The notes under the pieces are model-generated. The model searched no databases and had not been told where the DNA came from. It was given only the letters and a program-made list of their open reading frames with translations. Shown one piece after another: positions 1-64,000 of a DNA stretch of 64,000 nt (position 1 is the stretch's first letter; every line of letters begins with the position of its first letter). A program made the translations under genes and the position numbers. Source of the DNA: an uncultured Sphingomonadaceae bacterium (lineage in GTDB: Bacteria; Pseudomonadota; Alphaproteobacteria; Sphingomonadales; Sphingomonadaceae); the NCBI GenBank assembly GCA_947501695.1, contig CANMWO010000002.1, positions 310,001 through 374,000 of the forward strand, in the 5' to 3' direction.

Positions 1-102
1 GCTAATTTTATGCATCCGGGCCCGGTTCAAAGTTTTGAACATAGTAATATCTGCGACCAATTTGGCAGCAGATTAGTTTGATTAGTAATATTGGAGTTAG
101 TT

Positions 103-795
103 ATGAAATCCCCCCTAATACTCTCTCTCCTGGCTGGCAGCATGTTGCTTCCCGCGGCAGCGCAAGCACAGGAGCAATCCCCCTTTTCTGGTCCCCGTAT
201 CGAAATTCTCGGTGGCTATGACACGCTTCGTTCTGGCAGTGACGTTGATATTGACACAGATGACGACGGCATTTTTGAAGATAATGATCTCGACCAGTCC
301 GTTGACGGTTTCGCCTATGGCGTCGCAGCCGGTTATGACTTCGACCTTGGATCGGTGATATTTGGTGTTGAAGCTGAATATATGGATTCAACTGGAAAGC
401 AGGAAACTGACGAAGATGTTGCCGCACCATTTGGTTACCGGATCAACGTCAAACGGGACCTCTATCTTGGGGCCCGGATCGGTGCTCAAGTCGCACCGCG
501 GACGCTGATTTACGCTAAAGGTGGTTACACTAATACAAGCGTTGAATCCCGGTTCCAGGATCGGATCGAAGATGACGGGTTCGAATTTGAGTTTGATGAT
601 ACCCAGACCATTGACGGCTTCCGCGTCGGTGCTGGTATCGAACAGCTCATCGGCCCGGGCTATGTCAAATTGGAATATCGTTATTCCAACTATAGCGCTC
701 TAAAATATGATGACACATTATTCTCAGGCAATAATGAGATCGGTATTGATCTTGACCGGCATCAGGTTTTGGCGGGCGTCGGTGTTCGCTTCTAA
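103..795 (+). CDS. outer membrane beta-barrel protein (OmpA-like barrel / Omp25-RopB type)
   Basis: Exported barrel of 230 residues. An N-terminal signal peptide runs to about residue 23 (hydrophobic LLAGSMLLPAAAQA, cleavage after AQAQ likely). The rest shows alternating amphipathic strands with Gly-aromatic turns (YGVAAGYDF, FGVEAEYM, LGARIGAQV, KLEYRYSNY) and ends in Gly-Val-Arg-Phe, the C-terminal aromatic recognised by the Bam machinery. An acidic Asp/Glu-rich loop lies near residues 45-65. The ATG at 103 is preferred over an in-frame TTG at 91 because GGAG at 93-96 is correctly spaced from it. It is probably a surface or structural porin-like protein; no substrate can be inferred. The family is clear, the specific role unknown. 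Confidence 0.8.
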   Translation: MKSPLILSLLAGSMLLPAAAQAQEQSPFSGPRIEILGGYDTLRSGSDVDIDTDDDGIFEDNDLDQSVDGFAYGVAAGYDFDLGSVIFGVEAEYMDSTGKQETDEDVAAPFGYRINVKRDLYLGARIGAQVAPRTLIYAKGGYTNTSVESRFQDRIEDDGFEFEFDDTQTIDGFRVGAGIEQLIGPGYVKLEYRYSNYSALKYDDTLFSGNNEIGIDLDRHQVLAGVGVRF

Positions 796-814
796 ACGCT
801 GGTAATAAGCAAAG

Positions 815-852
815 AAAAGGGCGCGCCAATTTTCGATTAGCGCGCCCTTTTT
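815..852. terminator. bidirectional intrinsic terminator
   Basis: A 12-bp perfect stem (815-826 with 840-851, core GGGCGCGC) and a 13-nt loop end in T on both strands. It sits between the converging barrel gene and the M3 peptidase gene and can serve both. Confidence 0.85.
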
Positions 853-871
853 CTATCTTTTGAATAGCGGT

Positions 872-3127
872 TTAGTCGTTGCCGCTGCTTTCACCGCCAC
901 CGCTGACCTTGGCCGTTTCACCAGGAACCGGGAAACCCCGTTTCTTTAGGATATATTTCACTTCCGGATCACGGCCACGGAATTTACGGTAAGCTTCTTT
1001 GCGATCCGTTTCATTCGCTGTCGACAGGATAATCGAACGGAAACGCTCGGCCGTCTCTTCATCCCAGACATTGCCTGCTTCTTCAAAGGCTGCCCACGTA
1101 TCTGCATCCATCGTTTCAGACCACAAATAGCTGTAATAGCCAGCTGAATAAGCATCTGATGAGAAGAGGTGATTAAATTGTGGCAAACGGTGACGCATTA
1201 CAATCGTATCCGGCATACCGATTTCCGCCAATGTTTCGCGCTCAAACGCATCAGGATCAGTGACTGGATCAGCGCGGTTGTGCAATTTCATATCGATGAT
1301 AGCAGAAGACAGATATTCCACGGTTGAAAAGCCTTCGTTGAAGGTTTTAGACTTGTTGATCTTATCGACCAGCGCTTGTGGCATCGGCTCACCGGTTTCC
1401 GCATGTTTCGCGTAATTATCGAGCACATAGCGGGTCAACAGCCAATTTTCGTTCACCTGGCTAGGATATTCAACAAAGTCGCGCGGGGTTCCGCCGAGGC
1501 CGGGATATTTAATGTCATAGTTGAGATAATGCAGCGCGTGACCAAATTCGTGGAACAAGGTTGATGCATCGTCGAGACTGATGAGCGTCGGCGCTCCGCC
1601 CCCGCCTTTGACGAAATTGTTGTTATTCGAGGCCAAGACATAGCGATTATTACCGCCAAGCTCATATTGGCTGCGATAAGTGGTCATCCATGCGCCAGAG
1701 CGCTTACCGGCCCGGGCAAAATTGTCGAGATAGAAGAGGCCGACAAGCTTTTCACCACGCTTCACTTCAAACGTCCGGATATCGGGATGGAAAACCGGAA
1801 CGGTTCCAGTATTCTCAACAAAGCTCATCCCATAGAGTTTGTTCGCCGCGTCAAACATAGCTTCGACCATGTTATCCAGCTTGAAATAGGGTTTGATCTC
1901 CGCTTCATCGAGATCATATTTCGCTTTGCGCACTTTCTCTGCATAGTGGCGATAGTCCCAAGGCTTGATCGTGATTCCAGCATTCTCGGCATCAGCCACT
2001 TCCTGCATATCAGCGACTTCTTCCGCGACACGCGCAACCGCGGCAGGCCAGACCTGCATCATCAGATCCATTGCCGTTTCAGGCTCTTTTGCCATAGTAT
2101 CGGCCATACGGAAATGGGCATGGGATTTAAAGCCGAGCAACTTGGCGCGATCCGCGCGCAGCTTCAGAATTTTGGCGATCGTCATATTCGTGTCGTTCGC
2201 ATCGCCGTTATCACCGCGATTAATATAGGCGTTGTAGACTTTCTCGCGCAGATCGCGGCGAGTCGAATTTTGCAGGAAAGGCTGCATTACGGACCGCGTG
2301 TTTTTCAGCGCCCACCCGGTTTTACCTTGCTCTTTCGCCGCTTCAGCGATCGAAGCGATAAAGCTGTCTGGCAATCCGGCGAGTTCTGCTTCGTCGGTCA
2401 GGAAGATAAACGTCTCTTCATCCGCCAATACTTTATTGGAAAATTCGTTAAACGCTTTTGAAAGCTCGGTGCTCAGCGCGATCAGTTTGTCTTTGTCCGC
2501 GCCTTCCAGCAACGCGCCGTTGCGCACCAAACCTTCATAGTCGCGTTCGACCAGTCGCGTTTGCTGGGCATCCAGACCAGCTGCCTCGCGACCATCATAG
2601 ACGGCCTTATAGCGAGCGAAGATCTTGGGATCGAGCGTCAGTTCGTTAAAAAAAGCCGAAATTTTCGGCAACCATTCGCCCTGAATTTTACGAACATCGT
2701 CGTTGGACAAGTTGCTGCTATGGACACCCCAAATGGCAAATAGCTCATTGGCTTTATTGCCTGCCAGTTCCAAAGGAACCGTGGTGTTTTCAAAAGTCGC
2801 AGGCTCCGGATTGTCACGTACGATTTCAAATTCGGCTTTAATGTCCTTCATCACCTGTTCAAAAGCTGCTGGAAAATCAGAAACCTTCACTTCATCCCAT
2901 GGCGGCACGCCATCATAGGGCCCGGTCCATTCCTGCAAAATGCTGTTTTCAGATGCGTCAGACGTTTTCTTCATGCCGCTATTTCCGTTCGCGCTCATTT
3001 TGTTGAGTTCTGCTGTGGTCATCTTTTTTCCATGATGATCGGCCAAAGCGGGACTAGCCCCGAAACCTAGCAAGGCAGCGGTTGATACGCCCATGAAAAA
3101 TTTGCGGCTGGAAACTGAAAATCGCAT
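872..3127 (-). CDS. dcp: M3 family zinc metallopeptidase (peptidyl-dipeptidase Dcp-like)
   Basis: Large exported zinc peptidase of 751 residues that would trim oligopeptides by releasing dipeptides, as Dcp/oligopeptidase A relatives do. The zinc motif HEFGHALH lies near residue 535, and the third-ligand region VEYPSQVNENW follows about 30 residues later, the M3 order. The N-terminus has a signal peptide (STAALLGFGASPALA), so it is periplasmic or envelope-anchored. That differs from cytosolic E. coli Dcp but is common for sphingomonad M3 peptidases. A Met/Asn/Ser-rich linker precedes the catalytic body. It stands alone, convergent with the barrel gene over a shared terminator. Assignment to M3 is firm; the dcp symbol is by similarity only. 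Confidence 0.88.
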   Translation of the reverse strand: MRFSVSSRKFFMGVSTAALLGFGASPALADHHGKKMTTAELNKMSANGNSGMKKTSDASENSILQEWTGPYDGVPPWDEVKVSDFPAAFEQVMKDIKAEFEIVRDNPEPATFENTTVPLELAGNKANELFAIWGVHSSNLSNDDVRKIQGEWLPKISAFFNELTLDPKIFARYKAVYDGREAAGLDAQQTRLVERDYEGLVRNGALLEGADKDKLIALSTELSKAFNEFSNKVLADEETFIFLTDEAELAGLPDSFIASIAEAAKEQGKTGWALKNTRSVMQPFLQNSTRRDLREKVYNAYINRGDNGDANDTNMTIAKILKLRADRAKLLGFKSHAHFRMADTMAKEPETAMDLMMQVWPAAVARVAEEVADMQEVADAENAGITIKPWDYRHYAEKVRKAKYDLDEAEIKPYFKLDNMVEAMFDAANKLYGMSFVENTGTVPVFHPDIRTFEVKRGEKLVGLFYLDNFARAGKRSGAWMTTYRSQYELGGNNRYVLASNNNNFVKGGGGAPTLISLDDASTLFHEFGHALHYLNYDIKYPGLGGTPRDFVEYPSQVNENWLLTRYVLDNYAKHAETGEPMPQALVDKINKSKTFNEGFSTVEYLSSAIIDMKLHNRADPVTDPDAFERETLAEIGMPDTIVMRHRLPQFNHLFSSDAYSAGYYSYLWSETMDADTWAAFEEAGNVWDEETAERFRSIILSTANETDRKEAYRKFRGRDPEVKYILKKRGFPVPGETAKVSGGGESSGND

Positions 3128-3312
3128 TTATGTCTCTCCGATAGATAGAATATGTTGCCCCTGTTCAGGACACAAAGCTCTGCGCTCTTTTACGCTTGGT
3201 ACCCCGTTACAATAACCGTGCACCAAAGGCAAAAAGGTTGCGTTTGAAATCATGTTTTAGACGAAAAGCGCTTAGCCGTCGATGAACGACAAGGACCGCA
3301 GGATTGCGCCCC

Positions 3313-4050
3313 CTATTTCTTCGTAAAAGCGTCAATCCGTTCCTGCATATCCGGACCAGTGCCTTCATTTTCCATGACTTCCCAGATCAGTCCAGCATCA
3401 AGCGGATCTGCGTCGGTTGCCTCCAATAAGCGTTTATTCGCGCGATGAGAGAAAGATGAATTCGCCAATATCCGCCGCGCCAGAGCTTCGGTTTCTGCTT
3501 CAAAATCTGCAATGGGGAAAACTGTTTCGGCGAGCCCGATCCGCAGCGCTTCTTCCGCCAGGACCGTTTCACACGTGAACATCAGTTTTTTTGCTGTCGC
3601 AATCCCAACCCGGCGTGGCAAGCGCTGGCTCATACCCCAGACTGGGGTGAGCGCCCATTTCGCATGGGTATCACCGAATTTGGCATTGTCGGCTGCAACA
3701 ATGAAATCAGCTGCCAGAGCGACTTCCAACGCGCCGGTATAGCAATGGCTGTGCACCGCCGCGATGACAGGTTGCGGCAATTTTTCCATCATCCGCAATG
3801 TTTCGGAATGCCAGCCGCGCGAGGGCACCTCTTCGCCTTCGGAAATGTCATTGAGATCATGGCCTGCGGAAAAGCACTTGCCTGCGCCGCGCAGGATCAC
3901 GCAGCCAATAGTCTCATCCCGGCGAATATCGGAAATATGCTGTCGCACTTGTTTGAAAACGCCAACCGTGAGTGAATTTAGTTTATCGGGGCGATTGAGT
4001 GTTAAAACAGCCAGCCCGTCATTGTCTTCGCGTATCACCAAGTCGGTCAT
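3313..4050 (-). CDS. enoyl-CoA hydratase/isomerase (crotonase) family protein
   Basis: Cytosolic crotonase-fold protein of 245 residues. The N-terminal NRPDKLNSL motif and the CoA oxyanion-hole segment CFSAGHDL near residue 62 are typical. The region GALEVALAADF keeps one glutamate of the hydratase pair. The second site, normally Pro-Glu in FGxPE, here reads FGDTHAKWALTP, so the second catalytic glutamate is absent. It may therefore be an isomerase, hydrolase or divergent hydratase, with a role in acyl-CoA turnover. No beta-oxidation partner is adjacent. Family assignment is firm, reaction uncertain. Confidence 0.82.
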   Translation of the reverse strand: MTDLVIREDNDGLAVLTLNRPDKLNSLTVGVFKQVRQHISDIRRDETIGCVILRGAGKCFSAGHDLNDISEGEEVPSRGWHSETLRMMEKLPQPVIAAVHSHCYTGALEVALAADFIVAADNAKFGDTHAKWALTPVWGMSQRLPRRVGIATAKKLMFTCETVLAEEALRIGLAETVFPIADFEAETEALARRILANSSFSHRANKRLLEATDADPLDAGLIWEVMENEGTGPDMQERIDAFTKK

Positions 4051-4111
4051 GTCCGTTCTCCAGCTCTAAATCATTTCGCAACAAGCTATGCGATTGGACG
4101 TCAACTAGGCA

Positions 4112-4146
4112 AATAAAAAGCCCCACCAGAATACTCTAGCGGGGCT
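4112..4146 (-). terminator. intrinsic terminator of the PEP-CTERM gene
   Basis: AGCCCC (4119-4124) pairs with GGGGCT (4141-4146). On the minus strand the hairpin is followed by a T-rich run (complement of 4112-4118), right for ending the leftward gene at 4171. Confidence 0.75.
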
Positions 4147-4170
4147 CTAATTATTCTATTTTGTTTAAGC

Positions 4171-4770
4171 TTAAGCGTAGCTGACTTGAACGTTCGCTTT
4201 TTTCCGCTTGCGCATGGCACCGCCAATAGCACCAAATCCAACAATCATGAACGCCCAGGTGGCTGGCTCAGGAACTGCAGCGACCGATGAAACATTGATA
4301 TTGTCGATATTTGCAGAGGTACCGTTTGCCGTCAAAATAAAGTCCAATTCGTCAATTGCACCCGCAAATCCAGCTATTGTGGTGAACATAGATGTTTGTG
4401 CTAAGCTGCCATTTAGCGAGAAAACGGAGACGCCGCCGAGGAAGCCGTTAACTTGGTATTCTGCAGAGCCGTTCGCGGCCGCCAGCTCAAATGAGTTAAA
4501 TTGAAAAGTTCCGCCACCAACACGAATGGCGCCAAATGGGCCGCCGCCAAAAACGGAGCCTACAACAAGACTGGGTGCCGGATTACCGAATAAATGTCCT
4601 TCAAAAACATCGCCGCCTGCAGCGTCGACAGTGAATCCATTTTCGGAATAAGGTCCAGCGAAAACATCACCATTTGATCCACCCAAATTGTCAAACGTGA
4701 TCACAGCTGCATTAGCCGCAGTAAAAGGCGCTAATGCCAGCGCGGCAGAAGCCAGAAGAAGTTTTTTCAT
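4171..4770 (-). CDS. PEPxxWA-CTERM sorting domain-containing exported protein
   Basis: Exported protein of 199 residues with a Sec signal peptide (LLLASAALALAPFTAANA). The middle is Gly/Phe/Asn-rich beta-sandwich-like sequence with no recognised enzyme motif. The C-terminus carries the PEP-CTERM sorting signal: VPEPATWA near residue 167, a hydrophobic helix (FMIVGFGAIGGA) and a basic tail (MRKRKK). This is the PEPxxWA variant common in sphingomonads, which targets the protein to an exosortase-like system and the cell surface or matrix. No exosortase lies in the window. The start is the ATG at 4770; the AGGGA ribosome site lies in the loop of an inverted repeat just upstream. Sorting class firm, function unknown. 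Confidence 0.85.
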   Translation of the reverse strand: MKKLLLASAALALAPFTAANAAVITFDNLGGSNGDVFAGPYSENGFTVDAAGGDVFEGHLFGNPAPSLVVGSVFGGGPFGAIRVGGGTFQFNSFELAAANGSAEYQVNGFLGGVSVFSLNGSLAQTSMFTTIAGFAGAIDELDFILTANGTSANIDNINVSSVAAVPEPATWAFMIVGFGAIGGAMRKRKKANVQVSYA

Positions 4771-4788
4771 ACTAAATCCCTATTTAGT
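4771..4788 (-). promoter_or_regulatory. perfect inverted repeat over the ribosome binding site
   Basis: ACTAAAT (4771-4777) and ATTTAGT (4782-4788) form a 7-bp stem with a 4-nt loop immediately upstream of the PEP-CTERM start codon. The purine-rich AGGGA of the minus-strand leader sits in the loop and arm. It could be an operator or an RNA hairpin affecting translation; which is not decidable from sequence. Confidence 0.45.
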
Positions 4789-4943
4789 GCCAGTGTATTT
4801 AGCCGGCAGTAGGAGCGTAAAGATGCCCCATGGTGATTGCGAACCCTAACGAATAGTTAACAGATTTTACATAATTGAGCAACAAATTTTGTGCGCTGCA
4901 ATATCCAGTATCAAACTGGGACAATATCTTATAAAACCGACTG

Positions 4944-5792
4944 TTAGCTAGGCCGCTCCGCCAGTAATGCCCGCACCAATGGCTGCAAATTTTCGTCATA
5001 ACGGGCTAGCATGACATGCTCCTCGGCAGTCTCAAAATGGCTGACCAGTTGTTTGCCGTTCCACCAGTGTAGCGCAATGGCCGGAGGATCTGCGACAATC
5101 ATATTGCGGCCATCAGGATTTTCGGGGTCTATCGGCTCCAGGTCGAACGCCACCTGCGGCGCGGTCGAGGCACAAATCGACAGGTTTGTACCTTCAAAGG
5201 AAGTGGAGATGTTGCGATGCAAATGACCGGTTATCAGGCCTTTGATCTGGTCATGACCCGCCATAGTGTCTGCCAGCACAGACACCCATGGCTCGCGGGG
5301 ATCCGTATTCATCCAAGCTATTCCGGATTCCACCGGCGGGTGATGCAATATCAATAAGGTCGGTTTATCCTGTTTCTCCGCCAGCCGGTCTGCCAGCCAT
5401 TGTGCGCGCTCCTCACAAAAAGCTCCACCGTGACGGCCTTCTTCGAGCGTATCGAGAAACAAGAGTCTGAGTGGGCCATCGTCAATTTCATATTGTACGA
5501 AGCCACCGGCTGTCGGCACATCTGGGAATTGCTTTCGAAACGGGCCACGTAGATCGTGATTTCCAAGGCACATATGAACCGGAAAAGGCAGGTTTGAAAA
5601 AGCCTCTTCCAATCGGATGTAACTATCCTGATCGCCGCGATCCACCAGATCACCGGTTGCCAGCAGCACATCTGGCTGCGGCGTCATCTCGCACAGAGAC
5701 TTGAGCGCCTGATCCAGGCGTTTACGGTTAAATTCAGACGGATTATCCGGGTCGAAACCCAGATGAATGTCCGTTACCTGCGCCAATAGCAT
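4944..5792 (-). CDS. class III cyclic-nucleotide-phosphodiesterase-like metallophosphatase (CpdA-like)
   Basis: Dinuclear-metal phosphoesterase of 282 residues. All blocks of the calcineurin-like fold are present in order: DIH near residue 8, GDLVDRG near 48, GNHD near 79, HHPP near 150, GHLH near 190. The family includes E. coli CpdA, which hydrolyses cAMP, and the residue pattern and length fit that subgroup. A good ribosome site (GGAGAGGGGAGG) precedes the ATG at 5792. It is the last gene of the operon starting at 11035, 27 nt after the decaheme cytochrome gene. Because the first gene of that operon has two cyclic-nucleotide-binding domains, a role in removing the activating nucleotide is attractive. 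Fold firm, substrate inferred. Confidence 0.82.
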   Translation of the reverse strand: MLLAQVTDIHLGFDPDNPSEFNRKRLDQALKSLCEMTPQPDVLLATGDLVDRGDQDSYIRLEEAFSNLPFPVHMCLGNHDLRGPFRKQFPDVPTAGGFVQYEIDDGPLRLLFLDTLEEGRHGGAFCEERAQWLADRLAEKQDKPTLLILHHPPVESGIAWMNTDPREPWVSVLADTMAGHDQIKGLITGHLHRNISTSFEGTNLSICASTAPQVAFDLEPIDPENPDGRNMIVADPPAIALHWWNGKQLVSHFETAEEHVMLARYDENLQPLVRALLAERPS

Positions 5793-5819
5793 GGGCGCCT
5801 CCCCTCTCCTTCGTCGCCT

Positions 5820-7688
5820 CTAGCGACTGGCAATTTTCTGCTTCCGTATCTTTACACTCAGCTTATCAGACGGTTTCAAGGCATCATTGTCATTTGCCAT
5901 TTTATCCTGCTTTTTGCGTTTGTCCTTTTGCTGCTCCTTGATCAACCAAGGCGCGCCGTCATCAGCATGATAATCATGACACATCGCGCATGTCGATGGA
6001 ACATCAGCGGTTTTCTGAAATTCACCACCATGGCATTCGCGGCAGGTCTTGATACCGGGCAACAGCAGATCGCGGGCATTATCCGACGTTGTTGCGGCAT
6101 GGCAGGAGGTACAATCCTCTTGAACATGCGCTTCATGGCTGAACCAGCCCTTGTGCATATAGCGGTCGGTCTGGGTCACAGGCTTAATTCCGTAATCCAC
6201 CCTGCCTCTTGCCGTCGGCGGAGTCACTCCGTGACAGTCGAAACATGCACCGCCACGCGAGAAGACTTGTTCTATAGCCAAATTTGCTCGGCTCGGCCGA
6301 AATTGGACAGCGCGGGCGTAATCGCTCGCTACCCTGTTGTCATTTTCAGCACCCGGACGGCGGCGTTTCATGCCGCCTAGGTTAATCGGCCGCGACGGGC
6401 CCGTGGAGCGATAGTAAGCACGCAGGTCAGCACGAACCATATCCGGTTCACCGTGACGCAACGTCCGCACGGTGCTGCCAATCTCTTCAAAGGCCAGGCT
6501 GTGGCACATGCTACAGTCTTCCTTCATGTCTACCGGTTCAAACCGCACGCCATTGGAATCCGGCGTATGACAATCCGCGCAGGCCAGCGAATCACCGAAA
6601 TCATATTTCGCCGACAATCGCCTTCCCATTTGAGCGACGCCGCCAGTTTTCGACATATGTACATCGTGCGGGAATTTCAGGCCGTTATATTCACTTGGCT
6701 TTTCATCCAATGAAACCCGCTTGCGTTCGGGGTTTTTGCCGCCCGGCTGAACCAACAGCGCAGGACGGAATTGGGGATGAGCAATTCCGAAATCAGAGGC
6801 ATTTTCAAGCTTAGTATCGGTCAAACGCCCGTCCATTCCCTCGTGACAATCTGCGCAGAATTTTTGCGCAGTAGGTTGCATAGCACCTTCGCCCTCATGC
6901 TCAGTGTGACATTCAACACACCTGCCGGGTGGTTTGTTAAAGGCCGATGCGAACGCCGCACCTACTTTTTCAAAACCTTCCGGTTCACCCACGGCGGTTA
7001 ACAAGCGATCTTTATCGGCATGATCATGCGCGTCATCTTCGTGGCAAGTGAGACAGGTCTTGTCCGTCACCGTCACAAAAGCGTCGACATGACATGCTTG
7101 GCAATCGCCTTCGAGGCTATGATGGGCCTCACTTAACTTACCGGATGACCACATAGTATCGGCATGGAAACCGTCTGGCCGCTCTTCGATACCCTTATAA
7201 GTCGCCCATGTATAAATCGGCCAGATCAGGAAAGCGGCGAGCGCAAGCCCGACAAAGCTCCAAGCACTGATCCGTTTACCGGGGAGCAGGCCCTTCAAAG
7301 TATATAGTGCGCCTTCTTCGCGGTCTTCGGCGGAATCGGATAAAGCCTCGACCCGTTTGACGGTCAAGATCACGCCTTCTTCGTCGTGACTGACCGATAT
7401 CACATGACCGCCGAAGCCCAGCTCTGCTCCTTTGGAGGGATCAATCGTCGCGGCCATTTTCTCTCGGCCATCGACCGAGAATTTCTGACCCGAAATACTC
7501 TCAACTTCAATCTGACCATCATCCAGTTGTCGAATAACGGCATGGTCAGGATTAACAGCAAGATCGGGCAAGTGAATTGCGTTTGCGGAATTCCGACCAA
7601 CTCCAATCTGAGTATCAGCAAAAGGATTGGAGCGGATAATCTCGCGGCCATCGGCAGTTACGGCAATTTGGCGAACGATAAATGTCAT
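5820..7688 (-). CDS. FHA domain - TM - decaheme c-type cytochrome fusion
   Basis: A 622-residue fusion. Residues about 1-110 form a forkhead-associated (FHA) fold with the Gly-Arg at 31-32; the usual Ser-Arg before the conserved His is replaced by Asn-Pro-Asp-His (46-49). One membrane helix spans about 142-162. The rest holds ten CxxCH heme motifs (CQACH, CLTCH, CVECH, CADCH twice, CSMCH, CFDCH, CTSCH, CRECH, CAMCH) and resembles the cytochrome c3/c7 multiheme class. Topology should be FHA in the cytoplasm and hemes in the periplasm, with the helix acting as uncleaved signal anchor. A Lys-rich tail ends the protein. It lies 15 nt after the membrane b-type gene and 27 nt before the phosphodiesterase gene. 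Heme count is seen directly; electron partner and phospho-binding are inference. Confidence 0.88.
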   Translation of the reverse strand: MTFIVRQIAVTADGREIIRSNPFADTQIGVGRNSANAIHLPDLAVNPDHAVIRQLDDGQIEVESISGQKFSVDGREKMAATIDPSKGAELGFGGHVISVSHDEEGVILTVKRVEALSDSAEDREEGALYTLKGLLPGKRISAWSFVGLALAAFLIWPIYTWATYKGIEERPDGFHADTMWSSGKLSEAHHSLEGDCQACHVDAFVTVTDKTCLTCHEDDAHDHADKDRLLTAVGEPEGFEKVGAAFASAFNKPPGRCVECHTEHEGEGAMQPTAQKFCADCHEGMDGRLTDTKLENASDFGIAHPQFRPALLVQPGGKNPERKRVSLDEKPSEYNGLKFPHDVHMSKTGGVAQMGRRLSAKYDFGDSLACADCHTPDSNGVRFEPVDMKEDCSMCHSLAFEEIGSTVRTLRHGEPDMVRADLRAYYRSTGPSRPINLGGMKRRRPGAENDNRVASDYARAVQFRPSRANLAIEQVFSRGGACFDCHGVTPPTARGRVDYGIKPVTQTDRYMHKGWFSHEAHVQEDCTSCHAATTSDNARDLLLPGIKTCRECHGGEFQKTADVPSTCAMCHDYHADDGAPWLIKEQQKDKRKKQDKMANDNDALKPSDKLSVKIRKQKIASR

Positions 7689-7703
7689 GTCTCTATCTCC
7701 CGC

Positions 7704-8585
7704 TTACCAGTAAAAGAAAACACTGATGATATGCGCCGACAGCGACGCGATCAGGGCAAAAGTCATGGGTACATGGATGAACAGCCAGACCTGTAAAAGA
7801 GCCTTAAGCCTGAGATGGCGGCGCACCCGGCCGAGTGTCGCCTCCTTCTTCTGCAGCAATGCATCGACCTTATCGAGCGGATCGTCACCGCCCATACGCG
7901 GTTGATAAGCGCGTTCCCGCCGCAAATCAGCCTGCGCAGCGCGGGTAGCGCAATTGGGATATTTTCCAGAAACCCGTTTCAAAAAACCGCCGCCGAAGGG
8001 ATCTTGTTCCAGCGATTGCAACACCAAAGCGGCATGTTCCGCCGACAGGGGTTGCGACGCTTCATGCAATTGCCGGTCGAGCGAACGAAGACTTTCGAGC
8101 ATCTGCGTTTCGGTCATCTCATCGCGGTTATTGGAAAGCGCTTGCGGGATTGTGGCGTAGAAATAAATGCCAACTATTCCAGAGATGATGACGATCATCA
8201 TGAACGCATAAGCGGCCGTGTGGATGTTCCAACCAAATTGGAAACCAGTATGCAATGTGCCAATAACAATGAGACTGAGGCCGAGATAAATATGCGCCGA
8301 TGTCCAGGCTTTTAGCGACCACTGCCCCGATGTCATTGCCCGCTTACGGACCCCGAGCATCGTGAGCCACAGGATCAACCCTGCGCCAATCGTGCCCAGC
8401 AAATAGCCATACCAGCTACCACCGTTATGGCGCGGTGACACGTCGATGAAGAGATAGCTGACTATACAGATCAGCATGATGAAAGATGCGATTTTCAACC
8501 AGCGATAACCGGCATGTTTCAGAAAGCCGTCGTGCATGGCGACTTTCTTTTTCGAACCACCGCCGGGGACAGGAACAGAAGCCAT
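7704..8585 (-). CDS. five-helix membrane protein, probable b-type cytochrome partner
   Basis: Integral membrane protein of 293 residues with helices near 29-49, 58-80, 94-116, 122-147 and 262-292, separated by a roughly 110-residue soluble loop after helix four. Intramembrane or boundary histidines H98, H112, H122, H271 and H285 could ligate one or two b hemes, as in cytochrome b561/ferric-reductase-like quinone oxidoreductases. Its start overlaps the upstream stop (TAATG), implying translational coupling to the oxidoreductase gene, and the decaheme gene follows after 15 nt. The natural reading is the membrane link between a cytosolic Fe-S/FAD module and the periplasmic decaheme. I do not recognise a named family; heme binding is inferred from His placement. 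Confidence 0.72.
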   Translation of the reverse strand: MASVPVPGGGSKKKVAMHDGFLKHAGYRWLKIASFIMLICIVSYLFIDVSPRHNGGSWYGYLLGTIGAGLILWLTMLGVRKRAMTSGQWSLKAWTSAHIYLGLSLIVIGTLHTGFQFGWNIHTAAYAFMMIVIISGIVGIYFYATIPQALSNNRDEMTETQMLESLRSLDRQLHEASQPLSAEHAALVLQSLEQDPFGGGFLKRVSGKYPNCATRAAQADLRRERAYQPRMGGDDPLDKVDALLQKKEATLGRVRRHLRLKALLQVWLFIHVPMTFALIASLSAHIISVFFYW

Positions 8586-11035
8586 TATGCGTCCTCCTGC
8601 TCAAGTTTGGCGACCGTTAAGAACTCTTCTGGTGCTACCCGGATGGCCGCACCAGTTGGACAAGCGCGGACGCAGGCGGGACCACCTTTAATGCCAGCGC
8701 ACATATCGCATTTGATCGCTTTTTTGGGTTTCTCGACAGCTGGGTCGCTATTATCGGAAACCCATTTTTTGTCAGCTTCGCCAGGACCAGGGCCAAAGCC
8801 AAAGAGTAGCCAGTTAAGAATTCCGGGTTTTTCTGGTGGCACTTTGTCCATGCGAATCACGCCATAGGGGCAATAGCGCTGGCAATTACCGCAGCCAATG
8901 CAAGTGTCGTCGATAAACACTTCACCGTCGGGACCACGATGGATCGCGTCTGGCGGACAGTCGGACATGCAATGCGGATGCTCGCAATGACGGCAACTGG
9001 TAGGAACATGAAGATGCGCATAGGTACGCCCGGCCTCTCGGTCGAGACGGGACAGTCCTTCATGGCTGTCCGCACAGGCCTTCTCGCAATTGTCACAACC
9101 GACGCAGAGATTTTCGTCGATAAGAAGCACATCGGTCGCTTCGCCAATGCCATTGTCGACGAGGAAATTGGCGACACCGGAATAATAATCGACAACACCG
9201 GAAAAACTGTCTTTCTTGGCTTCGATAAAGGCGTTGACATCCTGCCGTGCGGCCATGTCTTTCTTGGCGCGACGAAGCAGATCGGGATGGGCGTCGAGCA
9301 CTTTCTTAAACGCATCACCCTGAATTTTGATCACTTCGGATTTAATCGCGGCCTTCACCGTTGCCGTACGCATACCGCCAGCAATAAGGGTCATCTCGCC
9401 GACATAGGAACCGGCTGGCAGGTAGGATAGAAACACCGGCTTGCCGCCAATTTCCTTTTCAACCACCATAGACCCGACGCGGATCACATAGATGTCATTG
9501 CCATCATCGCCTTCGTTGATAATCGCTTCGCCCGCGCGGACGTTCATAATCTCGCTGGTTTCAACCGCTTCGACTATATCTTCCTTGGTCAGGCCAGAGC
9601 CGAACATTTGCAGCAATTGCCGTTCGGTCGAAATGCGCGTGATCGCGCGCTTCGCAGCAGGCACAGAGGCCTGCAATTTCAGCGCAGCCGTTCGCGAAAC
9701 TTCAATCGCAATCATGTCTTCCGCCGCCCGAATGGTTGCACCGCGGCGGCGACCGGAGATTAGACCGACCTCGCCAAAGATAGACCCTTCTTCAATCGGA
9801 ATGACTTTCGAGCTGTCGTTCGGATCAATCTCGACCAGCACCGAGCCTTGAGCAATCGTGAATAGCGATGATCCGGGATCATTGCGTTCAAAAATCATCT
9901 CGCCATTACGATAGGCCAGCGGCTCACTATCGAGCATGAACTCGCGCATCTGCAAGGGGGATAGGTCGTTGAGGATGGTCACTTTCTCGCGGAAAAATTC
10001 GAGCCATTCTTCAACCGACTTGCCGCCAGGAAGCCCTGCAAATTTCTTCTCAAGAATCGGTTCATCGGCAGGCTTCAGTTCTTTATTGCCGTTGATAAAC
10101 TCAATGACATCATAGCCTTGGTTCATGCAATGCTTGATCAGCGGATATCCAGCCAGCGCGCCGATTACATAGATGCCCTTTTTGGTACTTTCAAAAGCAG
10201 GCGTCAGCTTGGGATAAGCCTCACGATCTTCGCTGGTAAATTCTATCCCGCATTCTTCAACAAATTTGCGCGGCGGGGCGGAACCCATGCGGGCGATGAT
10301 GCGATTGCAGGGGATTGTTTCCTGACCGTCACGAGTCTCGAGGATCAGCTCGCCATCTTTCACTTCCGCCGGTGTAGTCTCGTTGCGGATCATCACCTTG
10401 CCTTGTTCGCCCGCTTCCATCAGCAGCTTCACATTGGCCTTTTTCGCTCGGGCAAATTCGGCCGAACGGTTGAGGATGGTCACAATATTATTCTGTGCAG
10501 CATCGGCAGCCAACCCAAGTGCATTCTCGATTCCTGCATCACCTGAACCGATGACCGTAATATGCTCATCATAATATTCGCCGGGATCGTCCAGCTGATA
10601 TTGAACCAATTTATTGTCGCCTCCAGGGCAGCGCATCAGATTGGGGTTGCCCTGCGTTCCGATCGCCATGACGATGGTTTCCGCAAGGACTGTGTCGCCA
10701 TTTTTCAAGGTAATAGTGAAGTTGCCTTCTTCCCCCTCAATCTTCACCGGTTCGGCGTTATACTGGACGTTGACGCCGCAAACTTCGGTTTGCTTGTCCC
10801 ATGTGCCCAAAATAGCTTCGCGCTTGCCAGCATCAAAATCCATATCCGAACGCAGCACCAACTGGCTGGGCGTCGCCATGACATGCTTGCCTTTTTGATA
10901 TTTGTAGATCGTATCAGAAAGATGATCGGTCTTTTCGAGCAGCACATGTTTCAATTTTAACTGCGCAGCACGGCCAGCGGCACTCATGCCTGCCGGACCA
11001 GATCCCACGATCACTACTCGGAATTTATCAGCCAC
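8585..11035 (-). CDS. FAD/NAD(P) oxidoreductase - two cNMP-binding domains - four [4Fe-4S] fusion
   Basis: A three-module 816-residue cytosolic protein. Residues 1-320 are a two-dinucleotide-fold flavoprotein (GSGPAG at 11-16, GSGDAG at 163-168) like thioredoxin-reductase/YpdA relatives but without a CxxC redox disulfide. Residues about 360-470 and 475-595 are two cyclic-nucleotide-binding domains; both keep the phosphate-cassette Gly-Glu (421-422, 546-547) and the Arg of RxAT (431, 556). Residues 640-800 hold four ferredoxin-type Cys clusters (C644, C681, C712 and C776 onward), as in DmsB/HycB electron-transfer subunits. The GTG start at 11035 follows a GGGGGG ribosome site. First gene of a four-gene operon. 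It likely moves electrons between a pyridine nucleotide and the membrane partner under cyclic-nucleotide control; modules are seen, direction and partner inferred. Confidence 0.88.
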   Translation of the reverse strand: MADKFRVVIVGSGPAGMSAAGRAAQLKLKHVLLEKTDHLSDTIYKYQKGKHVMATPSQLVLRSDMDFDAGKREAILGTWDKQTEVCGVNVQYNAEPVKIEGEEGNFTITLKNGDTVLAETIVMAIGTQGNPNLMRCPGGDNKLVQYQLDDPGEYYDEHITVIGSGDAGIENALGLAADAAQNNIVTILNRSAEFARAKKANVKLLMEAGEQGKVMIRNETTPAEVKDGELILETRDGQETIPCNRIIARMGSAPPRKFVEECGIEFTSEDREAYPKLTPAFESTKKGIYVIGALAGYPLIKHCMNQGYDVIEFINGNKELKPADEPILEKKFAGLPGGKSVEEWLEFFREKVTILNDLSPLQMREFMLDSEPLAYRNGEMIFERNDPGSSLFTIAQGSVLVEIDPNDSSKVIPIEEGSIFGEVGLISGRRRGATIRAAEDMIAIEVSRTAALKLQASVPAAKRAITRISTERQLLQMFGSGLTKEDIVEAVETSEIMNVRAGEAIINEGDDGNDIYVIRVGSMVVEKEIGGKPVFLSYLPAGSYVGEMTLIAGGMRTATVKAAIKSEVIKIQGDAFKKVLDAHPDLLRRAKKDMAARQDVNAFIEAKKDSFSGVVDYYSGVANFLVDNGIGEATDVLLIDENLCVGCDNCEKACADSHEGLSRLDREAGRTYAHLHVPTSCRHCEHPHCMSDCPPDAIHRGPDGEVFIDDTCIGCGNCQRYCPYGVIRMDKVPPEKPGILNWLLFGFGPGPGEADKKWVSDNSDPAVEKPKKAIKCDMCAGIKGGPACVRACPTGAAIRVAPEEFLTVAKLEQEDA

Positions 11036-11313
11036 GCGCTATTATTCCCCCCTTTTACTGTATCAGTCCAACGCTCCCTCATGCGTTTTTACAGACCAAT
11101 GCAGTAGTTTTTTTGGCTTAAGCGCGACCCCAAAAGACTTCACTTACCAGCATCTTACCAAAAAGCTTTTGATAAGCCAGTGGAAAATATCACAGTTTAG
11201 GCTACCGCTTAGACTATCGACATAGAGCAACAAAATACTTGTCAAAGCGACACAGATTACGACAATGCAAAGCGATCACCCGGGTTGCACCAATTGAGGA
11301 ATGAGTTTTAGAC
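11036..11313. promoter_or_regulatory. divergent promoter region of the redox operon and the TPR gene
   Basis: A 278-bp AT-richer gap between divergent starts that must hold both promoters. I looked for an FNR/FixK box (TTGAT-N4-ATCAA) or a Crp-type TGTGA-N6-TCACA palindrome and found no convincing match. A near-palindrome around AAAAGCTTTT (11162-11171) is visible. No gene is apparent. Confidence 0.45.
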
Positions 11314-12309
11314 ATGAGCGAGCCAGAACAACCTGCACAACCCGCAAAAAAATCAAACGGCAACATTAGCCGTATCGCCTTGATATTGGCAGCAATTTTA
11401 GCCGTCGGCGCAGTCGGTGTGCAGGTCTATCGCAGCATGGATGCCGGGAGTTCGAGCGATAGCACCGGTCCAGAAGTAGCCGCTGGCGAGACCGAACAAG
11501 CCCCCAGCGTCGATGAAGTCATCGCCGGGCTAGAGAAAAAACTACAGGATGATCCCAAGGATGCCGAAAGCTGGCGGATGCTAGGCTGGAGCTATTTCGA
11601 GACCCAGAAATTTGCCGAATCCGCTACCGCTATGAAACGCGCGACTACACTCGATCCCAAGAATCCAGAATATTGGTCGATGCTGGGTGAGGCGCTGGTC
11701 ATGGCTAGCGATGGTCAGCAAGTCCCTGCCGATGCCGCCGACGCGTTTAAAAAAGCTCTTGCTCTAGACAAGACAGATCCACGCGCGCGCTATTTCCTGG
11801 CGGTACAAAAAGATATTTCAGGCGACCATCAGGGCGCGATTAATGACTGGTTCGCTTTGCTCGAAGACACGCCCGCCGATGCGCCTTATGCCGGAGATAT
11901 CCGAAGGGTTATCGGGCAGGTGGCCGAGAAAGAGAATATCGACGTCGCTGCACGCCTCGCCAAAGTCGCGCCCGCAGCACCCACCGGCGGGATATCCACT
12001 GACGGCCCGCAAGTTGCAACCGCAGCGATTCCCGGTCCCAGCCGTGAGCAGATGCAGGACGCCGCTGCCTTGCCCGCTGGCCAGCAGGAAGCGATGATCG
12101 CCAATATGGTCGATGGACTCGACAAACGACTCCAATCCGAACCCAATGATGCCAACGGCTGGATCATGCTGATGCGCAGTCGTCAGCAATTGGGTCAAAC
12201 GGTCAAAGCCAAAAAGGCATTGGCTGACGGACTGGCCGCATTCAAAAATGATGGCGCAGAGGCGAAGCGGATCAGAGAGGCTGGAATGGCGTTAGGTGTT
12301 GGGGGATAG
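11314..12309 (+). CDS. membrane-anchored TPR protein, CcmI/CycH-like
   Basis: A protein of 331 residues: a short Pro/Gln/Lys-rich cytosolic N-terminus, one membrane helix (about residues 20-38, IALILAAILAVGAVGVQVY) and periplasmic tetratricopeptide repeats. Two to three repeats are clear near residues 70-190 (ESWRMLGWSYFETQKF, EYWSMLGEALVMA, ARYFLAVQKDISGDHQ) and one more near 275-320. This layout matches the TPR module of CcmI/CycH/NrfG, which presents apocytochromes to heme lyase. Divergence from a decaheme cytochrome operon makes a helper role in multiheme maturation plausible. The other ccm genes are absent here, so it could also be a general TPR scaffold. Confidence 0.7.
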   Translation: MSEPEQPAQPAKKSNGNISRIALILAAILAVGAVGVQVYRSMDAGSSSDSTGPEVAAGETEQAPSVDEVIAGLEKKLQDDPKDAESWRMLGWSYFETQKFAESATAMKRATTLDPKNPEYWSMLGEALVMASDGQQVPADAADAFKKALALDKTDPRARYFLAVQKDISGDHQGAINDWFALLEDTPADAPYAGDIRRVIGQVAEKENIDVAARLAKVAPAAPTGGISTDGPQVATAAIPGPSREQMQDAAALPAGQQEAMIANMVDGLDKRLQSEPNDANGWIMLMRSRQQLGQTVKAKKALADGLAAFKNDGAEAKRIREAGMALGVGG

Positions 12310-12341
12310 ACCAAAGACAGCAGCGAAATTGCGTAACTTGT

Positions 12342-12929
12342 CTATTCGGCCAATCCGTCGATAAATGCGTGCACAATCGGTTCAATTTCTTCAAAATCAA
12401 ATCCCGCTTCTACTTTAAGAGCTGCGCCATCAAGCATGGAACTGACCAACTCAACCAGCGGCTGCAGAGCCAATGGCTTTATTGCACCATGTTTCAGTGC
12501 AGCCTCTAGCCCCTGCCGCAATGAGAGGCGCGTAAACCGGTCTTCAATTTCCAGAAGCTCTTTCTGACCGAGCACAGATGGCCCTTCGATCAAGATTGTT
12601 CGCGCTCGCCCCTGTGAGGTAATGGCTTTCACAAACGCGCTGGAACCAGTTTTAAGCATATCAATAAGGCTATCCGCATCTTCGGATCCACGGCTAATTT
12701 CAATGCCTACCGCCTCGCAATCCTGCTCCACTACAGCGCGAAACAGATCCTGCTTGTCCGAAAAATGATGATAGAGCGCTCCGCGAGTCACCCCCGCTGT
12801 TTTGACGATTTCAGGGGTAGATGTGGCTGCATAACCCTTTTCAACAAATAATTTTTTCCCAGCCTTAATCAAAAGCTTGCGGGTATTTTCGGTACGCTTC
12901 TGGTTGGAAATCGCCTTTTTTTCTTGCAT
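12342..12929 (-). CDS. TetR/AcrR family transcriptional regulator
   Basis: One-component repressor of 195 residues from the chosen ATG at 12929. The N-terminal helix-turn-helix is clear ([20 protein letters not shown] followed by [11 protein letters not shown]); the C-terminal ligand domain is helical and variable. A longer reading frame from 12995 would translate straight through two palindromes and is unlikely. The divergent gene at 13001 encodes a VOC protein, and both palindromes lie between the two starts, so autoregulation together with control of the VOC gene is the likely arrangement. No ligand can be named. Confidence 0.88.
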
Positions 12930-12930
12930 A

Positions 12931-12945
12931 CATACAGCCTGTTTG
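12931..12945. promoter_or_regulatory. TetR operator 1 (imperfect palindrome)
   Basis: CATACAG-C-CTGTTTG differs from the perfect copy in the right arm and directly abuts the TetR start. Its centre is exactly 30 bp from operator 2, about three helical turns, so both sites face the same side of DNA. Confidence 0.7.
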
Positions 12946-12960
12946 TTACCTACATATTTA

Positions 12961-12975
12961 CATACAGGCTGTATG
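12961..12975. promoter_or_regulatory. TetR operator 2 (perfect palindrome)
   Basis: CATACAG-G-CTGTATG has two perfect 7-nt arms around a central base. It lies 26 bp upstream of the VOC gene start, where binding would block its promoter. Confidence 0.75.
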
Positions 12976-13000
12976 TATAAAAAGAAAGAAGGCAAAGCAA

Positions 13001-13429
13001 ATGAAAACGACCAGCTATTATCCGGTTATCCAAGTGACCGACGTGCAAGAAAGTGCCAAATTCTATATTGACAATCTGCGGTTCAAACCATTGTTCGACA
13101 GCGATTGGTATGTGCACCTGCAATCTATCGATGATGCCGGCGTCAATCTTGCGATTCTGCAATTTGATCATGAAACGATCCCCGAGCCCATGCGCCAGGA
13201 AACCAGAGGTCTAATTTTGAATTTTGAAGTTGAGGACCCGGATGCTTGGTTTGAACGGGCGCAACAAGCAAAAATGCCCATTCTCAAACCACTGCAAGAT
13301 GAAGATTTCGGCCAACGCCATTTCATCACCCATGATAATTCGGGAATTTTGATCGATATTATCAAACCGATTCAACCATCGGACGATCATGTCGCCGATT
13401 ATACCGATCCCTTAGCCATCGCCACTTGA
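13001..13429 (+). CDS. VOC (glyoxalase/bleomycin-resistance fold) family protein
   Basis: A 142-residue single-chain vicinal-oxygen-chelate protein. The start [20 protein letters not shown] and the second half [18 protein letters not shown] show the paired beta-alpha-beta modules, and [12 protein letters not shown] closes the fold. Such proteins bind a metal or sequester or modify small toxic molecules. Its ribosome site (AGAAGG, 12987-12992) is good. Control by the divergent TetR gene suggests induction by a foreign or reactive compound. A 33-codon membrane peptide follows 34 nt downstream. Substrate unknown. Confidence 0.82.
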
Positions 13430-13463
13430 TATCTTCACTTCAAGCCAATCAAAGGAAAAAACC

Positions 13464-13565
13464 ATGACCAATCACAAACAAAAATATGCTGCCATTTATG
13501 CGCTGATTACAACCGTGACCATTTTGACATTTATCCCCGGAATAATGACAGCGTCTTTCGCCTGA
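13464..13565 (+). CDS. 33-residue single-pass membrane peptide
   Basis: Small frame with a good purine-rich ribosome site (AAAGGAAAAA at 13451-13460) ahead of ATG. It has a charged N-terminus (MTNHKQKY) followed by one hydrophobic stretch (AAIYALITTVTILTFIPGIM) and a short polar tail. It lies 34 nt after the VOC gene and so should be in the same TetR-controlled transcript. It resembles many uncharacterised small inner-membrane proteins; a regulatory or accessory role to the VOC protein is guesswork. Confidence 0.5.
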   Translation: MTNHKQKYAAIYALITTVTILTFIPGIMTASFA

Positions 13566-13799
13566 TCGGCCGGATGAGACTGGGATGGCAATGGGTGTTG
13601 GAGGATAGTCAATTATGGGCGGCGGCTAACCAGAGAAGATTCCAGCTTTCGTTGGAATGAAGGCCGTTTTTGCTAAATAATTCTGTTCAACACAGCATCA
13701 AAAAATCGCGCAAAGACACTAAACAGCCAAGTTGTTCCTCATCGACGGCTTTGTGCCTTCGCGTGATCTCCCCCCAAAGCTATAAGGTCTAATTCATTC
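13566..13799. other. intergenic region between the small membrane ORF and ompW
   Basis: 234 bp between convergent genes. It holds a small hairpin (TTCCA...TGGAA at 13640-13656) and an AGCTATA/TATAGCT inverted repeat reaching the ompW stop. Neither has a convincing T-run. No gene seen. Confidence 0.4.
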
Positions 13800-14468
13800 C
13801 TATAGCTTAATGCCTAGACCAACACCGACCACGATCGGATCAAGATTAATCTTCACGCGCTGCGTCCCGGCATCGGTTGTGCGCAGGCTCGCAGTGGTAT
13901 CGATATCGAGATATTTGACATCGAAGTTCAGTGAAATCCGGTCGTTAAGCGGAATATCCATTCCCGCCTGCAGCGCCCAACCGAAGCTGCTTTTCAAGCT
14001 CACATCCGTTTCGCCAACCGCAGCTTCCAAATCCCGCGTCGCCTTTTCATTATAGAAAATCGTGTAGTTTACGCCGGCGCCTACATAGGGGCGGATCGCG
14101 GCATCAGGAGCAAAATGATATTGTGCCGTCAGGGTTGGCGGCAATACCCAGGTTTTGGCCAGGCGGCCAATGCTACCGGTCGTTCCGGTGACACCGCTGG
14201 CGCTGTGCTTGGTGGTGGCAGCGATCAGCTCGAAGCCGATATTATCTGTCGCCATATAGGTAATGTCGAATTCCGGCGCGGGGCTGTTATCCACGCTGAC
14301 CTGCTCACCGGGAAAAGCGGGCAGGATCGAACTGCTTTCTTCACTCGGCATCACGTTGATAACCCGGGCGCGCAGCAATATATCGCCTTTTTCAGCAAAG
14401 GCCGGAACCGAGATGATAGCCATGCCCGACACCGCTGCGAAGGCGAGAAATTTTGTCGTTTTACACAT
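13800..14468 (-). CDS. ompW: outer membrane protein OmpW
   Basis: Small eight-strand barrel of 222 residues. After the signal peptide (AAVSGMAIISVPAFA) the mature start GDILLRARVINVMPSEES is the OmpW signature. Further marks are FDITYMATDNIGFELIAATTKH, LPPTLTAQYHF, IRPYVGAGVNYTIFY and the amphipathic C-terminal strand (VVGVGLGIKL). OmpW proteins form narrow hydrophobic channels and respond to oxygen and stress state. A perfect FNR-type box lies about 90 bp upstream. It is convergent with the VOC-linked small ORF and transcribed away from amn. Identity is firm. Confidence 0.93.
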   Translation of the reverse strand: MCKTTKFLAFAAVSGMAIISVPAFAEKGDILLRARVINVMPSEESSSILPAFPGEQVSVDNSPAPEFDITYMATDNIGFELIAATTKHSASGVTGTTGSIGRLAKTWVLPPTLTAQYHFAPDAAIRPYVGAGVNYTIFYNEKATRDLEAAVGETDVSLKSSFGWALQAGMDIPLNDRISLNFDVKYLDIDTTASLRTTDAGTQRVKINLDPIVVGVGLGIKL

Positions 14469-14550
14469 TGGAAAAATCCTTCTTACTTAGTCCCCAATGG
14501 TGGTTAGGGAAGGTAAGAAGAGCTCGCATTGATCCATCGCAACATTGCAG

Positions 14551-14564
14551 TTGATCTGAATCAA
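14551..14564. promoter_or_regulatory. FNR/Anr/FixK-type box
   Basis: TTGAT-CTGA-ATCAA is a perfect match to the consensus TTGAT-N4-ATCAA. Its centre is 89 bp upstream of the ompW start, consistent with an activator site given a leader of some 45-50 nt. E. coli ompW is a known FNR target. No clear -10 element was seen. Confidence 0.65.
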
Positions 14565-14588
14565 GGGAGCAGGATTTTTACTTGGTGA

Positions 14589-16046
14589 TCACCGAAAAAG
14601 AGGTTCGCCAAAGCTGCGTAATTTACGACTATGCAGCGTCCCAGCATCCGCTTCCTTCGCCAGCAGATCGATGGTCCGCAATCCGATGGCAAGATGCTGT
14701 CCTACCCGTTCCTGATAGAAGGCATCAGCCATGCCGGGCAGCTTGATCTCACCATGAAGCGGCTTGTCGGACGCACATAGCAATGTCCCATAAGGCACGC
14801 GATAACGATAGCCGTTGGCAGCGACGGTCGCCGATTCCATATCGATGGCAATCGCACGCGACTGGTTCAGCCGCTTGGCTATTTGCTCAAAGCGCAATTC
14901 CCAGTTGCGGTCGCCCGTCGTTACAACGGTACCCGTGCGCAAATGCTGTTTGAGCTGTGATTGGTCAATGCCTGTTTCTTCCTGCACAGCCTTGGTCAAC
15001 GCCAATTGAACTTCCGCAATTGTCGGCAAGGGTATGCTTGGCGGCAAAACATCGTCGAGAACATTGTCGTCACGGAGATACGCATGGGCGAGAACATAAT
15101 CGCCAAGCCTTTGCGTCCGGCGCAACGCACCACAGTGACCTATCATCAACCAGACATGCGGGCGCAAGACGGCGAGGTGATCGGTAATTGTCTTCGCATT
15201 GGACGGGCCGACTCCCATATTCACCAGCGTAACGCCGGGGCTGCCATCCTTGCGGACCAGATGATAGGCCGGCATTTGCGGTGGCTTAGCAATGGGTGGG
15301 CAAGATGGTTTGCCATCCGCGCCGGTAATCCGGTTACCCGGTTCGACGAGCATTTCGGCTTTGCCTGCCTTCACCTCTTCCAGACCGAATTCGATAAACT
15401 CGTCAACATAACGCTGATAATTTGTGAACAGGATGAAGGGTTGGAAATATTCTGGATCGGTCGCGCAATAGTGGCGGATACGGTGCAGCGAATAATCGAC
15501 GCGCTCGGCGGTAAATAAAGACAGCGCGCTATCGACATCATCCTGAAAAATCTGCCCGCCATCTACAATTTCGTCATTGGTCTTGACGAGATTGGGGGTG
15601 TGGAAATGGTTGGGCAACGCGTCCTTACGCTCTCTGTCGAGCCCACCAGCGGCATTTTCAATCGCAAATGCCAGCGGGATCGGCGTATCAGAAAGACCGA
15701 CATGGATTTTTGCAGTGAAGATGCGATTGATCCGCTCCAGCTGATCTAACAAATAGCTGCGATAGAGCGTTGGTTGGCTGATTGTTGTGCTGTAGCAGTT
15801 GATGTCCGAAATACGACCAGATGCCAAATTGCTGGTTTCCGTTGCCTGAGCAGCGGGAATCTCTACCGAAATCATCGGATAGACGCCTTGTTCGCGGTCA
15901 CCATCGGACAGATCGCCCTTTGCATAGCGGGCAAAACGTGCGGTGATCAGTTCAATTTGTTCTTGGTAGAGTTTTTCGAGAAGAGCGATCGCCTCAGTTG
16001 GACTGTCGCATAGCGCCAAGGATTGGCGTGGGGAAGAAGTTGTCAT
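14589..16046 (-). CDS. amn: AMP nucleosidase
   Basis: Splits AMP to adenine and ribose-5-phosphate, setting adenylate levels. The 485-residue length equals that of E. coli Amn (about 484). The N-terminal domain is AMN-specific; the C-terminal nucleoside-phosphorylase-like domain shows VTLVNMGVGPSNAKTITDHL, MIGHCGALRRTQRLGDYVLA, the acidic AIDMESATVAANGYRYRVPY that binds ribose, and CASDKPLHGEIKLPG. The ATG at 16046 has a GGAG ribosome site. It follows the ATP12 gene by 56 nt on the same strand and may be the tail of that long operon or have its own promoter. Confidence 0.95.
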   Translation of the reverse strand: MTTSSPRQSLALCDSPTEAIALLEKLYQEQIELITARFARYAKGDLSDGDREQGVYPMISVEIPAAQATETSNLASGRISDINCYSTTISQPTLYRSYLLDQLERINRIFTAKIHVGLSDTPIPLAFAIENAAGGLDRERKDALPNHFHTPNLVKTNDEIVDGGQIFQDDVDSALSLFTAERVDYSLHRIRHYCATDPEYFQPFILFTNYQRYVDEFIEFGLEEVKAGKAEMLVEPGNRITGADGKPSCPPIAKPPQMPAYHLVRKDGSPGVTLVNMGVGPSNAKTITDHLAVLRPHVWLMIGHCGALRRTQRLGDYVLAHAYLRDDNVLDDVLPPSIPLPTIAEVQLALTKAVQEETGIDQSQLKQHLRTGTVVTTGDRNWELRFEQIAKRLNQSRAIAIDMESATVAANGYRYRVPYGTLLCASDKPLHGEIKLPGMADAFYQERVGQHLAIGLRTIDLLAKEADAGTLHSRKLRSFGEPLFR

Positions 16047-16102
16047 GTAGTCTCCGTTTACAGTTAAAGGCCTGTACCGGAAAATGCGGCAAAAGGGAAA
16101 AA

Positions 16103-16801
16103 CTAACTGCGTGAAAGTTTCAAAAACTGCACAGCAGCGTTAAATTCCGCCTGTTTGATTGCGCGGGTTGCAACAGCCAGATCATCGCAGCCCCATTGCT
16201 CTTCCTGCCAGAGCTCTTCCAGATTCATCAAGGGCCAGAGCGTATCCGCATCAAATGAACCCTCCACGAGCGCCAAGACCGCGACTAAAGATCCCGCGAG
16301 CCCAACTAGCGATAGCATCGCGGCTATCGTAAAATCATCCTGCGCTTTGACCGCTTCGCCAAGACGTGAAATTGCCTCATCGGACTGAGATTTATGCATG
16401 ATGCCGTAAGTCAGCACAAAGCTCACATCATAGCGCTGGCGCGCCCAATCCAAAAGCGGGTCCCATTTTTCCGCCTGATGATCAGCCAGAGCTTGCTGGC
16501 TATCGTCTCCGCGATAATAGAGCATGTCGCTGTCGGCAAAAGCGGCGATGCGGTTGATAATCCGGTCCCGTTCATGCGCCACTTGGTCCAGCGCGCCTTG
16601 GGCCAGAGCGGTTAGTGGCATGGTGACAGGATCAATATCGTCTCCCTGTGCAGCCCATTCCCCGGCTATTGCCTCGGCCAGCGCAATTGTTGGCACATCC
16701 ATTAAATTACGGGCCGGTGTTTTAATGGGCCTACCGTCCAACTCAATCGCGAAGCCCTTATCGGTAGTTACGCAAGCGGCTTGCTTATAGAATCTTTTCA
16801 T
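16103..16801 (-). CDS. ATP12 family F1-ATPase assembly chaperone
   Basis: Assembly factor of 232 residues for the F1 alpha subunit, homologous to mitochondrial Atp12. The recognisable start is MKRFYKQAACVTTDKGFAIE with the substrate-like GRPIKTPARN, then IAGEWAAQGDDIDPVTMPLT and the MLYYRGDDSQQALADHQAEKWDPLL block. The start is set at 16801, because upstream codons to 16873 are out-of-family basic sequence overlapping the previous gene. The resulting overlap with the membrane protein gene is 17 nt. Strong family assignment. Confidence 0.9.
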   Translation of the reverse strand: MKRFYKQAACVTTDKGFAIELDGRPIKTPARNLMDVPTIALAEAIAGEWAAQGDDIDPVTMPLTALAQGALDQVAHERDRIINRIAAFADSDMLYYRGDDSQQALADHQAEKWDPLLDWARQRYDVSFVLTYGIMHKSQSDEAISRLGEAVKAQDDFTIAAMLSLVGLAGSLVAVLALVEGSFDADTLWPLMNLEELWQEEQWGCDDLAVATRAIKQAEFNAAVQFLKLSRS

Positions 16802-17087
16802 CTGCCGCTTCTTTCTCGGCTTCCTCCGCCACCTGTCGCTTAACGAAAGATCGCACCATCTTGATCGGTACAACCCAGGTCTGGGCCAAACCGATAATCA
16901 CCAACACATAACCAACTGCTGCCGGAATATTAGCCAGCCGGCCCAAGGATATCGCGATGCCGAGCATGAGAATCGCAATACCGAGCAAGCGGATGATACT
17001 GACCATGAAATGCAGTGCCTTTGCCTGCTTTTCCTTTTCAGGGTCAGCGACATAAATCGGGTCTTCAGATTTTTCAGGCTGGGTCAT
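16785..17087 (-). CDS. small two-helix membrane protein
   Basis: A 100-residue protein with a charged N-terminus, two membrane helices (about 27-49 and 54-78; IIRLLGIAILMLGIAISLG and VGYVLVIIGLAQTWVVPI) and an acidic/Lys-rich C-terminus. Start overlaps the HAD gene stop by 4 nt (ATGA) and its end overlaps the ATP12 gene by 17 nt, so all three are probably translationally coupled. Position before an F1 assembly chaperone hints at an energy-membrane role, but no family is recognised. Confidence 0.7.
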   Translation of the reverse strand: MTQPEKSEDPIYVADPEKEKQAKALHFMVSIIRLLGIAILMLGIAISLGRLANIPAAVGYVLVIIGLAQTWVVPIKMVRSFVKRQVAEEAEKEAADEKIL

Positions 17088-17737
17088 TGGCTCAGGGTCT
17101 CATATAGTTCATCCATGGTCATAGCCACAGTAAGCGCACCAGCAGTGAGCAATTCCTCGCGATCATGATAGCCCCAATCGACACCTATGGGACGCACGCC
17201 GGCGTTAACGCCCATCTCCATATCAAAACTGGTGTCACCAATCATTGCTGTCGTTTCTGCAGCAGCGCCAGCTTCGGATATCGCTAGATCCACCATCGCG
17301 GGATGTGGCTTGGACGGATGGCGATCGGCGGTCTGCAATGTCACAAATCGATTGGTCAGCCCGTGGAGTTCGAGCACATGATGAAGCCCGCGATCCGATT
17401 TTCCGGTGGCAACGCCAAGCATCCAGCCATCACTTTCGAGCCGGTCAATTAGGCCCAGCAAACCATCATAAAGTGGCTCATGCACACTGCCCTGTTGGCG
17501 CAGTTCGAAAAATCCGTCGCGGTAGGACTGAGTCACCGCTGTAACCAGTGCATCTTCCTGATCAGGTAGCAGCTGGCGGACGGCTTCCTGGAGACTAAGA
17601 CCTACAATCCGGCGGGTCTGGTGATGGTCGGGCGGGGTCAGTCCGTGCGTGATGAAAGCCTGATCCATCGAAGCGCAGATATTGGCCTGACTATCAACCA
17701 TAGTGCCATCGCAATCAAACAGGGCTAGCTTATTCAT
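17084..17737 (-). CDS. HAD family phosphatase (phosphoglycolate phosphatase-like)
   Basis: A 217-residue haloacid-dehalogenase-type hydrolase. Motif I is LFDCDGTMVDSQ with the nucleophile Asp near residue 8, motif II GVATGKSD near 110, Lys in KPHPAMV near 145 and motif IV MIGDTSFDMEMG near 167. The cap-1 helical insertion (residues about 18-85) matches Gph/PGP relatives that detoxify 2-phosphoglycolate or act on other sugar phosphates. Overlaps neighbours by 4 nt on both sides. Family firm, substrate uncertain. Confidence 0.88.
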   Translation of the reverse strand: MNKLALFDCDGTMVDSQANICASMDQAFITHGLTPPDHHQTRRIVGLSLQEAVRQLLPDQEDALVTAVTQSYRDGFFELRQQGSVHEPLYDGLLGLIDRLESDGWMLGVATGKSDRGLHHVLELHGLTNRFVTLQTADRHPSKPHPAMVDLAISEAGAAAETTAMIGDTSFDMEMGVNAGVRPIGVDWGYHDREELLTAGALTVAMTMDELYETLSQ

Positions 17738-18369
17738 TTAGCGCTAAACTCCCGTATCATATGCGCCACGGCTCGGCGCCCTATGGCATCAAGCGCATCA
17801 GCAGCATTGTCTCGAGCAACGGCAGGTTTATTCTGGCTAAACTTCGCGGTTGGCCGCCACGCCTTAATTTCCATCTCGAAACCGACAATCGCATCGACCA
17901 TCTTGTCAAATTTACCGGCATCCATTTTGTCGCGGTGCCATGGTTTCTTCGGTGCAAGCTTAGTTTCATTCTGCTCGGCTATGTCATCCAACAGCGCGAC
18001 AAGACCTTCCCGCTCCATTTCCCGGACGGGGCCTTCCAATTCCAGCGACAGATAATTCCATGTCGGAACTTGGTCATCTATGCCGTACCAATCTGGGCTA
18101 ATGTAAGCTTCCGGTCCGTTGATCACACAAAGCACCGTCAGGCCGGTGATCGATTTCGTCAGCGCATTGCCGCGTGACAAATGAAATTGCAGCGCGCCGT
18201 CGCCCGTTGAAAAAACTGGTACATGAGCAACGCGGGGGCCATCTGGCGTGGTCGCGAAAACCATGCCGAAGCCGATTTGGGCGATCAGCGACTCAAGTGC
18301 TGCCCGCTCGTCGGCATCATTATGGTCATTGCCCGACTTGGGCCATCGAAACGCGGGATCGGGATGCAT
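17734..18369 (-). CDS. FMN-binding split-barrel protein, PaiB-like
   Basis: A 211-residue protein of the PaiB / FMN-binding negative transcriptional regulator family. Marks are the N-terminal MHPDPAFRW, the barrel segments GFGMVFATTPDGPRVAHVPV and LQFHLSRGNAL, the PEAYISPDWYG motif, VPTWNYLSLELEG and FDKMVDAIVGFEMEIK. PaiB represses sporulation and protease genes in Bacillus, but many homologs are probably flavin-dependent enzymes. It starts within the preceding stop (TAATG) and overlaps the HAD gene by 4 nt. Family firm, role in this organism unknown. Confidence 0.88.
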   Translation of the reverse strand: MHPDPAFRWPKSGNDHNDADERAALESLIAQIGFGMVFATTPDGPRVAHVPVFSTGDGALQFHLSRGNALTKSITGLTVLCVINGPEAYISPDWYGIDDQVPTWNYLSLELEGPVREMEREGLVALLDDIAEQNETKLAPKKPWHRDKMDAGKFDKMVDAIVGFEMEIKAWRPTAKFSQNKPAVARDNAADALDAIGRRAVAHMIREFSAK

Positions 18370-19652
18370 TAACGGCCCTTTTGTTTGACTTTGGCTTTGT
18401 GCGGCATGTTTTTCTTATGCGTGGCCTTTCCGGCATTGGGGCGCTCACGCTTGGTCGGCTTGCCCGCCTTGGTCGGCTTGCCTTCATTTTCGCCACGCCC
18501 GCGCCGTTCGCCACGTTTGTCCTTGCGGATTTGCTTGGCATGGGCGCGGCCCTGCTGTTTGCGCACCGCTTTGCCACCGGGCTTTTTCTCATCCAGAACG
18601 AGATCGCCCAAGTCGAGATCAAGGCCGAGATTTTCGATAGTCTCGGCAAAATGCTTGGGAAGCTCGGCCTTCACATCCAGACTATGGCCATCAGGATGTT
18701 CAATTTTCAAGCGACGAGCGTGCAGATGCATTTTCCGGCTGATAGATCCAGTCAAAAAGGCTTCTTTTCCGCCATATTTACCGTCGCCCAAAATCGGATG
18801 GCCGATTGCGGCCATATGGACACGAAGCTGATGCGTACGTCCGGTAAAAGGCTGCAACTCTACCCAGCAAGCGCGGTTGCCAGCACGTTCGATAATCCGA
18901 TAGCGCGATTTTGCGGATTGCCCGTGTTCTTCATCGACATGCATTTTTTCGCCGCCGGAGCCCGGTTGTTTCGACAAGGGCAAATCGATCATGCCATCGG
19001 CAATTTCCGGAACACCCATGACCAGCGCCCAATAGACTTTGCGCGCAGTACGTCCGGAAAAGCGCTTGGAGAAAAAGGAAGCAGCTCCGGGCGATCGCGC
19101 CAATAGGATCGCACCACTGGTATCCTTGTCCAGCCGGTGCACCAGCTTGGGCCGGCCTTTTGCATCATAGGTTAGTGCGTCAAGTAGCCCGTCCAGATGG
19201 GTTGTTGTCTTGCTACCACCCTGCGTCGCTAGGCCGGGCGGTTTGTTGACCACAATGGCGGACTTATCTTTGTGGATGACCAATTCTTGTGCAAAACTTA
19301 TTTGATCTTGCGACAGATCCGAACGCGGTTTGGCAACTCGGCCTGGCCGTTCTATCTCGGCGGGAGGTACGCGAATGACTTGGTCTTCTTTGATGCGATC
19401 TCCGGGACTGACCCGTTTGCCATCGAGCCGCAACTGTCCGGTCCGTGACCATCGCGACACGACATTAAACGGCACATCTTCCATATGGCGTTTGAACCAG
19501 CGGTCGAGCCTTATATCATCATCGTCTGCGGACACGGTAAATTGCCGGACATCAAGCACTTTCAGCGCCTGCTTCTGTTCCTTGAGCTTACCCTGGCCTT
19601 TCGGCTTTTCCTCTTCGGAACCGCTCTCGGCCGTGGGATCAAATGTCGTCAT
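18369..19652 (-). CDS. RluA/RluC family 23S rRNA pseudouridine synthase with basic C-terminal tail
   Basis: A 427-residue rRNA or tRNA pseudouridine synthase. After an acidic N-terminus, an S4 RNA-binding domain (DIRLDRWFKRHM, near 45-105) precedes the catalytic domain with HRLDKDTSGAILLAR, whose Asp is the nucleophile, and the motif GRTHQLRVHMAAIGHPILGD. Beyond about residue 330 comes a long Lys/Arg/Gly-rich tail (GKPTKAGKPTKRERPNAGK), longer than in E. coli RluC and probably an extra RNA-contacting segment. The start is the ATG at 19652, overlapping crcB by 4 nt; upstream in-frame codons to 19742 lie inside crcB. Confidence 0.92.
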   Translation of the reverse strand: MTTFDPTAESGSEEEKPKGQGKLKEQKQALKVLDVRQFTVSADDDDIRLDRWFKRHMEDVPFNVVSRWSRTGQLRLDGKRVSPGDRIKEDQVIRVPPAEIERPGRVAKPRSDLSQDQISFAQELVIHKDKSAIVVNKPPGLATQGGSKTTTHLDGLLDALTYDAKGRPKLVHRLDKDTSGAILLARSPGAASFFSKRFSGRTARKVYWALVMGVPEIADGMIDLPLSKQPGSGGEKMHVDEEHGQSAKSRYRIIERAGNRACWVELQPFTGRTHQLRVHMAAIGHPILGDGKYGGKEAFLTGSISRKMHLHARRLKIEHPDGHSLDVKAELPKHFAETIENLGLDLDLGDLVLDEKKPGGKAVRKQQGRAHAKQIRKDKRGERRGRGENEGKPTKAGKPTKRERPNAGKATHKKNMPHKAKVKQKGR

Positions 19653-20026
19653 GCTATCGCCCTCACCGCCATTAAGCCTGCAAATAGCGCCAGCACTGAG
19701 CCGATGACGGACAGCAATGCATAGCCCAAGGCCATGCCCCAATTTCCGCGCTCAATCATATTCAAAACTTCCAAACTAAAGGCCGAGAAGGTCGTAAAAC
19801 CACCCAGCAAACCGACGCCAAGCAGCAATCGCCACGGCTCATCGACAAAATCACTCCGCGCCAGCACACCGGCGAGCACGCCCATTAACAACCCGCCCAG
19901 TAAATTGGCGATCAACGTCCCAAAAGGAAGGCCCGTTCCACCCCAATGAAAAACCAGCCGCCCGAGATTATAGCGTGCGGCTGCACCAACCGCGCCGCCA
20001 GCCATGACAAGAAGGGTTGCGTTCAT
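19649..20026 (-). CDS. crcB: fluoride exporter CrcB/FluC
   Basis: Dual-topology fluoride channel subunit of 125 residues with four membrane helices. Signature elements are GGAVGAAARYNLGR at the start, GTLIANLLGGLLMG with the conserved Asn, and LLGGFTTFSAFSLE with the phenylalanine box lining the pore. It dimerises to expel fluoride. It sits 9 nt after the RHH gene and overlaps the RluA-type gene. I see no crcB-type fluoride riboswitch upstream; the gene lies inside a coding train. Confidence 0.94.
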   Translation of the reverse strand: MNATLLVMAGGAVGAAARYNLGRLVFHWGGTGLPFGTLIANLLGGLLMGVLAGVLARSDFVDEPWRLLLGVGLLGGFTTFSAFSLEVLNMIERGNWGMALGYALLSVIGSVLALFAGLMAVRAIA

Positions 20027-20035
20027 GACGCTGCC

Positions 20036-20299
20036 TTAGTCGGCTTGGGCGGAATTTCCAAGCAGATCATGTGTCAGCCACAAGCGGATCGCTGTGGCAA
20101 GGCCCGGCGGTTCATTGGCATCCAGCCGCTGAACGTCAATTTGCGCTACCAAAGCATTAATCGGCACACCTTGTTTTTCTGCCGCCGTTCTGAGCAATTC
20201 CCAGAATAAGGGCTCCAGCGTGATCGACGTTTGATGGCCGGCGATCGTGATACTGCGCTTGACCGGCGGATGAAAAATATCTTGTGTATCTAAATCCAT
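20036..20299 (-). CDS. ribbon-helix-helix domain protein
   Basis: An 87-residue protein with a short beta strand (VKRSITIAGHQTSITLE) and two helices (LFWELLRTAAEKQGVPINALVAQID), the pattern of the alphaproteobacterial RHH_4 class. It is probably a DNA-binding dimer or a small scaffold. Its start overlaps the hemH stop by 10 nt, unusual for a regulator and pointing to coupled expression. No toxin partner is adjacent, so an antitoxin reading is not supported. Confidence 0.78.
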   Translation of the reverse strand: MDLDTQDIFHPPVKRSITIAGHQTSITLEPLFWELLRTAAEKQGVPINALVAQIDVQRLDANEPPGLATAIRLWLTHDLLGNSAQAD

Positions 20300-21306
20300 C
20301 CAGCCAGTTCCCGGCGCACCAGATTGTCGAGCAGATCTATACCGATATCGCTGTCATTGAGACAAGGTATATAGGCAAAACGCTCCCCGCCCGCGGCCTC
20401 GAAATCTTCTTTGCCGCGTATCGCCAACTCTTCGCAGGTTTCCAGACAATCGCTCGAAAATCCCGGTGCAAATATGGCGACTTTTTTCTTGCCCTGTTGG
20501 GCCAATTCTTCGAGCGTCAGATCAGTGGCTGGCTCCAGCCATTTAGCCGGACCAAAGCGGGACTGGAAAGCAATGGTCAGCTCTCGCCCCATTGCTTCCG
20601 ACAATAGCCGCGCTGTTTTCTGGCAATGACAATGATAAGGATCGCCCAATTCCAATGTCCGTTTCGGCATACCATGAAAACTCGCAATCACTGCGTCCGG
20701 TTCAAAATCCAAGGCTGCAAGACCAGCCTCCAAGCTGGATTTCAACGCCGCGATATAGAAGGTGTCATCATGATAAGGTGGCAACATGCGGATCGCTGGT
20801 TGCCAGCGCATCGTCTTGACCGCATCAAAAACCGCATCATGCACGCTGGCTGTCGTCGCACCGCTATATTGGGGATAAAGCGGTGCCACCAAGATCCGTT
20901 CACAACCCGCATCTTTCAATGCCTGCAAGCGACTGGGAACGCTAGGATTACCATAGCGCATCGCCCAGTCGACGTGAACATCATCGCCATATTTGCCCGC
21001 CAGCGCCTCTGCCTGACGCCGCGTATAAACAGCAAGAGGTGAACCTTCGTCGGTCCATACCAAGCTATACGCATGGGCCGACTTTTTGGGGCGCGTATTC
21101 AGGATTATCCCGCGCAATATCGGCTGCCAGAGAATATCCGGGATTTCGACAACCCGTTTGTCAGACAGAAATTGCTTCAGATAGCGTTTCACCGCTTTTT
21201 TATTCGGTGCATCCGGGGTCCCGAGATTGACCAACAAGAGCCCAACCTTCCCAGTTTTTACCGTAGGATGCCCAGCGGGCAAATGATCAAGCGTCTGCAT
21301 AGTCAT
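20290..21306 (-). CDS. hemH: ferrochelatase
   Basis: Last step of heme synthesis: inserts ferrous iron into protoporphyrin IX at the inner membrane face. 338 residues, normal length. Recognised by GKVGLLLVNLGTPDAP, the YGNPSVPS segment, VAPLYPQYSGATTASVHDAV, the catalytic-His motif ASFHGMPKRTLELGDPYHCH and the acidic-site region FAPGFSSDCLETCEELAIRG. The CHC pair near residue 220 is typical of alphaproteobacterial enzymes. Start overlaps the molybdenum hydroxylase gene by 4 nt. Confidence 0.96.
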   Translation of the reverse strand: MTMQTLDHLPAGHPTVKTGKVGLLLVNLGTPDAPNKKAVKRYLKQFLSDKRVVEIPDILWQPILRGIILNTRPKKSAHAYSLVWTDEGSPLAVYTRRQAEALAGKYGDDVHVDWAMRYGNPSVPSRLQALKDAGCERILVAPLYPQYSGATTASVHDAVFDAVKTMRWQPAIRMLPPYHDDTFYIAALKSSLEAGLAALDFEPDAVIASFHGMPKRTLELGDPYHCHCQKTARLLSEAMGRELTIAFQSRFGPAKWLEPATDLTLEELAQQGKKKVAIFAPGFSSDCLETCEELAIRGKEDFEAAGGERFAYIPCLNDSDIGIDLLDNLVRRELAGWI

Positions 21307-23609
21307 GAAGCCTCAGAAAATAACGGTAGCTGACGGAAACGGAGACCCGTAGCGGAGAACAACGCATTTGCGATGGAAGGAGCGACAGCTGGCACGCCAA
21401 TTTCTTCAACCCCAACCGGCTCCTCTTCACTACGGATAAACTCTATCTGTATGGGCGGGATTTCCGCCAGTCGTGGTAAGGACAGATCACTCATTCGGCG
21501 AGCGATTGGCAATCCCTTATGGAATCGGGTTGCCCCACCCAAGGCCATAGAAAGCCCATAGATGATACCACCTTCAATCTGTTGCCGTGCGATATCGGGA
21601 TGAATGATCCGACCAATGTCGACAGTCGCGGAAATACGTCTCACTCTTAGCCCGCTCGCTCCGCGATTGGCGCTCACTATAACCGCAATATGGCCACCGC
21701 GCATTGAGTGACAGGCGAGCCCCTGACCACTGCCATCAAGACCGCCATCCCATCCCGCCATCGCCGCCACACCAGTTAAACAGCGGGCCAAACGAGGGCG
21801 TCCTGACATCATTTGCATACGATAGGATAAAGGTTCGATTTTTGCTCTCGCAGCCAGTTCATCGATAAAGGATTCGATAAAAAAGGCATTATAGCTATCG
21901 GCATTGCTGCGCCAGTTGCCCGTTGGTGCACCCACGTAGGCCGGATGGTGGTCCAGCGTGAAATTGGCAATATTATAGGCCACATCGGCGCCCGCTATCG
22001 CTTTGATATCCGCCTCACCTATCGACGCGCGCATCGCCTCGATCTCGTCCATTCCTCGCACCACACGCTTGCTTTGCTCTCTTGCAGCAGCGGGCGCGGC
22101 AACCTTGACTTGCAGCGCCTGTATTCGGCCCGCTTTATCGGTCGCAGCATCAAGCCGCGCAGCAGCAGGCGCTCGATAGTGGTCATGCATCATCTCTTCG
22201 GCACGCGACCAGATTAACTGCACTGGTCTTGCCATTTTTTTGGCTATGAAAGCGACCTGAGCTGCGATCTTGCTATCGAGGTTGCGGCCAAAAGACCCGC
22301 CAGCAAGCATCGGATAAAGCGTCACGTTGTCGGCACTGATCTCAGCTGCTTCTGCCGCGGCCTGCACGGCTGCGGCAGGCGCCTGCGTAGCAAGCCATAA
22401 TTCCAGTCGTCCATCACGATATTCCGCAGTAGCGGTTCGGGTTTCGATCGGCGCGTGCAGAGCGGCCTCAACCTGATAGAGCGCCCGGAAACTATTATGC
22501 TCGTCAAATGCTGGCTTGGTCTCTCCGCGGCTGGCAAACCGAGTACCCGGCCCTTCTTCCAGTGCTTTTTCCAATGTTACATCAACCGTGTCGCTATCTG
22601 GCAACAAACCAGTTGTTTCAAACATCGGACTCATTTTATCGAGCGCCTGATTGGCCGCCCACCAATTGGTTGCGACAGCGGCAATCCAACGATCATGCTC
22701 GACCACATCGACAAGGCCGATAATCTTACTGGCCCCTTCGCGATTAAACGATTTTAAACGGGTCGCGCCAATTGGTCCCTGCCGGATTGACGCATATACC
22801 AAATCCGGCAAGCGAATATCGCCAGCGAAGTTGGCCGAACCATCCAGTTTCGCAGGCAGATCGAGACGAGGAACATCCTGCCCGACGAGATTGTTCACCG
22901 GATTGGACCGTAATGGTATGGGATCGGGTAGATCCTGTTTCAGTGCACCGACGGCCAATTCGCCAAAGCGCAGTTTATTGTCGCCATTTGCAACAAAGCC
23001 ATTTTCGACAACGCAGGATTCCCAGGAAACATACCATTTTTCACCCGCAGCTTTGCTAAGCAAGACGCGCGCCGCCGCGCCTGCTTCCCGAAAACTGTGC
23101 GAATAAGCTGGGACAGAAGCGGAATCGGCCGTCACGATAAAATCATTTCGGGTCGCAACATTCTTGGCCACCCAGGTTGCCATCTCTTCGTCCGTTAATT
23201 TTCCAACGCCAGGCGGTAACAAGGTTTCCGCCCATTGCTGCGCCAGATAGCTATTGGCGTAGAGAGGATTAATCGGTGCCGGCTCAACCGCTATAGTGCG
23301 CCAATCTGCTCCGAGTTCATCGGCCAATATCTGTGGCAAAACAGTATAGACGCCCTGCCCCATTTCGCTTTGGGGCACCACAACGGTAACCTGCCCCTCT
23401 TTGGAGATTTTGAGATAAGCACCAAAGATTTCTTCATTTTCGGTAGCGCTAATGTTCGGCTCGTAAGCGCGAGGCCAAATGGCCCAGGCCAGCACCAATC
23501 CCGTCGCTGCGCTGCCCCCGATCAGGAAATTCCGGCGCGTAAAAAGCTTGGCGCTTTTGCCATCCTCTTTCGGTTCGATTTCTGTTTCCGGCTCAGTCGG
23601 CATTGTCAC
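21303..23609 (-). CDS. molybdenum hydroxylase large subunit (isoquinoline 1-oxidoreductase beta / aldehyde dehydrogenase type)
   Basis: A 768-residue xanthine-dehydrogenase-family molybdopterin-binding subunit. A Tat-type signal is present near residue 25 (RRNFLIGGSAATGLVLAWAI), so the enzyme is exported folded. Then follow VVVPQSEMGQGVYTVLPQIL, the molybdopterin segment GGSFGRNLDSKIAAQVAFIA and the C-terminal EEIGVPAVAPSIANALFSATG, which keeps the glutamate expected to be catalytic. Enzymes of this subfamily oxidise N-heterocycles or aldehydes with a separate [2Fe-2S] subunit; no such small-subunit gene is adjacent. It overlaps the CoA-binding gene by 17 nt and hemH by 4 nt. Substrate unknown. 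Confidence 0.88.
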   Translation of the reverse strand: MTMPTEPETEIEPKEDGKSAKLFTRRNFLIGGSAATGLVLAWAIWPRAYEPNISATENEEIFGAYLKISKEGQVTVVVPQSEMGQGVYTVLPQILADELGADWRTIAVEPAPINPLYANSYLAQQWAETLLPPGVGKLTDEEMATWVAKNVATRNDFIVTADSASVPAYSHSFREAGAAARVLLSKAAGEKWYVSWESCVVENGFVANGDNKLRFGELAVGALKQDLPDPIPLRSNPVNNLVGQDVPRLDLPAKLDGSANFAGDIRLPDLVYASIRQGPIGATRLKSFNREGASKIIGLVDVVEHDRWIAAVATNWWAANQALDKMSPMFETTGLLPDSDTVDVTLEKALEEGPGTRFASRGETKPAFDEHNSFRALYQVEAALHAPIETRTATAEYRDGRLELWLATQAPAAAVQAAAEAAEISADNVTLYPMLAGGSFGRNLDSKIAAQVAFIAKKMARPVQLIWSRAEEMMHDHYRAPAAARLDAATDKAGRIQALQVKVAAPAAAREQSKRVVRGMDEIEAMRASIGEADIKAIAGADVAYNIANFTLDHHPAYVGAPTGNWRSNADSYNAFFIESFIDELAARAKIEPLSYRMQMMSGRPRLARCLTGVAAMAGWDGGLDGSGQGLACHSMRGGHIAVIVSANRGASGLRVRRISATVDIGRIIHPDIARQQIEGGIIYGLSMALGGATRFHKGLPIARRMSDLSLPRLAEIPPIQIEFIRSEEEPVGVEEIGVPAVAPSIANALFSATGLRFRQLPLFSEAS

Positions 23610-24030
23610 CCTTCATCAAGCCAAGCCGAGGAATTTCGATTTTCGGACAACGATCCATAACGACAGCCAGACCGGCTTCCTCTGCCCGTTCGGCGGCTGG
23701 CCGGTTGATCACATTCAGCTGCAGCCATACCGATTTTGCGCCAACAGCTATGGCTTCATCAACCACGCTTCCGGCGGCCTCTGAATTGCGGAAAATATCC
23801 ACCATATCGATGGGTCCTGCCATCTCATCCAAGGACGATGCAACCTCTACGCCGTGCAACTTTTGTCCCGCCAGCCCCGGATTGACGGGCACCATATCAT
23901 AGCCCTGATCGATCAAAAATTTAAGGATGCGGTTGCTGGCACGCTCCGGTTTAGCGGATGCCCCCACCAGAGCGATACGTTTTGTTTCGGTCAACAGACG
24001 GGCAATATCCTGATCAGTTTCCAAAGGCAT
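23593..24030 (-). CDS. CoA-binding domain protein (YccU-like)
   Basis: A 145-residue single Rossmann-fold protein: RIALVGASAKPERASNRILKF gives the nucleotide loop, followed by GYDMVPVNPG, GPIDMVDIFRNSEAA and AKSVWLQLNVINRPAAERA. It corresponds to the CoA-binding half of succinyl-CoA synthetase alpha without the catalytic part, as in E. coli YccU. Function unknown; possibly a CoA sensor. It lies 29 nt after apbC and overlaps the next gene by 17 nt. Confidence 0.88.
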   Translation of the reverse strand: MPLETDQDIARLLTETKRIALVGASAKPERASNRILKFLIDQGYDMVPVNPGLAGQKLHGVEVASSLDEMAGPIDMVDIFRNSEAAGSVVDEAIAVGAKSVWLQLNVINRPAAERAEEAGLAVVMDRCPKIEIPRLGLMKGDNAD

Positions 24031-24059
24031 GGCCGGTCTTTCCCTTCCCTATGAGCGTC

Positions 24060-25022
24060 TTATTGGTTATCCAACCATGTCGCGAGCTTTTTGGCAATAT
24101 CATGGAAAGCTTTTCCCTGCAGACTATCGTTATAAGCTGGCGGTATGCCGCCATCACTCGACTTACGAATTTCGATGTCGAGAGGAACCCGCCCAAGGAA
24201 CGGCATGCTCATCGTCTTGGCAGCCGCTTCCGCACCGCCAGCACCAAAGGGATCGCTAACTTCGCCGCAATGAGGGCATATATAACCTGCCATATTTTCA
24301 ACCATACCGATGAGCGGGATTTTAGCCTGCTCAAACAAATCAACCGCTCGTACCGCATCCATCAAGGCAAGGTCTTGCGGCGTAGAAACAATCAACGCAC
24401 CGACTGGTTTGTGATTTTGCATCATCGATAATTGCACATCACCCGTGCCCGGCGGCATGTCGACGATCAGAAGTTCGGTATCACCCCAATGGGCATCAAT
24501 CAGTTGTTCCAGCGCCTTGCCTGCCATTGGTCCGCGCCATGCGATCGCCTGACCGGGCTTTGCCAGATGGCCCATCGACAGCACCGGAATATCATATTCA
24601 TTCGGTACGGGAATAAGCTGCTTGCCTTCGGCTTCCGGACGACGGCCTTCACAATTTAACAGGCGTGGTTGGGAGGGACCGTATATATCAGCATCAACCA
24701 TGCCCACTTTGTGGCCCAAGGCTTTCAGTGCAATGGCAAGATTGGTAGACAATGTTGATTTGCCAACACCACCTTTGCCACTGCCGACAGCGATCAGGCG
24801 GCGTTCGATTTTCTCGGCTGTCATAACGACATCAACTTTTTCGACGCCATCAAGCTCCAGCAGCTTGCCTTTTACGGCAATTTCAATCTGTCCGCGGTCA
24901 CGAACATCCAGTCCGCTTACATTTAATACCAAAGAAACACGCGCGTCATCAAAACGAACAGCGCTAAATCTTCCACTTGCGACCTCGCTAAGAGCCGCCT
25001 CAATCATAGAAATATCAGTCAT
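24060..25022 (-). CDS. apbC: Mrp/NBP35 family Fe-S cluster carrier ATPase ApbC
   Basis: Cytosolic P-loop ATPase of 320 residues that carries and transfers [4Fe-4S] clusters. An N-terminal MIP18-type (DUF59) domain covers about 1-75. The deviant Walker A GKGGVGKSTLSTNLA follows near residue 100, then VDADIYGPSQPRLL, VDMPPGTGDVQLSM and the cluster-binding CPHC near residue 255. First gene of the leftward overlapping train and divergent from hflK across 71 bp. Supply of Fe-S clusters would suit the molybdenum hydroxylase downstream and the Fe-S proteins elsewhere in the window. Confidence 0.94.
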   Translation of the reverse strand: MTDISMIEAALSEVASGRFSAVRFDDARVSLVLNVSGLDVRDRGQIEIAVKGKLLELDGVEKVDVVMTAEKIERRLIAVGSGKGGVGKSTLSTNLAIALKALGHKVGMVDADIYGPSQPRLLNCEGRRPEAEGKQLIPVPNEYDIPVLSMGHLAKPGQAIAWRGPMAGKALEQLIDAHWGDTELLIVDMPPGTGDVQLSMMQNHKPVGALIVSTPQDLALMDAVRAVDLFEQAKIPLIGMVENMAGYICPHCGEVSDPFGAGGAEAAAKTMSMPFLGRVPLDIEIRKSSDGGIPPAYNDSLQGKAFHDIAKKLATWLDNQ

Positions 25023-25093
25023 TTGCTTCGCATAGTTACACTTTTATCGGATTGACACTGTTTTTCTGACCTCACGCTACCTATAAAGAAAAC

Positions 25094-26185
25094 ATGGATA
25101 AAAAAATTGATGGGCAAGCGTCCCAAAAAACCTTCTTAGGATCGATATTAAATATGAGCAGTCCTTGGGGCAATGGCGGCGGCGATGATGGTAAAGGTGG
25201 CGGGCCACGCAACCCATGGGGCACGCCTTCTGGCGGATCCTCTGGTGGCGGGCGCAAAGGCGGGTCCAGTTCGCTTGAAGAGCTATTCAAAAAAGGAACC
25301 GGCGGCGGTTTCAAAGGCGGCATACCGACACGCCCCGGCGGACGACCCTGGTGGCCGATACTGCTAATCGGATTTGTCCTTTTATGGGTAGCGCTGACCA
25401 GCGTCCATCGCGTCAGCCCACAGGAACGCGGTGTTGTTACATTTTTCGGATCCTATTCCAGAACCATGCAGCCTGGCCTGCATTTCTCATTACCAGCACC
25501 GATTGAGCAGATCACAAAACTGGATGTCGAAGAAATTCGTACGATCGATATCCCAACCGGTGAATCGGAAAAACTTATCCTGACTGGTGATCAGAATATC
25601 GTCGACCTCGCTTATTCCGTGCGTTGGAATATCAAGTCTCCCGAACTCTTCCTGTTCCAAATTGCAGAACAAGAAGAGACGATTAAGGAGGTTGCCGAAT
25701 CCGCAATGCGTGCGTCGGTAGCGAATTTCACGCTGGATGACACAATCGGTTCAGAGCGGACAGAAATTGAACAGCAGGTCGAACAGAATATGCAGGGCCT
25801 GCTCGATGGCTATGGTGCCGGTGTCGTTATTCGCGGTATCGCGATTAAAAAGGCCGATCCACCCGCAGCTGTGAACGATGCTTTTAAAGAAGTGTCTGCA
25901 GCCCAGCAAACAGCGCAAACCTATCTCAACGAAGCGCGCGCCTATGCACAACAGCTAACAGCACAGGCACAAGGTGAGTCAGCGGCCTTTGACAAGGTCT
26001 ATGCAGAATATCGCCTGGCGCCGCGGGTTACTCGTCAGCGTATGTATTATGAAACGATGGAGCGCGTCCTGGCACAAGTAGATAAAACAATTATCGAGGC
26101 CGATGGTGTAACACCTTATCTACCACTACCGGAAATCAAGAAACGGGCCCAAGCGCCAGCGCCTCAAGCCGTGGAGGCGAAATAA
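25094..26185 (+). CDS. hflK: FtsH protease modulator HflK
   Basis: SPFH-domain inner-membrane protein of 363 residues. A Gly-rich cytosolic N-terminus (GNGGGDDGKGG, GGSSGGGRKGG) precedes one membrane helix near residues 93-110 (WWPILLIGFVLLWVALTSV) and the periplasmic SPFH/band-7 domain beginning RVSPQERGVVTFFGSYSRTM, then a coiled-coil rich in Ala/Gln. With HflC it forms the cage around FtsH. A second possible start is the ATG at 25154 (MSSPWGN), closer to the usual HflK beginning. The stop shares a base with the hflC start (TAATG). Confidence 0.94.
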   Translation: MDKKIDGQASQKTFLGSILNMSSPWGNGGGDDGKGGGPRNPWGTPSGGSSGGGRKGGSSSLEELFKKGTGGGFKGGIPTRPGGRPWWPILLIGFVLLWVALTSVHRVSPQERGVVTFFGSYSRTMQPGLHFSLPAPIEQITKLDVEEIRTIDIPTGESEKLILTGDQNIVDLAYSVRWNIKSPELFLFQIAEQEETIKEVAESAMRASVANFTLDDTIGSERTEIEQQVEQNMQGLLDGYGAGVVIRGIAIKKADPPAAVNDAFKEVSAAQQTAQTYLNEARAYAQQLTAQAQGESAAFDKVYAEYRLAPRVTRQRMYYETMERVLAQVDKTIIEADGVTPYLPLPEIKKRAQAPAPQAVEAK

Positions 26186-27036
26186 TGGGTAACATCATGA
26201 AAAACCCCGTCGCTCTTAGCGTCATTCTTTTTGGTTTGATCTTGATACTGGTCAATACGCTGATCATCGTGCCAGAAACCCGTCAGGGTGTTGTCGTACG
26301 CTTTGGTGAACCAGTAAGGATCATCAACCGCTATCAAGACAATGTCCCATTTGGCCAAACCGGGGCAGGCCTTCTTCCCAAGGTGCCGTTCATCGAACAG
26401 GTCGAATGGATCGACAAACGCATCCTCGATGTCGAGATGGAACAACAACAGGTGCTGTCTACCGACCAATTGCGCTTGCAAGTCGATGCCTTTGCACGTT
26501 TTCGGATCACTGATCCCCTGCGCATGTTCATTGCAGCCGGCAACGAAGCACGGGTTGCAGACGAGCTGCGGCCAATCCTCGGTTCAGCGCTTCGGAACGA
26601 ATTGGGTAAACGCCCATTTGCCGCACTGCTCAGCCCCGAACGTGGTCAGGTGATGGATAATATCAAAACCGGACTCAATCGGGTCGCGCGCCAATATGGC
26701 GCGGAGATTGTCGATGTGCGGATTAAACGCGCCGACCTTCCCGATGGCACGCCTTTGGAAAGCGCCTATCAGCGGATGCGGACAGCGCGTGAGCAAGAAG
26801 CACGGACAATCAAGGCCCAGGGCGCTAAACAAGCTCAGATCATTCGCGCCGAAGCAGATGCGAGTGCAGCTAGAACCTATGCCGAAAGCTTTGGTAAGGA
26901 CGCGGATTTTTATGATTTCTACCGCGCCATGAAAAGCTATGAAACAACCTTCCGCAAAGGTCAGGAGGGCGACCCAAGCTCATCCTTCGTTCTGTCACCA
27001 GATAACGAATATCTGCGCCAGTTCCGCGGGAGATAA
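26185..27036 (+). CDS. hflC: FtsH protease modulator HflC
   Basis: Partner of HflK, 283 residues. An uncleaved N-terminal helix (VALSVILFGLILILVNTLII) leads into the SPFH domain: ETRQGVVVRFGEPVRIIN, VPFIEQVEWIDKRILDVEM and LSTDQLRLQVDAFARFRI. The C-terminal part has the long helix EQEARTIKAQGAKQAQIIRA. Translationally coupled to hflK. The next gene begins 6 nt after its stop. Confidence 0.95.
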   Translation: MGNIMKNPVALSVILFGLILILVNTLIIVPETRQGVVVRFGEPVRIINRYQDNVPFGQTGAGLLPKVPFIEQVEWIDKRILDVEMEQQQVLSTDQLRLQVDAFARFRITDPLRMFIAAGNEARVADELRPILGSALRNELGKRPFAALLSPERGQVMDNIKTGLNRVARQYGAEIVDVRIKRADLPDGTPLESAYQRMRTAREQEARTIKAQGAKQAQIIRAEADASAARTYAESFGKDADFYDFYRAMKSYETTFRKGQEGDPSSSFVLSPDNEYLRQFRGR

Positions 27037-27042
27037 TCGGCT

Positions 27043-27483
27043 TTGACGTCCAATCGGGATATTGTGAACGCCTATTATGAGGCGCTTGCCCGATTGGATG
27101 TTGATGCATTTGAAGCGCTCCATCATCCCGACGTCGTCTATAATGTGTCCGGAAACACGATTATTTCGGGCCGCTATGACAGTTTTGCCGCGCTCACGAC
27201 CGTGTTGCCGGTGATCTTCGAAGCACTTGATTTTGAGCATTTTCAGTTCGCCAAAAACTGGAAGATCATGACCGAAGGGCTCGATGGCATTACCGCGATC
27301 ATGGAAGCAGAAGGGATCGCGCGTAACGGCAAACGCTATGATCAGCGCTATGCTCATATTTTTTCGTTTCGTGACGGCAAAATCGCTTCTGTCCATGAAT
27401 TTTTCGACACGCATCTGGCAAATGATTCGCTTGAATTCTCGGGCAAAGCATCTTGCCAGACGGATGGTAAGTTCACGCTGTAG
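27043..27483 (+). CDS. NTF2-like/SnoaL-like domain protein
   Basis: A 146-residue cone-shaped alpha+beta protein of the nuclear-transport-factor-2 superfamily: IVNAYYEALARLDVDAFEAL then HPDVVYNVSG, the central strands YAHIFSFRDGKIASVHEFFD and a short tail. Members act as small-molecule isomerases, hydratases or binding proteins; no catalytic signature settles which. It starts with TTG at 27043 behind GGGAGA (27028-27033) and sits 6 nt after hflC, so it is probably in the hfl transcript. Function unknown. Confidence 0.75.
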   Translation: MTSNRDIVNAYYEALARLDVDAFEALHHPDVVYNVSGNTIISGRYDSFAALTTVLPVIFEALDFEHFQFAKNWKIMTEGLDGITAIMEAEGIARNGKRYDQRYAHIFSFRDGKIASVHEFFDTHLANDSLEFSGKASCQTDGKFTL

Positions 27484-27794
27484 CCGCAATTTTCGATAGA
27501 AATATCGGCGTTAATGTCTCCGAGCTGCGCAGCATTGACTACATTTGTCGTTTTTTCTACCGAATGACGTTTTTTTTCGACAAATCAGCGATTTTTGGGT
27601 TGCGAATGCCTTTTGTCACACCCAGATATCCTAGAGATGGTTTAAAAACACCGATCTTAAGGCTGATCTTAATGATCGACTGTGGTAACATTCAAATTCG
27701 GTTCATAAATTCTGCGCCAATGATTTATGTAACTTGAATGAATTTGGCATCGAATAGACAATGTCGATGCTGGTAAATTGAGAGGAATATTATT
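27484..27794. other. long intergenic region upstream of the DegP-type protease
   Basis: 311 bp without a gene. The sequence is AT-richer than the coding DNA around it and must carry the protease promoter. A direct repeat GATCTTAA occurs at 27653-27660 and 27665-27672 (12-bp period), a spacing used by response-regulator dimers. No terminator for the upstream genes and no RNA gene were seen. Confidence 0.45.
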
Positions 27795-29330
27795 GTGCGT
27801 TACGCTTACGGGATTTCAGCAGCTTTGCTTTTGGCTGGAGGGGCAGCAACACTATCTGGCGTTGGCTCCGCTGGTGCGCAAGTCGCTGCGAATGACAGCC
27901 AGGTAATGAAAGCCGCTGCGCCGCCAGCAGGCGCACCGATGAGCTTTGCCGACCTGACCGAGCAATTACAGCCGGCCGTTGTCAACATCTCCACGACACA
28001 GAAAGTGCGTGTGAGCAACAATCCGTTTGCCGGAACACCATTTGGTGGTCTCTTCGGCAATCGCGGTAGTAATAACAATGACAGCGGACGAACCCGTCAG
28101 GCCCAATCGCTGGGTTCCGGTTTCATCATTTCCGCCGATGGCTATGTGGTGACCAACAATCATGTGGTTGCTCCGGGTAATCGCAATGCGACGATTGAAA
28201 CAATCACCGTGATCATGCCTGATCGCACCGAATATGAAGCCACATTGGTAGGTCGCGATGCTGCCTCCGATATTGCTGTTCTTAAAATCAATGCGAAAAA
28301 GGACCTGCCTTTCGTCAAATTTGGCGATAGCGAAGGCGCCCGCGTGGGCGACTGGGTTATTGCGATTGGCAATCCGTTCGGCCTTGGCGGCACCGTGACA
28401 ACCGGTATTTTGTCGGCCATTCATCGCAACACCGGTCAAGGTGGCGCTTATGATCGTTTCTTGCAAACCGATGCGTCGATCAACCGTGGCAACAGTGGCG
28501 GACCGATGTTTGATCTGAACGGCAACGTTATCGGCATCAACAACGCAATTATTTCACCCACTGGCGGCAATGTCGGTATCGGCTTTGCCATTCCGGCAGA
28601 AGTCGCGGTTCCAATCGTGAACACATTGCGCAAGGGCGAGAAAATTGAACGCGGGTATCTGGGTGTGCAAATCAGCCCCTTAACCGAAGACCTTGCAGAC
28701 TCGCTAGGTCTTCAGAAAAATCGCGGTGAGTTTATCCAAAGCGTAGTACCAGGCGAAGGTGCGTCCAAAGCCGGAATTCAAGCTGGAGACGTGATTGTGA
28801 AGGTCAATGACCGGGCTGTAACGCCGGATCAGACGCTTTCTTTCCTAGTCGCAAATCTACCCGTTGGCACCAAAGTTCCCATCGAATTGCTGCGTGACGG
28901 CAAGACTGTCAAAGTCAATGCGACCCTTGGCGAACGTCCTTCGGAAGAAGAACTCGCTAGCAACTTTGATCCCGATGCCGAGGATCCAATGGGCACAGAT
29001 GAAGATGGTGCGAGTGCAGAAGCAACCGCGGAAGCGCTTGGTTTGTCAGTTGTCGATCTGACCCCTACTATCGCTCGTCAAATCCGCGTACCATCGACGC
29101 AAAAAGGTGTCGTCGTATCGACAGTTGATCGCAATAGTGATGCAGCCCGTAAGGGTATTACGCGTACGACAGTAATTATCAGCGTCAATCGTCGTCCGGT
29201 TAATACTGCTGCCGATTTGGACAAGGCCATCAGCGCTGCCAAACGATCGAACCGCGAAGCGGTCTTGTTACAGGTCAAGCAAGGCGGCCGTGATGCACGA
29301 TTTGTTCCGGTGCGCCTCAACGAAGACTAA
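27795..29330 (+). CDS. degP: DegP/DegQ (Do) family periplasmic serine protease
   Basis: Trypsin-like envelope protease-chaperone of 511 residues. Signal peptide (ALLLAGGAATLSGVGSAGA), catalytic His in VVTNNHVV, Asp in ASDIAVLKI, Ser in NRGNSGGPMFDLNG, followed by two PDZ domains (YLGVQISPLTEDLADSLGL near 285 and LSVVDLTPTIARQIRVP near 415). An Asn/Gly-rich insertion lies in the LA-loop region (residues about 78-100). The GTG start at 27795 has the ribosome site AGAGGA. The order hflK-hflC-degP is common in alphaproteobacteria and links FtsH quality control with periplasmic proteolysis. degP versus degQ/mucD cannot be decided here. Confidence 0.93.
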   Translation: MRYAYGISAALLLAGGAATLSGVGSAGAQVAANDSQVMKAAAPPAGAPMSFADLTEQLQPAVVNISTTQKVRVSNNPFAGTPFGGLFGNRGSNNNDSGRTRQAQSLGSGFIISADGYVVTNNHVVAPGNRNATIETITVIMPDRTEYEATLVGRDAASDIAVLKINAKKDLPFVKFGDSEGARVGDWVIAIGNPFGLGGTVTTGILSAIHRNTGQGGAYDRFLQTDASINRGNSGGPMFDLNGNVIGINNAIISPTGGNVGIGFAIPAEVAVPIVNTLRKGEKIERGYLGVQISPLTEDLADSLGLQKNRGEFIQSVVPGEGASKAGIQAGDVIVKVNDRAVTPDQTLSFLVANLPVGTKVPIELLRDGKTVKVNATLGERPSEEELASNFDPDAEDPMGTDEDGASAEATAEALGLSVVDLTPTIARQIRVPSTQKGVVVSTVDRNSDAARKGITRTTVIISVNRRPVNTAADLDKAISAAKRSNREAVLLQVKQGGRDARFVPVRLNED

Positions 29331-29358
29331 AACAGCATAAAAGCTTGTAACTTTACCC

Positions 29359-29387
29359 AAAGGCCAGCGCATCGCGCTGGCCTTTTT
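29359..29387 (+). terminator. strong intrinsic terminator after the DegP-type gene
   Basis: A perfect 12-bp stem AAAGGCCAGCGC (29359-29370) with its complement (29374-29385), a 3-nt loop and a T-run. It separates degP from the HerA-like gene. Confidence 0.9.
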
Positions 29388-29435
29388 GCTTGGTGAGGGA
29401 TATCCTTCAAATTCAGTTGATTGAGGGGATTCGTG

Positions 29436-31016
29436 ATGAGTGGTGCTACAGAGATATTTTTGGGACTCGGCGGAGACGAACGTCAAAGCCTGAACCTCAA
29501 ACGTGCCAATCGCCATGGCCTGATTGCCGGTGCAACCGGCACTGGTAAAACCGTTACGTTACAGGGCTTGGCCGAGAGTTTTTCTGCCAATGGCGTCCCG
29601 GTATTTGTCGCAGACGTGAAAGGTGATCTCGCAGGGATTTCCATGGCCGGTTCCTCGACCTTCAAACATGCTGACAAGTTGGAAGGGCGCGCCGAAGAAT
29701 TGGGCATGAGTGATTACGCCTATTCCGATAATCCAGCAATATTCTGGGACCTCTATGGCAAACAAGGCCATCCGATCCGCACGACAATTACCGAAATGGG
29801 GCCCTTGCTGCTGGCGCGGCTGATGGACCTGAATAATACGCAGGAAGGCGTGCTCAATATCGTCTTTCGCTTTGCCGATGAAGAAGGTTTGCTGTTGCTC
29901 AACCTTGATGATCTGCAATCCATGCTGGCTTACACCGCCGAAAACGCGAAAGAGCTGTCTGCCAAATATGGTAATGTCAGCAAAGCCAGTGTCGGCGCGA
30001 TCCAGCGCCAGTTGCTGCAACTCGACAGCCAAGGTGCAGGTCAGTTTTTTGGGGAACCCGCTCTGGAAATAGATGATTTCATCAAATGTGATGATCAGGG
30101 GCGTGGCTATATCAATGTGCTCGCTGCCGACCAGTTGATGCGCAGCCCGAAACTCTATGCGACCTTCTTGCTGTGGTTGCTTGCCGAGCTGTTTGAAACA
30201 TTGCCCGAGGTGGGTGATCCGGAAAAACCGAAGCTGGTGTTCTTTTTTGACGAAGCGCATTTACTGTTTGATGATGCTCCCAAGGCATTGGAAGACAAGA
30301 TCGAGCAAGTCGTACGCCTGATCCGCTCCAAAGGCGTTGGCGTGTATTTTGTCACCCAGAATCCCGTTGATATTCCAGAAGAAGTCGCTGGCCAGCTCGG
30401 AAACCGGGTGCAGCACGCGTTGCGTGCCTTTACCCCCCGCGATAAGAAAGCGATCAAGGCTGCCGCGGATACCTTCCGGATCAACCCTGAACTGGATGTC
30501 GAGGAAGCGATTACCGAGCTGCGTGTTGGTGAAGCTTTAGTCTCCACATTGATGGAAGATGGCGCGCCGTCGATTGTCCAGCGCACTTTGATCAAGCCAC
30601 CGCGCTCTCGTCTCGGGCCAGTGACCGCCAAAGAACGGGCGATCATGCAGTCTATCTCGCCCTATGATGGCAAATATGATGAAGAGATAGATCGGAACAG
30701 CGCCGAAGAAATCTTGGCGCAAAAAGTCGTCGACGCCACTGAAACCGCCAAAGAAGTCGAAGAAAAAGGCGAAGAGGAAGTCCGCAAGCAGCCGCGAAAG
30801 AGCAAAAGCATGTGGGAAAAAGCCTTCAGCCGCGGCGCGAAAGTCGCAATGGGGTCAGCAGCTGGCATGGCCGCTTCAACTATGTTGGGGAAAAAATCCC
30901 GGGCCAACCCGATGCGATCCGGCGTCACCTCTGCTGTGGGTTCAATCGCGACCGAACTCGCTGGCCCAGTTGCCGGACGTTTCGTGCGCAATCTGATTGG
31001 TGGATTGATGCGGTAA
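29436..31016 (+). CDS. HerA-like helicase/ATPase (DUF853 family)
   Basis: A 526-residue cytosolic P-loop ATPase of the HerA/FtsK superfamily. Walker A is GATGTGKTVTLQGLAESF near residue 33, Walker B LVFFFDEAHLLFDD near 270, and the sensor/arginine region is GVGVYFVTQNPVDIPEEVAG. The C-terminal third is charged and ends in a Gly/Ala-rich stretch. The DUF853 clade is widespread and its role unclear, probably DNA handling; no nuclease of the HerA-NurA type is adjacent. Start is ATG 29436 with GAGGGG upstream rather than an in-frame TTG at 29421. Confidence 0.9.
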   Translation: MSGATEIFLGLGGDERQSLNLKRANRHGLIAGATGTGKTVTLQGLAESFSANGVPVFVADVKGDLAGISMAGSSTFKHADKLEGRAEELGMSDYAYSDNPAIFWDLYGKQGHPIRTTITEMGPLLLARLMDLNNTQEGVLNIVFRFADEEGLLLLNLDDLQSMLAYTAENAKELSAKYGNVSKASVGAIQRQLLQLDSQGAGQFFGEPALEIDDFIKCDDQGRGYINVLAADQLMRSPKLYATFLLWLLAELFETLPEVGDPEKPKLVFFFDEAHLLFDDAPKALEDKIEQVVRLIRSKGVGVYFVTQNPVDIPEEVAGQLGNRVQHALRAFTPRDKKAIKAAADTFRINPELDVEEAITELRVGEALVSTLMEDGAPSIVQRTLIKPPRSRLGPVTAKERAIMQSISPYDGKYDEEIDRNSAEEILAQKVVDATETAKEVEEKGEEEVRKQPRKSKSMWEKAFSRGAKVAMGSAAGMAASTMLGKKSRANPMRSGVTSAVGSIATELAGPVAGRFVRNLIGGLMR

Positions 31017-31063
31017 GTCTTTGTGCTCCGCTGTAGGAACGATGGACTGCCTAAAAAACTAAC

Positions 31064-31465
31064 CTAATCCTTGGGGCCAAAGAAATTTGCTGCGATGTCC
31101 TTTGCGATTCGCATGGGACGCAGGGTATCTGCATCGATGCAGCACCAACTCGATTGCACTTCCGCCAGCACATCTTCGCCACGCCGGATTACTGTGCTGT
31201 AAAAAGCACGGGCACCATGGACTTTTTCTAACAGCACTTCAGCAATGACATCATCGTCCAGAAAGGCCGGTTTTCGGTAGGTTATCTCATGTTTCAGGGC
31301 AACCCAGAGATGCGTTGCCACAGCCTCTGACGGCGCGATTTTCTCCCAATGAGCCACAACAGCATCCTGCACCCATGTCAGATAATTGGCATTGTTCACA
31401 TGACCCATAAAGTCGATATCATCAGGCTCAATGGCGATGTTGTAGTGGTGGGGGATGCTGTTCAT
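31064..31465 (-). CDS. hotdog-fold acyl-CoA thioesterase (4HBT/YbgC type)
   Basis: A 133-residue thioesterase of the 4-hydroxybenzoyl-CoA thioesterase group. The active-site region DDIDFMGHVNNANYLTWVQD is canonical, followed by HEITYRKPAFLDDDVIAEV and a C-terminal strand VQSSWCCIDADTLRP. Hydrolyses acyl-CoA to free acid; substrate unknown. The ATG at 31465 is chosen because the longer frame to 31576 encodes a hydrophobic stretch foreign to the family. A 7-bp inverted repeat lies 3 bp upstream of the start. Divergent from a GST-like gene. Confidence 0.88.
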   Translation of the reverse strand: MNSIPHHYNIAIEPDDIDFMGHVNNANYLTWVQDAVVAHWEKIAPSEAVATHLWVALKHEITYRKPAFLDDDVIAEVLLEKVHGARAFYSTVIRRGEDVLAEVQSSWCCIDADTLRPMRIAKDIAANFFGPKD

Positions 31466-31468
31466 ATT

Positions 31469-31486
31469 GCTAACAATAATGTTAGC
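31469..31486. promoter_or_regulatory. inverted repeat next to the thioesterase start
   Basis: GCTAACA-ATAA-TGTTAGC, two perfect 7-nt arms, sits 3 bp upstream of the thioesterase ATG and in the divergent promoter region with the GST-like gene. It could be an operator or leader hairpin. No regulator gene is adjacent. Confidence 0.4.
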
Positions 31487-31601
31487 GGTGAGCGATTGAT
31501 AGAGCAAAAGCAAAAAAGCGACATACTGGTGTAAAATGATGCCAGATAGACACGATATTTTGTGATATGCCGCCATTTATTAAAATGACGGGGAGCTCAA
31601 A

Positions 31602-32315
31602 ATGACGATTACCTATTTCCAGTTTCAATCTGGTTTTGGCGTGCCGAACCCCAGTCCCTTTTGTATGAAGGGCGAAATATTGTTGAGAATGGCGAATCTT
31701 GAATATGGGTCAGAGATTATCGACGATCCGCGCAAAGCGCCCAAAGGCAAGCTGCCGTTCATGACCGATGATGGTACCGAGATCGCTGATACGGCGCTCA
31801 TCAAACGCCATCTGGAAAGCAAATATGATATCGATTTTGATGCCAGTTTGACGGCAGAAGAACGCGCCATCTCTCACGCCATGGCCCGGATGATCGAAGA
31901 ACGGCTCTATTGGGCGACGCTCTATAGCCGCTGGATTGACGAGCATAATTGGCCAATTATCAAAAATTTCTGGTTCGGAAGCATGCCGCCGATCATCCGT
32001 AATCTGGTACCGATTATCGCACAGAAACAGGTTAAAACGGGACTGCATGCTCATGGTATTGGCCGCCATACAGTAAAGGATATCTACGCCTTTGGTGCGG
32101 CTGATTTGGAGGCATTATCGATACAGCTGGGTCAGAAAGCCTTCATGTTTGGCGACCAGCCCCGCAGCCTTGATGCAATCGCCTATCCGATCATTGCCAA
32201 TAGCCTGGTTGACGAATTGCCGGGACCACTGCTCGATGCCGCCAAGTCGCACGCAAACTTCGCACCCTATGTACAACGGTGTGAGGCTCTATGGTTCCCG
32301 GATTTTAAACAGTAG
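31602..32315 (+). CDS. GST-like protein of the metaxin/Tom37/Fax type
   Basis: A 237-residue glutathione-S-transferase-fold protein. The N-terminal thioredoxin-like part reads PNPSPFCMKGEILLRMANLEY, then GKLPFMTDDGTEIADTALIK; the all-helical C-terminal domain includes EERLYWATLYSRWIDEHNWP and the N-cap motif RSLDAIAYPIIANSL. The sequence is closest in style to the Fax/metaxin branch, whose members often lack classical GST activity. The PSPFC cysteine could be functional. Substrate unknown. Confidence 0.8.
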   Translation: MTITYFQFQSGFGVPNPSPFCMKGEILLRMANLEYGSEIIDDPRKAPKGKLPFMTDDGTEIADTALIKRHLESKYDIDFDASLTAEERAISHAMARMIEERLYWATLYSRWIDEHNWPIIKNFWFGSMPPIIRNLVPIIAQKQVKTGLHAHGIGRHTVKDIYAFGAADLEALSIQLGQKAFMFGDQPRSLDAIAYPIIANSLVDELPGPLLDAAKSHANFAPYVQRCEALWFPDFKQ

Positions 32316-32332
32316 CTTTCCGCTTTGATAAT

Positions 32333-33421
32333 TTACGCGAGCCTCAGTTTGAAGTTTTCAAAAGCCAATGACCGTTCCAGCGTAAAATTCTGAAAGTCTA
32401 TTGCACCGTTAATCGGGGCTAAAAATCCATCCACTGCCACTTTATCAGCACTTTCCAATTCCCGATAAAAGCGCAAAGCGCGTTGCAACATCCACAAGCT
32501 AAAGGGCGGCGCTATCCGTTGACCGGTTACGCCTTCAACGGTGAATTCCGCCATGCCCACAGCACGAGGCAAGTCAGCATCCTCGTTGGCCTCAGCCCAA
32601 GCCGTCAGCATATTTGCTGTTGTCTGGAGAAACGGCATCTGCTCTCCCATCATCCGTTCCAAAACCGGCGTCAGCGTTTCTGGCACCTCGTCATCGGGCA
32701 AAAATTCCCCGGATAGCGGCGCTTTGACGTCGACCATTCGTTCAACCCAGGCAGCCACACGCGGAGCAAGCCGCTTCATAATCTCACCTGATGCAGGATC
32801 GCGATAGAGATGGGCAAAAAGCGGACCAATCAAACCGTAGTCACCGATCGAGGGTCGCGATCCGAGTAGATAGTCATGCACCGCAAAATGCGCGTCCAGA
32901 TCAGCTAGCAACGCCTCATAGCTTGCTTCAATGGCTGGAATGGTCTGATCGTTGATTCCCAAAATCGGGCAAAATCCTTTGAAGTTCTGACCACGCTCAC
33001 GACCTATGACATATTGTTCTTCTTTACTCGCTTCTGGCGCAGCGACAGCGCCAAATTCGCCATAAACCCATTCTTCATTATAGTTCCACCGATAGTGCAT
33101 GGCGGGGATAACCAGCCATTCATCGCCAAAAACTTCCATCAAAAGCGCGACCAGACGCTGTTTTGGCGTATCGGGATAGACCGATGGCCCGCCTGTTTCG
33201 TCTTCGAAATGATCGATGATCAGGGTGGTATCCTGAAGCGTTTGACCCTCTGCAGTTTCCATGACGGGGATTACAGGCCGTCCAACCTTGGGTATGATGA
33301 TATTCGTGTAAACGTCGGTCGTGCTCAGGATTTCTTCATAATCCACGCCCTTCCAATCAAGATAAGCGCGCGCCTTTCCTGAATAGAGCGACAAAGGTCC
33401 GCCGTAAAATTTATGAGTCAT
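32333..33421 (-). CDS. glutathione S-transferase family protein, long form
   Basis: A 362-residue protein, about 130 residues longer than a classical GST. The N-terminal domain begins FYGGPLSLYSGKARAYLDWK and has the cis-Pro region PKVGRPVIPVMETAEG, then LQDTTLIIDHFED. The C-terminal helical domain includes SRPSIGDYGLIGPLFAHLYR; further helices extend to the end. It lies 3 nt after queF on the same strand. It may bind glutathione, but the Ser at the usual catalytic position is only suggestive. Role unknown. Confidence 0.8.
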   Translation of the reverse strand: MTHKFYGGPLSLYSGKARAYLDWKGVDYEEILSTTDVYTNIIIPKVGRPVIPVMETAEGQTLQDTTLIIDHFEDETGGPSVYPDTPKQRLVALLMEVFGDEWLVIPAMHYRWNYNEEWVYGEFGAVAAPEASKEEQYVIGRERGQNFKGFCPILGINDQTIPAIEASYEALLADLDAHFAVHDYLLGSRPSIGDYGLIGPLFAHLYRDPASGEIMKRLAPRVAAWVERMVDVKAPLSGEFLPDDEVPETLTPVLERMMGEQMPFLQTTANMLTAWAEANEDADLPRAVGMAEFTVEGVTGQRIAPPFSLWMLQRALRFYRELESADKVAVDGFLAPINGAIDFQNFTLERSLAFENFKLRLA

Positions 33422-33424
33422 CTA

Positions 33425-33895
33425 TCAACCTCTTCCTCTGTAGGAGGCAACGCCTTGATCAGGAATCCACAGCCCCTTGGGCGGATCGCTGGATTGCCAG
33501 AAAACATCTATTGGAATACCCCCACGCGGATACCAATAACCACCGATGCGGAGCCATTTGGGCTTCATCTCCGTAAACAGCCGCTGCCCTATGCCGACCG
33601 TGCAATCTTCATGAAAGGCTGCATGGTTGCGGAAAGAACCTAAAAATAGCTTGAGCGATTTAGATTCCACGATCGTTTTATCAGGCGCATAATCGATGAC
33701 CAGATGGGCAAAATCGGGCTGGGCCGTCACCGGGCAAAGCGAAGTAAATTCGGGAACTGCAAAGCGTGTGAGATAGAGTTCGCCGAAACGCGGATTGGGC
33801 ACATAGTCAAGTACTGCCTCTTCTGGCGAGGTCGGCAAAGGGCTCTCCTGACCAAGGAAACGGGGTGCGGGGTTTTGTGTGTCATTATCTGTCAT
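33425..33895 (-). CDS. queF: NADPH-dependent 7-cyano-7-deazaguanine reductase
   Basis: Reduces preQ0 to preQ1 in queuosine synthesis. A single T-fold unit of 156 residues, the short (B. subtilis-type) QueF class. The catalytic cysteine is in [20 protein letters not shown], the family motif [20 protein letters not shown] follows, and a Cys/Asp pair is in HEDCTVGIG. The start is placed at ATG 33895; an alternative in-frame start lies three codons upstream at 33904. gluQ, which makes glutamyl-queuosine, is also in this window at 52.7 kb, consistent with an active Q pathway. Confidence 0.95.
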
Positions 33896-34000
33896 GCAGG
33901 TCATCTAATGCACAGGGCAGCTCATGTCATCCCTGAGTGCGCATTCATTCATGGTTCAGCGAACAAGGCGGCAAACGGTCGCTCAGGGCTAAAAAGGGCA

Positions 34001-35404
34001 ATGGCGATAAATCGAATGGGACGAATGATGCGTGCAGGATCGCTGGCAATAATGATTGCTGGGATGATTGGCCTGTCGATCACCGCGATACCCGCTGCAC
34101 ATGGCCAAGCTATACCCCGGCAATTGCCCCCGGATCCACCGCCAGAGCTACCCTCGGTCAACGACTATTCCCTGCCCCCTGGTGACGGCCAAACTCCGGC
34201 CGACAATCAAGCCGAAGGACCGGTAGAGGAAAACGCTCTGCCCCCACAAGCTGCTCCGTCGTCCAGCGGCGTCACGCCTGACACGCAACCTGCAACCCAG
34301 CCGGTTCCCGTGCCAGCTAGACCGCAAACCGGTGATAACAGGACAAATGAAGTCCAAGCTCGCCAGGCGCCTCCAGGTGACGCGCGGCCGAACGCTCCAG
34401 CCGCTGACCCACGGCGCACCGCGCCAGCACCTTCCGCTGCTCCGCCGGCGGACAGTTCTGTTGCAGACGATAACCCACCCCAGCCGGGTTTCAGCACTGA
34501 TCTACCCCGTCAAACTTTACCGTCAGCCCCTGAGGTTGCGCCGGAGCAATCACCCGCATCGCCGGTTCCAGAAACAGGTTCTGGTGGATCGATGTTCTAT
34601 TACGTTGGCGGAGGCATAGTCTTGCTCTTTCTGAGCGGATTGGGTGCTTATTTCTTGCGGCGTAGGACAGCCGCATCCCTGTTGGCAGAAGAGATTGCAG
34701 ACGATCCGGAGCCATTGCGAGCTGCAGATCCTGTTCCTGCAGCAACACCCCGCAAACCGGCACCAAAAATCTATGCGCCACCCAATCCCGCAAAATCCAA
34801 ACCACCAACTCCGGTGTCATCAGACGGATTTGTGACCTCCAAAATTGGCGTCATTCCTGAACCACCATCGACACCCGTTAGAATTCCGCCCGTGCCTCCA
34901 GCACAAGACCCGAAACCGAGCGCAGCAGATCACTTGCAGTTTGAATTTACCGCCAACGGCGCTTCATCCACTTTGCTGAATGCGGTACTCAATTATACCG
35001 TCACACTCACCAATCTATCAGATCAGTTGTTGCGCGACATTCGCCTGTCTGGAGCAATGATGCAGGCCAACTCAGAAAATGCCAGAAATGGCGGCGTAGA
35101 GACAGGTGACGTGCTGCACATGATTGACAACCTGCCAGCAGGTGAAGCCATCTCTTTGACGGGCGATATCCGCTTGCCACTCAATGCCATTCGTCCGATC
35201 ATTTTCAAATCACAGGCTTTGTTCATTCCTCTTGCTCGCTTCGGCGTCGCATATTCCGACCAAAATAATATCGAGTGTCAGCAAGCCGCATCCTTTATTG
35301 TTGGCCGAGAATATGAGCCGCGACGGCCAAAAATGGCGCCATTTCGACTCGACCTTGGTCCTCAGAGTTTTGGTCCCGTGGGCCAACGGCCACTCAACGC
35401 CTAA
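34001..35404 (+). CDS. proline-rich exported protein with single TM helix and conserved C-terminal domain
   Basis: A 467-residue envelope protein of unrecognised family. A signal-like helix (SLAIMIAGMIGLSITAIPAAHG) is followed by about 150 residues very rich in Pro/Ala/Gln. A membrane helix lies near 205-225 (FYYVGGGIVLLFLSGLGAYFL) with a basic RRR stop-transfer, then more Pro-rich sequence and a C-terminal beta-type domain from about residue 308 (LQFEFTANGASSTLLNAVLN, TVTLTNLSDQLL). That domain resembles a CARDB/DUF11-like immunoglobulin fold and should be cytosolic if the first helix is cleaved. Start: ATG 34001 with AAGGG upstream; the frame is open further to 33704 but overlaps queF antisense. 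Function unknown. Confidence 0.65.
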   Translation: MAINRMGRMMRAGSLAIMIAGMIGLSITAIPAAHGQAIPRQLPPDPPPELPSVNDYSLPPGDGQTPADNQAEGPVEENALPPQAAPSSSGVTPDTQPATQPVPVPARPQTGDNRTNEVQARQAPPGDARPNAPAADPRRTAPAPSAAPPADSSVADDNPPQPGFSTDLPRQTLPSAPEVAPEQSPASPVPETGSGGSMFYYVGGGIVLLFLSGLGAYFLRRRTAASLLAEEIADDPEPLRAADPVPAATPRKPAPKIYAPPNPAKSKPPTPVSSDGFVTSKIGVIPEPPSTPVRIPPVPPAQDPKPSAADHLQFEFTANGASSTLLNAVLNYTVTLTNLSDQLLRDIRLSGAMMQANSENARNGGVETGDVLHMIDNLPAGEAISLTGDIRLPLNAIRPIIFKSQALFIPLARFGVAYSDQNNIECQQAASFIVGREYEPRRPKMAPFRLDLGPQSFGPVGQRPLNA

Positions 35405-35471
35405 AGGCTATTGACGAAAATGCACCAAAGCACAGACTGTGTCTCACGCTAGATTCTGTCAGTGAAGCATC

Positions 35472-37001
35472 ATGTCTAAGAAAACGCTTATTCCAATCCT
35501 TGGCGACCAACTATCGATGGATATTTCATCCCTCGCCGATCAAGACCAAGACCATTCGGTTTTGTTGATGATGGAGGTTGAGGTCGAGGCCACATATGTA
35601 AAGCATCACAAAGCCAAAATTGCCTATATTTTTTCGGCCATGCGTCACCATGCCACAGCATTGCGTGAGTGCGGCTGGACAGTGGACTATGTGGCTCTGG
35701 ATGATCCCGATAATAGCGGAAACTTTACCGGCGAAATCGCTCGGGCCACAGAACGGCACAAAATCGGATCTATCCGCATTACCGAGGCAGGCGAATGGCG
35801 GGTCATGGCGATGATTGAAAACTGGCAGGATCAGTTTGATGTTCCCGTCACCCTTTGCCCGGACGATCGATTTATCGCCACACATCAAGAATTTGAAGAC
35901 TGGGCGGAAGGCAAAAAACAACTGCGGATGGAATTTTTCTATCGCGAGATGCGCCGCAAGACAAGGTTATTGCTCGACGAAGATGGCAAGCCGGAAGGCG
36001 GAAAATGGAATTATGACGCAGAAAATCGCAAGCCCGCACAAAGCGATCTAATGATGCCGAAACCAATCCGCTTTCAGCCAGATGATATTACGCAGGATGT
36101 GATTGATCTGGTCGGCGGGAGATTTGCAGATCATCCCGGTTCACTCGAGCAATTTCATTTCGCCGTTACACATGAAGAGGCGTTGAGACAGAGACGTCAG
36201 TTTCTAGACCATGCGCTTGCCCAATTTGGTGATTATCAGGACGCCATGCTGACGGGTGAACCGTTTCTATGGCATTCAATCTTGTCCCCCTATCTCAACA
36301 GCGGCCTGCTTGACCCGCTCGATCTCTGTCAGGAAGTGGCTGATTTATATGCGGACGGCAAAGTACCGCTGAACGCTGCCGAAGGCTTTATCCGACAGAT
36401 TATCGGCTGGCGTGAATATGTGCGCGGTATCTATTGGCGTGAAGGCCCGGACTATGCGCAGCGAAATTTTCTGGATGCCAATCGTCCGTTACCCGACTTT
36501 TACTATAACGGCGACACCGATATGCTCTGCCTATCTGAAGCCATTGGACAAACCTTGGACCTAGCTTATGCCCATCATATCCAGCGGCTGATGATCACCG
36601 GCAATTTCGCGCTTATTGCCGGAATTGACCCCTATGCGGTGCACCAATGGTATCTTGAAGTTTATGCTGATGCTTATGAATGGGTCGAATTGCCCAACAC
36701 ATTGGGAATGAGCCAATTTGGAGATGGCGGGATAATCGCTTCGAAACCCTATGCATCGTCCGGAAACTACATCAACAAAATGTCAGATCACTGCGCGTCC
36801 TGCCGTTATGATGTAAAACAGCGCACAGGCGACAGTGCTTGCCCTTTTAATGCTCTCTACTGGGACTTTCTCGCGCGCAACGAGGATAAATTAGGTAACA
36901 ATAACCGGTTGACTATGCCCTATCGCACCTGGAGCAAGATGGATAATGATGTCCAAAAAGATCTGAGAGCCAGCGCAAAAGCGTTTCTGGAACGGTTATA
37001 A
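35472..37001 (+). CDS. iron-sulfur (6-4)-type photolyase / FeS-BCP cryptochrome (PhrB/CryB class)
   Basis: A 509-residue protein of the prokaryotic FeS photolyase clade that repairs UV (6-4) lesions. N-terminal Rossmann domain (TLIPILGDQLSMDISSLADQ) and C-terminal FAD domain with EGFIRQIIGWREYVRGIYW and HHIQRLMITGNFALIAGIDP. The four expected cluster cysteines are visible: one in DMLCLSEAIG and three in CASCRYDVKQRTGDSACPF, the Agrobacterium PhrB spacing style. The class also binds a lumazine antenna. It stands as a single gene upstream of sseA. Class assignment strong; lesion specificity by homology. Confidence 0.92.
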   Translation: MSKKTLIPILGDQLSMDISSLADQDQDHSVLLMMEVEVEATYVKHHKAKIAYIFSAMRHHATALRECGWTVDYVALDDPDNSGNFTGEIARATERHKIGSIRITEAGEWRVMAMIENWQDQFDVPVTLCPDDRFIATHQEFEDWAEGKKQLRMEFFYREMRRKTRLLLDEDGKPEGGKWNYDAENRKPAQSDLMMPKPIRFQPDDITQDVIDLVGGRFADHPGSLEQFHFAVTHEEALRQRRQFLDHALAQFGDYQDAMLTGEPFLWHSILSPYLNSGLLDPLDLCQEVADLYADGKVPLNAAEGFIRQIIGWREYVRGIYWREGPDYAQRNFLDANRPLPDFYYNGDTDMLCLSEAIGQTLDLAYAHHIQRLMITGNFALIAGIDPYAVHQWYLEVYADAYEWVELPNTLGMSQFGDGGIIASKPYASSGNYINKMSDHCASCRYDVKQRTGDSACPFNALYWDFLARNEDKLGNNNRLTMPYRTWSKMDNDVQKDLRASAKAFLERL

Positions 37002-37143
37002 AACAATCATTTGCCGAAAAGCCACATAAGCTGTGGATTCCGCACCCAATGCGTTATAGCCTCGACGGCTTGAACACGAATCGATAAACATTGGCATATT
37101 GAAGCAGAGGCGATTTAATCTCTGCTTGCACAAGGAGCATAAA

Positions 37144-37980
37144 ATGGAACTGCTGGTAACAACTGACTGGCTCGCAAATGAACTTGGCGCATCAGATTTG
37201 CGCATAGTTGATGCCACCAAATTCATGCCCGATGCCGGGCGCGATCCAGCCGCTGAATATGAAGCGGGCCATATTCCTGGTGCGGTCTTCATGGACCTGA
37301 GCGAGCTTACAGACACCGGCCATCCGGTAGAAAATATGCTTCCGCCTCCAGAAAAATTTGCGAGCCGCATGCAATCACTCGGCCTCGGCGACGGCAGTCG
37401 CATCGTGCTCTATGATGACAGTCCCCTTAAAAGCGCAGCCCGTGCCTGGTGGATGTTGACTATTTTTGGCGCGCATGAAGTCGCCATATTAGATGGCGGT
37501 ATCGCCAAGTGGAAAGCAGAAGGTCGCCCGCTCGAAACCGGGAAAGAAGCATTACGTCACCGCCATTTTACTGTCTGGAAAGATGACAAGGACGTTCGTA
37601 CAAAAGCGGATATGCTGGCCAACCTGCACAGCAAAGACGAGCAAGTTGTTGATGCACGTCCCGCCGGACGATTTTCTGGGGCCGAGGAAGATCCTCGTCC
37701 CGGCATAGCTTCGGGTAGCATCCCTGGTTCCGTCAACATTCCACATAGCGAGTTTTTCAATGCTGATGGCACATGGAAAAATGCTGATGAAGTGAAAGCA
37801 TTATTCGACGGCGCTGGTGTTGACCTTGCCAAGCCAGTTGTGACGACCTGCGGGTCCGGCATGACGGCAGCAGTGGTTTCTTTTGCCGCAGCGGTGGCTG
37901 GTGGCGAAAAAGTCGCGCTATATGACGGTAGTTGGTCCGAATGGGGCGCTGATGCGGATACTCCCAAAGCAACGGCCTGA
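37144..37980 (+). CDS. sseA: 3-mercaptopyruvate/thiosulfate sulfurtransferase
   Basis: Two-rhodanese-domain enzyme of 278 residues moving sulfur from 3-mercaptopyruvate to acceptors. The inactive N-terminal rhodanese has YEAGHIPGAVFMDLSELTD; the C-terminal one has VVDARPAGRFSGAEEDPRPG and the active loop VTTCGSGMTAAVVSFA, the CGSG(V/M)T form typical of mercaptopyruvate rather than thiosulfate sulfurtransferases. ATG 37144 with a perfect AAGGAG ribosome site (37132-37137). Followed by a REP hairpin and metC, a natural sulfur-metabolism pair. Confidence 0.93.
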   Translation: MELLVTTDWLANELGASDLRIVDATKFMPDAGRDPAAEYEAGHIPGAVFMDLSELTDTGHPVENMLPPPEKFASRMQSLGLGDGSRIVLYDDSPLKSAARAWWMLTIFGAHEVAILDGGIAKWKAEGRPLETGKEALRHRHFTVWKDDKDVRTKADMLANLHSKDEQVVDARPAGRFSGAEEDPRPGIASGSIPGSVNIPHSEFFNADGTWKNADEVKALFDGAGVDLAKPVVTTCGSGMTAAVVSFAAAVAGGEKVALYDGSWSEWGADADTPKATA

Positions 37981-37985
37981 TCTCT

Positions 37986-38056
37986 CCGTTAGCCCTGAGC
38001 CTGTCGAAGGGCGTCTCTAGACTTACAGCGGGCTTCGACAGGCTCAGCCCTAACGG
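37986..38056. repeat. REP-type inverted repeat (GAGCCTGTCGAAG family)
   Basis: A 24-nt arm at 37986-38009 pairs with 38033-38056 at 22 of 24 positions around a 23-nt loop; the core CTGAGCCTGTCGAAG / CTTCGACAGGCTCAG is the well-known sphingomonad REP sequence. It occupies almost the whole sseA-metC gap and ends 8 nt before the metC start. It is the only copy I noticed in the window. Confidence 0.88.
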
Positions 38057-38064
38057 AACAGATT

Positions 38065-39264
38065 TTGTCGAAGAATAATGGCTCCTCTGGCAACAAACCT
38101 GCCACCCAAACCGTTGTAGGCGGCAGGCGAAAAGAATGGACTGGAGCGGTTGTCAATCCGCCGGTCTGGCGTGGCAGCACACATCTTTATGACAGCGTGG
38201 CAGACCTAAGATCGGGCGTGTCGTCCAATGAAGACGGCAAGTTTTTTTACGGCCGCCGTGGCTCCCCAACCCAATGGTCCCTTGCCGAAGCACTAACGGA
38301 AATGGAACCGGGCGCCATTGGAACCATGCTGTACCCTTCGGGCGTCGCTGCTATTGCTTGCGCGATGCTGGCGGTGCTTAAACCCGGCGATGAAGTTTTG
38401 CTGACGGACAGCAGCTATGATCCCAGCCGCAGCTACGCCGACGCTTTCCTGCAACGCATGGGTATAACTGCGCGCTATTATGACCCCTTAATCGGCTCAG
38501 ATATTTCAAGTCTTTTCACGGACAAGACGAAAGCGTTATTGCTCGAAAGTCCGGGAAGCCTGAGCTTTGAAGTGCAGGACGTCCCGGCCATCTGCCAGGC
38601 CGCCAAAGAGGCCGGCATTGTAACGCTGTTGGATAATACCTGGGCCACTTCGCGATTTTTCCCCGCACTGGAAAACGGTGTCGATATCTCCATTGTCGCG
38701 GCAACCAAATATATTGTCGGCCATAGTGATGTGATGATGGGCGCAGCGACCACGCACGAGAAATATTGGACCCGACTAAGACGCACAGCGCAACAGCTCG
38801 GTCAAATTGTCTCGCCTGATGATGCTTATCTCGCTGCCCGCGGCCTGCGAACGTTAGAGGTTCGATTGAAACAGCATGAACAATCGGCGCTGACTATTGC
38901 ACATTGGCTGAAAGATCGCCCGGAAGTCGGCCAAGTGCTGCATCCCGCCCTGCCCGATTGTCCGGGGCATGATATATGGAAACGCGATTTCAAAGGATCG
39001 TCCGGTCTATTTTCTTTCCAGCTCAGCGAAGGCGATGAAAAATCACGCGCTGCGTTTATTGATGCGCTGACATTATTCGGAATCGGTTACAGCTGGGGCG
39101 GATTTGAAAGTTTAGCGCTGCCTGTGGATCCGGAAAAATATCGTACAGCGACGCAATGGACCATGAACGGCGCGCTGGTCCGCCTAAACATTGGCCTGGA
39201 AGATCCAGACGATTTAATCGCCGATCTTGCCAAAGCGTTTGAACACTATAACAATAGCTTATGA
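38065..39264 (+). CDS. metC: cystathionine beta-lyase
   Basis: PLP enzyme of 399 residues converting cystathionine to homocysteine in methionine synthesis. Marks: NPPVWRGSTHLYDSVADLR, YGRRGSPTQWSLAEALTEME, the PLP-lysine segment VAATKYIVGHSDVMMGA, and RLNIGLEDPDDLIADLAKAF near the end. The only start that gives a complete N-terminus is TTG at 38065, only 8 nt beyond the REP hairpin and without a visible ribosome site. The REP may have arrived next to the gene and replaced its leader. Overlaps the MscS gene by 4 nt. Confidence 0.92.
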   Translation: MSKNNGSSGNKPATQTVVGGRRKEWTGAVVNPPVWRGSTHLYDSVADLRSGVSSNEDGKFFYGRRGSPTQWSLAEALTEMEPGAIGTMLYPSGVAAIACAMLAVLKPGDEVLLTDSSYDPSRSYADAFLQRMGITARYYDPLIGSDISSLFTDKTKALLLESPGSLSFEVQDVPAICQAAKEAGIVTLLDNTWATSRFFPALENGVDISIVAATKYIVGHSDVMMGAATTHEKYWTRLRRTAQQLGQIVSPDDAYLAARGLRTLEVRLKQHEQSALTIAHWLKDRPEVGQVLHPALPDCPGHDIWKRDFKGSSGLFSFQLSEGDEKSRAAFIDALTLFGIGYSWGGFESLALPVDPEKYRTATQWTMNGALVRLNIGLEDPDDLIADLAKAFEHYNNSL

Positions 39265-40556
39265 TGCAGGACATTCTCGGCTACATTGAATCCTTAGCGC
39301 CAGACACACCGCGCAATGTGCAATATATCGAAAGCGCTATTGCCGTTGGACTTGTCATATTGTCGCTGGTCGCTGGCTGGTTTCTGAGCAAATATATTGG
39401 ACCGAAACTCCGTCATATCTGGGAAACGCGAGCGGGTTACGAAAGTGACCTAGCCGGTCGCCGCATCCGCGATATGACGCGACGGGCGACAACCTTCATA
39501 TTATGCGGACTTTTTCTGTCAATCTGGGACTGGCAGCTGGTCCCGCAAGTGGTCTTTGCTCTCACCATCGCGATTACCATGGGTCTATTCACCAATGATC
39601 TGATCCGGGGTGTCAATATGCCGGATTGGCTCGGCACAACCATGGGCTTGACGGTATTTGTATCTGCAGCCCTGGGACTGGTCGGCAACATTGATCGCAT
39701 TACAATCGCGCTGGAGCGGGTTGGCATTGATGTCGGTACGAACCGCATATCTCTGCTGGCGGTTGTCACGACGATCATGACGGCGGTTATTCTGCTGGCT
39801 GTCGCACGCGTACTGATGAAGCTCATCAGTCATGTAATCTCGAACAGCCAACTCGATGGCGCCCAAAAAGTACTGGGGCAAAAGCTAGCTACCGTTGCGA
39901 TATTGGGTGCAGCCTTCGTCCTTGGCCTCGATGTCCTCGGCATTGATCTCACCGCTCTTGCGGTTTTCTCGGGTGCCTTCGGCCTTGCCATTGGTTTCGG
40001 GATGCAGAAGACGATTGGTAATCTGATCGCCGGAATCATCTTGCTCATGGATCGCTCGATCAAGCCTGGTGATGTGATTGCGGTTGGTGACAGTTTTGGC
40101 TGGGTCAATAAAATCGGTGTGCGTGCGGTTTCGGTCCTAACCCGAGAGGGCAAGGAACACCTAATTCCCAACGAAAACCTGATGACACAAGAAGTGGAGA
40201 ACTGGTCCTATTCCAACAAAAATGTGCGGATCAGTATTCCTGTGGGCGTATCCTATAACAGCGATATGGATCAGGTCATTGAACTCATGAAACAAGCCTG
40301 CGTGGATGTGCCACGTGTCCTCAACCATCCCAAACCGGTGGTATGGATGTTGGAGTTTGGCGACAATAGTGTGAATTTTGAGATCAGATGCTGGATCAAC
40401 GACCCCCAGTCAGGAGTCGGTAATTTCAAAGCCGCAGTCCTGAAACGCGTATGGGATCTTTTCAAGGAACATGACGTGGAAATTCCGTTCCCGCAACGTG
40501 ATGTCCATATCAGGTCACTGCCAGCAAAGGGGGACGTCCGTCTCTCCGCTGAATGA
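39261..40556 (+). CDS. small-conductance mechanosensitive channel (MscS family)
   Basis: Inner-membrane channel of 431 residues. Several N-terminal helices (VGLVILSLVAGWFLSKYI; two near 75-115; one near 165-185), then the MscS pore helix and beta domain: TALAVFSGAFGLAIGFGMQK, TIGNLIAGIILLMDRSIKPG, and VREG/LIPNENLMTQEVENWS equivalents. The C-terminal alpha/beta domain ends near DVEIPFPQRDVHI, typical of the family. It is larger than E. coli MscS (286) because of extra N-terminal helices. Start overlaps the metC stop (ATGA), so the two are translationally coupled. Confidence 0.92.
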   Translation: MMQDILGYIESLAPDTPRNVQYIESAIAVGLVILSLVAGWFLSKYIGPKLRHIWETRAGYESDLAGRRIRDMTRRATTFILCGLFLSIWDWQLVPQVVFALTIAITMGLFTNDLIRGVNMPDWLGTTMGLTVFVSAALGLVGNIDRITIALERVGIDVGTNRISLLAVVTTIMTAVILLAVARVLMKLISHVISNSQLDGAQKVLGQKLATVAILGAAFVLGLDVLGIDLTALAVFSGAFGLAIGFGMQKTIGNLIAGIILLMDRSIKPGDVIAVGDSFGWVNKIGVRAVSVLTREGKEHLIPNENLMTQEVENWSYSNKNVRISIPVGVSYNSDMDQVIELMKQACVDVPRVLNHPKPVVWMLEFGDNSVNFEIRCWINDPQSGVGNFKAAVLKRVWDLFKEHDVEIPFPQRDVHIRSLPAKGDVRLSAE

Positions 40557-40561
40557 ACAGG

Positions 40562-40951
40562 CTATTTTTGAAGCAAGTCCAATGTCCGGCGACCCGACAT
40601 TTGAATTTCACGCATTAGTCGCTGGGCCGCGATATCAATCCGATTCCGACCCGTCGAATTTAACTGCAACAAAGCCTTAGCTCCTGATTGGGCCATAATG
40701 GCCAAATCATCGCATCCACGATCGAAACGTTTTTGAGTCATAGGAAAGCTTTGGCGATAAGCTGACTCCATTGCTTCCGGTTCAACAATCGCAAATGCAG
40801 GCGAATCTGGAGAACCAGCCATATCAGCTACTAATCCGGCCACCGATTCGACAGCTTTTAGACGGGCAAAGCTCTCAGCAAAGGGGTCACCTTCACCATC
40901 TGCTTTTGATATGGAATCAATTTTCGACATGCATCGGCGATAGATACTCAT
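40562..40951 (-). CDS. hypothetical protein
   Basis: A 129-residue, mostly helical soluble protein with no recognised motif. The N-terminal third is polar; the C-terminal half (ALLQLNSTGRNRIDIAAQRL) looks amphipathic, loosely reminiscent of phasin-like helices. It is convergent with the MscS gene, ending 5 bp from it. ATG at 40951 is used; a second ATG seven codons in (40930) is possible. It appears to be a genuine gene because the region would otherwise be empty and the frame has normal amino-acid balance. Confidence 0.55.
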   Translation of the reverse strand: MSIYRRCMSKIDSISKADGEGDPFAESFARLKAVESVAGLVADMAGSPDSPAFAIVEPEAMESAYRQSFPMTQKRFDRGCDDLAIMAQSGAKALLQLNSTGRNRIDIAAQRLMREIQMSGRRTLDLLQK

Positions 40952-41188
40952 AGTTAATAAGCCCTAAACAAGCGGCTTTGCGGCCATTGGAACACATGGT
41001 GCAGATTTACCACACTATCAAAATATGTCATATTTGCTGTCATTTTTTTGTTGTGCGGCGCAGCAATATGCTGCAACTTTTACGTGCATGTTTTGAGATT
41101 GTCTGTTGCTGGCCCTGCTGGCGCAATAAAAAGACAACCGGGACAAATTCCAGGAGGGGCGATACGCATCAACCAGAAAGGGATTTTC
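40952..41188. promoter_or_regulatory. divergent intergenic region upstream of the TorF porin
   Basis: 237 bp between divergent starts. A GCAGCA-ATA-TGCTGC inverted repeat lies at 41060-41074, 115 bp before the porin start, with an AT-rich tract just before it. Frames through here on the plus strand extend the porin gene but lack a signal peptide, so they were not used. Confidence 0.4.
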
Positions 41189-41965
41189 ATGCGCACGTCC
41201 AAAAAAGTCACACTCGGCTCAAAAGCCAAATCGGGGATTATCGGTCTTTCAGCTATTTTGCTGACAACCACAGCGGCCCCTGCCCTCGCTCAAGAAATCG
41301 AAGGCAGCGGCATTACTATTTCAGGCAATGCTGCACTCACATCTGATTACCGTTTCCGCGGCCTGTCTTTCTCAGACGGCGACATCGCGGTTCAAGGCGG
41401 CATTGATGTTGCTCACGAAAGCGGTTTTTATATCGGCACCTGGGCTTCTTCCATCGAAGATAGCGCGACATTCGGCCATACCGAACTAGATATTTATGGC
41501 GGTTGGTCTGGCGATGTAACCGATGGCCTGACGCTAGACGTCGGCTTGCTCTATTATATTTATCCTAACGGTGAAGGCGGCGCTGCTGGCCCAAGTGACT
41601 ATCTTGAGCCTTATGCATCGGTTTCGACAACCCTTGGCCCTGTCGAACTGACGACAGGTATTGCTTATGCTTGGTCACAAGACAGTCTTGGCAATGATGA
41701 CAATGTCTACATCTACACCGGCGTTTCCGGCGGAATTCCAAATACGCCAATCACGTTGAACGCAAATATCGGTATCAATGATGGCTCATTGGGCAACCCA
41801 GTAGGCGTGCTCGGCGATGACAATTATATTGACTGGATGCTCGGAGCCGACTGGGCAATTACGGAAAATCTGACTGCGAGCGTGGCATATACCGACACAG
41901 ATGCGCCCTCAGTCAACAATTTTACCGATAGTGCAGTTCTGTTTACACTAGGCGTATCTTTCTAA
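41189..41965 (+). CDS. TorF family putative outer membrane porin
   Basis: A 258-residue exported barrel. Signal peptide at about 14-36 (IGLSAILLTTTAAPALA), then ISGNAALTSDYRFRGLSFSD, the defining start of this family, followed by regular barrel strands (GFYIGTWASSIED, TELDIYGGWSGDV, LDVGLLYYIYP, DWMLGADWAI) and the terminal FTLGVSF. Start is ATG 41189 with GAAAGGGA upstream. These proteins are predicted porins without assigned substrate; the neighbouring ABC importer operon is convergent and not obviously linked. Confidence 0.88.
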   Translation: MRTSKKVTLGSKAKSGIIGLSAILLTTTAAPALAQEIEGSGITISGNAALTSDYRFRGLSFSDGDIAVQGGIDVAHESGFYIGTWASSIEDSATFGHTELDIYGGWSGDVTDGLTLDVGLLYYIYPNGEGGAAGPSDYLEPYASVSTTLGPVELTTGIAYAWSQDSLGNDDNVYIYTGVSGGIPNTPITLNANIGINDGSLGNPVGVLGDDNYIDWMLGADWAITENLTASVAYTDTDAPSVNNFTDSAVLFTLGVSF

Positions 41966-41979
41966 ACCCGATCGGGTTT
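41964..41979. repeat. 16-bp perfect palindrome over the TorF stop codon
   Basis: AAACCCGATCGGGTTT overlaps the TAA stop. It may contribute a first hairpin ahead of the main terminator at 42010. Confidence 0.5.
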
Positions 41980-42009
41980 GAATTCACAATTAGGTTCGTC
42001 ACAAAAAAG

Positions 42010-42042
42010 AAGGCCGTTCTGGGGGCAGAGCGGCCTTTTTTT
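42010..42042. terminator. bidirectional intrinsic terminator
   Basis: AAGGCCG (42010-42016) pairs with CGGCCTT (42031-42037), flanked by A-run and T-run, serving both the TorF gene and the converging ABC operon. Confidence 0.85.
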
Positions 42043-42048
42043 GTGAGA

Positions 42049-43596
42049 CTAGCTCGCTGCGATCAGTCTCTTGGTGCTATCCGCCTTTGGATCATCAATC
42101 ACCGCCGCCATATCACCCATTTCAACAATATGCCCCTCATCGAGCACGACAATCCGATGACAAAGCCGTCGGGCAGACGCTATATCATGCGTGATAAGGA
42201 GGATGCTAAGTTTGTTGGCTTGCTGCAGCTTTGCTAACAACTCTAGTATAGACGCCCCGACCAGCGGATCCAAAGCCGATGTCGCTTCGTCAAGGACCAG
42301 CAATTGCGGGCTGGCAATGATAGCGCGAGCAATCGCCACACGCTGTGCCTGACCACCCGACAGGCTGTTCGGCACCCGTTGGAGATATTCAGCGCCAAGC
42401 CCTACATCGTCGAGAGCTTCCTCAACCATCCTGTCGCGATCGGTACGCAAAAGGTCTGGCCGAAGGTTTTTAAGTGGTTCCGCAACGATATCCTGCACCT
42501 TCCACTGCGGATCAAGACTTGCCACTGGATCCTGAAATACCGGTTGAATCAAGCTGCGCATCGCAAGGCTACGAGCCCGGCGTTCAGGTAAAACTTCACC
42601 CTGCCAGTTGATCCTGCCAGATGTCAGCGGACCGATGCCTGCGATCGCCCTGCCCAAGGTCGATTTACCTGATCCAGAACCACCAACAATTGCTACCGCC
42701 TCGCCCTCGGATACGGTTAGACTAGCATCCACAACCGCTTCTATCTTACCCCGCCGCCATCCGGGCCGTGGAAACATTACCGTAACCGCTTCAGTTTCCA
42801 TCAGCATGTTTCCTACCGCTGGCAGGACCGGTGCGGGTTCAGTGAGACGAGGCGTAGCGGCCATCAAGCGCTTGGTATATTCTTCCTGCGGATTGGCGAT
42901 AACATCTGCCGAGGGGCCGCTCTCAATCACTTTGCCTTGGTCCATTACGATCAGATCATCGGAATGACCCTCCACAGAAGCGAGATCATGGCTGACGAGC
43001 AGCATCGCGAGTCCTTGCTCTGCGCGTAGTTCGTCAAGCAGCGCCATAATCTCCCCACGCAAGCTCGCGTCCAAAGCGCTGGTCGGCTCATCCGCGATCA
43101 ACAGCTTAGGCCGATGCACAATAGCCGCTGCAATCATCACGCGCTGCCGCTCACCACCCGATAGCCGATGAGGGAATTGATCTAACCGTTCATCTGCACG
43201 TGACAGGCCAACACGTTCGAGCTTCTGGGCCAGTTCATGCCGAGACAAGCGCTGCGGCCCGGCTTGGTCAGCGGCCTCCTGAAGCTGGGCGCCTATGGTC
43301 AAATGGGGTGTCAGTGCCGTCAGTGGTTGTTGAAAGACAAATCCAGTTAACCGGCTGCGGGCTTTGCGCATTTGATGGGCATCGGCCTCGATCAACTCGA
43401 TCCCGTCGAGCTTAACGGAACCCTGCGCTTCTCCCGGCGTAAGACCGAAAGGTGTGAGGCAGGACAGACTTTTTCCCGAACCGGATGCACCGATAATCGC
43501 CGTACATTTGCCAGCTTCGACCGTGATATTAACACCATCAACAAGCCGCTTGCCGCCAATTTGGATGGCCATATCGCGTATCTCGTAAACGCTCAC
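42049..43596 (-). CDS. ABC transporter ATP-binding protein, two fused nucleotide-binding domains (YejF/OppDF type)
   Basis: A 515-residue ATPase with two ABC domains in one chain. Domain 1: Walker A IIGASGSGKS, signature LSGGERQR, Walker B LLIADEPTSALD. Domain 2: Walker A IVGGSGSGKS, signature LSGGQAQR, Walker B LLVLDEATSALD. The oligopeptide-importer spacing (FQQPLTALTPHL, FQDPVASLDPQW Q-loops) and the fusion match YejF-like proteins of peptide uptake systems. It overlaps the permease gene by 4 nt. Energises the two permeases upstream; the cargo is probably a peptide or peptide-like compound. Confidence 0.92.
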   Translation of the reverse strand: MSVYEIRDMAIQIGGKRLVDGVNITVEAGKCTAIIGASGSGKSLSCLTPFGLTPGEAQGSVKLDGIELIEADAHQMRKARSRLTGFVFQQPLTALTPHLTIGAQLQEAADQAGPQRLSRHELAQKLERVGLSRADERLDQFPHRLSGGERQRVMIAAAIVHRPKLLIADEPTSALDASLRGEIMALLDELRAEQGLAMLLVSHDLASVEGHSDDLIVMDQGKVIESGPSADVIANPQEEYTKRLMAATPRLTEPAPVLPAVGNMLMETEAVTVMFPRPGWRRGKIEAVVDASLTVSEGEAVAIVGGSGSGKSTLGRAIAGIGPLTSGRINWQGEVLPERRARSLAMRSLIQPVFQDPVASLDPQWKVQDIVAEPLKNLRPDLLRTDRDRMVEEALDDVGLGAEYLQRVPNSLSGGQAQRVAIARAIIASPQLLVLDEATSALDPLVGASILELLAKLQQANKLSILLITHDIASARRLCHRIVVLDEGHIVEMGDMAAVIDDPKADSTKRLIAAS

Positions 43597-44393
43597 GAGT
43601 AGATATCTCTCAGGCGCTCACCCTCTATCGTCAAGCAAACGAGCAGCAGCACAAGCAACCCGCCGGGGAGCAAGAGTCCAAGCGGCGTCATGTCCATATC
43701 ATCCGCGCCTTCCTTGACCAATATGCCAAGGGAAGTCAGCGGCTCCTGAACCCCCAATCCAAGGAAAGACAAGAAGCTCTCGACCATCACCACTTGTGGT
43801 ACGGTCAGCATAAGATAGGCCAGCGCAACACCGGCTATATTGGGCAGGACATGTTTCAGTATGATTGTAAGCGGCGGCGTTCCTGCAGCTTCGGCAGCCA
43901 ATATGAAAGGTCGCTGTTTTAGCGCCATGACCTGCCCGCGCACCACCCGCGCCATGGTCAGCCATTCGACCAATCCGATGCCTATGAAAACCAACAGTAT
44001 CGAACGGCCGAAGATCACCATCAACAGAATCACGATGAACATGAAAGGCAGAGCATAGAGAGCATCGACAAAACGCATCATCGCTTCATCGACTTTGCCA
44101 CCGACCCAACCGGCCGTTGCCCCCCATGCGATACCGACGATCAAGGAAACCAAAGCGGCGGCTATCGCAACCATCAAAGTAACCCGTGTGCCCGCTGCCA
44201 ATCGTGCAAGGCGGTCGCGTCCAATTTCGTCGGTGCCGAAAATATGCGATCCGCTAAACGCAGGCGCGCGCACCGCGTCCCAGTCAATCTGGTCATATGT
44301 CCATGGCAGGACAGCTGGCAGGACCAGCGCCAATGCTATAAGAACCAAGACAACCCAAAGCGGCCAATGATCGCGGCTGAATAGCGCCCTCAT
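43593..44393 (-). CDS. ABC transporter permease, DppC/OppC/YejE type
   Basis: A 266-residue inner-membrane permease with about six helices. FGTDEIGRDRLARLAAGTRV is the conserved DppC-type entry, and the EAA cytoplasmic loop is AAEAAGTPPLTIILKHVLPN. The C-terminal section FLSFLGLGVQEPLTSLGIL is also diagnostic. 4-nt overlaps with both neighbours. Confidence 0.93.
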   Translation of the reverse strand: MRALFSRDHWPLWVVLVLIALALVLPAVLPWTYDQIDWDAVRAPAFSGSHIFGTDEIGRDRLARLAAGTRVTLMVAIAAALVSLIVGIAWGATAGWVGGKVDEAMMRFVDALYALPFMFIVILLMVIFGRSILLVFIGIGLVEWLTMARVVRGQVMALKQRPFILAAEAAGTPPLTIILKHVLPNIAGVALAYLMLTVPQVVMVESFLSFLGLGVQEPLTSLGILVKEGADDMDMTPLGLLLPGGLLVLLLVCLTIEGERLRDIYS

Positions 44394-45310
44394 CCTTCGC
44401 GCATCCGCGGATCAAGCCAACCGTAAATCAAGTCGGCAAACAGGTTAAACAGGATGATCAGTGCTGCATAAAGTGTCACTACGCCAAGCACCAAAGGATA
44501 GTCCCGGTTTAGCGCCCCTTGGACAAAATAGCGTCCCAACCCGGGCAGTCCGAATACAGTTTCTACGACCACCGCGCCGGTAAGCAATCCAGCCGCTGCA
44601 GGGCCCAGATAACTGGCCACTGGCACCAAAGCTGGTCGCAGACCATGACGGAACAGGATTTTCGTTTCCGGCAATCCCCGTGCTCTAGCGGTCCGAATAT
44701 GATCTTGTTTCAACACCGTTGCCAGACCGGCTCTCGTCAATTTGGCGATGGCGCCCGATACCGGCAGCGCGAGTGCAACAACCGGCATGACCAGCCAGGA
44801 CCAGCCTTGGCTCGTACCCGAAACCGGTAACAAGCCAAGCCAAAGCCCGAAAAGCAGAGCCAATGCAGGGCCGGTCACAAAGGTCGGCAATGCGGTCGCG
44901 ACAGTTGCCAGCATCATGATCGTCTTGTCAGCCGCTTTGCCTGCTCGCACCGCGGCAAACAAACCAGCAGAAATGCCAATCAGCAAAGCCAATATAATCG
45001 CCAAACCACCAAGGGTCAGTGATATCGGCAGTCCCTGCGCCACCAGTTCAGAAACTGTGAAATCACGATAAACCAACGATGGCCCAAAATCCCCCTGCAC
45101 CAGCCGCGAGACATAAAGCCACGCCTGCTCCCAAAGCGGTTTGTCCAGTCCATAGGCTGTTTGCAGGGCGGCCTGTGTCTCTGGCGGTAAAGGGCGTTCA
45201 CCGTCAAAGGGACCGCCGGGGGCAAGCCGCATCAGGAAAAAGGAAGCCAATATGATTGCTAACAGCGTTGGGATCGCTGTCATCAACCGCCTTGCAACCA
45301 GCGCCATCAT
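44390..45310 (-). CDS. ABC transporter permease, DppB/OppB/YejB type
   Basis: A 306-residue membrane protein. N-terminal helix TAIPTLLAIILASFFLMRLA, then the conserved PGGPFDGERPLPPETQAALQ block and LYVSRLVQGDFGPSLVYRDF, the EAA loop TARARGLPETKILFRHGLRP, and a C-terminal FNLFADLIYGWLDPRMREG, all typical of DppB/OppB. First membrane component of the operon, 6 nt after the epoxide hydrolase gene. No periplasmic binding protein gene is in the window. Confidence 0.93.
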   Translation of the reverse strand: MMALVARRLMTAIPTLLAIILASFFLMRLAPGGPFDGERPLPPETQAALQTAYGLDKPLWEQAWLYVSRLVQGDFGPSLVYRDFTVSELVAQGLPISLTLGGLAIILALLIGISAGLFAAVRAGKAADKTIMMLATVATALPTFVTGPALALLFGLWLGLLPVSGTSQGWSWLVMPVVALALPVSGAIAKLTRAGLATVLKQDHIRTARARGLPETKILFRHGLRPALVPVASYLGPAAAGLLTGAVVVETVFGLPGLGRYFVQGALNRDYPLVLGVVTLYAALIILFNLFADLIYGWLDPRMREG

Positions 45311-45316
45311 CTGGCG

Positions 45317-46462
45317 CTACAGCTCCATCTGGCCAAAACAACCACGCACTTCGCTGATGAACAGCTCCGGTACTTCCATCGCAGCAAAGTGACCGCCTTT
45401 GTCCGCTTCACCCCAATATTGGAGGTTTTTGAACCGTTGCTCCGCCCAGCGGCGAGAGGGTGCCATGATCTCATTGGGGAAAATACTGCAACCTGTCGCA
45501 AGGTGAACGGGGTCTACATTGGGATTACCAAAACTTTCTAGATATAGCCGGGCAGATGATCCCCCGGCATTGTTCAGCCAATAGAGCATGATATTATCGA
45601 GCAGGCGATCACGGTCAAAACTGTCATCAGGTGTCGTCGCGCTATCGGACCAACCCTGAAATTTCTCCAGCACCCAAGCCATTTGCCCGACGGGAGAGTC
45701 AGCTAGGCCATAACCCAAGGTCTGGGGTTTGGTCCGCTGTATTTCGGCATAGCCGCCGCCCTGCGTCTGATAGTCCGAGAACCGCATCAGCGAGGCCTGT
45801 TCCTCAGGTGTCGGGCTTTTCATCACCTCTTCAGGCGGTGTCCCAACGACGATCAGATTAATATGGATACCCGCGCAATGGCCGATATTCTGAACGCCAA
45901 TAGCCGATGTCACCAGCGCGCCCCAGTCACCGCCTTGAGCGAAATAGCGATCATAGCCTAGCCGTGTCATCAATACATCCCAGGCCTGCGCGATCCGCTC
46001 CACACTCCATCCGGTTTCCGTCGGCTTGCCGGAAAAGCCATATCCGGGCAGAGATGGAATGACGAGATGATAGGCGTCCTTGGCATCGCCGCCATGGGAG
46101 GCTGGATCCGTCAACGGACCGATAACATCCATAAATTCAACAATCGACCCCGGCCAGCCATGAGTCATGATCAACGGCCGCGCATCTGCTTCGGGCGAGC
46201 GGATATGCATGAAATGAATATCAACCCCGTCGATTTCCGTCATATGATGGGGATATTGGTTGAGTGCAGCTTCACAGCGCCGCCAGTCATATTTTTTACA
46301 CCAATAATCAGTAACTTGCTGCACATAGGCGAGCGGTATGCCTTGAGACCAATCGTCCACTGGCTCTGGGTCTGGCCAGCGAACCATCGCCAAGCGGGTC
46401 TGCAAATCGTCCAATGCCGACTGCGGAATATCGATCTGGAAGTCTCTGATACTATCGCTCAT
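45317..46462 (-). CDS. epoxide hydrolase (EHN-domain alpha/beta hydrolase)
   Basis: A 381-residue alpha/beta hydrolase with the N-terminal EHN extension (about 1-110: QIDIPQSALDDLQTRLAMVR). The oxyanion region is THGWPGSIVEFMDVIGPLT, the nucleophile Asp is in FAQGGDWGALVTSAIG, and the catalytic His is probably the one near the C-terminus in KGGHFAAMEVPELF. It hydrates epoxides to diols; the microsomal/juvenile-hormone epoxide hydrolase branch is nearest. It lies 6 nt upstream of the ABC permease gene and 37 nt after the 3-hydroxyacyl-CoA dehydrogenase gene, suggesting a catabolic operon for an imported compound. Confidence 0.9.
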   Translation of the reverse strand: MSDSIRDFQIDIPQSALDDLQTRLAMVRWPDPEPVDDWSQGIPLAYVQQVTDYWCKKYDWRRCEAALNQYPHHMTEIDGVDIHFMHIRSPEADARPLIMTHGWPGSIVEFMDVIGPLTDPASHGGDAKDAYHLVIPSLPGYGFSGKPTETGWSVERIAQAWDVLMTRLGYDRYFAQGGDWGALVTSAIGVQNIGHCAGIHINLIVVGTPPEEVMKSPTPEEQASLMRFSDYQTQGGGYAEIQRTKPQTLGYGLADSPVGQMAWVLEKFQGWSDSATTPDDSFDRDRLLDNIMLYWLNNAGGSSARLYLESFGNPNVDPVHLATGCSIFPNEIMAPSRRWAEQRFKNLQYWGEADKGGHFAAMEVPELFISEVRGCFGQMEL

Positions 46463-46499
46463 CGCATCGTCTCCATTTAGTCCAGCTTACATCGCCATC

Positions 46500-47369
46500 T
46501 TACATAGTAGGCGTCGGTGCTTCACCCGAATAGTCATAAAAACCCTTGCCGGTTTTGCGACCAAGCCAACCGGCTTCAACATATTTGAGTAGGATCGGCG
46601 CCGGGCGATATTTGGGATCGCCAAAATCATTCTGCAATACGCGTAAGATCTCCAACAATGTATCAAGACCAATCATATCCGCCAATGTAATAGGCCCCAT
46701 CGGATGACCGAGACCAAGCTGCACGCCGCGGTCAATATCTTCCATCGAAGCAGTGCCTTCGCCGAGCGCGAAAAATGCTTCGTTGAGCATAGGCAGTAAT
46801 ATCCGGTTGACCACAAAGCATGGCGAATCTTTGGCCAATACGGCTTGCTTGCCAAGCGCCTTCACATAGTCATTCGCCATAGCAACACTTTGATCGCTGC
46901 TCGCAAGACCGCGAATGACCTCGACCAAGCCCATCAAGGGTACTGGATTGAAAAAATGCACACCAATGAAACGGGATGGATCTTTCACCGCCTGCGCCAA
47001 ACGGGTAATCGATATAGAAGATGTGTTGGTAGCCAATAACGCTTGATGGCCCAAAATTTCGGAAGCCGCTCCAAAAATCTGACGCTTGATATCTTCGCGC
47101 TCGGTAGCCGCTTCAATGATGATGTCTGCGCTTGCCATGGGATCCAGCGATCCAATCGTTTCAATGCGGTCAAGAGCAGTTTGCGCCGCCTGTTGCTCGA
47201 TTTTTTCCTTGTCGACCAATCGCGACAATTGTTTCGCAATCCCCGCCTTGCCTTTTTCGGCAATCTCTTGGTTCATATCAGACAAATAGACATGATACCC
47301 GGCTTGGGCTGAAACCTGCGCAATTCCTGCACCCATTTGTCCTGATCCAATGATACCGATTGATTTCAT
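46500..47369 (-). CDS. 3-hydroxybutyryl-CoA dehydrogenase
   Basis: NAD(P)-dependent dehydrogenase of 289 residues acting on short 3-hydroxyacyl-CoA. Rossmann motif [20 protein letters not shown] at the start; catalytic region [20 protein letters not shown] with the His; [21 protein letters not shown]-terminal [20 protein letters not shown] and [13 protein letters not shown]. Length fits the Hbd/PaaH class. First gene of the leftward operon with the epoxide hydrolase and the ABC importer; divergent from the DUF1176 gene. Confidence 0.93.
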
Positions 47370-47460
47370 TTGTCGTCCCTTTTCATTATCATGACCTAGC
47401 CGTTAATGCTGGTATAATATGGCACTAGCGATTGTCGTTCAAACTGGCTAGATTACAAAT

Positions 47461-48588
47461 ATGCCCCCTATTATTTCCACTATTGCCCTTATGGCACTAG
47501 CAGCGGCTCCAACGGCCAGCACGTCGCAACCCATTCCCAATCCAGGCGAAGTCAAAGTCTTTAAAGACTGGTCTGTAGGTTGTGATAATGGCGGTAATTG
47601 TCAGGCAGTTTCCTTAGTCGACGACGCAAGCGGCAGCTTCGATGATTGGGGCGGCCCGATTTTCATTGGCCGGACCGCCAGCAAAGACGATGTACTGAAA
47701 ATAAGGGTCCTGCTGCAAGACACAGGCGTTAGTCAGTACCAAATGATTGTCGACGGCAAGATTGTGGATACCGGTCCGATAAGCCAGGGTGACTATCCAA
47801 TCGAGATTATTGGCGAGAACGCCAAAAAAGTAACCCGTGCGATTGCACGTGGCAGGAACCTGAATGTCACTGGGCCTGATGGATCCAGTCTCACCAAAAT
47901 TTCATTGGCTGGGTCGATGGCAGCACTCCGCTATATCGATCAAAAGCAGAAAAGAGCTTATACCCGTACGGCTTTGGTCGCAAAGGGTCGTCGCACTTTT
48001 CGGCCTATAAAAACCGAAGTTCCGCTCGTTACCACAAATCAATGGGAGCCTGCCAAACGGATCCCTGCGACTACTGAGATTGTTGATCTGGTTGAAAATT
48101 CAGTTTGTAAGGATGAACGGTTTGGCGTGGTCGAAGATCAGATATATCCCCTCGGACAGAAGGATAACCGCTATCGTGCTCTGATCTTAATCTCTTGCGG
48201 CTCGGGCGCCTACAATTTTTCCAGCGCCGCCTATATCGGTGAAATCAGGGGCGATGAGAAAGACGGCGCCAGTTGGGCTTTCCGCCCAGCTACTTATGAT
48301 CTTCAACCCAGTTGGGGCGGCGAAGGACGCCCACCGTTGCTAGTCAACGCCCATTGGGAACAGAATCGACAGATATTGAGCAGCTTTGCCAAAGGCAGAG
48401 GCATTGGCGATTGTGGTAATGCCGAGAGCTTCGTTTGGGACGGCGAAAAATTTCGGTTGGTTGAAGCAAGCAGCATGCAGGAATGCCGCGGGGCTTATGA
48501 ATGGATCACCACCTGGCGCGCGAAATACCATAAAGCTGGGGAGCTAGCCTCCCAAACATCAACGCCAACTGAGTCTAACAATCAATAG
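47461..48588 (+). CDS. DUF1176 domain exported protein
   Basis: A 375-residue periplasmic protein. A short signal peptide (IALMALAAAPTAS) precedes the domain, which shows VKVFKDWSVGCDNGGNCQAV with its conserved Cys pair, then repeated beta segments (ALRYIDQKQKRAYTRTALVA) and a second Cys group (LILISCGSGAYNF, GDCGNAESFVW, SMQECRGAYEWITTWR). Conserved in sphingomonads and enterobacteria; function unknown. Cysteine positions suggest disulfides in the periplasm. Confidence 0.85.
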   Translation: MPPIISTIALMALAAAPTASTSQPIPNPGEVKVFKDWSVGCDNGGNCQAVSLVDDASGSFDDWGGPIFIGRTASKDDVLKIRVLLQDTGVSQYQMIVDGKIVDTGPISQGDYPIEIIGENAKKVTRAIARGRNLNVTGPDGSSLTKISLAGSMAALRYIDQKQKRAYTRTALVAKGRRTFRPIKTEVPLVTTNQWEPAKRIPATTEIVDLVENSVCKDERFGVVEDQIYPLGQKDNRYRALILISCGSGAYNFSSAAYIGEIRGDEKDGASWAFRPATYDLQPSWGGEGRPPLLVNAHWEQNRQILSSFAKGRGIGDCGNAESFVWDGEKFRLVEASSMQECRGAYEWITTWRAKYHKAGELASQTSTPTESNNQ

Positions 48589-48612
48589 AGACGCTCCACA
48601 TTATTTCTCACT

Positions 48613-49572
48613 TTAAGGTGCGTTTTTATATGGGTTTGCCTCGGCGAGAATCAGCGAGAAATAGTCTTTCTCATCACTCCATTCTCTAACGGGTGACCAG
48701 CCCCCAGCACGTAGCATCAGCCGCGCATCGCGAAGACCATATTTATGGCTGTTCTCGATGTGGATTTTTTGCCCTTTGATCATATCATATTGACAGCCAT
48801 CAATCGAGAAACTGATGTCCGATTGCACTTCCAGATAGATTTCTATCCTTGCATAAAGGTCATTCCAGATTGCGATATGGCGAAATTGATCCACGACTAT
48901 ATTGCCATCCATTTCGCGATTGATGCGGTGGAGCAGATTTAGCGAGAACTGTGCTGTTACACCGGCGCTGTCATCATAAGCTGCGACCAGCACATCGGGA
49001 TCTTTGATCCTGTCGAACCCTATTAACAGCTGCGATCCCGTACCCAATGTCTCACGCATGAAACGCAGCAAATCGACCGACGTGCGTGCTACCATATTAC
49101 CGATGGTTGAACCGGGAAAGAAGCCGAGTTTCGGCATATCGGATACCTCATCCGGCAAATTGATCCGCCGCATGAAGTCGGCTTCCAGCGGGTAAATCGG
49201 AAGTTGCTGAAACTGGCTTTGCAGTTGCGCGGCGCTGGCAGCGAGAAACTCGCCAGAGATATCGATCGGAACATAGGCGTCAGGCTTCGTCGCTCTCAAA
49301 AGATGCGGTGTCTTGATCGAACTACCTGAGCCAAATTCGACTACGGCGCGACCTTTCCCTCCCATTTCGGCCACCTCACTACTATAGCTTTCAAGCAATG
49401 CGGTTTCGGTGCGGGTCGGATAATATTCGGGAAGTTCGGTTATCTGTTCAAATAATTCAGAACCCGCACGATCATAGAGCCATCTCGCGGGAATAGCATG
49501 GCTTTGCTCTTCAAAGCAGTGCCGAACATCGTCGCGGAATGCCGGATCAACCCGGCTGATTGTCATATCCAT
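48613..49572 (-). CDS. egtD: L-histidine N-alpha-methyltransferase EgtD
   Basis: Trimethylates histidine to hercynine, the first step of ergothioneine synthesis. 319 residues from ATG 49572, the standard EgtD length. SAM-binding VVEFGSGSSIKTPHLL, the region YVPIDISGEFLAASAAQLQS, FFPGSTIGNMVARTSVDLLR, and the C-terminal HIENSHKYGLRDARLMLRAG. The longer frame to 49644 overlaps egtB and encodes atypical sequence. Lies 32 nt after egtB. Confidence 0.94.
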   Translation of the reverse strand: MDMTISRVDPAFRDDVRHCFEEQSHAIPARWLYDRAGSELFEQITELPEYYPTRTETALLESYSSEVAEMGGKGRAVVEFGSGSSIKTPHLLRATKPDAYVPIDISGEFLAASAAQLQSQFQQLPIYPLEADFMRRINLPDEVSDMPKLGFFPGSTIGNMVARTSVDLLRFMRETLGTGSQLLIGFDRIKDPDVLVAAYDDSAGVTAQFSLNLLHRINREMDGNIVVDQFRHIAIWNDLYARIEIYLEVQSDISFSIDGCQYDMIKGQKIHIENSHKYGLRDARLMLRAGGWSPVREWSDEKDYFSLILAEANPYKNAP

Positions 49573-49604
49573 GAGAAAACCGTCCTTGGCGGCAAGATTA
49601 AGGA

Positions 49605-50858
49605 TCAAATATCTTTGGCGAGACGCAGGCCGGTAAACTGCCAACGCTGATGGGGATAAAAGAAGTTGCGATAGCTATTCCGGATATGACCTGATGGCGT
49701 CGCAACACTGCCGCCTTTCAGGACAAACTGTCCTGACATAAACTTGCCATTATATTCGCCAACCGCACCCTCAGCCGTCTTGAACCCAGGATAGGGGCGA
49801 TAAGCGCTGCCAGTCCATTCCCAGACTTTACCGCTGCCCGGTAAGTCCTTTTGCGCTGCAACTTCCCATTCTGCTTCGGTCGGCAAACGCGCGCCGTCCC
49901 AAATTTTTTGCGCCCAGCTAGCATAAGCATCAGCTTCGTAGAGACTGATATGGCGCACCGGAGCACATAGCACCCGCTCTCGCCAGCCCTGAAGCGTGAA
50001 TTCCTGTGCTATTCCATCGTTCTCACGCCAATGCAGAGGACGACGAATGTTTTGGTCTTGAACCCAAGACCAGCCGTCTGATAGCCAGTGTCGCGGATCA
50101 TCGTAACCGCCATCCGCTACAAAATCTTGCCACTCGCCATTGGTAATCGGCCGATCGGCCATGGCATGGGGATGAAGCATCACTTCATGACGTGGCCCCT
50201 CGCAATCAAATGCGAAACCTTTATCATCATGACCAATCTCTTGCACACCATGCTCGCCTTCGATCCAGACCAGCGGCGCTTCGATTATCGCAGCGCGCGG
50301 CCTGGGTTCCAGTAGGGAAGGACCCAAGGGGTTGCGCGAGAATAAATGCAAGATATCGGTTTGAAGCAATTCTTGGTGCTGTTGTTCATGGTGCAGGCCA
50401 AGCTCAACCAGATCGAGCAATTGGTTCGAAAAACCATCCATCGCTTGTGCCATCTCTGCATCGACATGAACACGATAATCCAACACCGCATCAAGCGACG
50501 GCCGGGTCAACAATCCTCGCTCAGGCCTAGCATGCCGAGCCCCTTCGGCCTCATAATAGCTATTGAACAAATAGGCATAAGCCTCGTCAAAGGGAGAATA
50601 ACCCTGCACGTGATCGCGCAGCAAAAAGGTTTCAAAAAACCATGTCGTGTGCGCCAAGTGCCATTTTGCAGGAGAGGCATCATCCATCGACTGAGCCGTG
50701 GTATCGGCATCACTCAATCCAGAAATCAACGTTATGCTATGGGATCGAACAGCTTCAAATCGGTCTGCCAAATCTTGTTTTCGAGAGGTTTTTTGAACGC
50801 TCCCCGACGACGTTATTCTAGTTTCGGCTTGGCCAACGATCAGTCTTACTCCGTCCAT
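49605..50858 (-). CDS. egtB: ergothioneine biosynthesis sulfoxide synthase EgtB
   Basis: Non-heme iron enzyme joining hercynine to a thiol donor, 417 residues. The DinB-like domain supplies iron histidines: KWHLAHTTWFFETFLL and HHEQQHQELLQTDILHLF. The C-terminal formylglycine-enzyme-like domain has EWQDFVADGGYDDPRHWLSD, RLPTEAEWEVAAQ, GKVWEWTGSAYRPYPGF and the end FYPHQRWQFTGLRLAKD. The egtA/egtC genes of the actinobacterial route are not adjacent, so cysteine or another thiol may be the donor, as in proteobacterial types. Start uncertain: ATG 50858 (used), ATG 50894 or TTG 50903; none has a clear ribosome site. Confidence 0.92.
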   Translation of the reverse strand: MDGVRLIVGQAETRITSSGSVQKTSRKQDLADRFEAVRSHSITLISGLSDADTTAQSMDDASPAKWHLAHTTWFFETFLLRDHVQGYSPFDEAYAYLFNSYYEAEGARHARPERGLLTRPSLDAVLDYRVHVDAEMAQAMDGFSNQLLDLVELGLHHEQQHQELLQTDILHLFSRNPLGPSLLEPRPRAAIIEAPLVWIEGEHGVQEIGHDDKGFAFDCEGPRHEVMLHPHAMADRPITNGEWQDFVADGGYDDPRHWLSDGWSWVQDQNIRRPLHWRENDGIAQEFTLQGWRERVLCAPVRHISLYEADAYASWAQKIWDGARLPTEAEWEVAAQKDLPGSGKVWEWTGSAYRPYPGFKTAEGAVGEYNGKFMSGQFVLKGGSVATPSGHIRNSYRNFFYPHQRWQFTGLRLAKDI

Positions 50859-50874
50859 TTGTTCGCAATAAGCA

Positions 50875-50889
50875 GAACATAGAGCGAAC
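50875..50889 (-). promoter_or_regulatory. GTTC-N7-GTTC element near the egtB start
   Basis: On the minus strand the sequence reads GTTC-GCTCTAT-GTTC, matching the alphaproteobacterial LexA/SOS-box form, 17 bp upstream of the ATG at 50858. An 8-base fixed motif is expected by chance about twice in a window this size, so this is weak evidence. Confidence 0.25.
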
Positions 50890-50972
50890 GACATTAGGGT
50901 CAACCGCTTATATTTGCGCCAACAAGGTGCGAATATGTCACCTGCGGTGCGTTTAAACGATGTTCTACTATA

Positions 50973-51551
50973 TTAGCGCGATGCGCCGGGAACCCATAAT
51001 ATGTCGGCTTTACCGCCATTGTTGAGCATCCGGCCGAGGACAAAAAGATAGTCAGAGAGCCGGTTGACATAAGCCAGAGCATGCGGATTAATTGCCATCA
51101 CCTGTGCGGCACCCACGGCAGTTCGTTCCGCACGTCGAGCGATGGCCCGCGCCAGATGAATGGCTGCCGCGGATCTATCGCCACCCGGTAGAATGAAGCT
51201 GGTGAGAGGATCCAGTTGATCGTTGACCGAATCAATCTCACTCTCCAGTCGTTCCACTTGCGATGGCGTTACGCGAAGAACCATGTCTGACGGGATGAAA
51301 TCGTCATCCTCGCCCGCTGGCGTTGCGAGATCGGCCCCTAGGTCGAACAAGTCATTCTGAATTATGCGCAGCGACTGTACCAGCGCTGCATCAACAACCT
51401 CACAAATCGCGACACCAAGCGCACTATTCAATTCATCCACATCGCCGATAGCCGCCATGCGTGCATCGTTTTTGGCAATGCGCGATCCATCAACCAGGCC
51501 GGTCGTGCCGTCATCACCGGTTTTGGTATAAATCTTGTTGAGCTTGACCAT
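50973..51551 (-). CDS. cob(I)yrinic acid a,c-diamide / cob(I)alamin adenosyltransferase, PduO type
   Basis: Transfers the adenosyl group from ATP to cob(I)alamin. 192 residues. N-terminal ATP-binding motif TKTGDDGTTGLVDGSRIAKN, the central helix FILPGGDRSAAAIHLARAIA with the RRAERTAV block, and the C-terminal YVNRLSDYLFVLGRML, all diagnostic of PduO-type ATR. Lies 11 nt after the small twin-TM gene. Confidence 0.94.
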   Translation of the reverse strand: MVKLNKIYTKTGDDGTTGLVDGSRIAKNDARMAAIGDVDELNSALGVAICEVVDAALVQSLRIIQNDLFDLGADLATPAGEDDDFIPSDMVLRVTPSQVERLESEIDSVNDQLDPLTSFILPGGDRSAAAIHLARAIARRAERTAVGAAQVMAINPHALAYVNRLSDYLFVLGRMLNNGGKADILWVPGASR

Positions 51552-51562
51552 CGCAGCAAGTT

Positions 51563-51793
51563 TTAGCTTTGGCCGCCAGCAAGCAATAGTAGCAATGCTA
51601 CCAGAACGACAGCGATCGCCTGATATTTAACCCGGGCAAACATCATTTCATTCTGTTTCTTATGCGAAGCCGTGATTCCATCGGCGTCGACATCATCCGG
51701 CTCCATATTAACAAAAGCGATAAGTCCGCGGACCAAAGCAAAAACAACGGCGCCTGCCATCAAAACGATCAATAATATTAGAATATAGCTCAT
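51563..51793 (-). CDS. twin transmembrane helix small protein (HIG1-like)
   Basis: A 76-residue inner-membrane protein: helix 1 SYILILLIVLMAGAVVFALV, a short acidic loop (NMEPDDVDAD), a Lys/Asn/Met stretch and helix 2 YQAIAVVLVALLLLLAG. It fits the hypoxia-induced-gene-1-like N-terminal family of alphaproteobacteria, which often precedes the cobalamin adenosyltransferase gene. The ATG at 51793 is preferred over TTG 51802. Function unknown; family members elsewhere associate with respiratory complexes. Confidence 0.8.
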   Translation of the reverse strand: MSYILILLIVLMAGAVVFALVRGLIAFVNMEPDDVDADGITASHKKQNEMMFARVKYQAIAVVLVALLLLLAGGQS

Positions 51794-51802
51794 TTCTATC
51801 AA

Positions 51803-52693
51803 CTAGTCCTTCGCCAGAGTAATTCCAACTGGGAATATATTTTTTCGCAATTCGTTGGTCAGAATATAGCCATCTACACCCGCATTTCGCAATACGGCCA
51901 AAGATGCAGAATCCCGGCTTTTCGAGAGCTTTCTGCCTGTTTCATCCAATAATATCGGGTGATGGACATAGCGCGGAACCGGAAGGTCCAGCAGCGCCTG
52001 CAACAACCGATGAATATGGGTCGACGCAAACAGATCAGCGCCCCTAACAACATGGGTGATCGCATCGCGCGCATCATCCAATGTCACCGCCAAATGATAG
52101 CTCACAGGTGTATCTTTGGGGATCAGCACGACGTCACCCAATGCAGCCGGATCAGCTATCTGGTGTCCGCGCCGTTCGTCAATCCAGCTTATATTGCCTA
52201 CCAAACGCAACGCTTTTTCGACGTTCAACCGCCAATTATGCGGTTCAGTTTTCATCCGCGTTGCCGCATGATGGGGTTTAAGATTCCGGCAAGTCCCAGG
52301 GTAAATGGGACCATCGGGTCCCGTCTCCAACCCCTCCATCTCATGCACTGCACGCATGTCTGAACGGCTACAGAAGCAAGGATAAAGAAGGCCCTTTTGT
52401 TTCAAGCGTTCGGCGGCTTCAGAATAGCTATCCAGCCGCTGTGACTGGTATATTACATCCCTATCCCAATCTAGGCCAAGCCAACGCAGATCCTCTAATA
52501 TCGCATCTACAAACTCTGGCTTGCTGCGTCCGCCATCAATATCCTCAATCCGCAGCAACAGCGTTCCACCGCGTTCCCGCGCATAGTCATAGGCGAAACA
52601 AGCGGCATAAGCATGCCCCATATGTAACAATCCGTTGGGGCTTGGTGCAAAGCGTACTACTATATCTTGGCTGACATACCCTCTTGACGTCAT
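51803..52693 (-). CDS. gluQ: glutamyl-Q tRNA(Asp) synthetase
   Basis: A truncated glutamyl-tRNA synthetase of 296 residues that glutamylates queuosine in tRNA-Asp. HIGH-type motif PSPNGLLHMGHAYAACFAYD, zinc-type cysteines in YPCFCSRSDMR and YPGTCR, and the KMSKS-type motif GRKLSKSRDSASL. It lacks the anticodon-binding domain, which distinguishes it from GltX. Its position with queF in the same window supports a working queuosine pathway. Confidence 0.93.
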   Translation of the reverse strand: MTSRGYVSQDIVVRFAPSPNGLLHMGHAYAACFAYDYARERGGTLLLRIEDIDGGRSKPEFVDAILEDLRWLGLDWDRDVIYQSQRLDSYSEAAERLKQKGLLYPCFCSRSDMRAVHEMEGLETGPDGPIYPGTCRNLKPHHAATRMKTEPHNWRLNVEKALRLVGNISWIDERRGHQIADPAALGDVVLIPKDTPVSYHLAVTLDDARDAITHVVRGADLFASTHIHRLLQALLDLPVPRYVHHPILLDETGRKLSKSRDSASLAVLRNAGVDGYILTNELRKNIFPVGITLAKD

Positions 52694-52790
52694 AGGGCAG
52701 ATAATGTTGTTTGCATGTCAGTTGTAATGACCATGTCATGTTCTTGCGGATAAAGGACGGACAGTCAAAGACTAAGGGAGTAGTTAGACT

Positions 52791-53357
52791 ATGTATCACC
52801 CCGACCTGTTGCGGCATCCCGAAAGTTGCCCGTCGCTGGTGTTGAACGCTGATTATACGCCGCTATCTTATTATCCATTGAGCCTATGGCCTTGGCAAAC
52901 CGCAATAAAGGCGGTGTTCCTTGATCGAGTAAATATCGTCTCAAGCTATGAACGCGAAGTGCATAGCCCTAGTTTGGACATGAAAATCCCGTCGGTGATT
53001 GCGCTGAAAAGCTACGTCAAACCCTCCGAATACCCTGCTTTCACGCGGTTCAACCTGTTTCTACGCGACAAATTTTCCTGCCAATATTGTGGCAGCCTCG
53101 AAAACCTGACCTTCGATCACGTCATCCCGCGCCGCCAAAAAGGCCGCACCACTTGGGAAAATGTCGCGACCGCCTGCCTACCGTGCAACCTGAAAAAAGG
53201 CGGCCGAACTCCAAAAGAAGCGCATATGCAGTTGGCGGGCAGACCGATCAAGCCAACCAACTGGCAGCTCCAGGAACATGGTCGCGCCTTTCCGCCCAAT
53301 TTTCTGCACGATACTTGGCATGACTGGCTCTATTGGGATATTGAGTTGGAGGGCTAA
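52791..53357 (+). CDS. HNH endonuclease family protein
   Basis: A 188-residue protein. The N-terminal half has LVLNADYTPLSYYPLSLWPW and TAIKAVFLDRVNIV, and the HNH domain lies in the middle: CQYCGSLENLTFDHVIPRR then WENVATACLPCNLKKGGRTP, with the two zinc CxxC pairs. This clade is widespread in alphaproteobacteria and not tied to restriction systems; the true substrate is unknown. The C-terminus (RPIKPTNWQLQEHG, HDWLYW) recurs as a broken copy at about 53948-54028. Ribosome site AAGGGAG precedes the ATG. Confidence 0.9.
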   Translation: MYHPDLLRHPESCPSLVLNADYTPLSYYPLSLWPWQTAIKAVFLDRVNIVSSYEREVHSPSLDMKIPSVIALKSYVKPSEYPAFTRFNLFLRDKFSCQYCGSLENLTFDHVIPRRQKGRTTWENVATACLPCNLKKGGRTPKEAHMQLAGRPIKPTNWQLQEHGRAFPPNFLHDTWHDWLYWDIELEG

Positions 53358-53392
53358 TTACCGCGCCTCATATCCAGGCCAACTGGAGAAAC

Positions 53393-53896
53393 ATGATGAC
53401 CGACCAACCTTTTGATCCGGTAGCGAATATCCAGATGATGATCGACGCCGATGTGCCGTTGGTTGATGGAAAACCAGACATGTCTATGGCGCCCCCTTTT
53501 GTCAGAGGTATGGATCTGAAGGGGTTGAAATTCACCCGCGTATCAGCGGGGGAATTTGACATGGAATGGACTATCGAGGCGCATCTCACCCATTATGATG
53601 GCATGGTGCAGGGCGGCATCGTGAACGTCATTGCCGATACTGGTCAATCCTTTGCTTATTCCACCACAAGCAAACAGTTGGAGGCATTTTCCACAGCTGA
53701 TTTCGCAACCCGGTTTTTCCGTCCGATGAAAGCCGGAGACGTAGTTGATGTCAAAAGCCATGTCATAAATCGTTCGCGCCGGCTGGGTATTGTCGAGACA
53801 CAGTTTATCAACCGTGAAACCGGTAAAATATGTGCAATCGTCACCGGCTCTTGGATGATCGTCAATCGCGATTTCGGAAATGCGCCGGAAGGATGA
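53393..53896 (+). CDS. PaaI-type hotdog thioesterase
   Basis: A 167-residue hotdog-fold acyl-CoA thioesterase: AHLTHYDGMVQGGIVNVIAD carries the His/Asp/Gly motif at the long helix, then STADFATRFFRPMKAGDVVD and IVETQFINRETGKICAIVTG. Hydrolyses acyl-CoA esters such as phenylacetyl or hydroxyphenylacetyl CoA in relatives. It sits 35 nt after the HNH gene and just before a decayed repeat of that gene's end. Substrate unknown. Confidence 0.87.
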   Translation: MMTDQPFDPVANIQMMIDADVPLVDGKPDMSMAPPFVRGMDLKGLKFTRVSAGEFDMEWTIEAHLTHYDGMVQGGIVNVIADTGQSFAYSTTSKQLEAFSTADFATRFFRPMKAGDVVDVKSHVINRSRRLGIVETQFINRETGKICAIVTGSWMIVNRDFGNAPEG

Positions 53897-53947
53897 ACTG
53901 AAGCTGGCCGAGACCGCCACTTTTAGGCTTAGGTTCATGCTATTTTC

Positions 53948-54028
53948 CCTACTCGCCAATCGCCCAATCAAATCGACCAACTGGCACCTTCAAGAACTTG
54001 TCATGACTGGCTTTATTGGAACTTTTAG
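53948..54028 (+). pseudogene. degenerate duplicate of the HNH gene 3' end
   Basis: In one frame it reads RPIKSTNWHLQE against RPIKPTNWQLQE of the intact gene (near 53242-53280), then in another frame HDWLYWNF-stop against HDWLYWDI. Aligning the DNA by eye, a 37-nt deletion between the two blocks causes the frame change. Nucleotide differences (CAGCTCCAGG versus CACCTTCAAG) show the copy is old. It shows that the HNH 3' region was once duplicated around the thioesterase gene. Confidence 0.78.
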
Positions 54029-54049
54029 CTGGATAGGTGAATAGATTGC

Positions 54050-54065
54050 CTGTTCTTAAGAACAG
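54050..54065. promoter_or_regulatory. 16-bp perfect palindrome CTGTTCTTAAGAACAG followed by T-run
   Basis: Six-bp arms around TTAA, with TTTTT at 54066-54070, so it could be a weak terminator for the HNH/thioesterase transcript. It also matches CTGT-N8-ACAG, an enterobacterial LexA-like operator form, and lies 105 bp before the yqiJ-like gene. The two readings cannot be separated here. Confidence 0.4.
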
Positions 54066-54170
54066 TTTTTCCCCAGACAATAGTTTTAGTGATTTTTCGG
54101 CCGAAACTCGGGGTCAAACTCTTGAAATCAGGATTATTCATCCTATATTCATGTAAAGGAGAGGTTTTGC

Positions 54171-54797
54171 GTGATTGAATTTTGGTTGGCGGATGAGAAT
54201 ATTTTTTTTAGCGCCGCCATCCTTCTCATGTTTGCAATCGGAATATTACAGCTTGTTGGATTAAGCGATTTTGGACCGGATTTCGGTACCGACATAGATC
54301 CCGACGCTGATTTAGATAGCGCTGGCGAAGGCCTCCTCTCCCTAATAGGATTTGGCCGTTTGCCATTTCTCATGCTGTTAGTTCTCTTTCTCGCCCTATT
54401 CGGTATCATCGGATTGGCCGGTCAGGAATTTTACAGCGGTCTGTTCGGATGGCTTCTCACGCCATGGCTCGCCGTTCCTGCGGCAGCCGTCGTCTCCTTG
54501 CCGCTTACCGGCTTGTTAGCACGTCCCTTGTCGCGCGTAATTCCCAGCGATGAAACCACAGCGATCGATATCGATATGCTGTTGGGACGCCGTGGAACAA
54601 TTGAAATTGGCAAGGCGGAGATTGGTTCTCCAGCCCGCGCCAAAGTCATCGACCTTCACGGCCACGGCCATTTTGTGATGGTCGAGCCAGCCAATGACGG
54701 CGAGATTTTTCGTCAGGCGGAAGAGGTTCTCCTCGTTCGCCGGGAGGATGGAATGTTCAAAATCATCTCGCCCGATACCGTCAAATTTCTGGAATAG
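54171..54797 (+). CDS. YqiJ-like membrane protein with NfeD-type OB fold
   Basis: A 208-residue inner-membrane protein. N-terminal helix (IFFSAAILLMFAIGILQLVG), an Asp-rich segment (DIDPDADLDSA), two further helices (LPFLMLLVLFLALFGIIGLA and WLLTPWLAVPAAAVVSLPLT) and a C-terminal OB-fold of about 70 residues (LLGRRGTIEIGKAEIGSPAR). This is the YqiJ arrangement, paired with a flotillin encoded next. GTG start at 54171 after a strong AAGGAGAGG ribosome site. Likely helps build flotillin microdomains. Confidence 0.88.
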   Translation: MIEFWLADENIFFSAAILLMFAIGILQLVGLSDFGPDFGTDIDPDADLDSAGEGLLSLIGFGRLPFLMLLVLFLALFGIIGLAGQEFYSGLFGWLLTPWLAVPAAAVVSLPLTGLLARPLSRVIPSDETTAIDIDMLLGRRGTIEIGKAEIGSPARAKVIDLHGHGHFVMVEPANDGEIFRQAEEVLLVRREDGMFKIISPDTVKFLE

Positions 54798-54899
54798 CCC
54801 GAACTAAATATTCAACCTGAAAGCCGTGCCGACCGCGATATCTGCTAGATTGCCCTCTAGTTTATTCAGCGCAGCGCACCCCAATATAGAAAGAAAAAT

Positions 54900-56714
54900 A
54901 TGACTGAGAATCTCATTTCCCTCGCCGTCTATGCCGGCATTATTTTTGTCACCCTCCTCATTTTCGGACTGATCATTACACGCCTCTATAAGCGCGCAAC
55001 CAAGGAAATTGCCTTTGTCCGAACCGGGCTGGGCGGCGAAAAGGTTGTGATGAATGGCGGTGCTATGGTGCTCCCCGTTTTGCACGAAACCATGCCGGTC
55101 AACATGAACACCGTGCGTCTGGCAGTGGAGCGCAATAATGTTGATGCGCTGATCACCCTTGATCGATTACGAATTGATGTGAAAGCAGAATTCTATGTCC
55201 GTGTGCGCCCCGATGCCGGATCGCTGGCCATGGCCGCACAGACTTTGGGTCTGCGCACGATGCAACCCGAAGCGCTGAAAGACCTAGTCGAAGGCAAGTT
55301 TGTCGACGCCCTGCGTTCAGTGGCAGCTGGCATGACTATGAACGAACTGCATGAGCAGCGCGCCGACTTTGTTCAGAAGGTGCAGCAAGCCAGTTCCGCA
55401 GATCTGGCCATGAACGGTCTCGAACTGGAATCAGTTTCACTAACTGGTCTCGATCAAACCAGCATCGAACATTTCAATGCCAATAACGCCTTTGATGCCG
55501 AAGGCCTGACCAAGCTGACCGAACAGATTGAGCTGCGCAAAAAGGCGCGGAATGATATTGAACAGGACACGCGCGTTCAGATTGAAACCAAAAACCTCGA
55601 AGCCGATCAGCGCAGCTTCACCATCGGCCGTGACAATGAATTTGCGCGCCTGGAACAAGAACGCGAAGTCGAAATGCGCCGCGCCACCCAAGCGTCTGAG
55701 GTCGCCAGTGAACAGGCTGTCCGTAACCGCGAGGCCGAAGAAGCCCGGATTACAGCGAAGCAAAAGATCGATTCAACTCAGATTGAAGCCGATCGTGCCG
55801 TGAAAGAGGCGAGCATTGCGCAGGAACAAGCCATCGAAATTGCTCGTCAAGAACAGCAAATTGCGATTCAGAACAAAAGCCGCGAAGAAAGTCAGGCGAA
55901 GGCAGAAGCCGACGAAGCCCGCGCCAAAGCTGTGGCCGCCGAAGAGCAAGTCACAACCTCACGAGAAACCGAGGTTGCCGACCGCGATAAGCGCATTGAG
56001 CTGATCGAAGCGTCGAAACAGGCAGAACGTGAAGCCATTGGCGTCAAAGTACAGGCAGAAGCAGAGAAAGAAGCCGCTTCAAACCGTGCCGCGGCAACCC
56101 GACTGGATGCAGAAGGCGAAGCAGAAGCCGAAAAATTACGTGCCGAAGCATCACGGGTCCGCTTCGAAGTGGAAGCCGCTGGTCAACGAGCAGTCAATGA
56201 GGCAGCCAACATTCTGTCTTCCGATCAGATATCGCTCCAGACCAAATTGGCCTTGCTCGATGTCCTGCCCGAGGTAGTCAAAGAATCAGCGAAACCAATG
56301 GAAGCAATCGACTCCATCAAGATCGTACAGGTCGATGGCATCACCCAAAATGGCGGAGGCGGAAACGGTTCTGGCAATGGTGGGGGCGCAAATGGCGGTG
56401 GCAACGGCAACCTAGCCACTGACGCGGTCGCAGCTGCTCTATCCTACCGGGCACAGGCACCGGTTATTGACGGGCTGATGAAAGAACTTGGCCTAGATGG
56501 ATCCTCGCTGGACAGTTTAATCGGAGGTGCGACTACGACAGAAGCGGCTCCGCTCGAAGCGCCAGCAAAGACGCAACCGAAAATGGCCACTGCGCCAGCG
56601 AAGGTTAAATCAAAGAAAATTACGGAACCAAAAACCGAACTCCCAGCTGAACCAAAGGCTCAAAAAGCAAAAGGGCCTTGGTCCGAGAAACCAGACGGTG
56701 AAAGTTTAAGTTGA
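54900..56714 (+). CDS. flotillin family protein (YqiK-like)
   Basis: A 604-residue SPFH/flotillin protein. One N-terminal helix (LAVYAGIIFVTLLIFGLIIT), then the SPFH domain from about 35 (KEIAFVRTGLGGEKVVMNGG) to 200, followed by a very long Glu/Ala/Arg coiled coil (about 215-455). Next come the NILSSDQISLQTKLALLDVL segment, a Gly/Asn-rich linker (GGGGNGSGNGGGANGGGNG) and a basic, Pro/Lys-rich tail. It should oligomerise at the inner membrane. 102 nt after the yqiJ-like gene; a terminator follows. The Gly-rich linker is unusual but not disqualifying. Confidence 0.92.
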   Translation: MTENLISLAVYAGIIFVTLLIFGLIITRLYKRATKEIAFVRTGLGGEKVVMNGGAMVLPVLHETMPVNMNTVRLAVERNNVDALITLDRLRIDVKAEFYVRVRPDAGSLAMAAQTLGLRTMQPEALKDLVEGKFVDALRSVAAGMTMNELHEQRADFVQKVQQASSADLAMNGLELESVSLTGLDQTSIEHFNANNAFDAEGLTKLTEQIELRKKARNDIEQDTRVQIETKNLEADQRSFTIGRDNEFARLEQEREVEMRRATQASEVASEQAVRNREAEEARITAKQKIDSTQIEADRAVKEASIAQEQAIEIARQEQQIAIQNKSREESQAKAEADEARAKAVAAEEQVTTSRETEVADRDKRIELIEASKQAEREAIGVKVQAEAEKEAASNRAAATRLDAEGEAEAEKLRAEASRVRFEVEAAGQRAVNEAANILSSDQISLQTKLALLDVLPEVVKESAKPMEAIDSIKIVQVDGITQNGGGGNGSGNGGGANGGGNGNLATDAVAAALSYRAQAPVIDGLMKELGLDGSSLDSLIGGATTTEAAPLEAPAKTQPKMATAPAKVKSKKITEPKTELPAEPKAQKAKGPWSEKPDGESLS

Positions 56715-56730
56715 TCAGACAATAAAGCAA

Positions 56731-56765
56731 AAAGAGCCCGTCTTCGAAAGAAGGCGGGTTCTTTT
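56731..56765 (+). terminator. intrinsic terminator after the flotillin gene
   Basis: A 14-nt arm (56731-56744) pairs with 56751-56764 at 12 positions plus G-U pairs, a 6-nt loop, then T-rich sequence. Confidence 0.8.
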
Positions 56766-56800
56766 CTGCTTGCTGTACAGTTCTTCTCTTAGGCACTCTT

Positions 56801-56812
56801 GACAACGTTGTC
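56801..56812. repeat. 12-bp palindrome GACAACGTTGTC in the ppc upstream region
   Basis: Perfect palindrome 150 bp ahead of ppc, immediately downstream of a TT that completes a TTGACA -35-like hexamer. Possible operator for ppc; not proven. Confidence 0.35.
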
Positions 56813-56886
56813 TTATCTATGCTGTAGTACGGTATTACTATAAGCCGGGTATTTCGTTGAAAACCAAATTGGGCAACCGAATATGA

Positions 56887-56919
56887 TTGGTATAGGCTTT
56901 TGGTATATACCATTGGTAT
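56887..56919. repeat. three direct repeats of TTGGTAT with 13-bp period upstream of ppc
   Basis: TTGGTAT starts at 56887, 56900 and 56913, exactly 13 bp apart. The middle copy lies in the palindrome TGGTATATACCA (56901-56912). The array ends 43 bp before the ppc start codon and looks like a regulator binding array. Confidence 0.65.
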
Positions 56920-56961
56920 TAACCCCTTGACCTTTCCGCTGCTGCAGTGCAGCAACCCGGC

Positions 56962-59679
56962 ATGACTGATAAACTCCCCAATGAATCATCGGCAACACCC
57001 TCACTAGTTGTGCGCCAAAATCCCGACATTAAATATCTCGGCAAGTTGCTCGGTGATGTTATCCGCAGCTATGGCGGCGAAGAGCTTTATCGCCGCACCG
57101 AATATATTCGCTCGACCAGTGTTGATCGCCATCGCGGATTGGCTGAGGCAGATGCGATTGATCCAGGTCTCGACGCGCTGTCGCTCGACGAAACCACCGC
57201 CTTTGTACGCGGCTTCATGCTCTTTTCCCTGCTCGCAAATCTTGCCGAGGATCGGCAAGGCGTGGCAGCAGAAGAAGGCGCCAGCGTTGCCGAAGCAATC
57301 GCAAAACTGGCCAGCGAAGGCGTCGATGAGAAAGCCATATTGGCTTTGCTGGACGATGCGCTTATCGCCCCGGTGCTGACCGCCCATCCTACCGAAGTGC
57401 GCCGCAAAAGCATGATCGACCACAAAGCGCGCATTGCTGAATTGCTGCTGATGAAAGATGATGGGGCAGATAATACGCCGGAAGGCGACGCGCTCGACGA
57501 AGCGATCATGCGGCAAATCGCGCTGCTCTGGCAGACCCGGCCGCTGCGCCGCGAGCGGCTGTTTGTGACCGATGAAGTGCAAATCTCGCAAAGCTATATG
57601 CGCGATGTGTTCCTGCCGGTTCTCCCCAAGCTTTACGGGAAATGGGAAAAGGTTCTTGGCGCTCGATTACCCAATTTCCTTAAACTTGGCAGCTGGATTG
57701 GCGGCGATCGTGATGGCAATCCGTTTGTCGATGCCGACGCTATGCGCGAGGCATTGTCGCGCGCAGCAGAGACGGTCATTGGCTATTATCTCGCCCGCAT
57801 CCATGCGATGGGAGCAGAACTGAGTATTTCCACAGAATTGGCGGATGTCCCGGATGAAGTAATTGCTTTGGCCGAGGCCAGCGGCGATGATGCGCCGAGC
57901 CGTAAAGACGAGCCCTATCGCCGTGCCTTGTCCGGCATTTATGCACGCCTGTCCGCGACTCATCTAAAACTCTGCGGCCATGTCCCCGGCCGACCCTCGC
58001 CTATCATCGCGGAACCTTATGATAATCCGCAACAATTGCGCGAGGACCTCGTTACGCTCGCTCACGGGCTGCGCGCCGGAGGCAAGGGCGTGTTTGCAAC
58101 ATCAGGAGCCTTGGGGCGCCTGATCCGCACGGTCGAGCTATTCGGTTTTCACCTCGCCACACTCGATATGCGCCAGAACAGCCGCATTCATGAGCGGGTC
58201 GTTGCCGAATTGCTTGCAGAGGCCGGTGTAGAATCCGATTATCTTGCATGCGATGAAGAGACACGTGTCAAAATTCTTCGGCAGGAATTGGCTAACAACC
58301 GCCCCTTAGTCAGTCAATGGATCACCTATAGTGAAGAGACGGCCAAAGAACTTTCCATATTGCGCGCTGCGGCTGAAGCGCATGAACAATATGGGCCCGA
58401 AGTGATCGTGAATTATAACATCAGTAACGGCGAGACAGTTTCTGACATATTGGAAGTCTATGTCCTGCTGATGGAAGCGGGCCTTTATCGCGCATCGGCG
58501 GATAACAAGACTCCGCCAACTTGCCCGATCATGTCGGTGCCGTTGTTCGAAACCGTGGCTGATCTGGAAAATGCGCCGCAAGTCATGACTGACTTTTTCG
58601 CGCTCCCGGAGATGCATGCCTTGACCCGGGCTCGTGGCGCGCAGGAAGTGATGATCGGCTATTCCGACAGCAACAAAGATGGCGGCTATCTGACCTCCAC
58701 ATGGAGCCTGTTCAAAGCCAGTCAGGCACTGACACCCGTGTTCGAGAAGGCCGGGGTCAAGATGCAGCTCTTCCACGGCCGCGGCGGCGCTGTGGGACGC
58801 GGCGGAGGTTCGGCTTTTGGCGCCATCAAGGCCCAGCCCAAAGGCACGGTCGACGGACGCATTCGCATCACCGAGCAAGGCGAAGTCATTGCCGCCAAAT
58901 ATGGCACCATGGCGGTGGCAGAGGCCAATCTCGAGGCTATGACATCTGCGGTGTTGCTCCGTTCACTGGAACCAGATCCATCTGATCAGAAGGTTCAGGC
59001 CGGTTTTGCCGACGCAATGGAACAGATTTCCCGATCCGCTTTCACAGAATATCGCGATCTGGTTTATGGAGACGATAGCTTCCGGACCTTTTTCCGTCAG
59101 ATGACTCCGTTGACCGAAATCGCGAAACTGAAAATCGGCTCGCGCCCTGCCAGCCGAACGAAAAGCGACAAGATCGAAGACTTGCGCGCCATACCATGGG
59201 TGTTCAGCTGGGCTCAGGCCCGGGTGATGCTTCCCGGCTGGTATGGCGTCGGACAAGCCCTGACTGCCTTTGATGATAACCAAAAACTTAAAGACATGGC
59301 CCAAAGCTGGCCGTTCTTCCAGGCGAGCCTATCCAATATGGAAATGGTACTAGCCAAATCCGACATGGGCATTGCCGCGCGCTATGCTGAACTTGTCGAG
59401 GACGAGGCGATGCGCGAGGCCTTTTTCGGCCGAATTAAATCAGGTTGGGAACAGACCCGTGACATATTGCTGGAAATTACCGACCAGCCCCATTTGCTCG
59501 CCAAAAGTCCTGCGCTGTTCAACAGCATCGAGCTGCGCCTGCCCTATATCGAGCCGCTGAACCACTTGCAGATCGAACTGATGAAACGACTGCGCGCGGG
59601 AGAAGATGACCCGCGCATTGGCGAAGGAATACAATTGTCTCTCAATGCTATTGCGACGGCTCTCAGGAACAGTGGATAG
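56962..59679 (+). CDS. ppc: phosphoenolpyruvate carboxylase
   Basis: Carboxylates PEP to oxaloacetate, replenishing the TCA cycle. 905 residues, the normal bacterial length. Catalytic His region LTAHPTEVRRKSMIDHK near residue 150, the loop VMIGYSDSNKDGGYLTSTW near 565, and FHGRGGAVGRGGG near 600. The C-terminus (SLNAIATALRNSG) carries the Asn-Ser/Thr-Gly end involved in allosteric binding. ATG 56962 is preferred over GTG 56947. Single gene, preceded by the TTGGTAT array. Confidence 0.96.
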   Translation: MTDKLPNESSATPSLVVRQNPDIKYLGKLLGDVIRSYGGEELYRRTEYIRSTSVDRHRGLAEADAIDPGLDALSLDETTAFVRGFMLFSLLANLAEDRQGVAAEEGASVAEAIAKLASEGVDEKAILALLDDALIAPVLTAHPTEVRRKSMIDHKARIAELLLMKDDGADNTPEGDALDEAIMRQIALLWQTRPLRRERLFVTDEVQISQSYMRDVFLPVLPKLYGKWEKVLGARLPNFLKLGSWIGGDRDGNPFVDADAMREALSRAAETVIGYYLARIHAMGAELSISTELADVPDEVIALAEASGDDAPSRKDEPYRRALSGIYARLSATHLKLCGHVPGRPSPIIAEPYDNPQQLREDLVTLAHGLRAGGKGVFATSGALGRLIRTVELFGFHLATLDMRQNSRIHERVVAELLAEAGVESDYLACDEETRVKILRQELANNRPLVSQWITYSEETAKELSILRAAAEAHEQYGPEVIVNYNISNGETVSDILEVYVLLMEAGLYRASADNKTPPTCPIMSVPLFETVADLENAPQVMTDFFALPEMHALTRARGAQEVMIGYSDSNKDGGYLTSTWSLFKASQALTPVFEKAGVKMQLFHGRGGAVGRGGGSAFGAIKAQPKGTVDGRIRITEQGEVIAAKYGTMAVAEANLEAMTSAVLLRSLEPDPSDQKVQAGFADAMEQISRSAFTEYRDLVYGDDSFRTFFRQMTPLTEIAKLKIGSRPASRTKSDKIEDLRAIPWVFSWAQARVMLPGWYGVGQALTAFDDNQKLKDMAQSWPFFQASLSNMEMVLAKSDMGIAARYAELVEDEAMREAFFGRIKSGWEQTRDILLEITDQPHLLAKSPALFNSIELRLPYIEPLNHLQIELMKRLRAGEDDPRIGEGIQLSLNAIATALRNSG

Positions 59680-59721
59680 GGTGAGCATTTCTACCGTCAG
59701 TCAATCGGCCGACATATTTTT

Positions 59722-60453
59722 TCAGGCTTTGAGCCGCAAAATCGGGTTGGCACCGTCTTCAAATGTATAGTCAGGGTTTTCCAAGAGAAACTCGTCAACC
59801 GCCGTTCTACAGCCACCATAGTCGTGATAATCGTCGATCACAATCACGCCACCGGGGCTGAGATGCGTTGCTATGGCCTGTAGACAATAGGCGACGGGTT
59901 CATACCAATCGCAGTCCACATGCGCAAAGGCGAGCCTATCGACCTTCACGTCGGGCCAGCTGTCCTCGAATAGCCCTTTATAGAGGAAAATACCGTCTTC
60001 GCCGACCGTCAATCCATGGCGGGCGAAACTATGTTCAACGTCCGCTAGCAGATCATCCCTATACCCATAATATTGATGCCCATTTATCCCATGCGATGCG
60101 CCTGATTTAATGGTTTCATATCGGGATTTTGATTTATCATCGTCTTTTTCAGACATAGGTTCAGGGATCATGTCAAAAACGTCAAAGCCATGAAATTGGC
60201 GAGAAAGTTGATGTGATGGGCATTGGTCAGCAATGAGAATGGCAGAACCGCCCAAGGCAACGCCAAATTCGACGAAATCCCCCTCAACATCGCTAACGGA
60301 TTTCAGGGCTTTCTCGATCCTTAGAAGCTTGGCTGTCGAAAGATAAGTCAGGCCTTCGCTCATCACGTCACGGGAGAGCCTCGAAAGGTCTTGGCTTGCA
60401 AGGCGGTTGCGTAAGCGTCGCACCATAGGCCGCAGTTGAGTCGACATAGCCAT
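59722..60453 (-). CDS. TylF/MycF-type O-methyltransferase
   Basis: A 243-residue SAM-dependent methyltransferase. VEGDFVEFGVALGGSAILIA is the SAM-binding loop, HGFDVFDMIPEPMSEKDDDK follows, and the metal-binding DxDxYEP is seen in FAHVDCDWYEPVAYCLQAI with GGVIVIDDYHDYGGCRTAVD. TylF-type enzymes methylate sugar hydroxyls, often in natural-product or polysaccharide pathways. No biosynthetic neighbours are present apart from a cytochrome P450 gene upstream on the same strand. Substrate unknown. Confidence 0.87.
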   Translation of the reverse strand: MAMSTQLRPMVRRLRNRLASQDLSRLSRDVMSEGLTYLSTAKLLRIEKALKSVSDVEGDFVEFGVALGGSAILIADQCPSHQLSRQFHGFDVFDMIPEPMSEKDDDKSKSRYETIKSGASHGINGHQYYGYRDDLLADVEHSFARHGLTVGEDGIFLYKGLFEDSWPDVKVDRLAFAHVDCDWYEPVAYCLQAIATHLSPGGVIVIDDYHDYGGCRTAVDEFLLENPDYTFEDGANPILRLKA

Positions 60454-60605
60454 GGCATGATAATAGTTGGAAATGGACGAAAGCCAATTCCATTTCTATC
60501 CCAACGAGGGCCTCAAAACGCGTAAAAAGCACGCTTTTGCGACGAAGCGAACGATGGATAGAAAAGATCGCTCCGTCATTTTACCCTGTTGCTACGGCCT
60601 GAGAA
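60454..60605. other. short gap between the methyltransferase and P450 genes
   Basis: 152 bp, slightly AT-rich. I see no convincing hairpin, promoter or gene in it. Confidence 0.4.
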
Positions 60606-62000
60606 TCAAAGAGCTTCCAGCCGGACCGGCAAACCGTCTTTCGGTTGCGGGATCGGAAAGACCTGCCAATCAGGTTCATAATCTGACCCGCCGCTAAGTA
60701 CGACCCGGTTTTGCGTCAGCATCGCATGCATCAAAATCTTGATCTGCATATAAGCGAAATGCAGCCCCAGACACATATGCGCGCCGCCGCCAAAGGGCAC
60801 CCACGCATATTTGTGACGACCCGCGCTATTCTCTGGCGTGAAACGCAAAGGATCGAACTTGTCAGGATTGGGCCAATGCTTTTCCATTTTGTGAACAAAT
60901 TGCGGGCTGATACCGATATTCGTGCCCGCAGGAATGGTATAATTGCGGAACGTAAATTCCTTAATAGCCCGGCGCGGAATGCTCGGAACCGGCGGAATCA
61001 GGCGAAGCGATTCCTTGAACGCCATTTCCGTCAGTTCGAGCTTGCCCATATCCTCATAGGCGAGCGGCTGCCCTGCCGGTGCTACACTGAGGCATTCTTC
61101 CCGCAACTTGTCCTGCCATTCAGGATTTTTCGCCAGCAAATAGATCATGCTGGTCGCCGAAGAGGTGATTGTGTCATGCGCCGCCATCATCAGGAAGTTC
61201 ATGTGGTCGACCACTTCGTCTTCAGTCAGCAGGCTGCCATCCTCGTGGGTTGCGAGACAAATCTGGGTAAATATGTCTTCGCCGCCTTTTTCGCGCCGTT
61301 CCTTAACCTGCGGCGTAAAATAGCTCAGCAGATATTCGCGCGCCTTAACGCCGCGCCACATCTTGGTGAAGGGGATAGGCGAGCGGGCGATACCGACCGA
61401 TGCCTGTACTTCATCCACAAATGCCTTGTTGATCTTGTCGGCTTCCGGCCCCCAGGGAATGCCCAGGATCGCGCTCGCCGCCGTGTCGAGTGAAAGCGAT
61501 TTGATCGCAGGATAAAATTCAAAACTGGTCCCGCTCCAATCGGCCACGCGTTCGATTATACCCTCGTTCAAAACCTTGCAGTGATGCTTCATCGGCCCGG
61601 GCTTAAATGCCACGGACAATGCCTTGCGGTCAGCGCGATGGCGTTCAAAATCCATCAGCATCAACCCGCGCGGGAAGAGATTATTGAGCACCGGACCCCA
61701 GCCCTGCTCACTGGAGAAAATCTTATCTTTGTTGAACATGACCAGCTCTGTCGCATCCGCGCCCAGCAACATGACATTGTCTTTACCGAAGCTATAGGTC
61801 CGATAGACCGAACCATATTTTTCAAACATCTTCCGGCCGAAACCAATGGGATCCTTAATCACCTGAAGGGTTGTACCAAATACCGGTATCCCATCTTCGC
61901 CCGGGATATGGCCCAATGCTTCTTTGCTCGGCGGCTTCACCCAATGCGGGTTGGCGGTCTCGGTATAGGGATATCCATGGACTTGTGCTGCGCTGGCCAA
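60606..62000 (-). CDS. cytochrome P450
   Basis: A soluble heme monooxygenase of 464 residues. The I-helix oxygen motif is present as AAHDTITSSAT near residue 275, the K-helix ExxR is ESLRLIPPVPSIPRR, and the heme-Cys loop is FGGGAHMCLGLHFAYMQIK. There is no membrane anchor or reductase fusion, so ferredoxin and ferredoxin reductase must come from elsewhere. The start is a TTG at 62000 with a strong TAGGAG upstream. Substrate unknown; similar sphingomonad enzymes act on hydrophobic compounds such as terpenoids or steroids. Confidence 0.93.
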   Translation of the reverse strand: MASAAQVHGYPYTETANPHWVKPPSKEALGHIPGEDGIPVFGTTLQVIKDPIGFGRKMFEKYGSVYRTYSFGKDNVMLLGADATELVMFNKDKIFSSEQGWGPVLNNLFPRGLMLMDFERHRADRKALSVAFKPGPMKHHCKVLNEGIIERVADWSGTSFEFYPAIKSLSLDTAASAILGIPWGPEADKINKAFVDEVQASVGIARSPIPFTKMWRGVKAREYLLSYFTPQVKERREKGGEDIFTQICLATHEDGSLLTEDEVVDHMNFLMMAAHDTITSSATSMIYLLAKNPEWQDKLREECLSVAPAGQPLAYEDMGKLELTEMAFKESLRLIPPVPSIPRRAIKEFTFRNYTIPAGTNIGISPQFVHKMEKHWPNPDKFDPLRFTPENSAGRHKYAWVPFGGGAHMCLGLHFAYMQIKILMHAMLTQNRVVLSGGSDYEPDWQVFPIPQPKDGLPVRLEAL

Positions 62001-62216
62001 AGTGAAAACTCCTAAAATTCTAAGGTTATGAGATCTTAGTAGCTACTTTCATTAATGTCAGCAAGCATCTGTGTTCATTTCCAATTCAATCCATCAATGT
62101 TACAAAATAGGGCAACAGCAAATTTATTCGGACTCGCGCAGCCAAGCCAGTCTAGAACGATAAATAGCCGATAAGCGGTGCCCAGCGCAGCGCAACCGGC
62201 AAAAAGGGGTAGAAAC
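62001..62216. promoter_or_regulatory. divergent promoter region of the P450 and the Arg-rich protein gene
   Basis: 216 bp between divergent starts. CTAAG (62020-62024) and CTTAG (62035-62039) form a weak inverted repeat near the P450 start. No other structure seen. Confidence 0.35.
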
Positions 62217-62999
62217 ATGGCACAGTCTTGGATCCAGCAGCTTATCAAACCGGCCTTGCTCAGCGGAGCGATGCTGAGCCTGAGCGCCTGTGCCTATGGC
62301 GGAGGCGCTTATGGTGACGGCTATGTCAACGGTGCGGGCTATGCTTGCGATCCCTATGCGCCCTTTGATGATTATTATGCCTGCGACAATGGCTATGGCT
62401 ATGCCAATATCGGGTTCGGTGGCGGCTGGTATGATAGCTTTTACTATCCCGGCTATGGCACCTATATTTTTGACCGGCGCGGATCGCGTTATGCGATGAA
62501 ACGCCATCATCGGCGGCATTGGGCGCGGCAGCGCGCGGAATTTGGTTCGCGCCATGCTCGGCGCGGTGGTCGTGATGGCGTGCGCCAAGGTGGTCGCAAC
62601 CTTACTCCGGAACAGCGCGCCGAACGCCGCGAGCGCAGGCGCGACCTGACCCCGGAACAACGGGCCGAACGCCGTGAACGTCGCGCGGACAGACGCGCCG
62701 AACGAAATGGTGATAATCGCGCAACCACTGGCCGCGCCGCGTTGAGAAACGGCGCCATTCGCGGTCAACGCAATAGCGAAGCCAGACAAGCGCGGCGCAG
62801 CAACCGACAAGGCAATAGCGTCCGTTCCGAACGCCGCACCCGGTCGGCGGCAACACCGCAGCGCGGCCAGCAAGCCCGTCCAGCAGTCCGGCAATCAGCA
62901 CCAGCCGCACGCGCAGCACCACGTCCGGCACCTCGGGCGCGCCCCGCAAGACGATCTTCCCGCAGCGAAGTATCACGCCGGAATGTCAATGACGATTGA
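62217..62999 (+). CDS. small lipoprotein-like protein with Tyr/Gly-rich and Arg-rich repeats
   Basis: 260 residues. The signal sequence ends in LSLSAC, a lipobox-like site (Cys21), so lipoprotein anchoring is likely. Residues about 22-85 are rich in Tyr/Gly/Asp (YGGGAYGDGY, GYGYANIGFGGG). From about 95 the protein is very Arg-rich, including two 15-residue repeats LTPEQRAERRERR at 62601-62645 and 62646-62690, and ends in Ala/Pro/Arg-rich sequence. ATG 62217 with AAAAAGGGG upstream is used. LTPEQR resembles the LTxxQ motif of Spy/CpxP-type periplasmic chaperones, but the rest does not. Function unknown. Confidence 0.7.
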   Translation: MAQSWIQQLIKPALLSGAMLSLSACAYGGGAYGDGYVNGAGYACDPYAPFDDYYACDNGYGYANIGFGGGWYDSFYYPGYGTYIFDRRGSRYAMKRHHRRHWARQRAEFGSRHARRGGRDGVRQGGRNLTPEQRAERRERRRDLTPEQRAERRERRADRRAERNGDNRATTGRAALRNGAIRGQRNSEARQARRSNRQGNSVRSERRTRSAATPQRGQQARPAVRQSAPAARAAPRPAPRARPARRSSRSEVSRRNVNDD

Positions 63000-63143
63000 C
63001 TCACGACAGATAGGTTTTCTATCATTAAGCTATTGATATAAAATAATAATTCTGAATTTATTCGTCTATTTAGCAAGGCGCCCAATGCCTCCATTTGGCA
63101 CCGGGCGACCTGCCAGATCACAAGATTTAATGAATGAAAGGCG
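63000..63143. other. gap between converging small exported protein genes
   Basis: 144 bp, AT-rich at first. No terminator with a good stem was found. Confidence 0.4.
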
Positions 63144-63482
63144 TTACTCGCCAACCGTCACACGGCCAACGCGATAGCCTTTTTCCTTCATTTCCTTCTT
63201 ATAGTCCTTGTTAGCATCAGCGATCTCGTTGCGATATTCTTCCCTCGCGTCCCGGCGGTCTTCGTCATCCGTGGCGCGGGCCAGATCTTTATGCAGCTCA
63301 TGCTCTGCCTCACGAATATCGGAGAGATAATCAAACCAGTAATTATTCTGCACATCAGCAATTGGCTGTGTCAAAATCTTTTCATGGGTTCCGCGATGCG
63401 AAGGGTGAGCAGCGGCCCCAACGGCCGGTAACATAATCATCGTCGCGCCAGCGGCGGTTAATATCATATGGCTAATCTTCAT
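63144..63482 (-). CDS. small exported charged helical protein
   Basis: 112 residues from ATG 63482, which follows a strong GAGGAG ribosome site. A signal peptide (MILTAAGATMIMLPAVGAAA) is followed by His-rich HPSHRGTH and then about 60 residues of dense charged helix (REAEHELHKDLARATDDEDR) ending KGYRVGRVTVGE. It may be a coiled-coil periplasmic protein; no family recognised. Converges with the Arg-rich lipoprotein gene and diverges from the desaturase gene. The longer frame to 63650 lacks support. Confidence 0.7.
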   Translation of the reverse strand: MKISHMILTAAGATMIMLPAVGAAAHPSHRGTHEKILTQPIADVQNNYWFDYLSDIREAEHELHKDLARATDDEDRRDAREEYRNEIADANKDYKKEMKEKGYRVGRVTVGE

Positions 63483-63746
63483 GGTCGTTCTCCTCATTGA
63501 AATTCGACCAGCACAGAACGGACGAAAAGCGCTTTCCGCTTCATGAACGCACAGAATCCTCAGGCGAGCCGCACCAATGATGCGGCAAAACCATATTTGG
63601 AGCAGAACTACTGACCTGATTTCAAAGGAATCTTTGACCGTAACGGCCAATAGCCTCCATATCGGTGCGAAAAATAGTTAAGAGAATTGTAATCTTTCCG
63701 CAAAATCGTTAGTTTCATCAATGTAAATAGCATCAGGGGCAAGTCT
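63483..63746. promoter_or_regulatory. divergent promoter region before the desaturase gene
   Basis: 264 bp between divergent starts at 63482 and 63747. No strong palindrome or repeat is visible. It must hold both promoters; the ribosome site AGGGGC (63735-63740) precedes the desaturase ATG. Confidence 0.4.
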
Positions 63747-64000
63747 ATGGCGACGGCGTATCGTGACATACAACCGGACAAATTTGAACCTTCAGAAACC
63801 CATCCACAGCATGGTGTGATTATCGGCGGGCCAGCAGCGCGGGCCAAACGGATCGAATATGGTATCTTGCTGTCATCGATGGTTATCGGGTCGCTCGGTG
63901 CGCTCTATTGGACGCTAACCCAAGCTACGGGCTGGGTTGAATGGTCGGCCTTCCTGTTCGGCTTTGTCCTAATCAATATGGGTGTCGGCATTGGCTATCA
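63747..64000 (+). CDS. acyl-CoA desaturase, N-terminal part (cut by window end)
   Basis: The first 84 codons of a membrane protein continuing past the window. After a polar N-terminus (MATAYRDIQPDKFEPSETHP) come two hydrophobic stretches (GILLSSMVIGSLGALYW and SAFLFGFVLINMGVGIGY). The last reads GVGIGY, directly where acyl-CoA desaturases continue with the first iron His box (HRxxTH). That box lies outside the sequence, so the assignment rests on this junction and the helix pattern. The ATG has AGGGGC upstream. Confidence 0.65.
   Translation, partial: MATAYRDIQPDKFEPSETHPQHGVIIGGPAARAKRIEYGILLSSMVIGSLGALYWTLTQATGWVEWSAFLFGFVLINMGVGIGY

Follow-up and report, generated by a model that had tools for sequence, protein, structure and literature searches.

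Genes and features of the locus

The window analysed here, a stretch of 64,000 nucleotides, carries four minus-strand genes of a marine bacterium, designated P1 to P4. The ORF coordinates confirm the spacings given in the earlier note on this DNA, namely -1, 15 and 27 nt for P1/P2, P2/P3 and P3/P4. The features are the following:

8585..11035, minus strand: P1 (816 aa, GTG start), predicted cytoplasmic, NAD(P)H/FAD reductase with two cNMP-binding domains and four [4Fe-4S] sites (Pfam, invariant residues)
10115..11023, minus strand: P1 FAD/NAD(P)-binding module, residues 5-307 (Pfam Pyr_redox_2/3, both dinucleotide motifs)
9674..9916 (genome C2:319674-319916), minus strand: P1 first cNMP-binding domain (Pfam, alignment)
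9287..9544 (genome C2:319287-319544), minus strand: P1 second cNMP-binding domain (Pfam, alignment)
8636..9127, minus strand: P1 four-cluster ferredoxin-like region, residues 637-800 (Pfam Fer4, alignment)
7704..8585, minus strand: P2 (293 aa), five-helix membrane protein, predicted to hold two b hemes (motifs, alignment, topology, structure model)
5820..7688, minus strand: P3 (622 aa), FHA-like domain, one TM helix and periplasmic decaheme cytochrome c (Pfam, motifs, alignment)
7464..7601, minus strand: P3 FHA core, residues 30-75 (Pfam, alignment)
5976..7103, minus strand: ten CXXCH motifs of P3, residues 196-571 (motif scan)
4944..5792, minus strand: P4 (282 aa), class III cyclic-nucleotide phosphodiesterase-like protein, SpdA/CpdA-like (Pfam, models, motifs)
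11314..12309, plus strand: CcmI/CycH-like TPR protein (cytochrome c maturation), divergent to P1 (Pfam TPR_CcmH_CycH)

The four proteins

Pfam domains found in P1 are Pyr_redox, two cNMP_binding stretches and several Fer4 domains including PF13247. In an alignment of 80 rows including the window (750-1300 aa, at least 600 bits), the 16 cluster cysteines are invariant (80/80), which together with the Pfam domains bears out the reported make-up of an FAD module, two cNMP domains and four [4Fe-4S] sites. A Glu and an Arg in the phosphate-binding cassette are the mark of a ligand-binding cNMP domain. When the PF00027 ligand-binding type was examined, both residues were present in each of the two P1 domains in 80/80 rows (Glu422/Arg431 and Glu547/Arg556), so that both cyclic-nucleotide pockets look competent. 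Within the FAD module, R190 and F194 are conserved in 80/80 rows and K198 in 78/80, a pattern that we take, by analogy, to be NADPH-like. The same module contains five cysteines, with no CXXC pair and none invariant, so that thioredoxin or bacillithiol disulfide reductase is out for P1; the score against the YpdA model is 117.9 of 339.9 bits. No relative of P1 was found in the viral contigs searched.

P2 displays the motifs W94-H98-X13-H112, W267-H271-X13-H285 and S135-G-x-x-G139, and five of its histidines are invariant except for one gap in the alignment (250-400 aa, at least 100 bits; n = 86). Its five hydrophobic stretches, with charges that fit an N-in topology, and its conserved histidine motifs confirm the five-helix His-rich membrane protein noted previously. 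An ordinary cytochrome b561 was rejected, the Pfam match being below the cut-off (16.4 versus 30.1). The structure model of P2 has a pLDDT of 82.7; the best rows of the structure search are soluble helical proteins, hence we use this search as a consistency note only.

The strongest hydrophobic stretch of P3 spans residues 140-163, and its ten CXXCH motifs, in Cytochrome_C7/c3 domains, are present in 82/88 rows (450-720 aa, at least 100 bits). These two elements of the FHA-TM-decaheme architecture proposed earlier stand, while the FHA domain scores 17.7 bits, under the Pfam cut-off of 20.7. The signature of a phospho-Thr-binding FHA domain is Gly-Arg, Ser-x-x-His and Asn-Gly. In P3, the Gly-Arg is found in 84/88 rows and the His in 82/88, the Asp/Asn-Gly is partly conserved and the Ser of Ser-x-x-His is not; with the score below the cut-off, P3 does not qualify as a phospho-Thr-binding FHA protein.

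P4 belongs to the Metallophos family in Pfam. The metal motifs of class III metallophosphoesterases are DxH, GD, GNHD, HH and GHxH, and all are present in 49/49 rows of the P4 alignment (250-400 aa, at least 150 bits). Neither NCBIfam equivalog cut-off is reached, with 80 of 225 bits for CpdA and 139 of 400 bits for SpdA; by model score P4 is nearer to the 2',3'-cNMP phosphodiesterase SpdA than to CpdA. With taxon groups assigned from record titles, P4 adjoins the core genes P1-P2-P3 in 31 of 35 Sphingomonadales loci and in one other alphaproteobacterial locus, is separated from them by 4.8-5.6 kb in 11 of 15 Caulobacterales-like loci, and was not seen in 29 of the 30 remaining loci. P4 is a lineage-specific addition, adjacent mainly in Sphingomonadales. 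A role as a linked off-switch, which had been suggested, is weakened by this distribution and by the closer score to SpdA, yet no second protein of its kind turned up in this genome at E <= 0.001.

Conservation of the core

In the phylum sample of 398 genomes, 15 have strong matches to P1, and these same 15 match P2 strongly. Among 101 loci examined, including the window, P1, P2 and P3 are adjacent on one strand in every one of the 75 where the clustering called all three, an arrangement far beyond chance. Furthermore, two genomes carry a natural P1-P2 fusion. These observations uphold P1-P2-P3 as one unit. Out of 98 confirmed loci, the 80 best were retained. P2-P3 occur without an adjacent P1 in five loci whose titles name Gammaproteobacteria or one of its members, despite enough upstream DNA, and genome G001 carries a second, lone P1.

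A putative outer-membrane partner

Beyond the window, about 190 kb from P1-P4 in this genome, lies an outer module of four genes, f22-f7-f5-f6, encoding a c554-like cytochrome (four CXXCH and one CX4CH), an HbpS-like lipoprotein, a predicted barrel and a large decaheme-LVIVD cytochrome. The f6 gene (4.2 kb, 10 CXXCH) adjoins f5. Across 199 family genomes, P2 and f6 are found together in 71, f6 alone in one and neither in 127, a distribution for which Fisher values overstate the association because related species are not independent. A weak f6 match with P2 missing was seen in G244. In several loci titled Gammaproteobacteria, the order P1-P2-P3-f7-f5-f6 is found on the same strand, while three of the 15 core-bearing genomes, G153 (76% complete), G034 and G001, are without f5, and without f6 at the threshold used. 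We take the outer module to be the likely partner of P1-P2-P3 in the present genome. The electron chain drawn previously ended at P3; its placing of heme b between the cytoplasmic Fe-S protein P1 and the periplasmic decaheme P3 is supported by the diheme-b motif pair of P2, but with the outer-membrane module co-occurring, the conduit probably does not end there.

The model of an f5 ortholog has 18 strands at modest confidence (pLDDT 61.5) and resembles AlgE/OprD/MOMP-type pores in a structure search. An 18-strand barrel is smaller than MtrB, and f5 may be a substrate channel rather than a cytochrome sheath. NarI, bc1 cytochrome b and MtrB do not appear among the 50 matches listed in the P2 or f5 structure searches. 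No NCBIfam model matched f6 above its cut-off; against ExtM, a weak local match of 68.5 bits (cut-off 800) covers one 51-residue stretch.

Relationship to known systems

The statement that no described system has this composition was not borne out. PCC4 is a putative porin-cytochrome complex with a Subgroup II (He et al. 2017, PMC5566968), and P1, P2, P3 and the c554-like protein have homologs in loci that agree with the description of its clusters. According to the description in that paper, the PCC4 inner-membrane protein (IMP) has five TM helices, two WX3HX13H motifs (TM3, TM5) and SGXXG (TM4), all present in P2. In Subgroup II, an Fe-S gene (PF13247) lies upstream of that of the IMP; here P1, with PF13247, overlaps P2 by 1 nt. 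The periplasmic cytochromes differ, PCC4 having three with 4, 5 and 10 hemes (PMC5566968) versus 10 (P3), 10 (f6) and 4+1 (f22) here. Moreover, the PCC4 cluster as described includes a porin, whereas the f5 module is remote from P1-P4 in this genome, yet the module with f5 lies within 25 kb of the core in 35 of the 71 family genomes.

PCC4-type loci, chosen by their fit to the description in PMC5566968 and not by the accessions of that paper, were sampled in 18 of the 23 genomes (of 398) with only a weak P2 match, plus two second matches. In seven, genes for a reductase, a c554-like cytochrome, a cNMP-Fe-S protein, an IMP and a decaheme cytochrome stand together, with the reductase and c554-like genes varying in order; a candidate porin was picked in two and a five-heme ORF in three. 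The cNMP domains are found on the Fe-S proteins of all four loci scanned, and may appear in a domain-architecture supplementary figure of He et al. 2017. P1 aligns with the PCC4-type Fe-S proteins (hhalign 100%, E 5e-54) and P2 with eight PCC4-type proteins (hhalign 99.4%, E 3.1e-21); the two candidate porins picked gave no profile match to f5 (hhalign 0.1%). Decaheme and c554-like cytochromes are shared, as are cNMP domains on the Fe-S protein. In contrast, the PCC4-type reductase is separate and has a 2Fe-2S site, while here a single protein combines the NAD(P)H/FAD module with the cNMP and Fe-S parts. Both cNMP pockets are intact in P1; in the seven relatives, the first retains Glu in 6/7 and Arg in 7/7, and the second has lost both (0/7). 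The PCC4-type decaheme protein has, by eye, a Cys-rich N-terminus instead of the FHA domain of P3.

By profile, the closest relatives of P2 form a third type (hhalign 99.9%, E 5.7e-33), so that the PCC4 link rests mainly on P1. Such five-helix HX13H proteins beside a multiheme cytochrome, with no porin, are classed as "Other multiheme cytochrome c" (PMC5566968). Their partners are an FAD/NAD/2Fe-2S reductase and usually a 6-7-heme cytochrome; no adjacent cNMP-Fe-S protein was seen. PCC3, under which an Erythrobacter is listed (He et al. 2017, PMC5566968), has an inner-membrane protein related to P2 (hhalign 98.8%), but its cytochromes have medians of 34 and 21 hemes, and no cNMP-Fe-S flavoprotein was seen in its descriptions (PMC5566968; Gallionellaceae survey, PMC10734462). 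PCC3 was rejected as an explanation, the PCC3-like inner-membrane query being strong in just one of 199 family genomes (G512).

In the "group 1" PCC of Sterkfontein ghost-rock MAGs (2026, PMC13264449), the gene of a large decaheme cytochrome measures 4-5 kb and adjoins that of a porin with some 20 strands; 7/11 also have a ferredoxin-NADP reductase gene close by. By description alone, f6, f5 and P1 fit this group; the main text of that report does not use the words "cyclic", "FHA" or "NADPH". MtrCAB/MtoAB combine an MtrA/DmsE-type decaheme protein with an MtrB-type porin, and P3 reaches 19.5 of 192.2 bits against the DmsE model. The STEAP/NOX ferric-reductase transmembrane domain also counts among the closest known systems. 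Electron conduits of this kind have been little studied in bacteria, and P1-P2-P3 appears to be a PCC4-related example, NAD(P)H-linked and probably controlled by cyclic nucleotides.

Proposed mechanism and alternatives

We consider it likely that P1-P2-P3 form the inner half of a PCC4-related conduit fed by NAD(P)H and continuing via f22, f5 and f6. In the cytoplasm, P1 would pass electrons from NAD(P)H to FAD and on to its four [4Fe-4S] clusters; two stacked b hemes of P2 would then carry them across the inner membrane, and the membrane-anchored P3 would take them up with its ten c hemes in the periplasm. From there, the periplasmic c554-like f22 would deliver electrons to the outer-membrane barrel f5 and the decaheme-LVIVD f6, which would reduce an acceptor in the outer periplasm or outside the cell. 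Whether electrons pass is probably determined by binding of cAMP or cGMP to the two cNMP domains, which lie between the flavin module and the cluster module. That the envelope conduit is switched directly and fast at P1, and that cNMP control is general and overlooked in the PCC4-type class, we propose only tentatively. It is rather doubtful that the cNMP domains serve structure or assembly and have no gating role: one site is dispensable in the PCC4-type relatives, where the second pocket has lost its Glu and Arg, but the first is largely retained there, both P1 pockets are invariant, and three genes with class III cyclase domains are present in this genome.

The local ExtM match of f6 and the pore-like f5 model speak for an Ext-like oxyanion or metal reductase. 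In that reading f5 would serve as a channel for the substrate and f6 would act as a reductase in the periplasm, where tellurite, selenite or metal ions would receive the electrons of NAD(P)H, for detoxification or redox balancing and with no conduit to the outside. Erythromonas ursincola belongs to the same wider group as this genome. In this aerobic phototroph an NADH-dependent membrane enzyme reduces tellurite, but it is described as having 62 and 55 kDa subunits, and no gene or heme was seen in its description (PMC5488091). The Geobacter Ext selenite/tellurite cluster likewise combines a porin with multiheme cytochromes, but its inner-membrane module is Rieske/cytochrome b (PMC5877670), unlike P1/P2, and most of f6 is unmatched. 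We regard this reading as unlikely. The genera among the 80 retained loci include ordinary aerobes, which argues against a reverse flow where electrons from extracellular Fe(II)/Mn(II) enter by f6/f5 and P3 and are used by P1 to make NAD(P)H or by P2 to reduce quinone. PCC4 was found in genomes of Fe(II) oxidizers, and its published model has electrons flowing inward to the quinone pool (PMC5566968), but electrons from Fe(II) would have to go thermodynamically uphill to reach NAD(P)H, inward transfer into the negative-inside cytoplasm costs membrane potential, and most PCC-bearing MAGs are suggested to be heterotrophs that may export electrons (PMC13264449); reverse flow thus seems quite unlikely. 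Finally, P1-P3 alone could supply periplasmic electrons, for example to cytochrome c maturation or a periplasmic reductase, with f5-f6 a coincidental co-traveller. The ccm-type families near 45 of 75 core loci and the three genomes without f5/f6 fit this idea, but that proximity may just reflect the need for heme attachment, P2 and f6 co-occur near-perfectly even when unlinked, and several Gammaproteobacteria-titled loci have P1-P2-P3-f7-f5-f6 in this order on one strand, so that it appears very improbable.

cAMP is known to control extracellular electron transfer at the transcription level, through CRP in Shewanella. A second-messenger sensor within the electron-input enzyme would, if true, be a different, post-translational control. 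Both halves of the candidate conduit are present in about a third of the sampled genomes of one family (71/199), many of which we take to be aerobes. The proposed mechanism further points to NAD(P)H as the electron source of PCC4-type conduits, instead of the quinone pool of the published model (PMC5566968).

Upstream sequences and neighbouring genes

A terminator/promoter scan gave more matches than shuffled sequence did (13 versus 7.5; 10 versus 5.4); as these are consensus matches only, part of them inside genes, they were not accepted as operon ends. An exact-pattern scan for CRP-type sites returned none. A TGTGATATTTT(C/G)CACT-like sequence lies about 157 nt upstream of P1 (8/10 matches, single-locus p about 0.1-0.2). 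Of 34 rows, 17 carry it, all of them from close relatives; two more have a less well matching variant and the other 15 lack it. Conservation among close relatives alone may account for it, and no CRP-type site is claimed. Upstream of f22, a CRP-like sequence with 9/10 matches occurs here and in one other genome, and is missing in 5/7.

The CcmI/CycH-like TPR protein family is found near 34 of the 75 core loci; the four ccm-type families counted above comprise one named by Pfam and three by eye. NADP glutamate dehydrogenase, acetolactate synthase and an aldehyde dehydrogenase are recurrent metabolic neighbours of the core loci.

Gene organization and conservation

The four minus-strand ORFs described in the earlier note, and their spacings of -1, 15 and 27 nt, were all borne out by an ORF check:

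8585-11035, minus strand, P1 (816 aa): N-terminal FAD/NAD(P) module, followed by a pair of cNMP-binding domains and then a ferredoxin-like region with four clusters
7704-8585, minus strand, P2 (293 aa): membrane protein
5820-7688, minus strand, P3 (622 aa): FHA-like N-terminus (under the Pfam cut-off), single TM helix, ten CXXCH
4944-5792, minus strand, P4 (282 aa): class III metallophosphoesterase

P2 shares 99% identity with an uncultured Sphingomonadaceae genome, 96% with Sphingorhabdus sp. EL138 and 91% with Parasphingorhabdus marina; by sequence, the window's genome is Sphingorhabdus/Parasphingorhabdus-like. Downstream of P4 comes a same-strand gene for a PEPxxWA-CTERM protein (4171-4770); a ferrochelatase gene (heme synthesis, 20290-21306) lies some 9 kb away from those of the conduit.

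P2 matches (E <= 0.001) occur in 38 of 398 genomes of the phylum. Strong matches (E < 1e-30; next best 7.7e-11) are found in 15, and the same 15 genomes have P1 at E < 1e-40, with at most two P1 candidates scored per genome. Among the best 80 of 98 loci with P2 from a GTDB genome scan, P3 follows P2 in 79 (the exception, L067, is a contig end) and P1 precedes it in 74; L101 begins at P2, while L096, L098, L104, L109 and L112 have no adjacent P1. Furthermore, all 75 loci with the three genes called by clustering (101 examined) hold them adjacent on one strand, and in L032 and L033 a single continuous ORF comprises P1 and P2. The neighbourhood search proposed earlier thus shows P1-P2-P3 to be co-conserved. 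Genome G001 has a second full-length P1 (L167:6485-8962), adjoined by neither P2 nor P3.

P4 had been proposed as a linked, CpdA-like off-switch. It is indeed the sole P4-type protein of its genome (E <= 0.001), but it adjoins P3 only in 31/35 Sphingomonadales-titled loci and in L071, and of the two models, each under its cut-off, SpdA scores better than CpdA. In Caulobacterales-like loci P4 lies 4.8-5.6 kb away (11/15), and none was seen in 29 of the 30 remaining loci, where contig ends limit the search.

Relationship to PCC4

He et al. 2017 (PMC5566968) propose PCC4 as a porin with cytochromes of 4, 5 and 10 hemes and an inner-membrane protein bearing two WX3HX13H and SGXXG, with an Fe-S gene upstream in Subgroup II. 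All these inner-membrane motifs, WX3HX13H twice and SGXXG, are present in P2. Seven PCC4-type loci (L147-L150, L154-L156) were taken from weak-P2 genomes, chosen by descriptive fit and not from the paper's accessions. In profile comparison with their counterparts, P1 matches the Fe-S protein at 100% (E 5e-54), P3 at 99.7%, P2 at 99.4% and the c554-like cytochrome f22 at 99.3%; the large decaheme-LVIVD cytochrome f6 matches the five-heme set locally (82%), and the predicted barrel f5 gave no match to two candidate porins. Four of their Fe-S proteins were scanned with Pfam, and all contain cNMP domains and Fer4 clusters; a single reductase, also scanned, carries FAD, NAD and 2Fe-2S domains. In the seven PCC4-type proteins the first cNMP site retains Glu in 6/7 and Arg in 7/7; the second keeps neither. 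By sequence, P1-P2-P3 is therefore related to PCC4, as a probable electron conduit that is set apart by the fusion of its flavin module, by cNMP sites that are both intact and by another outer half.

A third type of P2 relative adjoins an FAD/NAD/2Fe-2S reductase:

L035:7431-8129
L037
L039
L152
L159:8573-9256
L160:5740-6426

P2 is closer to it than to the PCC4 type (profile comparison, 99.9%, E 5.7e-33), which counts against a simple PCC4 reading. A 6-7-heme cytochrome lies alongside in 5/6, a cNMP-Fe-S protein was not seen within the fetched stretches, and G301 and G259 hold this type together with P1-P3. That P1-P2-P3 forms the inner half of a PCC4-related conduit fed by NAD(P)H is, as a whole, the best explanation and a reasonably probable one; confidence in it is slightly lowered by the fact that P2 has its closest profile relative outside the PCC4 type.

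A probable outer half

An outer-membrane module lies in the same genome, outside the window:

L131:3301-13046 (contig C2:113300-123045), f22-f7-f5-f6; f7 is an HbpS-like lipoprotein

Aldehyde dehydrogenase and acetolactate synthase genes directly precede it; both recur, with NADP glutamate dehydrogenase, near P1-P3 in Caulobacterales-like loci. The f6 match shows one internal stop codon in G458, G461, G469, G477, G524 and G538 (inactivation, frame choice or sequence error).

According to PMC13264449 (2026), a 4-5 kb decaheme gene adjoins a ~20-strand porin among 11 group 1 porin-cytochrome complexes, with a ferredoxin-NADP reductase nearby in 7/11. Compared by description, these are probably the same outer half as f5/f6; "cyclic" is absent from that paper's text.

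Proposed mechanism and novelty

Electrons would pass from NAD(P)H to FAD, four [4Fe-4S] clusters, two b hemes, ten c hemes, f22 and f5/f6. An outward direction is the favoured one, since electrons would then run downhill from NAD(P)H and with the membrane potential. The cNMP domains of P1 are placed between the flavin and cluster modules, and a conformational change there could open or close the path.

The earlier note knew of no described system of this composition; the profile matches (P1, E 5e-54) place P1-P3 near PCC4, which appears with porin and cytochrome in two open-licence papers. The candidate conduit is best seen as a new variant of a kind that is known but has yet to be characterised. 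The main text of He et al. 2017 does not use the terms "cyclic nucleotide", "FAD" or "FHA". Among the open-licence titles listed, none describes a system of this sort, in which cyclic-nucleotide domains go with a multiheme or extracellular electron-transfer chain, and none concerns conduits of Sphingomonadales or cytochromes of the LVIVD kind. Direct gating of an electron conduit by cyclic nucleotides is the bold, testable claim.

Genes for three class III cyclase-domain proteins are present in the genome. Weak CRP-like palindromes occur upstream of P1 (window 11036-11313) and of f22 (L131:3045-3300); if real, they would imply one regulator common to both halves.
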